From a virus, in the IMG/VR virus record IMGVR_UViG_3300031785_000070, positions 1-21,079 of that record: 21,079 nucleotides of DNA; one strand, 5' to 3'. The notes beneath the pieces are model-generated. The model was given only the letters and a program-made list of their open reading frames with translations, was not told the origin of the DNA and searched no databases. A program made the position numbers and the translations under genes. Shown in pieces: positions 1 through 21,079 of this stretch. Each line of letters opens with the position of its first letter. Position 1 is the first letter of the stretch.

Positions 1-1
1 A

Positions 2-316
2 GACGGTGGAACGATAGGTGTTGCCTCTGCTAATGATGCGATGACAATTAGTAGTGCTGGTATCGTAACATTTAAAGATGATATTCTAATCAAGGATGGT
101 GGCACGATTGGTGTTGCATCTGCGGCAACTGCGATTACAATCGCATCTACAGGCATTGTAACATTCGTTGATGATATCATTATCAAAGATGGCGGCACTA
201 TTGGGTCAGTAACTGATGCTGACTCAATAACAATCGCTTCTGATGGTAAAGTCACATTTGGGCAACAAACAACTCATAGCAATGGTATTCTTGTCGCTGA
301 CGGTGGCACTATTGGT
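2..316 (+). repeat. In-frame tandem repeat encoding DGGTIG units
   Basis: Units begin at 2, 95, 188 and 299. The spacing is 93, 93 and 111 bases, all multiples of three, so the period is 31 residues with one longer unit. The core hexapeptide is conserved while the spacer residues drift, as expected for a repeated beta-strand module in a fibre. Confidence 0.75.
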
Positions 317-1015
317 TCTGCTTCAGACACAGATGCTATTTCAATCTCATCTGGTGGTGTCGTTGCTATTTCTGCCACAACAGCAAATACAGATGCGACT
401 GATGGTGCGTTGACTGTCGCTGGTGGTGCTAGTGTTGCCGCAGACTTTTCAGTGGGTGATGACCTTAGACTTATATCAGATGATGCGATTTTGTCATTCG
501 GTGTTAATAGTGATGTAACTCTAACACACGTTCATAATACAGGAGTAAGATTGAGTGACAGCATGGCTCTGTTGCTAGGGACTGGTGATGACATATCCTT
601 CTCTTGGGATGGAACGGATGGCCATCTTGCCGTTGCAGGCACACTTAATGTTGAAGGCTCTGGTGAAACTCTTGCTAAGTTTATTGATGACGGTGCTGTT
701 GAACTTTATCACAATAATGTCAAGAAGTTTGAAACAACTGCCGCTGGTGTAACTCTTACAGGTGAACTTCAGACCACTGGTTTTGCCAGTTCAGATTTTG
801 CCGCTGCGTTTATTGTTATTGAAGATGGCGGAACAGATGGCTCTGGCACTGACGCTGGAGATAATATTATAATTGAAGACGGTGGCACAGATGGTGCTGG
901 TGCAAACGCTGGGGATGATTTATTAATGGAAAACGTAACATCGTGGGTAACATCTGGATTTACCATTAGAGATTCTTTTGGAAACCATTTGCAGACAGTC
1001 AATGGCGTATCGTAA
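2..1015 (+). CDS. Fibre-like virion protein with DGGTIG repeats (5' partial)
   Basis: The frame is open from the first bases of the window, so the true start lies upstream; the ATG at 41 is internal to a repeat. The protein is rich in Gly, Asp, Thr and Ser, with no Cys seen. The N-terminal part repeats DGGTIG four times, each followed by a strand-like ITIAS/VTF stretch. The middle (GTGDDISFSWDG, then ELYHNNVKKFETT) is the type seen in fibre-like structural proteins of marine T4-like phages. The C-terminal part has two EDGGTDG repeats. It ends in a TAATG overlap with the next gene. Likely a tail-fibre or virion-surface adhesin; the exact position in the virion cannot be told. Confidence 0.7.
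   Translation, partial: DGGTIGVASANDAMTISSAGIVTFKDDILIKDGGTIGVASAATAITIASTGIVTFVDDIIIKDGGTIGSVTDADSITIASDGKVTFGQQTTHSNGILVADGGTIGSASDTDAISISSGGVVAISATTANTDATDGALTVAGGASVAADFSVGDDLRLISDDAILSFGVNSDVTLTHVHNTGVRLSDSMALLLGTGDDISFSWDGTDGHLAVAGTLNVEGSGETLAKFIDDGAVELYHNNVKKFETTAAGVTLTGELQTTGFASSDFAAAFIVIEDGGTDGSGTDAGDNIIIEDGGTDGAGANAGDDLLMENVTSWVTSGFTIRDSFGNHLQTVNGVS
821..895 (+). repeat. In-frame repeat encoding EDGGTDG units
   Basis: Two copies 54 bases apart (aspartate codons at 824 and 878), each followed by an Ala/Gly-Asp spacer. A third degenerate unit (AGDDLLMEN) follows near 910-930. It lies at the C-terminal part of the fibre-like protein and differs from the DGGTIG repeat. Confidence 0.65.
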
Positions 1016-2490
1016 TGGCAGTAAGAAGACCAATAGTATTTGACACTCCAGATTTTGTCGAGCAACTACAAGTGCCTCAGGACGCTGGTACTCCAACTGG
1101 AAATATGACAGCGGGGGGTGGTCTTGCGGCAGCATTTGATGGTGATGTTGAGAATTACAATGCTGGTGCCCAACGAAATGCAACCAGTGGTAATATTGGT
1201 AAAGATTTTGGGTCAGGAGTTACCAAAACAATCACTGGCGTTATCGTTAAAATGCTTGGCAACGCATCAGTTGACGGTGGAGCCGGAACAGAAACCATGA
1301 CGCTCACAGTTGAGCGTTCTGACAATGGAACAGATTTCACAACAATATTTACTGAGTCTAGTATATCAGTCGCTGCTGGCGCTGTAATTACAAGACGAGA
1401 TGGGTTCACAAATACAGCGGCTGCGAGATTTGCTAGAATTAGTATATCTCATAGTGGCGGCGCTGAAACTCATGTTTCTGAGCTAGAATTTTATGAGGAA
1501 GTGGTGTCGCCACGAACCGACTCATCTGGTTTCTTTAGAGAATTAACAGATGCAGAGTTACTAGAATGGCAAACTGCCATGATAGACCACTATGCAGCTA
1601 ATCCAACATCAACTTTATCTGTTGTCTCTAATAGTGGCACGATATCACCGACAATGACAGATACAAGATTGCAAGCTGGTGCGGCAAAAACTGGTTCTGA
1701 TGGTTTTGTGGCCTCATTTCCTAACTCTAGTCAAACAGATGATGTGACAACCGTAACGGTCAACTTTGATAAAGTCTCTGGTGCGTTTGATACCTCTAAC
1801 ACAGGCACCGCTGACACTGGGTATAACTATCCACTTTTTTTCAGCGGTGAGGGTAACAGTGGTAGCATACAACCAATGAATCTTCAAGACTTAGTAGACT
1901 CTCTGATTGAGCCAACCATTGATTTGATGGTTGCTGCCACAGAATCTGATACCACCGCTGGAACTTTCACAATAGATACGAATAGCTCTAAAACTGGTTA
2001 TACAGAAGTGTCCGGCTCAGGCACCGCAATATTTGTGGATACCAGAGCCGATACTTCAGCTTTTACTGCATCTGGTATTCCAGAAACATTAGACCAGTCA
2101 ACAAATGTAAACTCATACTATCTTCATAGGAGAAATGCTGGAAGCACAGTGCCATCAACTAAATTATTGTTTCTAGATAATGAATATGCTGATCCAACGA
2201 ATACTAAAGATTTTGATATACGACAATATAGTATCGCTGAAGCGACAACCTTGCTAGGAACTTGGTTGCAAGTCTATGCGGCTGAAGTTGCTGGTTATAA
2301 AATTACATACTCAATAACAACGGATGGTTCTGGTGGGAATGCTAGAGGCTCTAGTATGGTGGACACTAAATTAAATAGTAGTGTTTTTTCAACGACACTC
2401 CAGAATGTTGATGATTATAGAGCGCAAGAGTTTCCCGCTGGTTCGCCCGCAACCATTAACACATATACGTTAAGAGTTACTAAGGCATAG
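1015..2490 (+). CDS. Virion structural protein with discoidin (F5/8C)-like domain
   Basis: A 491-residue protein. Residues about 38-161 look like an F5/8 type C (discoidin) sandwich: AFDGD near the start, GKDFG, a VERSDNGTDFTTI strand, ARFARISI, and a closing VSELEFY. Such domains bind glycans or lipids. The remaining 330 residues are Ser/Thr/Gly-rich and beta-like, with a segment (QPMNLQDLVDSLIEPTIDLM) reminiscent of structural proteins of T4-like marine phages. The start overlaps the preceding stop (TAATG), so the two are translationally coupled. Likely a fibre or baseplate-associated adhesin; the domain call is by eye. Confidence 0.6.
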   Translation: MAVRRPIVFDTPDFVEQLQVPQDAGTPTGNMTAGGGLAAAFDGDVENYNAGAQRNATSGNIGKDFGSGVTKTITGVIVKMLGNASVDGGAGTETMTLTVERSDNGTDFTTIFTESSISVAAGAVITRRDGFTNTAAARFARISISHSGGAETHVSELEFYEEVVSPRTDSSGFFRELTDAELLEWQTAMIDHYAANPTSTLSVVSNSGTISPTMTDTRLQAGAAKTGSDGFVASFPNSSQTDDVTTVTVNFDKVSGAFDTSNTGTADTGYNYPLFFSGEGNSGSIQPMNLQDLVDSLIEPTIDLMVAATESDTTAGTFTIDTNSSKTGYTEVSGSGTAIFVDTRADTSAFTASGIPETLDQSTNVNSYYLHRRNAGSTVPSTKLLFLDNEYADPTNTKDFDIRQYSIAEATTLLGTWLQVYAAEVAGYKITYSITTDGSGGNARGSSMVDTKLNSSVFSTTLQNVDDYRAQEFPAGSPATINTYTLRVTKA

Positions 2491-2500
2491 GAGAAAATAA

Positions 2501-3106
2501 ATGGTTGATGTTCCAACAACAGATTTCGCTGGTTATCATGGAAGAAATCGTCCTTTTCCATTTTGTGGTAGGATCATTGAGGCATATTATACAAACCCTG
2601 AGTTGGATACGGTATGTGTGACTTATAGAGAGGATGAGCAACTAACTCCAGATGGTGAGCCAAGAGCGTATGATTATTATATGGAAGTTGATGAAGCTGA
2701 TGTTAGATTTCAAGCTTTGCTGAAAGAATATTCATACGAGGATTTACAAACAACAACTGAAGAAAGACACAAGATATATCGTAAAGATTTTCAAAATATT
2801 GTTGGTGAATATATTAAGGAAAATGGTCTAACATCAAGTTTATCTGATGATAGACTCGTAGAAAAAGCCAGGGTTAAACTTTATGATGAATTCTTTTTTA
2901 ATTTTGATGCAGAAGATCAGAAAAATAAAGAAGAATTATTTAGGTTAAAACTTAGGGTATTTGAAGCCGAAGAGTGTCAAAATGCCAGCAGGAGTCAAAA
3001 AGCAAAAATTAGAAAAGCACAAACTCCTATAGAAATAATTTATCATTATTATGACATTACTAAACCAAAGAGAAAAACACGCCCTAAAAAGAAGAGTGAA
3101 AAGTAA
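2501..3106 (+). CDS. Conserved hypothetical phage protein
   Basis: A 201-residue protein with a good ribosome site (GGAG, then AAATAA before the ATG). The N-terminal half is mixed alpha/beta (PFPFCGRIIEAYYTNPELDTV). The C-terminal half is helical and highly charged, ending in a Lys/Arg-rich tail (KRKTRPKKKSEK) that could bind nucleic acid or membrane. It sits between the fibre genes and the spanins, with its stop overlapping the next ATG (TAATG), so it is probably a late gene. I do not recognise the family. Confidence 0.6.
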   Translation: MVDVPTTDFAGYHGRNRPFPFCGRIIEAYYTNPELDTVCVTYREDEQLTPDGEPRAYDYYMEVDEADVRFQALLKEYSYEDLQTTTEERHKIYRKDFQNIVGEYIKENGLTSSLSDDRLVEKARVKLYDEFFFNFDAEDQKNKEELFRLKLRVFEAEECQNASRSQKAKIRKAQTPIEIIYHYYDITKPKRKTRPKKKSEK

Positions 3107-3516
3107 TGTTTGGAATGCTTAAAATATACATGCTTATAGTTGTTGTTGGACTTGTTGGTGGTGTGGTGTATGCTGGTTACTACTATTATAAGGACACACA
3201 ATCAAGAATTCAAACTTTGACCGAAAACAATGCAAAACTTGAGACAGCAAAGGCTATACAAGACCAAACAATTGATACCTTGATTGCTGATAGAGAAAAG
3301 TTTGACAAACTAAATAAAGAGTTGCAAGTAAAATTAGATAAAGCAAATGATTATAAAAATACTCTCATAGATAAATTACGCAAGCATGACCTTGCAAAGT
3401 TGAGTATGAAAAAGCCAGGCATGACGGAAAAGAGAATAAACAATGGAACAAAGAAACTTTTTAGGTCGTTGGAAAGTCTCACTGGTGCTACTCCTCCCGC
3501 TCCTGTTGTTAAGTAG
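3106..3516 (+). CDS. Putative inner-membrane spanin (Rz-like)
   Basis: A 136-residue protein with one N-terminal membrane segment (about residues 5-24, IYMLIVVVGLVGGVVYAGYY), then a long charged coiled coil (about 30-95) and a KHDL...KKPG motif I associate with marine-phage i-spanins. This N-in, C-out layout is that of Rz proteins, which span the periplasm and fuse inner and outer membranes at the last step of lysis. The 3' end overlaps a lipoprotein gene in the +1 frame by 74 bases, the classic Rz/Rz1 arrangement. No endolysin is seen next to it. Function by architecture and context, not experiment. Confidence 0.65.
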   Translation: MFGMLKIYMLIVVVGLVGGVVYAGYYYYKDTQSRIQTLTENNAKLETAKAIQDQTIDTLIADREKFDKLNKELQVKLDKANDYKNTLIDKLRKHDLAKLSMKKPGMTEKRINNGTKKLFRSLESLTGATPPAPVVK

Positions 3517-3862
3517 CGGGTGTAGTAGTTGGCGTGAAGTTCTGCCAGTTGAAGTTAAGACTGTAGAGGTAGAGCGAAAAATACCGACACAAAATAGACC
3601 TCGACCTGTGAAACTAGATGATATATATTTTTATGTGGTGTCGGCAGATAATTTTGATGATTTTAGGAAAAGGTTTGAAAAAGAAAACGGAGACTTAGTT
3701 TTTTATGCGTTGAGTGTTAGGGACTATGAGACAATCGCATATAATATGGCAGAGCTAAAAAGATTTATTGACCAGCAACAACAAATCATTATCTATTATG
3801 AGGAGGCAGTGAAACCCACAAAGAAGGAAGATGCTGATGGGAAAGTTCAACGGAAAAATTAG
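3443..3862 (+). CDS. Putative outer-membrane spanin lipoprotein (Rz1-like)
   Basis: A 139-residue protein with a lipoprotein signal: RWK, a Leu/Val-rich core, and lipobox LSSGC with Cys27. The +2 residue is Ser, which favours outer-membrane sorting under the enterobacterial Lol rule. A short Pro-containing stretch follows (IPTQNRPRPVKL), then a folded region (NFDDFRKRFEKENGDLVFYAL) and a helix ending in YYEEAV. It is larger than lambda Rz1 but of the size of the o-spanin-like lipoproteins found in pelagic phages. The start lies inside the 3' end of the i-spanin gene in another frame, which supports the pairing. Confidence 0.6.
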   Translation: MEQRNFLGRWKVSLVLLLPLLLLSSGCSSWREVLPVEVKTVEVERKIPTQNRPRPVKLDDIYFYVVSADNFDDFRKRFEKENGDLVFYALSVRDYETIAYNMAELKRFIDQQQQIIIYYEEAVKPTKKEDADGKVQRKN

Positions 3863-4304
3863 CGCACAGTTTACAGCGCCAAAAACTTGGGTTTTAGAAA
3901 AAACTCTATCATTTAAAACAGATAAACTTGCGCCCGCAGATATAGAAACTTTCAAGGAAGTTAAGGCAAACGTCGATAATAACGGTAGAGTAACTTGTAA
4001 GACTGGCATGAAAACTGATCTTGCATCTGTTCCTCGGATTGCTTGGGCAGTGATTGCCCCTTGGGACGTTGCTAGAGCGGCTGTGATACATGACCATTTA
4101 TATGCGGTGTTACGTTCTTACTATAACTCTGAAGGAATGAATAAAAAAACTTGGCGACGGGCTAGAAAACTGTCTGACAAAGTTTTTTTGTGGGGGATGA
4201 AATCCGCTGACCCAAAAGTGTCAGTATTTAAAATATATTCTGCATACTGGTCAGTCAGATTGTTCGGACGCTGGCCTGCAAGCTCTGATGTGAAGGAAAA
4301 CTAA
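3831..4304 (+). CDS. DUF1353 family protein
   Basis: A 157-residue protein with the two hallmarks of DUF1353: TDLASVPR (about residues 61-68) followed some 20 residues later by AAVIHDHLY. The family is common in phages, often near lysis genes, and has no established activity; the conserved Asp and His residues suggest a catalytic or metal site. It overlaps the o-spanin gene by 32 bases. The ATG at 3837 is an alternative start two residues in. No signal peptide is seen. Confidence 0.7.
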   Translation: MLMGKFNGKISAQFTAPKTWVLEKTLSFKTDKLAPADIETFKEVKANVDNNGRVTCKTGMKTDLASVPRIAWAVIAPWDVARAAVIHDHLYAVLRSYYNSEGMNKKTWRRARKLSDKVFLWGMKSADPKVSVFKIYSAYWSVRLFGRWPASSDVKEN

Positions 4305-4306
4305 TT

Positions 4307-4444
4307 ATGGGTAAAAGACTTATGTCTGGTAAAGACGCAAAATCAAAAGGTAAAAAATTTTCTCACGGCAGCAATCGTGGTGAGCCAGGTGTTGTCAAGT
4401 GGGATGAAGAAAAGCACAAGTGGATTTATGTAGGTAAAAAGTAA
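4307..4444 (+). CDS. Small basic hypothetical protein (45 aa)
   Basis: A 45-residue reading frame, very basic at the N-terminus (Lys/Arg/Ser/Gly) and ending in a compact Trp-containing segment (VVKWDEEKHKWIYVGKK). It begins 2 bases after the DUF1353 stop with GGAAAA upstream, and the next gene starts 3 bases after its stop. This tight fit between genes supports it. No family recognised. Confidence 0.55.
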   Translation: MGKRLMSGKDAKSKGKKFSHGSNRGEPGVVKWDEEKHKWIYVGKK

Positions 4445-4447
4445 CAG

Positions 4448-4660
4448 ATGACGTATTGCAAAAACTGTGGCCACGAATCACACTGTGGTAATCCGTTGAG
4501 AAAAATAATTGATAAGTCACAACCACATGCGGCTGGACTAACAGAGATTGAGGTTTGTAAGATATGTCGGTGTGAATTGTGTGAAGAAAAATCACAGGTG
4601 GTATATAAACGATACTCTGAACTCTGCTTTCATGATCAAAGTAACTGGGACTGGGAATAA
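4448..4660 (+). CDS. Small Cys-rich putative zinc-binding protein
   Basis: A 70-residue protein with eight cysteines (residues 4, 7, 13, 37, 40, 42, 45, 60). CxxC at the N-terminus and CKICRCELC in the middle suggest one or two zinc knuckles. The C-terminus is acidic and Trp-containing (NWDWE). It is coupled to the next gene by a TAATG overlap. No named family recognised; a zinc-finger adaptor is plausible. Confidence 0.55.
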   Translation: MTYCKNCGHESHCGNPLRKIIDKSQPHAAGLTEIEVCKICRCELCEEKSQVVYKRYSELCFHDQSNWDWE

Positions 4661-4881
4661 TGTTTAAACACGGTAAGATAACTCACGAATACGGTTTATC
4701 ATATGCTCGTGGCATACCTTACTACACTTTGAAACAGATGCAGCAATCAGTGGCTAATGTACAAAAATTATACAAAAAAAAGCTTGACATTTTTGATACC
4801 ATGTATTACCTAAATATAATTTCGTATGGTGAACTTCAAAAAAGTTATAAAAGTCAACATTTAATAGTGGACACAAGATAA
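4660..4881 (+). CDS. Hypothetical protein (73 aa)
   Basis: A 73-residue protein with Tyr- and Lys-rich composition and no signal or membrane segment. It is joined at both ends by single-base overlaps (TAATG at 4660 and TAATG at 4881), which is the main evidence that it is real. The central part (MQQSVANVQKLYKKKLDIFD) is predicted helical. No family recognised. Confidence 0.5.
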   Translation: MFKHGKITHEYGLSYARGIPYYTLKQMQQSVANVQKLYKKKLDIFDTMYYLNIISYGELQKSYKSQHLIVDTR

Positions 4882-5378
4882 TGAAAAGGTTCATGCAGTA
4901 TATCACTGAAGTTAAAAGTGAACGGATTAAAGTGTATCGGTTAGGAAGCAGACAGGACAATCTCATTGGTAAAAATGCAGCAAGTATTGAGGGAGTTATA
5001 AAATTCATTGACCAACAAGATAGACGAGGAATCGGAACTGGAAGTTACATATCTGCTTATGAAGTAGAGGTTATGGGGGGATTTGGAAAATATGCGTCTA
5101 TGGAAGGAAGTAAAGACAAATCCCACACTCCGAATGAAAGTGGGCCTCCAGTAGGGAGAGACATATCAGGAAACCCAAATTGGCAATCTGTATGGTATTC
5201 TTTTCCAAAAGATGGTTCGTGGAAGTTAGTCAAAAAACTAAAAACTCGCTCTATATCAGAATTAGATAAAGAAACAGAGAAGTTAAAGATAGATGATGGT
5301 TTTGGAAATATTGCAAAGAAGTGGGAAAGTTTAGGTTGGGTAAAACAGAAAGAAGTTGCTGAGAAACTATTTAGATAA
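4881..5378 (+). CDS. Hypothetical protein with MKxFxxYI-type N-terminus
   Basis: A 165-residue soluble protein. The N-terminus (MKRFMQYITEVKSE) resembles the short amphipathic leader found on many proteins of T4-like marine phages, thought of as a capsid- or core-targeting signal. It continues IKVYRLGS, then GIGTGSYISAYEV, faintly like the Arg and Ser-Thr-Ser motifs of ADP-ribosyltransferases. I see no clear catalytic ExE motif, so that assignment stays speculative. Coupled by TAATG to the gene before. Confidence 0.5.
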   Translation: MKRFMQYITEVKSERIKVYRLGSRQDNLIGKNAASIEGVIKFIDQQDRRGIGTGSYISAYEVEVMGGFGKYASMEGSKDKSHTPNESGPPVGRDISGNPNWQSVWYSFPKDGSWKLVKKLKTRSISELDKETEKLKIDDGFGNIAKKWESLGWVKQKEVAEKLFR

Positions 5379-5388
5379 GGAAGTATAA

Positions 5389-5652
5389 ATGTGGTTCTGG
5401 ATAATATCTGCGATAGCGGGGGGTATTCTAGGTAATGCTGTAGATAGTTGGTTTTCAGAGACCAAACTAGGTATCTGGTTCTATGGTAAAGTTGCTGACA
5501 TATCTGATTGGGCTGCAAAAAAACTAAAGTTGCAAACCTTATCAAGAGAGGAAGCATGGAAGAAGAAATATCCTAATATTGCAGAAAAGATAAATAACTT
5601 AGAAGATAAAATAAAATACTTAGACAGAATACACATGAACGACGGAAAATAG
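5389..5652 (+). CDS. Small membrane-anchored protein
   Basis: An 87-residue protein whose first 25 residues form a hydrophobic, Gly-containing segment (MWFWIISAIAGGILGNAVDS). A Trp-containing amphipathic region and a charged C-terminal coiled coil (NLEDKIKYLDRI) follow. The ribosome site is weak (AAGGAAG 5 bases upstream). It lies among lysis and membrane genes and could act at the inner membrane. Function unknown. Confidence 0.55.
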   Translation: MWFWIISAIAGGILGNAVDSWFSETKLGIWFYGKVADISDWAAKKLKLQTLSREEAWKKKYPNIAEKINNLEDKIKYLDRIHMNDGK

Positions 5653-5659
5653 GAGAAAA

Positions 5660-5965
5660 ATGATGGCGGTAAAGGAAGTTGTGGTAAGAACTAGACCAAA
5701 TACAAGTGTTCCTTTTTGTAAAGCTACAGATAAAGGTTTGCCCGACGATCACGGTGCCCTTGAACTCGCCTCTGGTGAAGTCATCTCTTTTGATATAACC
5801 TTTAGTGAAGATGGACTGACTAGGACAACCACAACTATATTTAGAGATGAAGCGACAAGAGAAATTTACAATGATCATGGTGTTTTTAAGGCAGCGATGC
5901 TGGCATTAAAACAGGAAGATGAAAGTAATAATATTACTAAAACTGTAACTATTACCGAAGTTTAA
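5660..5965 (+). CDS. Hypothetical protein (101 aa)
   Basis: A 101-residue soluble, beta-rich protein (VKEVVVRTRPNTSVPF; later EVISFDITFSEDGLTRTTTTI). It has a clear ribosome site (AGGAG) just upstream and a second in-frame ATG at 5663. No family recognised. Its compact size and two-sheet pattern would suit a small virion or accessory protein. Confidence 0.55.
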   Translation: MMAVKEVVVRTRPNTSVPFCKATDKGLPDDHGALELASGEVISFDITFSEDGLTRTTTTIFRDEATREIYNDHGVFKAAMLALKQEDESNNITKTVTITEV

Positions 5966-5979
5966 CACAGGAGAATAAT

Positions 5980-6138
5980 ATGAGTTGGCTAAAAGATAGA
6001 GTAAAAGAAATGTCCACATGGTCAGGTGCTAGCCTCATAGCATTTGGTCTATTGATAGTTTTAGGTGGCCCTTTCGTAGAACTGGTTGCTTATGCTGCTA
6101 TTGTGTGGGGTATTATTTCAATTGTAACGAAAGACTAA
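5980..6138 (+). CDS. Small two-helix membrane protein, holin-like size
   Basis: A 52-residue frame with an AGGAG ribosome site. The N-terminal segment is charged (MSWLKDRVKEM), followed by two hydrophobic helices (SGASLIAFGLLIVLGG and VELVAYAAIVWGIISIV) and a short KD tail. The hairpin topology and position between lysis-type genes make a holin or antiholin possible. That is inference from size and context only. Confidence 0.55.
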   Translation: MSWLKDRVKEMSTWSGASLIAFGLLIVLGGPFVELVAYAAIVWGIISIVTKD

Positions 6139-6142
6139 TGTA

Positions 6143-6553
6143 ATGGCAGATTTGGAAACAGAGGTCAAGCTTCTCAAGAAAGAGTTAGAGGACCAACGAA
6201 AAATACATGACAGGTTAGACGTTGCGATTGAGAAATTGACCGATGTTTCCAACTCCATTTACCGTATGCTTGCGGTGCATGAAGAAAAACTATCAAGACA
6301 AGAGGAAGCTTTGGAGAGTCGCAGAGTTGAAGTTTCTACACAGTTATCAGAGTTGCACTCTAGAGTTACCACAAATACCAAAGAAATCATGGCAGCCGCC
6401 GCATCACAACATGCCGACCAAAATAAAGAGATACAAAAAATCAGAGAGGACCTTAATAAAAGAATTGGTGTTCTTGAAAAATGGCGGCATGTCCTTATAG
6501 GATGCTCTATCGTTGCAGGATTTATTCTACATAAATTTATGAACTTCTCTTGA
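6143..6553 (+). CDS. Coiled-coil protein with C-terminal membrane anchor
   Basis: A 136-residue protein. Residues 1-110 are almost entirely heptad-like coiled coil with charged residues (ETEVKLLKKELEDQRK; LNKRIGVLEKW). The C-terminus is a single membrane helix (HVLIGCSIVAGFILHKFM), so the protein is tail-anchored. The layout resembles the XhlA hemolysin/holin-accessory family, but the match is architectural. It is the last gene before the first strong promoter and starts 4 bases after the preceding small membrane gene. Confidence 0.6.
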   Translation: MADLETEVKLLKKELEDQRKIHDRLDVAIEKLTDVSNSIYRMLAVHEEKLSRQEEALESRRVEVSTQLSELHSRVTTNTKEIMAAAASQHADQNKEIQKIREDLNKRIGVLEKWRHVLIGCSIVAGFILHKFMNFS

Positions 6554-6578
6554 CATTATGATAATGTTTTGTTACTAT
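6550..6578 (+). promoter_or_regulatory. Sigma70-type promoter, leaderless start of primase operon
   Basis: TTGACA at 6550-6555, a spacer of 17, and TACTAT at 6573-6578. The expected transcription start is near 6585, on the primase ATG at 6584, so the transcript would have no leader. It overlaps the last codons of the upstream gene and marks the switch from structural/lysis genes to nucleic-acid metabolism. Confidence 0.75.
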
Positions 6579-6583
6579 GTCAT

Positions 6584-7618
6584 ATGTCTTATATTGATGT
6601 AAAATACCTAAATCTAATCAGTCCAATGCTTCCTCTTTTCAAAAAGAAAGGGGATAATCTTTGGAACTTTCGTTGTCCATATTGTGGAGACTCACAGAAG
6701 TCTCGCACAAAAGCCAGAGGATATGTGTTTCGTAAAAAAGCAGATTTGTTCTATAAGTGTCACAACTGTGGTGCCGGAGCAACATTAGCAAACCTAATCA
6801 AGCATGTAGACTCAAAAACTTACGATGACTATATACTAGAACGATATAGAGATGGAGGCACGGTTACCCGTTCTCCTGTTCCCAAACCGGAGTTTAAGTT
6901 CGATGCGCCAGTTTTTAAGAAGGATATTTTCAAATCACTTCGATCCATTTCGCAACTGGCCAGCACCCATCCGGCACGAAGATTGGTTGAAGCGAGAGGA
7001 ATACCAGAGAAATTTCTCTCCAACGATTTATACCTATGTGAGTCATTTTATAAATTCACCAACACGCTAATAGAAAACAAATTTCCATCCTTGAGTGGTG
7101 ACCACCCAAGGTTGATGATTCCGTTTAGAAACGAGAAAGGAGAAATATTCGCATATCAAGGTAGGGCATTTGGGAAAGAAGTTCCCAAGTATATCACTAT
7201 CAAGTTAGATGAGGACGCTGATAAGATTTATGGTTTAGACAGGGCAGATAAAAACAAACAAATCTACGTTGTGGAAGGACCAATAGATAGCATGTTCCTT
7301 GATAACTGTATCGCAGTCGCAGGGGCAGATTTTTCCAAACCCTTGTCGATTGGTGGAAGATTGATGTTGAATGGTGAGTTGACAATCATATTTGACAACG
7401 AGCCAAGAAATAAAGAGATTTGCAAACAGATTGAGAAGACGATAAGTCAGGGAAGAAATGTCGTTATCTGGCCTGACTCAATGAAACATAAAGATATTAA
7501 CGACATGATACTCGCTGGTTACAGCAAAAAAGATATACAACAAATAATAACAGACAATACCTTTCAGACAGCGGCAGCAAGTCTAAGGTTCGCAGAATGG
7601 AGAAAAATAAATGCCTAG
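6584..7618 (+). CDS. 61: DNA primase, T4 gp61-like
   Basis: A 344-residue primase that would make RNA primers for lagging-strand synthesis at the phage replisome. The N-terminal zinc-binding domain has CPYC (31-34) and CHNC (59-62). The TOPRIM domain has VVEGPID (E231, D235), then IIFDNEPR (D271) and KDINDM (304-308), all in the family order and spacing. The ATG at 6584 is chosen because MSYIDVKYLNLISP matches the usual gp61-like N-terminus; an upstream TTG at 6569 would overlap the -10 box. No Shine-Dalgarno is visible, in keeping with a leaderless message. The stop overlaps the RNR start by 8 bases. Confidence 0.9.
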   Translation: MSYIDVKYLNLISPMLPLFKKKGDNLWNFRCPYCGDSQKSRTKARGYVFRKKADLFYKCHNCGAGATLANLIKHVDSKTYDDYILERYRDGGTVTRSPVPKPEFKFDAPVFKKDIFKSLRSISQLASTHPARRLVEARGIPEKFLSNDLYLCESFYKFTNTLIENKFPSLSGDHPRLMIPFRNEKGEIFAYQGRAFGKEVPKYITIKLDEDADKIYGLDRADKNKQIYVVEGPIDSMFLDNCIAVAGADFSKPLSIGGRLMLNGELTIIFDNEPRNKEICKQIEKTISQGRNVVIWPDSMKHKDINDMILAGYSKKDIQQIITDNTFQTAAASLRFAEWRKINA

Positions 7619-9536
7619 CAACTATCTTCCCACATCCTACCAAGAGTTCATTCATTTATCAAGATATTCAAGATGGCTACCAGAAAAAGAAAGACGAGAA
7701 ACATGGGACGAGACAGTTGCTAGATATTTCGATTTTTTCACAGAACACCTCAAAGAGACAGTAAACTTCACTCTTAGTAAAGAGTTACGGTCAGAACTTG
7801 AACAGGCAGTTCTTGGGTTGCGTGTCATGCCGTCCATGCGTTGTATCATGACGGCTGGTGAAGCACTCAAGAGAGAAAATATTGCAGGGTATAACTGTTC
7901 GTATGTTGCAGTGGATCGTCCACAGGCATTTGACGAAATCCTTTACATTCTCATGAATGGCACTGGTGTCGGCTTCTCGGTGGAGCGTCAGTATGTTTCG
8001 CAGTTGCCCACGATTGCTGATGAGTTCTTTGAGACAGATACCACAATCACAGTCGCTGATTCCAAGTTAGGCTGGGCAAAGGCACTGAAAGAGCTTATCG
8101 GTATGTTGTATGTCGGACAGATACCTCGTTGGGATTTGTCAAAAGTAAGACCCGCTGGCGCACCTCTCAAGACGTTTGGTGGTCGAGCAAGTGGACCAGA
8201 GCCACTTGAGTCCCTCATGAACTTCACAGTCAATGTTTTCAAGAATGCGGCTGGTCGTAAACTATCTTCTATCGAAGCGCATGATGTGGTGTGTAAGATT
8301 GCTGAAGTTGTAGTTGTCGGTGGTGTTCGTAGGTCTGCGTTGATTAGTTTGTCAAACTTATCTGATGACCGCATGAGGGCAGCAAAGTCTGGTCAGTGGT
8401 GGAATGACAATCCTCAACGTGCGTTGGCTAATAATAGTGCATGTTATTCAGAAAAGCCAGATATCGGTGTATTCATGGATGAGTGGAAGTCTCTTTATGA
8501 TTCCAAGTCAGGTGAGCGTGGTATCTTCAATCGTGAGTCTGCCGTCTGGATGGCATCGAAGAATGGTCGTAGAAACACAGAGGATTTTGAGTTTGGCACA
8601 AACCCATGTTCAGAGATTATTTTACGCAATCGTGAGTTCTGTAATCTATCAGAGGTTGTAGTTCGTGCGTCTGATACACGGGAGTCTCTTTTGGAGAAGG
8701 TGCGGCTTGCAACGATTCTTGGCACATTCCAATCAACACTTGTAAACTTCAAGTATGTGTCCAAGTCATGGAGAAAGAACTGCGAAGAGGAGAGACTTTT
8801 AGGAGTCTCTCTCACTGGCATCATGGATTGTAAAATTACAAATGGTAAAGGACCACATGGTTCTCTTCCAGCAATATTAAAAGATTTGAAAGCTGTGGCA
8901 GTTCAAACAAATAAAGCTTATTCAAAAATGTTAGGTATCAATCAAAGTGTCGCTGTAACGTGTGTTAAACCGTCTGGGACGGTCAGCCAGTTGACCGACT
9001 CTGCTTCCGGTATTCATGCGAGGCACAATCCATACTATATTCGCACCGTGCGTGGTGACAAGAAAGACCCGCTCACAAAAATGATGACAGACGTTGGTTT
9101 CCCTGTAGAGGATGATGCAATGAATCCAAGTCATACATCTGTGTTTTCATTCCCCATGAAAGTTGATAACGGTGCGGTGTTTCGTACAGATATGACTGCC
9201 ATCGAACAGTTAGAACTTTGGAAGACATATCAAGAAAACTGGTGCGAACACAAACCGTCTGTTACGATTTCTGTCAAAGAGCATGAGTGGCTTGAAGTTG
9301 GCGCATGGGTATATGAAAACTTTAATTATATGTCAGGTGTAAGTTTCCTTCCATTTTCGGAACATACATATAAGCAAGCACCATATCAAGATTGCACGAA
9401 AGAAGAATATGAGATGCTTCTTGATAAAATGCCAGAAGTTGTGGAGTGGAATAAATTGGCAGAATATGAACAAACAGATATGACAATCGGCGCACAAGAA
9501 CTTGCATGTGCGGCAGGATTTTGTGAAATTCAATGA
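7611..9536 (+). CDS. nrdJ: Class II ribonucleoside-triphosphate reductase, cobalamin-dependent
   Basis: A 641-residue reductase that makes deoxynucleotides from ribonucleoside triphosphates using adenosylcobalamin, of the monomeric RTPR type (Lactobacillus leichmannii enzyme, about 740 residues). The active-site motif NPCSEI gives Asn331, thiyl Cys333 and Glu335. The redox pair is Cys96 (YNCSY) and Cys344 (FCNLSEV), with the same 11-residue spacing from the thiyl Cys as in RTPR. CVKPSGTVSQL (451-461) is the phosphate-binding loop. The C-terminal tail ACAAGFC (Cys633, Cys638) would relay electrons. No class I nrdA/nrdB is seen here. From the middle onward the gene uses CGT for Arg more than its neighbours. 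Confidence 0.92.
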   Translation: MPSNYLPTSYQEFIHLSRYSRWLPEKERRETWDETVARYFDFFTEHLKETVNFTLSKELRSELEQAVLGLRVMPSMRCIMTAGEALKRENIAGYNCSYVAVDRPQAFDEILYILMNGTGVGFSVERQYVSQLPTIADEFFETDTTITVADSKLGWAKALKELIGMLYVGQIPRWDLSKVRPAGAPLKTFGGRASGPEPLESLMNFTVNVFKNAAGRKLSSIEAHDVVCKIAEVVVVGGVRRSALISLSNLSDDRMRAAKSGQWWNDNPQRALANNSACYSEKPDIGVFMDEWKSLYDSKSGERGIFNRESAVWMASKNGRRNTEDFEFGTNPCSEIILRNREFCNLSEVVVRASDTRESLLEKVRLATILGTFQSTLVNFKYVSKSWRKNCEEERLLGVSLTGIMDCKITNGKGPHGSLPAILKDLKAVAVQTNKAYSKMLGINQSVAVTCVKPSGTVSQLTDSASGIHARHNPYYIRTVRGDKKDPLTKMMTDVGFPVEDDAMNPSHTSVFSFPMKVDNGAVFRTDMTAIEQLELWKTYQENWCEHKPSVTISVKEHEWLEVGAWVYENFNYMSGVSFLPFSEHTYKQAPYQDCTKEEYEMLLDKMPEVVEWNKLAEYEQTDMTIGAQELACAAGFCEIQ

Positions 9537-9697
9537 AGTTGATTGTTTGTCAATCCTGTGAGGCAGAGTTTAGAATAAAACACTCCTTGAATGATCGTCA
9601 TTATCACATTATGTATTGTCCATTTTGTGGGAGTAATGTTGACGATCCAGATTATGTGGATGATATTGAGTGGAGCGATGAAGACGCAGAGTGCTAA
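9533..9697 (+). CDS. Small zinc-ribbon protein
   Basis: A 54-residue protein with CQSC (6-9) and CPFC (29-32), a compact zinc ribbon, then an acidic tail (VDDIEWSDEDAEC). Its ATG overlaps the RNR stop (ATGA), so it is translationally coupled to the reductase. Similar short zinc-ribbon peptides occur in marine T4-like phages; the role is unknown. The alternative that it reduces the RNR through its CxxC pairs is only a suggestion from context. Confidence 0.65.
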   Translation: MKLIVCQSCEAEFRIKHSLNDRHYHIMYCPFCGSNVDDPDYVDDIEWSDEDAEC

Positions 9698-10016
9698 AGC
9701 AAAAGGTCGGCGGCTTCAACAGTGGATGCGTGATCTATTGATTGAAAAATTAGATGTTCATCCAGAAGATATAGAGTCTCGTAGCATGGGTGCTGGTGGG
9801 GAAGACCTCATCATGGCCCGTGCTGCTAGAGAAAAATTTCCATATTCTATTGAATGCAAGAACCAAGAATCTATAAATATATGGAAGTCATACGAACAAG
9901 CAAAGGAAAATGCTGGTGAATATGAGCCAATAGTTGTGTTGAAACGTAACAATGCTAAACCGCTAGTTTTAGTGGATGCAGATTATTTTGTAAAGCTACA
10001 CAAAAACGGAGAATGA
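9678..10016 (+). CDS. PD-(D/E)XK nuclease, Holliday-junction-resolvase-like
   Basis: A 112-residue nuclease of the restriction-endonuclease fold. KAKGRRLQQW begins the first helix. GGED (Asp43) and IECK (Glu59, Lys61) form the D-ExK core, and SYEQA (Gln74) follows as in Hjc/archaeal resolvase-type nucleases. Likely to cut branched DNA in recombination or packaging, but target specificity cannot be read. I chose ATG 9678 over the upstream in-frame ATG at 9591, because the extra 29 residues would be coding in another frame for the zinc-ribbon gene, which it overlaps by 20 bases. Confidence 0.75.
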   Translation: MKTQSAKAKGRRLQQWMRDLLIEKLDVHPEDIESRSMGAGGEDLIMARAAREKFPYSIECKNQESINIWKSYEQAKENAGEYEPIVVLKRNNAKPLVLVDADYFVKLHKNGE

Positions 10017-10032
10017 TAATACAGGAGAAACC

Positions 10033-10572
10033 ATGAGAAACATCAAAACATTTTTAATAGTGCTTTTGGTGGGTCTTTGTTCCTCTTCGATAGTTACCGC
10101 TGAAACAAATACGGTATCGTCAACGGTAGTGACAGACAAAGCACCGCCGACTGCATCAGCACCCTCAGTAGTCATCAATAACAGTGACGTTTGTAAATCA
10201 GCGTACAGTGCTGGAGTACAAACAGGGTTTGCTGGCATTGCGACAGGTATAACAGTAACAGATGAAAATTGTGAGAGAATGAAACTGTCTCGCTCACTTT
10301 TTGGTATGGGTATGAAAGTTGCGGCAGTGGCAACTCTTTGTCAAGATGCCAGAGTGTTTGATGCAATGATGATGGCTGGAACACCATGTCCATACAAGGG
10401 TAAGATAGGAAAAGATGCGTTAGAGGCATGGGAAGAAAATCCAGATGATGTTCCAGTGGGTTCAACCACTTTGGCTGAAAACACACAGATGATAGAGACA
10501 CAACCACTTCCGATTGAAGAAGCTGGGAATGTCAAATCTGATGATTATTCGATCTATGAATCACAGGACTAA
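10033..10572 (+). CDS. Exported conserved phage protein with four mature cysteines
   Basis: A 179-residue protein with an AGGAG ribosome site and a Sec signal peptide (MRNIKTFLIVLLVGLCSSS, cleavage probably after VTA at 23). The mature part has Cys54, Cys80, Cys103 and Cys119, which could form two disulfides in the periplasm. The core (VCKSAYSAGVQTGFAG; CERMKLSRSLFGMGMKVAAV) matches a type I associate with pelagic phages, of unknown function. The C-terminal 50 residues are acidic and low complexity. It starts the envelope cassette. Confidence 0.65.
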   Translation: MRNIKTFLIVLLVGLCSSSIVTAETNTVSSTVVTDKAPPTASAPSVVINNSDVCKSAYSAGVQTGFAGIATGITVTDENCERMKLSRSLFGMGMKVAAVATLCQDARVFDAMMMAGTPCPYKGKIGKDALEAWEENPDDVPVGSTTLAENTQMIETQPLPIEEAGNVKSDDYSIYESQD

Positions 10573-10576
10573 ATGG

Positions 10577-12205
10577 ATGCGATTGGCACTAATTTATTGG
10601 GGCGTATGTGCAATCGTCCTTGGAGCGTCGAGCTATGCGTTAGGCCAAGAGGCAGATAGCACCAACTGTCCATCTGGTGTCTCTGGACTTTGCACACCTG
10701 GCGTGTTTGAGTCAGCAATTGAAACAGTGACAGAAACAGTCGAGTCAGATGCGACAGGGACTACAACTACAACCACCACCACAACAGAAACCACAGAGAC
10801 GACTGTGACTGTTCCAGAGACAGGAAATTTGTTGATAGATCAAAAAGTTCAAGAGATGGGACGTAATCAAAAATTCGGTGGTGACATGACTAAAGATTGG
10901 GGCGGTCAAGGGTCTGGTGGTATAAGAAATGGTGCGACTTGTGGTGATCTTGGAACAGACAAATGTGCAGAGTTGCCGGGTGGTGGTTCTTTCACTAGCA
11001 CACTTGGTCAACAAGGGGTTGGGTCAACATACATACAAAACATAAACATGAGTTCAATAGACCCAGACATTGAAAGGGGCGGTCAAGTTCCTTGGTCAAT
11101 ACGAGTTGAGAAACGAGATGCCAGTGACTCTATTCATTTTAGAATAAGGAAATCAGATGGCACCACGACAACACTTTTAGGGTCAGAGACATTATCAGAT
11201 GCCGGTGAGACAAATGCCTTGACAAATACTCTATTTCAAGGTAACTTTAGCTTTAGCGGAGCGATGACAACTTTGTCAGTTGAGGTGTCTGGTAGAGATG
11301 TTAATTTAGCGATTGGTCCATTATTTGATGATGTTACAGTGAATGTGATATACAATGTGGTTAACACGATTGTGACAGAGACGATTACAACAATAGAGGA
11401 GTTTGTTGCGCTAGGGACATTTGATCAAGAGACGATTGATGTTGCAACTGACATATTTGAAAATAATGATATTGGTCAAAATGATTTGGGTGAAGTTACT
11501 GTAGAACCTATGGAACCAGAGCAACAAGGACCAGGCCCATCTTTTGAATCTGTAGAGATGGAAATGAATACGGAGATGGGAATGCCAGATATGAAGATGG
11601 ATATGGACATGCCACCACCGCCAATGGAAGTTCAAACATCAGAACAGAATGTAGAAGTAGAAATAGAAATGGAGATGAAGAATGATATCACTGACGATGT
11701 GGCCACTGCCGGTGGACCCAGTGCCAAACCAGAACCAAGTCAGGAAGGTGGAGCCGGTAAGCCCAAAGCAGAAGTTGAAGAACCAAAATCAGAATCTGGA
11801 CCGCAATCTAACGAACCTGAGTCAGCAAAGGAAGAGGGGCCTGATAGTGAATCTTCTAGTGTAGAGAAACCAAAAGAGGTGGCAAAGAAAGAAACAAAAC
11901 CAAAGAGTAAAGCAGAAAAGAAGCAAGAGGCAAAGCAAAAGGCAGCAAACAAGATTGTCAAAAAGATGGGAGACAAAGGTAGGTACGATGACGCAAACCA
12001 AATGAAAACTTTGGTGGTAATGCAAGTGCTTGGTGATACAAAAAGTTTCTTTGATAATCAAGCACAGTTACAAGATACGCCAGGATTTTTTGATAATACT
12101 AAAGTTCCAGACGCACAGATATCAGACAATAATGTCGCTGCTTATTTTATGATACAAGGAAGTGACGCAAGGATGGATGCGTTAACTGATTTACAATATA
12201 AATGA
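10577..12205 (+). CDS. Large exported acidic protein with Met-rich segment
   Basis: A 542-residue protein with a signal peptide (MRLALIYWGVCAIVLGASS, cleavage near ALGQ). An AGGA box at 10564 favours ATG 10577; ATG 10556, overlapping the gene before, is possible. Then come a Thr-rich linker (near 10757-10810) and a beta-rich domain (about residues 80-280; IRVEKRDASDSIHFRIRKSD; GRDVNLAIGPLFDDVTVNVIY). A Met/Glu/Asp-rich stretch follows (11551-11685, Met at 9 of 23 residues in one part), then a Lys/Glu/Pro-rich region and a C-terminal helical domain (KMGDKGRYDDANQMKTL). Exported, function unknown; the modular layout is seen in marine phages. Confidence 0.65.
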   Translation: MRLALIYWGVCAIVLGASSYALGQEADSTNCPSGVSGLCTPGVFESAIETVTETVESDATGTTTTTTTTTETTETTVTVPETGNLLIDQKVQEMGRNQKFGGDMTKDWGGQGSGGIRNGATCGDLGTDKCAELPGGGSFTSTLGQQGVGSTYIQNINMSSIDPDIERGGQVPWSIRVEKRDASDSIHFRIRKSDGTTTTLLGSETLSDAGETNALTNTLFQGNFSFSGAMTTLSVEVSGRDVNLAIGPLFDDVTVNVIYNVVNTIVTETITTIEEFVALGTFDQETIDVATDIFENNDIGQNDLGEVTVEPMEPEQQGPGPSFESVEMEMNTEMGMPDMKMDMDMPPPPMEVQTSEQNVEVEIEMEMKNDITDDVATAGGPSAKPEPSQEGGAGKPKAEVEEPKSESGPQSNEPESAKEEGPDSESSSVEKPKEVAKKETKPKSKAEKKQEAKQKAANKIVKKMGDKGRYDDANQMKTLVVMQVLGDTKSFFDNQAQLQDTPGFFDNTKVPDAQISDNNVAAYFMIQGSDARMDALTDLQYK

Positions 12206-12327
12206 GTATGCTAGGTATATTTTGGATTTGTTCTGTTGTGGTATCATACGGTGTAGGTATGTATTTGGGAATGTATTTGTCTAAACCTAAACCTAAACCT
12301 AAGAAAAAGAGGAGAAGAAGGAGATAA
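12202..12327 (+). CDS. Tiny membrane protein with polybasic tail
   Basis: A 41-residue frame whose ATG overlaps the previous stop (ATGA). One membrane helix (LGIFWICSVVVSYGVGMYLG) is followed by a Lys-Pro repeat and a run of Lys/Arg, so the tail is in the cytoplasm and can hold the peptide at the inner membrane. Size and tail recall small holins or antiholins, but this is shape only. The purine-rich end also supplies the ribosome site of the next gene. Confidence 0.55.
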   Translation: MSMLGIFWICSVVVSYGVGMYLGMYLSKPKPKPKKKRRRRR

Positions 12328-12331
12328 ACAA

Positions 12332-12811
12332 ATGTCAGACGACGGCAAAACAGAAGTTGAGTTTGCCGGGGTCAAGTTTCGAGGTGGAAAGATATTCGTT
12401 ATTATTACAGCATTGAGTACCCTCGGCGGTGGTCTTTACGCAGGCTTTGAGTTCTGGAAAGACTATATGGATATGAAGGAAAAGATAGAAAGTTATGTGG
12501 CACCAGACTTATCAGGATTTGATAAACGGATAGCAATCATGGAATCTAGAATGGACGAAGAAATAGATTTGTTCAAAGAAGAAATGAATGTGCTGAAGGA
12601 TGAGGTCAAACTGATTGCTGGTATAAATCGGGATATGAAGATAGATATGAGGCAAGATGTTCGTAGGATTGAGAAGATTGTGGAAGATACGGAACAGAGA
12701 GTGAAAGAGGATAGCAGGGAGTTTTCTCGTGACATGAGAGATTTGAGAAAAGAACTTGAAGAGAAGATCAAGAAGGCTCTGAACAATCCACTTGCAAATA
12801 TGAGGAAATAA
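12332..12811 (+). CDS. Membrane-anchored coiled-coil protein
   Basis: A 159-residue protein. The N-terminus (VEFAGVKFRGGKIF) precedes one membrane segment (VIITALSTLGGGLYAGFEF), then KDYMDMKEKIESYVAPDLSGFDKRI and a long charged coiled coil to the end. This pattern recurs in marine phages without an assigned role. Strong ribosome site (AAGGAGATAAACAA). It ends in a TAATG overlap with the next membrane gene. It could scaffold a membrane complex or serve in lysis. Confidence 0.6.
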   Translation: MSDDGKTEVEFAGVKFRGGKIFVIITALSTLGGGLYAGFEFWKDYMDMKEKIESYVAPDLSGFDKRIAIMESRMDEEIDLFKEEMNVLKDEVKLIAGINRDMKIDMRQDVRRIEKIVEDTEQRVKEDSREFSRDMRDLRKELEEKIKKALNNPLANMRK

Positions 12812-12999
12812 TGTTATTATTATGTAGTGTGCCATTTTTATCTTATGTCCTTGCAATTTTAGTGTATGCAATCATAGGCACATTTTCAGAGGACAGACTC
12901 ACTGGAACAATATTACCTATGTATACCCTGATTTTTAACACTCTTGCAACCTATGCATTTTTTAGGTGGGCGGTGAAAAAAGTTGAAAAAAGGGGTTGA
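12811..12999 (+). CDS. Small two-helix membrane protein
   Basis: A 62-residue protein with two hydrophobic helices (LLLCSVPFLSYVLAILVYAI and ILPMYTLIFNTLATYAFFRW) and a basic C-terminal tail (KKVEKRG). Coupled by TAATG to the coiled-coil membrane gene, so the two may act together. The -35 box of the next promoter lies in its last codons. Function unknown; holin-like in topology. Confidence 0.55.
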   Translation: MLLLCSVPFLSYVLAILVYAIIGTFSEDRLTGTILPMYTLIFNTLATYAFFRWAVKKVEKRG

Positions 13000-13024
13000 C
13001 AATTCAAATCTTTTTCTCTATACT
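12996..13024 (+). promoter_or_regulatory. Sigma70-type promoter
   Basis: TTGACA at 12996-13001, a spacer of 17, TATACT at 13019-13024. The expected start is near 13031, giving a leader of about 27 bases with GGAG at 13045-13048 before the ATG at 13058. Confidence 0.8.
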
Positions 13025-13057
13025 AAATAAAGATAGAGAAATATGGAGACTTAAAAA

Positions 13058-13249
13058 ATGGATGCGATAACACACACATTGCTTGCAGTGGTATGTATGG
13101 CAGGGTGTTACTTCTGGGGTCGATATCTTGGTAAGCGAGAAATCGTAGAAAACGTGATACATTCTACGCTCGTATCCTTGGAAGAGGATGGCTTTATCAA
13201 GACCGTTGAACTCAAGAATGGTGAAAAGGAACTCGTAAAGGTAGCGTAA
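13058..13249 (+). CDS. Small membrane-anchored protein (63 aa)
   Basis: A 63-residue protein with an N-terminal membrane helix (ITHTLLAVVCMAGCYFWGRYL) and a soluble tail (IVENVIHSTLVSLEEDGFIK, then KNGEKELVKV). The tail pattern of a short helix followed by EDGFIK and two strands recurs in small proteins of marine phages. It is the first gene after a strong promoter and is coupled by TAATG to the lipoprotein after it. Function unknown. Confidence 0.6.
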   Translation: MDAITHTLLAVVCMAGCYFWGRYLGKREIVENVIHSTLVSLEEDGFIKTVELKNGEKELVKVA

Positions 13250-13479
13250 TGAAAAAAATTATTTGTATTGTTGCAACTGTTGTTGCAATTTCTGGATGCA
13301 CCGCACATGGTGGGGGTCTGGATAATAGAACAAAAGGTGCCATACTTGGTGGTGTTGCCGGTGGCTTTGTTGGAAATCAGTTTGGTCGTGGCTCTGGAAA
13401 TGCCGCAGCAACAGCGTTAGGTGCTGTGATGGGTGTTCTTTTTGGCCAGTCCTTATCTGAGGATAACAGCAAAAAGTAA
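13249..13479 (+). CDS. Glycine-zipper outer-membrane lipoprotein
   Basis: A 76-residue lipoprotein. The signal peptide MKKIICIVATVVAISGC ends in a lipobox with Cys17, and Thr at +2 suggests the outer membrane. The mature part is a glycine zipper of the 17-kDa antigen/SlyB type: GAILGGVAGGFVGNQFG, then ALGAVMGVLFG. Such segments insert as paired helices in the outer membrane in bacteria. A phage copy could alter envelope permeability or surface properties early in infection; that role is inferred. Confidence 0.7.
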   Translation: MKKIICIVATVVAISGCTAHGGGLDNRTKGAILGGVAGGFVGNQFGRGSGNAAATALGAVMGVLFGQSLSEDNSKK

Positions 13480-13487
13480 AAAAGTTC

Positions 13488-13516
13488 TTGACAAACTTCC
13501 CATTATGGGTCATAAT
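13488..13516 (+). promoter_or_regulatory. Sigma70-type promoter, leaderless start of exported-protein gene
   Basis: TTGACA at 13488-13493, a spacer of 17, CATAAT at 13511-13516. The expected transcription start falls at about 13523, the A of the ATG of the next gene. No Shine-Dalgarno is visible before that ATG, so the message is predicted leaderless. Confidence 0.7.
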
Positions 13517-13522
13517 AATATT

Positions 13523-14092
13523 ATGAAAAAGTTTCTAATTCCTTTGTTATGTCTCTCCTCTGGAACTGTGTTGGCATCAGAAAGTAATTGTGATTACAAA
13601 ACTGTTGTCAACACAGACTTTCAAGGGACGATAACTTCATCAAAGAATTACAACAAAACAACATATCCTCATGTTGAGGATACTCGCAAGTGTATTATCA
13701 AGCTTGATGTAAAAATCAATAAGGCTTGGTATCCAACTTCAGGCACATATATTTTTGGCCCCGACATGACAGAAAATGCTGCATGTAAGAGGGCAGAGGT
13801 AAGAGCAAAAGAATCTATCCTTAGAGAAGTTGTGCCAGAAAACTTAAACAGGACAATGAATCAAAACTGTGCAGTTCATGTCAGAACTGTCCCTGTAAAG
13901 AAAGCACCTGTTCTAAAAGTACAAATCAAAAAGGTTGCTAATCGTTCTAATGGAATGTGGAGAGAGAGTGGCTGGAAAAACATATATACTCCTCTCACAA
14001 AAGGATGCATACATTCAAATACCCAGTCAAAGGTTGTGTGGATCAATGGTAAAAAACAGTTCGCTTACAAAGAGGTATGTAGAGTAAAATGA
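13523..14092 (+). CDS. Exported hypothetical protein
   Basis: A 189-residue protein with a Sec signal peptide (MKKFLIPLLCLSSGTVLA, cleaved after residue 18). The mature protein has Cys residues near its start, middle and end (SNCDY; RKCIIK; NAACKRAE; QNCAVH; KGCIHS; EVCRVK), consistent with periplasmic disulfides. The ATG at 13523 is preferred over an upstream TTG at 13433, which lies in the lipoprotein gene and would bury the signal peptide. A helical stretch (CKRAEVRAKESILREVV) recalls the Ala/Lys helix of LPP20-like proteins. No family assigned. Confidence 0.65.
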   Translation: MKKFLIPLLCLSSGTVLASESNCDYKTVVNTDFQGTITSSKNYNKTTYPHVEDTRKCIIKLDVKINKAWYPTSGTYIFGPDMTENAACKRAEVRAKESILREVVPENLNRTMNQNCAVHVRTVPVKKAPVLKVQIKKVANRSNGMWRESGWKNIYTPLTKGCIHSNTQSKVVWINGKKQFAYKEVCRVK

Positions 14093-14226
14093 AATATTTG
14101 ATTGGAATAGCTATCGGGATTGCATTAACTTTGTTCTATCCAGATGTTGTGCCGTATATCAAGAACGCTTTTATTGAGTCGGGTGTTCGTGATTCCGCTG
14201 TAGAGACTCTAATGAGTGTAAAGTGA
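14089..14226 (+). CDS. Small exported or membrane protein (45 aa)
   Basis: A 45-residue frame coupled by ATGA to the gene before. The hydrophobic N-terminus (MKYLIGIAIGIALTLFYPDV) is followed by a soluble amphipathic helix (FIESGVRDSAVETLMSVK). The pattern of a Gly-rich helix, a Tyr-Pro break and then a helix is common among short proteins of pelagic phages. Function unknown. Confidence 0.55.
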   Translation: MKYLIGIAIGIALTLFYPDVVPYIKNAFIESGVRDSAVETLMSVK

Positions 14227-14233
14227 GGTTAAA

Positions 14234-14404
14234 ATGTATATGATGGGTGTAGTCGTAAAAGCAGTGGCATTGAGTGTGCTATTGGTGTTAATAGCAATGA
14301 GTTTAGGTGCTTGCGGTAACACGGTAAAAGGTATCGGAACAGACATTGTGAGGATGGGTGAAAATATGATGAAAGAGGAGCCGAAAGATGTTGTCAGTAA
14401 GTAA
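14234..14404 (+). CDS. Entericidin-like small lipoprotein
   Basis: A 56-residue lipoprotein. A long hydrophobic signal ends in lipobox SLGAC (Cys27), with Gly at +2. The mature start, CGNTVKGIGTDIVRMGENM, resembles entericidin A/B (in Escherichia coli the mature start is CNTTRGVGEDI), small lipoproteins tied to stress and cell lysis in enterobacteria. Internal ATGs at 14240 and 14243 are alternative starts. The 3' end overlaps the next lipoprotein gene by 17 bases. The family call is from a short motif. Confidence 0.6.
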   Translation: MYMMGVVVKAVALSVLLVLIAMSLGACGNTVKGIGTDIVRMGENMMKEEPKDVVSK

Positions 14405-15068
14405 AGCTGCCCTCATGGGATGTGTAAGTTTGATTGCATTAAGCGCATGTCAAACCACACAAGACAGTGCCATGCCTGGCACTAGTAAAGCGGTCAATGT
14501 GACCTATGAATATAAGCGTGACCGTGTAAAAGAACAATTGGATAACATTCCAGATTGGTTCAAGAAACAGGAAAATGATACTGGCAATATTCTTTCGGCC
14601 GGAACATCTGTGACGCCAGATATGCAGTTTTCTATTGATGCCGCAGTGCTAAATGCGAAAGTGGTATTAGCAGATAGAATTAATTCTAGATTGCGCTCTC
14701 AAGCAAAACAGTTTAAAGCCAAGGTTGGCTCTGGTGATCTTGATGCGTCTGTAATGTCAGAGTTTGAACGAGCGGTTAAGAATATCATAGCAGATACAGA
14801 TGTGTCTGGATACAATGTGCGTGAACTTGAGATTATCCCACACGGCACTCAATATCGTGCATTTGTTCTGTTGGAATATTCTGATGCAGAAGCAAGAAAA
14901 ATCTTGACAAATCGGTTGCGTAAAGATCGCATGTTGTTTGAAAAGATTCGGGCCACTAAAGCATGGAGAGAGTTGGATGAAAATGCTGACAAGCAAAAGC
15001 AAGAGGATACTGATCGCATCAAGCGTGAGTTGTCTACTCTTGATTCCAAACCAAGTCAAGGCACTTGA
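14388..15068 (+). CDS. LPP20-like outer-membrane lipoprotein
   Basis: A 226-residue lipoprotein with lipobox ALSAC (Cys21) and Gln at +2. The mature part has IPDWF (54-58), then AGTSVTPDMQFSIDAAV and AKVVLADRI, the LPP20 pattern of a Trp-containing start followed by an Ala-rich helix. A later strand pair (VRELEIIPHGTQYRAFVLLEY) completes the fold, and the C-terminus is a charged helix. LPP20-type proteins are outer-membrane lipoproteins of Gram-negative bacteria with poorly known roles. Its overlap with neighbours on both sides points to co-expression in the lipoprotein cassette. Confidence 0.65.
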   Translation: MLSVSKAALMGCVSLIALSACQTTQDSAMPGTSKAVNVTYEYKRDRVKEQLDNIPDWFKKQENDTGNILSAGTSVTPDMQFSIDAAVLNAKVVLADRINSRLRSQAKQFKAKVGSGDLDASVMSEFERAVKNIIADTDVSGYNVRELEIIPHGTQYRAFVLLEYSDAEARKILTNRLRKDRMLFEKIRATKAWRELDENADKQKQEDTDRIKRELSTLDSKPSQGT

Positions 15069-15321
15069 GCCTATCTCCACTGTCATCGGCATAGTGGGTG
15101 GTCCGATTTTCTGTAAGATGATTGAATGCAAAAAGGTAGAGACAAACTATCTTTTTGCAGAATATCCAGAGAAGAATAAAGCAAGACTGGCTGAGATGCG
15201 TAGTAACTTCAAGTGGGGTGGTTACTACGAAGAGAATGAGTGTGTCGATTCTTATGATAAAGAACTTGACAAGAAACATATCGTATGTTATATTAAAGGA
15301 AGATGGGAGATTGTGAAATGA
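14977..15321 (+). CDS. Exported hypothetical protein overlapping the LPP20-like gene
   Basis: A 114-residue protein with a signal peptide (MKMLTSKSKRILIASSVSC, cleavage probably after VKA at 29). The mature part has Cys residues (PIFCKMIECKK; ENECVDSYD; HIVCYIK), likely disulfide-bonded in the periplasm. The ATG at 14977 has GGAGAG upstream; the in-frame ATG at 14938 lacks a good signal-peptide start. The first 92 bases overlap the LPP20-like gene in another frame. The 3' end carries a promoter for the next unit. No family recognised. Confidence 0.6.
   Translation: MKMLTSKSKRILIASSVSCLLLIPNQVKALEPISTVIGIVGGPIFCKMIECKKVETNYLFAEYPEKNKARLAEMRSNFKWGGYYEENECVDSYDKELDKKHIVCYIKGRWEIVK
15266..15294 (+). 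promoter_or_regulatory. Sigma70-type promoter for the tRNA/bS21 unit
   Basis: TTGACA at 15266-15271, a spacer of 17, TATATT at 15289-15294, inside the 3' end of the upstream gene. The expected start is near 15301, so GGGAG at 15305-15309 can serve the ATG at 15318. The transcript would run through the tRNA, the Ia-like gene and bS21. Confidence 0.75.
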
Positions 15322-15389
15322 TTACAGCGTTGATTGTGATGGGTGCAGTTATTGTTGTTAATGATGTTTTGTATCTGGTGATAAACTAA
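15318..15389 (+). CDS. Tiny hydrophobic peptide (23 aa)
   Basis: A 23-residue frame, almost all hydrophobic (MITALIVMGAVIVV, then NDVLYLVIN), one membrane helix. It overlaps the previous stop (ATGA) and the next start (TAATG) and has its own GGGAG at good spacing after a strong promoter. It could be a leader peptide or a true micro-membrane protein. Too short for any homology call. Confidence 0.4.
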   Translation: MITALIVMGAVIVVNDVLYLVIN

Positions 15390-15757
15390 TGAGTGGAATG
15401 CATATGCTTCCCGTGTATTACACAACGACTAATACACGCAAACGTAAAAAGAGCAAGAAGACTCAAAGTCAGATTGCGGCTGAAAAAGAACACGAAAAGT
15501 TTCTCAAGAAAATGGGTATCGGCTCTCGTAGCTCAGTTGGATCAGAGCAACGGTCTTCTAAACCGTGGGTCACAGGTTCGAGTCCTGTCGAGAGCGCCAA
15601 ACCAAAGGTTGTGTATGACTCCTCTATGGCAAAAAAAGAAGAGAAAGTCTATACAGGAACCGAAATCATAGGTATTGCACAGATGCATAAATCTAATGCT
15701 GTACCAGTGCGTGGTAAAAAACAAGCAACAGAGGTTGCTAATATGAGGCGAGGATGA
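15389..15757 (+). CDS. Small basic phage protein frame interrupted in-frame by a tRNA gene
   Basis: A 122-residue open frame. Residues 1-44 (YYTTTNTRKRKKSKK, then EKEHEKFLKKMG) and the C-terminal 43 (VYTGTEIIGIAQMHKSNAVP, ending MRRG) each look like conserved parts of small marine-phage proteins. The middle (residues about 45-70) is encoded by the tRNA gene. Either one protein tolerates the tRNA as an in-frame insert, or two short proteins flank it, the second from ATG 15626 (43 residues). tRNA excision would cut the message. Expression of the full frame is uncertain. Confidence 0.5.
   Translation: MSGMHMLPVYYTTTNTRKRKKSKKTQSQIAAEKEHEKFLKKMGIGSRSSVGSEQRSSKPWVTGSSPVESAKPKVVYDSSMAKKEEKVYTGTEIIGIAQMHKSNAVPVRGKKQATEVANMRRG
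15522..15599 (+). tRNA. trnR-UCU: tRNA-Arg (anticodon UCU)
   Basis: A complete cloverleaf of 78 bases with encoded CCA. The acceptor stem GCTCTCG/CGAGAGC has 7 perfect pairs. The D stem is GCTC/GAGC. The anticodon stem ACGGT/ACCGT encloses loop CTTCTAA, with anticodon TCT at 15557-15559. The variable loop has 5 bases. The T stem ACAGG/CCTGT encloses TTCGAGT. The discriminator is G. It would read AGA and AGG, common Arg codons in this AT-rich genome. It lies sense-strand inside an open reading frame. Confidence 0.97.
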
Positions 15758-16032
15758 CAAAAGTTTGGGAAGATAACTTAAACATGTTAGTCCCATTTTA
15801 TCTGATGGCATCTTATGCATATTATGAAGAAGATGATCCAATTCTTTCTGATGCTGAATATGATACGATTTGTCGTATGCTTGATGAGAATTGGGATACG
15901 GTAGAACATAGTCATAAGTGGTGTGTAAATAAGGAAGATTTGAAAGCTGGTACAGGATATTCTTTAAAATATCCAGACAGAGTTAAATATGCGACAAAAC
16001 ATTTTAGAGAGGAATTAAAAAATGAAAGTTGA
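15754..16032 (+). CDS. Stand-alone LigA adenylation Ia-like domain protein
   Basis: A 92-residue protein. Residues 20-55 resemble the N-terminal Ia domain of NAD+-dependent DNA ligase, which binds the nicotinamide mononucleotide half of NAD+: YAYYEEDDPILSDAEYD aligns with the LigA segment, giving Tyr23, Asp33, Tyr36 and Asp37 for E. coli Tyr22, Asp32, Tyr35 and Asp36. E. coli His23 is Tyr here. No ligase catalytic domain follows. The rest (GTGYSLKYPDRVKYATKHF) is conserved-looking but unassigned. It could bind NAD(H) or a nucleotide, or have reused the fold. The start overlaps the previous stop (ATGA). Confidence 0.6.
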   Translation: MTKVWEDNLNMLVPFYLMASYAYYEEDDPILSDAEYDTICRMLDENWDTVEHSHKWCVNKEDLKAGTGYSLKYPDRVKYATKHFREELKNES

Positions 16033-16225
16033 AGTTCGTAATAATAATCTTGACGGGGCATTGCGTGTCCTAAAAAAGAAACTGCAACAAGATGGCTTGT
16101 TCAATGAAATGAGAAACAGAGAAGCCCATGAAACTAAGGGTGAGAAACGTCGAAGGAAGAAAGCTTCTGGCAGACAACGATGGCTCAAAGAACAAAAGAA
16201 GAGATTAGAAGAATATGGATTCTGA
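16022..16225 (+). CDS. rpsU: Ribosomal protein bS21 homologue
   Basis: A 67-residue basic protein matching bS21, which sits on the 30S subunit near the mRNA exit and anti-Shine-Dalgarno region. It has VEVRNNNLDGALRVLKKKL at the N-terminus, then GLFNEMRNREAHE and a Lys/Arg-rich helix, as in bacterial bS21 (about 70 residues). Phage-encoded bS21 is established in pelagic and huge phages and is thought to bias initiation toward phage messages. The ATG lies inside the 3' end of the Ia-like gene, and it overlaps the following membrane gene by 11 bases. Confidence 0.88.
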   Translation: MKVEVRNNNLDGALRVLKKKLQQDGLFNEMRNREAHETKGEKRRRKKASGRQRWLKEQKKRLEEYGF

Positions 16226-16517
16226 ACATAGAAAAGAAGAAATTGAACTGAAGCCCCATGAGATTGCTTCAAAGACAGTCACACCTACACATACTAAAGA
16301 TTGGTATATCAAGTGGGTGTCATCAATTATTCTTATAGTTGGCATGGTTCTTACTGCGAACAATTTATTCCCGTGGAATGTTCTTGTGCAGTGTTTAGGT
16401 ATTGCAGGGTGGTTGATTGTCTCTGTAATGTGGAATGACCGTGCGTTGATTATTGTCAATGCTGTTGGGGTTGCCATTCTTTTGAATGGTTTTGTTGGTT
16501 ACTTACTAGAGGTATGA
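16215..16517 (+). CDS. Conserved small membrane protein (100 aa)
   Basis: A 100-residue protein with a soluble N-terminal segment of about 30 residues, then three hydrophobic helices (WVSSIILIVGMVLTANNLF; VLVQCLGIAGWLIVSVMW; ALIIVNAVGVAILLNGFVG). The NDRALIIVNAV motif recurs in small membrane proteins of marine phages and looks like a half-sized transporter-type bundle. Role unknown. It overlaps the bS21 gene, so it is probably co-expressed. Confidence 0.6.
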   Translation: MDSEHRKEEIELKPHEIASKTVTPTHTKDWYIKWVSSIILIVGMVLTANNLFPWNVLVQCLGIAGWLIVSVMWNDRALIIVNAVGVAILLNGFVGYLLEV

Positions 16518-16521
16518 TGTT

Positions 16522-17079
16522 ATGGCAAATCATGTAAGTTCATATATTTCGTTTCAAAATTTATCTAAAGAGGCGTATGATTTTCTAAATGAATTGATGC
16601 CCGATTATCAAACAGAAACTGATGAAATTTTAAGGAAGATATTTGATCTACCAGAGGGCACAGAATATAATTGGGATTGGTATGCAGACAATATTGGTGC
16701 TAAATGGATTACGTTTGAAGATGTAAGTGGTGAGGGAATGTCAACTGTCACCGCTTGGTCAGCACCGGAGGCCTTCTTTAAAGGTCTGTATAAAAAACTA
16801 GTGAGTCTAAACTCACCTGATGCCATGTTGTGGGCAAGTTTTGATGATGAGATGCCAAACTTTGTCGGTGTGTTTGGATTGGGTCCAAATGATTATGATT
16901 ATGAGGAGTATCTTGACGAAGAGGATTATGAGCAATGTATAGGTTGTGTTCCTCATTATGAAACAGATGATGGTTGGGAACACAATGAAGACTGGTGGGA
17001 CAAGTTCGATGAGTGGAGAGAGGGCGAGTATGAGAGTTTTGTGGAAGGTTATGCAGACTGGATTGAAGAAGAGGAATAA
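16522..17079 (+). CDS. Acidic Api92/YubB-like ferredoxin-fold protein
   Basis: A 185-residue, very acidic protein with about 47 Asp/Glu against 9 Lys/Arg. The N-terminal two thirds resemble the ferredoxin-like Api92/YubB (DUF1281) family: NHVSSYISF, a WYADNIGAKW segment like the family's W-GTKW, and TAWSAPEAFFKGLYKKL like its TAWSPP motif. The C-terminal 65 residues are a near-continuous acidic, aromatic stretch with one Cys pair (CIGC). The surface could mimic DNA or RNA; function is unknown. Four bases separate it from the membrane gene. Confidence 0.5.
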   Translation: MANHVSSYISFQNLSKEAYDFLNELMPDYQTETDEILRKIFDLPEGTEYNWDWYADNIGAKWITFEDVSGEGMSTVTAWSAPEAFFKGLYKKLVSLNSPDAMLWASFDDEMPNFVGVFGLGPNDYDYEEYLDEEDYEQCIGCVPHYETDDGWEHNEDWWDKFDEWREGEYESFVEGYADWIEEEE

Positions 17080-17087
17080 ATAGAGTT

Positions 17088-17735
17088 ATGGCAAAAAAGA
17101 TTAAATCGAAGACAGACAACTCTGGTTGGGCTGATCCCTCTAAGAAAAAGAAGGTTCGCAAAAAACGCAAACCTATGACAGAGGAACAGAAACAAGCAGC
17201 GGCAGAACGTCTAGAAAAAGCAAGAGCGGCCCGTGCTGCAAAGAATCCTAACTATGGTCAATCCGGTATTCATGAGAGTTTACGAGACTTGCCAGATGAT
17301 GCACCCATCAATCCGAAGAAAGTGAAACAATGGATCAAGACGCAAAAAGAACTTGCATCTATGGAGCGCAGAAATGAGAAAGCCAAGGTAAAGGGTGCAA
17401 CTGACCGTAGAATGTCACATGAAGCGTATGTTCGTAACATGCAAAGATATCTACGAGATGGTGACTGGATTGACTTTTTCTATGGTGAACATCAAGAGAA
17501 AAAGATAAGATACATATGTAGAGGGCAAGCGTATTATTGGACAGGTCCAAAGAAGGGTGAGCCAAAGTTTGATGTTGGAACTTACTACCCGCTACTGGGA
17601 ACGGTTTATTCACAAGAGATGTATGACGCAGACAATGGAGTAGAAAATGCCGATGTGCAAAAGACCAAAAGAAGACGCAAACGTAATCAAAGGTCCGTGG
17701 AAAGCAAAAGGAAAAAAACAAGTAGTAATTCCTGA
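17088..17735 (+). CDS. Basic conserved phage protein
   Basis: A 215-residue strongly basic protein, with Lys/Arg-rich ends (KKKKVRKKRKPMTEEQKQ; KTKRRRKRNQR). The central domain (NPNYGQSGIHESLRDLPDD; KKVKQWIKTQKELAS; HEAYVRNMQRYLRDGDWIDF) matches a type I associate with T4-like marine phages, of unknown role, probably a nucleic-acid binder or virion-associated protein. It follows the very acidic gene at once. The last 89 bases overlap the next gene in another frame. Confidence 0.6.
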   Translation: MAKKIKSKTDNSGWADPSKKKKVRKKRKPMTEEQKQAAAERLEKARAARAAKNPNYGQSGIHESLRDLPDDAPINPKKVKQWIKTQKELASMERRNEKAKVKGATDRRMSHEAYVRNMQRYLRDGDWIDFFYGEHQEKKIRYICRGQAYYWTGPKKGEPKFDVGTYYPLLGTVYSQEMYDADNGVENADVQKTKRRRKRNQRSVESKRKKTSSNS

Positions 17736-18054
17736 CGTTGATGTTGTTGCGATTCAAGAAAACATGATGTTTGCTGATGACTTGACTGAAACTCTTTTGG
17801 TGCAAATGATACACACTATGGGTGAGAATGGCATCAACATTTCAGACAAAGAGTTTGTCAGGGACATTGGATTTGTGATAGAAGCAGTTAAAAGCACAGT
17901 TTATCGTGACATGGATTTAGCACATCCCATGAGTAAAATTATGGAGATGTTAACAAAGATTGATGTTGACGAAAAGAATAGCATGAAAAGTGAAGTTGAT
18001 TTAGAGTTGCTTGAAAAAGTTAGTATTACCGAAGAAGAACCAACACCCGCATGA
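17647..18054 (+). CDS. Conserved hypothetical phage protein
   Basis: A 135-residue protein. It has NVIKGPWKAKGKK at the N-terminus, then a helical domain (DDLTETLLVQMIHTMGENGI; DKEFVRDIGFVIEAVKSTVY; DLAHPMSKIM) and an acidic tail. This pattern occurs in T4-like marine phages near the RNase H gene, without an assigned function. GGAG upstream supports ATG 17647, inside the 3' end of the basic-protein gene. Confidence 0.6.
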   Translation: MPMCKRPKEDANVIKGPWKAKGKKQVVIPDVDVVAIQENMMFADDLTETLLVQMIHTMGENGINISDKEFVRDIGFVIEAVKSTVYRDMDLAHPMSKIMEMLTKIDVDEKNSMKSEVDLELLEKVSITEEEPTPA

Positions 18055-18061
18055 GGTTATA

Positions 18062-18916
18062 ATGATTTTAGTTGATATGAACCAGATTAGTCTGGCAAGC
18101 GTTATGATGCATTTGAATATTACGAAGAGGAATAGTGTTGAGGGCGGCATGGTTCGTCACATGATTCTCAACTCACTTCGCATGTATCGACAAATGTTTT
18201 TTGAAGACTACGGTGAGTTAGTTATCTGTTATGACTCTAAGCATTATTGGCGCAGAGATATTTTTCCACAATACAAAGCCGGACGTAAAAAGTCTAGAGA
18301 GTCATCCAGTCATGACTGGGATAACATCTTTGAGTTTCTAAACGCATTCAAAGATGAAATGATTGAGTTCATGCCTTACAAGGTATTAGAGGTCTATGGT
18401 GCAGAAGCAGATGATATTATCGCTGCGTTATGTGGTGAACTAGAATTTGACAATGGTAAAACACTCATTCTCTCTGGTGATAAGGATTTTATTCAGTTAC
18501 AAAGATATGGGAACGTAACACAGTATAGTCCCATCACCAAAAAATTTGTGAATGGCGTGAACTGGAGTGATTATCTCAACGAACATATTTTGAGGGGCGA
18601 TACAGGTGATGGTGTACCTAACGTATTGTCGCCAGACAATACTTTTGTAGATGGGTTGCGTCAAAAACCACTAGGTAAAAAGAAAATACAATCATGGTCA
18701 GAACACAATATTGAAGATGTTTTGCCTAGTGATGAGGTAAAGCGTAATTACCAGAGAAATAAAAAACTCATTGACCTGACAGAATCACCTAAAGAATTAT
18801 TTCTAGAGTGTCTAAAAGCATATGCTGACGCTCCAGAGGGTGACCGTAGTAAACTACTAAATTACTTTATAAAGAATAGGCTCAACGAGCTAATGGATTC
18901 AATAGGAGATTTTTAA
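18062..18916 (+). CDS. rnh: T4 RNase H-like 5'-3' exonuclease (FEN family)
   Basis: A 284-residue nuclease that would remove RNA primers and flaps from lagging-strand DNA. Metal-binding acidic residues fall in family order: ILVDMN (Asp5), CYDSKHYWRRDIFPQYKAGRK (Asp58), GAEADDIIAAL (Glu115, Asp117, Asp118), LSGDKDFIQL (Asp140, Asp142) and LRGDTGDGVPN (Asp180, Asp183) in the helix-hairpin-helix-side loop. The ATG at 18062 begins with the catalytic strand; an upstream frame opening at 18011 would add residues with no family match. With the primase and RNR it completes part of the replication module. Confidence 0.9.
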   Translation: MILVDMNQISLASVMMHLNITKRNSVEGGMVRHMILNSLRMYRQMFFEDYGELVICYDSKHYWRRDIFPQYKAGRKKSRESSSHDWDNIFEFLNAFKDEMIEFMPYKVLEVYGAEADDIIAALCGELEFDNGKTLILSGDKDFIQLQRYGNVTQYSPITKKFVNGVNWSDYLNEHILRGDTGDGVPNVLSPDNTFVDGLRQKPLGKKKIQSWSEHNIEDVLPSDEVKRNYQRNKKLIDLTESPKELFLECLKAYADAPEGDRSKLLNYFIKNRLNELMDSIGDF

Positions 18917-19413
18917 TGCCATATACACCACTATTTCATGAAATTTTAGAGAAGGTAGCGAAGCTAAAAACAAAGAAACAAAAAGTTTCTCATTTGAAAG
19001 AATATAACACACCAGCACTCCGCATGGTATTGAAGTCTTCTTTTGACCCAAAGATTGTTTGGCAACTGCCAGAGGGTCCGGTTCCTTACAAACCTAATGA
19101 TGTTCCAGAGGGAACAGAACATACGATGCTCTCTTCCGAAGCAAACAGATTGTATCATTATATTCAAGGTGGCAATCAAGCACTCTCACAGAATAAAAGA
19201 GAAAGCATGTTTGTTCAGTTGCTGGAGGGCTTACATCCATCTGAAGCTGAGATTTTGGTTGCCGCTAAAGATAAGTCTCTACATAAGATGTATAAGGGAT
19301 TATCTGATAATGTAGTGAAAGAAGCTTTTGATTGGGACGACAACTACATGGTGGTTGAACATAATAGGCATGTGTCGGTTGATGGACCAGCAAGCGTTAC
19401 AAGAACAGTTTAA
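18916..19413 (+). CDS. DUF6433-like T4-like phage protein
   Basis: A 165-residue protein coupled by TAATG to RNase H. It has LHEIL-type LFHEILEKVAKLKTKKQK, then YNTPALRMVLKSSFDPKIVW, EANRLYHYIQGG and VQLLEGLHPSEAEILVAAKD, the order I know from DUF6433 proteins found next to RNase H in cyanophages and pelagic phages. The function of the family is unknown. The C-terminus (about 30 residues after VKEAFDWDD) looks longer than usual and overlaps the next gene by 32 bases. Confidence 0.6.
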   Translation: MPYTPLFHEILEKVAKLKTKKQKVSHLKEYNTPALRMVLKSSFDPKIVWQLPEGPVPYKPNDVPEGTEHTMLSSEANRLYHYIQGGNQALSQNKRESMFVQLLEGLHPSEAEILVAAKDKSLHKMYKGLSDNVVKEAFDWDDNYMVVEHNRHVSVDGPASVTRTV

Positions 19414-20569
19414 AGACCTTGAATATCTTGCCGCTGACTTTTTAGAGAGAGAAGACTTTGAGTCAGCGGCCAAGTGTTATCAACATTTAATTTTAGATGA
19501 CCCAGATGATGCTAGAGCATACTATAATCTGGCAATCGTATTACATGATCTGTCTATGTTCGATGAGTCACTCGCTTGTTATGAACAAGCAATCAAACTA
19601 GGGTATGATAATATTGCCAGAGCAAACTTGAACACTGGCATGAACTATCTTAAAATGGGAGACTTCAAAAGAGGATTTCATTATGTTGATTTAAAGTCAG
19701 ACGGTGCGTGGAGACTGGGGAAAAACTTTGCGTTCAATCAAGAGGCACTATCTCACATTGATTTATGGGACGGTGAACCTCTTGATGGTAAAAACATACT
19801 AGTATATTGTGAGCAAGGATTTGGTGACAACATACAGTTCGTCAGGTATATTCCACAAGTTACAGAATTAGGTGGTAAAGTTATATTCTCTTGCTATGAT
19901 CAGTTGCATAGTGTCTTCAAGGACAGTCCTATCCTAAAAGATGTGGATGTTGTGAAGGGTGCCTCCACTAACTCTGTGGATTTACATTTTAAAATCCCTC
20001 TATTGAGTCTTCCTAGAGTTTTACAGGCCACGATTGACAATATACCTTTCACAGATGGATATCTATCAAAGGTCAGTCGTAAAGATTGGGGGCTATCCTC
20101 TGAAGGTATCAATGTTGCGTTGGTATGGGAGTCAAGTGGACTTGATACTCGCCGCTCTATACCTCTCGAAACGATACTACCTTTATGTGAGATTCCTAAC
20201 GTCAATATGGTAAGCATACAAAAAGGCAGTGGTATGTTTGACTATAGACGCAATCCAGATGCGAAAAACATCTTACCAAGTCTAGGTGAAAGAATACGAA
20301 ACTTCTCTGATACAGCCGACATTCTATCTCAAGTGGATTTGTTGATATCTACAGATACAGCACCAATTCACATGGGTGGTGCGTTAGGTATTCCAACATG
20401 GGGGCTGCTTCATTTCTCTGCCGACTGGCGCTGGTTTAGAGAATCACATTATCCTGATACTAGTCCTTGGTACGAATCAGTGCGAATCTACCGCCAAAAA
20501 GAGCCTACAAACTGGGGTGAAGTGGTAGAGCGAGTGAAAGTAGACCTAAAAAAATTATCAAGTCCTTGA
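19382..20569 (+). CDS. TPR-glycosyltransferase (GT9/GT41-like)
   Basis: A 395-residue protein. Residues 1-100 hold TPR repeats (FEREDFESAAKCYQHLI-type; YNLAIVLHDLSMFDESLACY; YEQAIKLGYD). The rest is a GT-B-type glycosyltransferase: DLWDGEPLDGKNILVYCEQG, FGDNIQFVRYIPQVTELGG, LISTDTAPIHMGGALGIPTW and FSADWRWFRESHYPDTSPWY, as in bacterial TPR proteins with a glycosyltransferase C-terminal domain. It could glycosylate a phage or host protein or surface sugar; the acceptor is unknown. ATG 19382 lies inside the DUF6433 gene; an earlier in-frame start at 19328 is less likely. Confidence 0.75.
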   Translation: MDQQALQEQFKDLEYLAADFLEREDFESAAKCYQHLILDDPDDARAYYNLAIVLHDLSMFDESLACYEQAIKLGYDNIARANLNTGMNYLKMGDFKRGFHYVDLKSDGAWRLGKNFAFNQEALSHIDLWDGEPLDGKNILVYCEQGFGDNIQFVRYIPQVTELGGKVIFSCYDQLHSVFKDSPILKDVDVVKGASTNSVDLHFKIPLLSLPRVLQATIDNIPFTDGYLSKVSRKDWGLSSEGINVALVWESSGLDTRRSIPLETILPLCEIPNVNMVSIQKGSGMFDYRRNPDAKNILPSLGERIRNFSDTADILSQVDLLISTDTAPIHMGGALGIPTWGLLHFSADWRWFRESHYPDTSPWYESVRIYRQKEPTNWGEVVERVKVDLKKLSSP

Positions 20570-20599
20570 AATCAAACGATTCTTTTGTTGATTATTTTC

Positions 20600-20628
20600 T
20601 TGACAATATCGTCCCTATGTCGTATTAT
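20600..20628 (+). promoter_or_regulatory. Sigma70-type promoter of the SprT-like gene
   Basis: TTGACA at 20600-20605, a spacer of 17, TATTAT at 20623-20628. The expected start is near 20635, giving a leader of about 24 bases with AGAGG at 20649-20653 before the ATG at 20659. Confidence 0.8.
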
Positions 20629-20658
20629 ATGTATAGTGATGATGAACAAGAGGTTCAG

Positions 20659-21079
20659 ATGATTGGTGTTGAAGTTACTGGTGGTTTGAAGAAGGACCGT
20701 GAACTGGCAGACGAGATTGTCTGGTGGTGCATGGACATGCTGATGCCCCGTCATCGTAATTTAGATGTCACTGTCAAGTTCACCAAGACTTTTGAGGACG
20801 GTGCCCAAGGGTTCTGTTATCAGGGTGATGATGACCGTGACTTCACGATTGAGGTTGACCATCGTTTGAGCCGTGCCACTTCTAAAGAAGAGTTCATTGA
20901 GTGCATCATGCATGAGATGGTTCACGTTTGGCAGGGTGCCACTGGTCGGATCAAAGACAAGTTTCGGGGTGGATACAAGAAACTCTGGAAATGTAAAGAC
21001 GGCAAGTATCGGAACTATCTGAACACTGCTTACGAAAAACAGCCTTGGGAAGTTGAAGCCTACAAGATGCAGGGTCCGT
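20659..21079 (+). CDS. SprT-like zinc metallopeptidase (3' partial)
   Basis: At least 140 residues, cut by the window end. HEMVH (residues 85-89) is the HExxH zinc site and PWEVEAY (Glu131/Glu133) would give the third ligand, as in SprT-like or related zincin proteases. The ATG at 20659 has AGAGG upstream and fits the promoter; a TTG at 20566 or ATG 20617 are open in frame but lie at or before the transcription start. The Arg codons seen are 6 CGT and 3 CGG with no AGA or AGG, and many codons end in C, unlike its neighbours. The cleaved substrate is unknown. Confidence 0.75.
   Translation, partial: MIGVEVTGGLKKDRELADEIVWWCMDMLMPRHRNLDVTVKFTKTFEDGAQGFCYQGDDDRDFTIEVDHRLSRATSKEEFIECIMHEMVHVWQGATGRIKDKFRGGYKKLWKCKDGKYRNYLNTAYEKQPWEVEAYKMQGP

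Follow-up and report, generated by a model that had tools for sequence, protein, structure and literature searches.

tRNA genes inside a conserved phage reading frame as a probable translated and exchangeable protein linker

The window analysed here, a viral stretch of 21,079 nucleotides taken at its full length, contains on its plus strand an open reading frame (ORF) of 122 codons plus stop, which runs from ATG to TGA at 15389–15757, belongs to the phrog_27048 family and has a complete tRNA gene in its middle. The N-terminal half (15389–15521; MSGMHMLPVYYTTTNTRKRK... to KFLKKMG) is basic and has a predicted helix at residues 26–41, and the C-terminal half (15600–15754), with the tail YTGTEIIGIAQMHKSNAVPV...MRRG, is predicted to form a hairpin plus a helix at residues 95–121. 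Between them, at 15522–15599, lies a 78-nt tRNA-Arg(UCU) with full stems, the anticodon at 15557–15559, a discriminator G and an encoded CCA at 15597–15599. It extends from position 2 of codon 45 to position 1 of codon 71 and corresponds to residues 45–71 of the ORF. The first-pass annotation, made from the sequence alone, had described a tRNA-Arg with full stems and an encoded CCA, and a sense frame that passes through it without a stop. Both observations hold: ARAGORN and Rfam (RF00005, 70.8 bits, E 6e-14) agree on a tRNA-Arg(TCT) at this position, and the 122-codon ORF is stop-free throughout, the tRNA segment included. A tmRNA identity for the locus was considered and rejected, as it matches RF00005 only.

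The neighbouring genes lie on the same strand. Upstream in the same operon is an ORF at 14938–15321, listed from a TTG and with its stop at 15319–15321, followed by a mini-ORF of 23 codons (15318–15389) whose start overlaps the preceding stop (ATGA, 15318–15321) and whose stop overlaps the ATG of the tRNA-containing ORF. Downstream, a gene of 92 amino acids with an NAD-dependent DNA ligase N-terminal-like domain (PF22745) occupies 15754–16032, its ATG overlapping the ORF stop. Start and stop signals overlap at both ends of the ORF (TAATG at 15387–15391 and ATGA at 15754–15757), and these junctions lock it into the operon. The downstream gene resembles only the N-terminal NAD-binding domain of the ligase, and none of the remainder of that enzyme was seen in the adjoining ORFs.

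A single tRNA within an ORF is not beyond what chance can produce. In a control set of 1425 viral tRNAs, obtained by two pattern scans of viral contigs, ~70% had at least one stop-free frame and 148 (about 10%) lay in a frame that stayed open for at least 20 codons in both directions; with a lone case thus within chance, the test must come from relatives. These were sought with the full protein (117 contigs matched, of which 80 were fetched), with the N-terminal half (313 viral contigs, 80 fetched) and with the C-terminal tail (at least 598 viral contigs, 80 fetched). Neither half-search requires the other half to be present, and so a joined frame is not selected for. After removal of duplicates, 88 of the 160 distinct ORFs from the fetched contigs hold tRNAs inside, with 128 in-ORF tRNAs of seven isotypes and from one to three per ORF. 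The arrays led by tRNA-Arg are Arg, Arg+Pro, Arg+Met, Arg+Met+Pro, Arg+Ile+Pro and Arg+Pro+Thr; the others are Pro, Ala, Ala+Pro, Ala+Thr, Thr, Thr+Pro, Pro+Thr, Ile, Ile+Pro and Trp. All tRNA-bearing members are uncultured metagenome contigs, and the tRNA-bearing form was found in no record of the phage collection. Bacterial and archaeal genomes gave a single match, at a contig edge in a Rhodospirillales MAG (L484). In one relative an in-frame tRNA-like stretch with a T-arm and CCA (L067:822-920) stands before the tRNA-Pro; called as a tRNA by neither ARAGORN nor Rfam, it could represent either an eighth isotype or the remains of a tRNA.

Across these relatives the reading frame is kept with great regularity. 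None of the 128 in-ORF tRNAs has a stop in the phase of the ORF, and all 128 end in CCA. In the 84 distinct tRNA-bearing regions with enough flank, the ORF frame is open through the array in 84, while the counts for the remaining five frames are 5, 0, 11, 6 and 0. The phase is constant for each tRNA length (1 for Arg, Met and Ala, 0 for Pro and Thr, 2 for Trp, 1 or 0 for Ile), and the spacers between tRNAs, of 4, 5, 6 or 7 nt, always restore the frame: 5 nt from Arg to Pro, 6 nt from Arg to Met, and 4 or 7 nt from Ala to Thr and from Pro to Thr, so that in the two pairs with two spacer lengths the lengths differ by exactly three. On a tree of 60 members at least 28 changes of tRNA content were counted, with the frame preserved in all, although this tree of 219 columns is short and partly open and 28 is a rough figure that recombination may inflate.

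Comparison with the control tRNAs points in the same direction. The phase in which tRNA-Arg is read is stop-free in 29/29 family sequences vs 17/135 control viral tRNA-Arg(TCT) (Fisher p about 1e-20, with kinship ignored); the corresponding figures are 7/7 vs 15/62 for tRNA-Thr and 28/28 vs 80/120 for tRNA-Pro. Raw p-values overstate independence here, because the sequences are related. Most control tRNA-Arg have a stop in that phase, either TAG/TAA at tRNA positions 21–23 (D-loop region) or TAA in the anticodon loop, and the length of 78 nt, invariable in the tRNA-Arg inside ORFs, occurs in 2 of the 135 controls. Three tRNA-Thr (L086–L088) and one tRNA-Arg(TCT) (L089) are free-standing, outside long ORFs; those of L086 and L089 have stops in all three frames, and the ORFs of both these contigs hold other tRNAs, while the tRNA-Thr of L087 and of L088 each have one open phase.

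The open frame of a tRNA might merely happen to connect two unrelated open stretches, and the frequencies among the 1425 controls show how readily this can occur once. For the family, however, such an accident has a virtually negligible probability: the ORF frame is open in every region, as against 11 of 84 at most for any other frame, the spacers restore it, the flanks are conserved as coding sequence in the same frame, and tRNA-free homologues hold both ends within one gene. The six-frame counts and the control tRNAs therefore lead us to reject chance as an explanation of the whole family; a lone case could still be due to it. Conservation of the frame over the relatives, unlike the single instance, is in excess of chance, and it is these relatives, beyond the one tRNA seen in the first-pass annotation, that show the linker to be a frame-preserving landing place for exchangeable tRNA arrays.

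The tRNAs are also conserved as tRNAs. Among 29 distinct tRNA-Arg sequences there is no broken pair at any of the 21 stem pairs, with changes on both sides at several of them, and many compensatory changes are seen in tRNA-Pro too; such changes argue that the tRNA itself is conserved. What is expected of a functional tRNA gene is present, namely a cloverleaf with standard pairs, an anticodon, CCA and a match to the covariance model. Folding of the whole ORF RNA gave a z of -1.4, and a clean cloverleaf was not returned as the single best fold. It could be argued that these folds serve as RNA signals, for example as cutting sites that split the operon message, rather than as tRNAs, and are coded through incidentally. 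Folds of tRNA type in polycistronic messages can indeed mark processing, as in the tRNA punctuation of mitochondria. Yet seven isotypes retain their anticodons, identities and CCA, which goes beyond the needs of a cutting signal, and the isotypes change within the arrays as they would in a phage tRNA supply, so that we give this explanation very little credence. A few members have a decayed tRNA, namely tRNA-Arg in L054 and tRNA-Pro in L068/L070 and in L409; the remnants stay in frame and the ORF remains open, which argues that the protein is conserved for itself.

Selection on the protein is evident on both sides of the tRNA, with dN/dS of about 0.08 in the N-terminal and C-terminal halves alike. 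The phrog_27048 profile matches the window protein with E 4e-15 (residues 5–121 of 122 on profile positions 4–127 of 127) and matches 38 of 42 family members, tRNA-bearing and tRNA-free; the window protein has neither a relative in Pfam or the PDB nor a match in NCBIfam. Its AlphaFold model is of modest quality (pLDDT 70, pTM 0.25). It contains the helix at residues 26–41 (pLDDT about 90 for residues 21–40) and the hairpin plus helix at 95–121, and the linker encoded by the tRNA is predicted to be unstructured (pLDDT about 52–63). The same frame without a stop across relatives, together with purifying selection on both sides, is what one gene read through its tRNA should display. One could still suppose that the tRNA is read through only so that translation and transcription stay coupled over the operon, preventing polarity and early termination, with the linker and perhaps the protein of little importance. 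The ATGA and TAATG junctions that chain the ORF to its neighbours would suit this, but the strong purifying selection on both halves and a C-terminal tail conserved in at least 598 viral contigs make it quite improbable.

The tRNA-free relatives bear on the origin of the arrangement. In these (L073, L345, L347, L357, L376, L395 and others) the same two ends lie in one ORF, joined by an unrelated linker of 43–48 amino acids; the commonest linker with a single tRNA is 46 amino acids long, and arrays reach up to 98. The gp114 of Delftia phage PhiW-14 has the same ends, with a clearly homologous C-terminal tail, and another linker, which is tRNA-free in PhiW-14 as in ACP17, C48C1 and BUCT-ZZ01. 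In two of the tRNA-free members, L345 and L357, a tRNA-Arg(TCT) follows shortly after the ORF rather than lying within it. The first-pass annotation had proposed either a tRNA inserted into a small phage gene or a fusion of two genes across a tRNA. The former is favoured, since tRNA-free relatives are single genes with a linker of similar length and the same profile matches both kinds; the fusion is disfavoured and was rejected, because the relatives without a tRNA hold both halves in one ORF with the same ends, and the halves are separate in no relative. Two outcomes that would have spoken against that annotation, halves that are always separate genes and a middle conserved without the tRNA, were looked for, and neither was found.

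It had further been suggested that the ATG downstream of the tRNA (codon 80, 15626–15628) could release a short message of its own. This start varies among relatives: the aligned residue is M in 45 of 71 ORFs, and otherwise S (9), A (7), C (4), Q (3), L (2) or T (1), so it is not conserved. The same ATG bears on the wider idea that the tRNA is always excised, with the N-terminal half either ending at the cut or not produced, the C-terminal half made from the internal start, and the open frame incidental. In its favour, the window has an in-frame ATG after the tRNA, and most of the aligned ORFs have M at that position. Nevertheless, the ATG is lost in about one third of the aligned relatives, the frame and the absence of stops persist over at least 28 array changes although separate products would have no need of them, and the ORF is kept where tRNAs have decayed; we regard two separate products as very improbable.

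Three types of C-terminal tail follow the tRNAs in frame: MHKSN, YVVGQAYNKGG...DPATGKRR (L058, L063, L069, L071) and FTIAPAYNKGPYQVIS...KDIGR (L075, L381, L385). They differ even behind the same tRNA or tRNA pair, and gene content downstream also differs among members with different tails. The family of the MHKSN tail is widespread, occurring in at least 598 viral contigs behind N-terminal parts that vary greatly (e.g. L436, L438, L448 and L458). A tRNA sequence shared in mid-gene might thus act mainly as a hinge for recombination, by which phages swap arrays and tails, the tRNA's own role being small. The different tails in frame behind identical tRNAs and the differing local gene content downstream fit this well. 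On the other hand, it leaves the compensatory stem changes, the kept anticodons and the CCA unexplained, and tRNA-free members vary in their tails as well. As the main account it is unlikely; as a source of turnover it is compatible with the explanation that we prefer.

That explanation is that the ORF is, with high probability, a single genuine gene of marine T4-like tailed phages, and that functional tRNA genes came to sit in its variable, disordered linker, so that the same bases are selected both as tRNA and as a stop-free linker. The comparison of sequences gives strong support to a double use of the same bases, as functional tRNAs and as code for a protein linker; both constraints, the turnover of the arrays, the keeping of the frame and the decayed tRNAs within intact ORFs can be read from it directly. 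We further consider it likely that these tRNA genes, single or arrayed, form a translated, exchangeable linker, with each transcript spent either as tRNA or as protein and with rescue by a phage tmRNA completing the cycle. One operon transcript would have two fates. If ribosomes arrive first, they would open the tRNA fold and produce the full-length protein; if RNase P and the 3' processing enzymes come first, the mature tRNA would be released and the message severed, and ribosomes on its 5' part, which lacks a stop codon, would need tmRNA to rescue them. Other kinds of tRNA would come and go by recombination, with only the frame-keeping changes surviving. The earlier statement that one transcript can yield the tRNA or the long protein and not both is supported by this logic, and we infer that both products are made and compete.

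Excision of a tRNA would leave messages without a stop codon, a problem that tmRNA resolves, and tmRNA genes often accompany the arrays. A tmRNA (RF01849) is present in 8/8 tRNA-in-ORF contigs of at least 38 kb over both tested sets, although several of these may be near-duplicates, and one of alphaproteobacterial type in 8/10 tRNA-in-ORF contigs of the first tested set; the same threshold was passed by 4/15 tRNA-free family contigs and 2/20 unrelated contigs. An example is found at L086:3501-3933, on the contig of L024, with the tag ANDNIAYGDYALAA. The link between tmRNA and in-ORF tRNAs is suggestive, and lineage and host confound it. In the L055 contig, a long relative, genes for T4-like baseplate and tail proteins indicate that these are contractile-tailed phages. 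The window itself encodes at 7611–9536 a class II ribonucleotide reductase with 64% identity to its counterparts in Sinorhizobium phage phiM6 and Puniceispirillum phage HMO-2011, and this similarity suggests an alphaproteobacterial host.

To our knowledge, no described family fits this arrangement: each of the known systems compared here, namely tRNA clusters, Rickettsia palindromic elements, tmRNA and mitochondrial overlaps, differs from it in a defining feature. Ordinary phage tRNA clusters share with this family the encoded CCA, short spacers, isotype turnover and same-strand arrays, yet they usually lie between genes and have stops in most frames, whereas here the array lies inside one frame with frame-keeping spacers. 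In mitochondria, overlaps between tRNA and protein genes occur at gene ends or between genes; there, as here, a tRNA shares bases or a transcript with a protein gene and its excision cuts the message, but the phage array, as known here from its sequence, lies wholly within a reading frame that continues through it. Dual-function RNAs such as tmRNA and those of the SgrS type resemble this locus in that one RNA combines a tRNA-like or regulatory role with a coding role; their coding and structural parts mostly occupy different segments, whereas the phage locus uses the same bases as tRNA body and as codons. Rickettsia palindromic elements are small in-frame inserts in protein genes, palindromic repeats over many genes, with no known tRNA role. 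Like the phage tRNAs, they are RNA-folding elements that stand in frame in a protein gene, preserve that frame and are tolerated in a linker or surface region; unlike these dispersed repeats, the tRNAs of the phage locus are intact, comprise seven isotypes and occupy a single site of one gene family, and a selfish palindromic insert of the Rickettsia kind was rejected because the inserts are isotype-specific tRNAs at one site of one family. These Rickettsia elements are named in PMC1950309. Among described genes, gp114 of PhiW-14 (phrog_27048) belongs to the same gene family and has the homologous tail, with the difference that its linker is free of tRNA. A phrase search of the open-access literature returned no precedent for tRNA genes inside a translated gene, which is weak evidence given that scope.

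If the explanation given here is true, this family would be a natural and widespread case of selection acting on the same bases both as complete tRNA and as coding sequence, with a reading frame that holds while the tRNA array changes. For annotation it carries a warning, since gene callers that mask tRNAs or forbid overlaps split or drop the gene. It would bear on the origin of dual coding and on where phages place tRNA genes in dense genomes, as well as on the competition between translation and tRNA processing for one RNA and on the reason why these phages carry a tmRNA.
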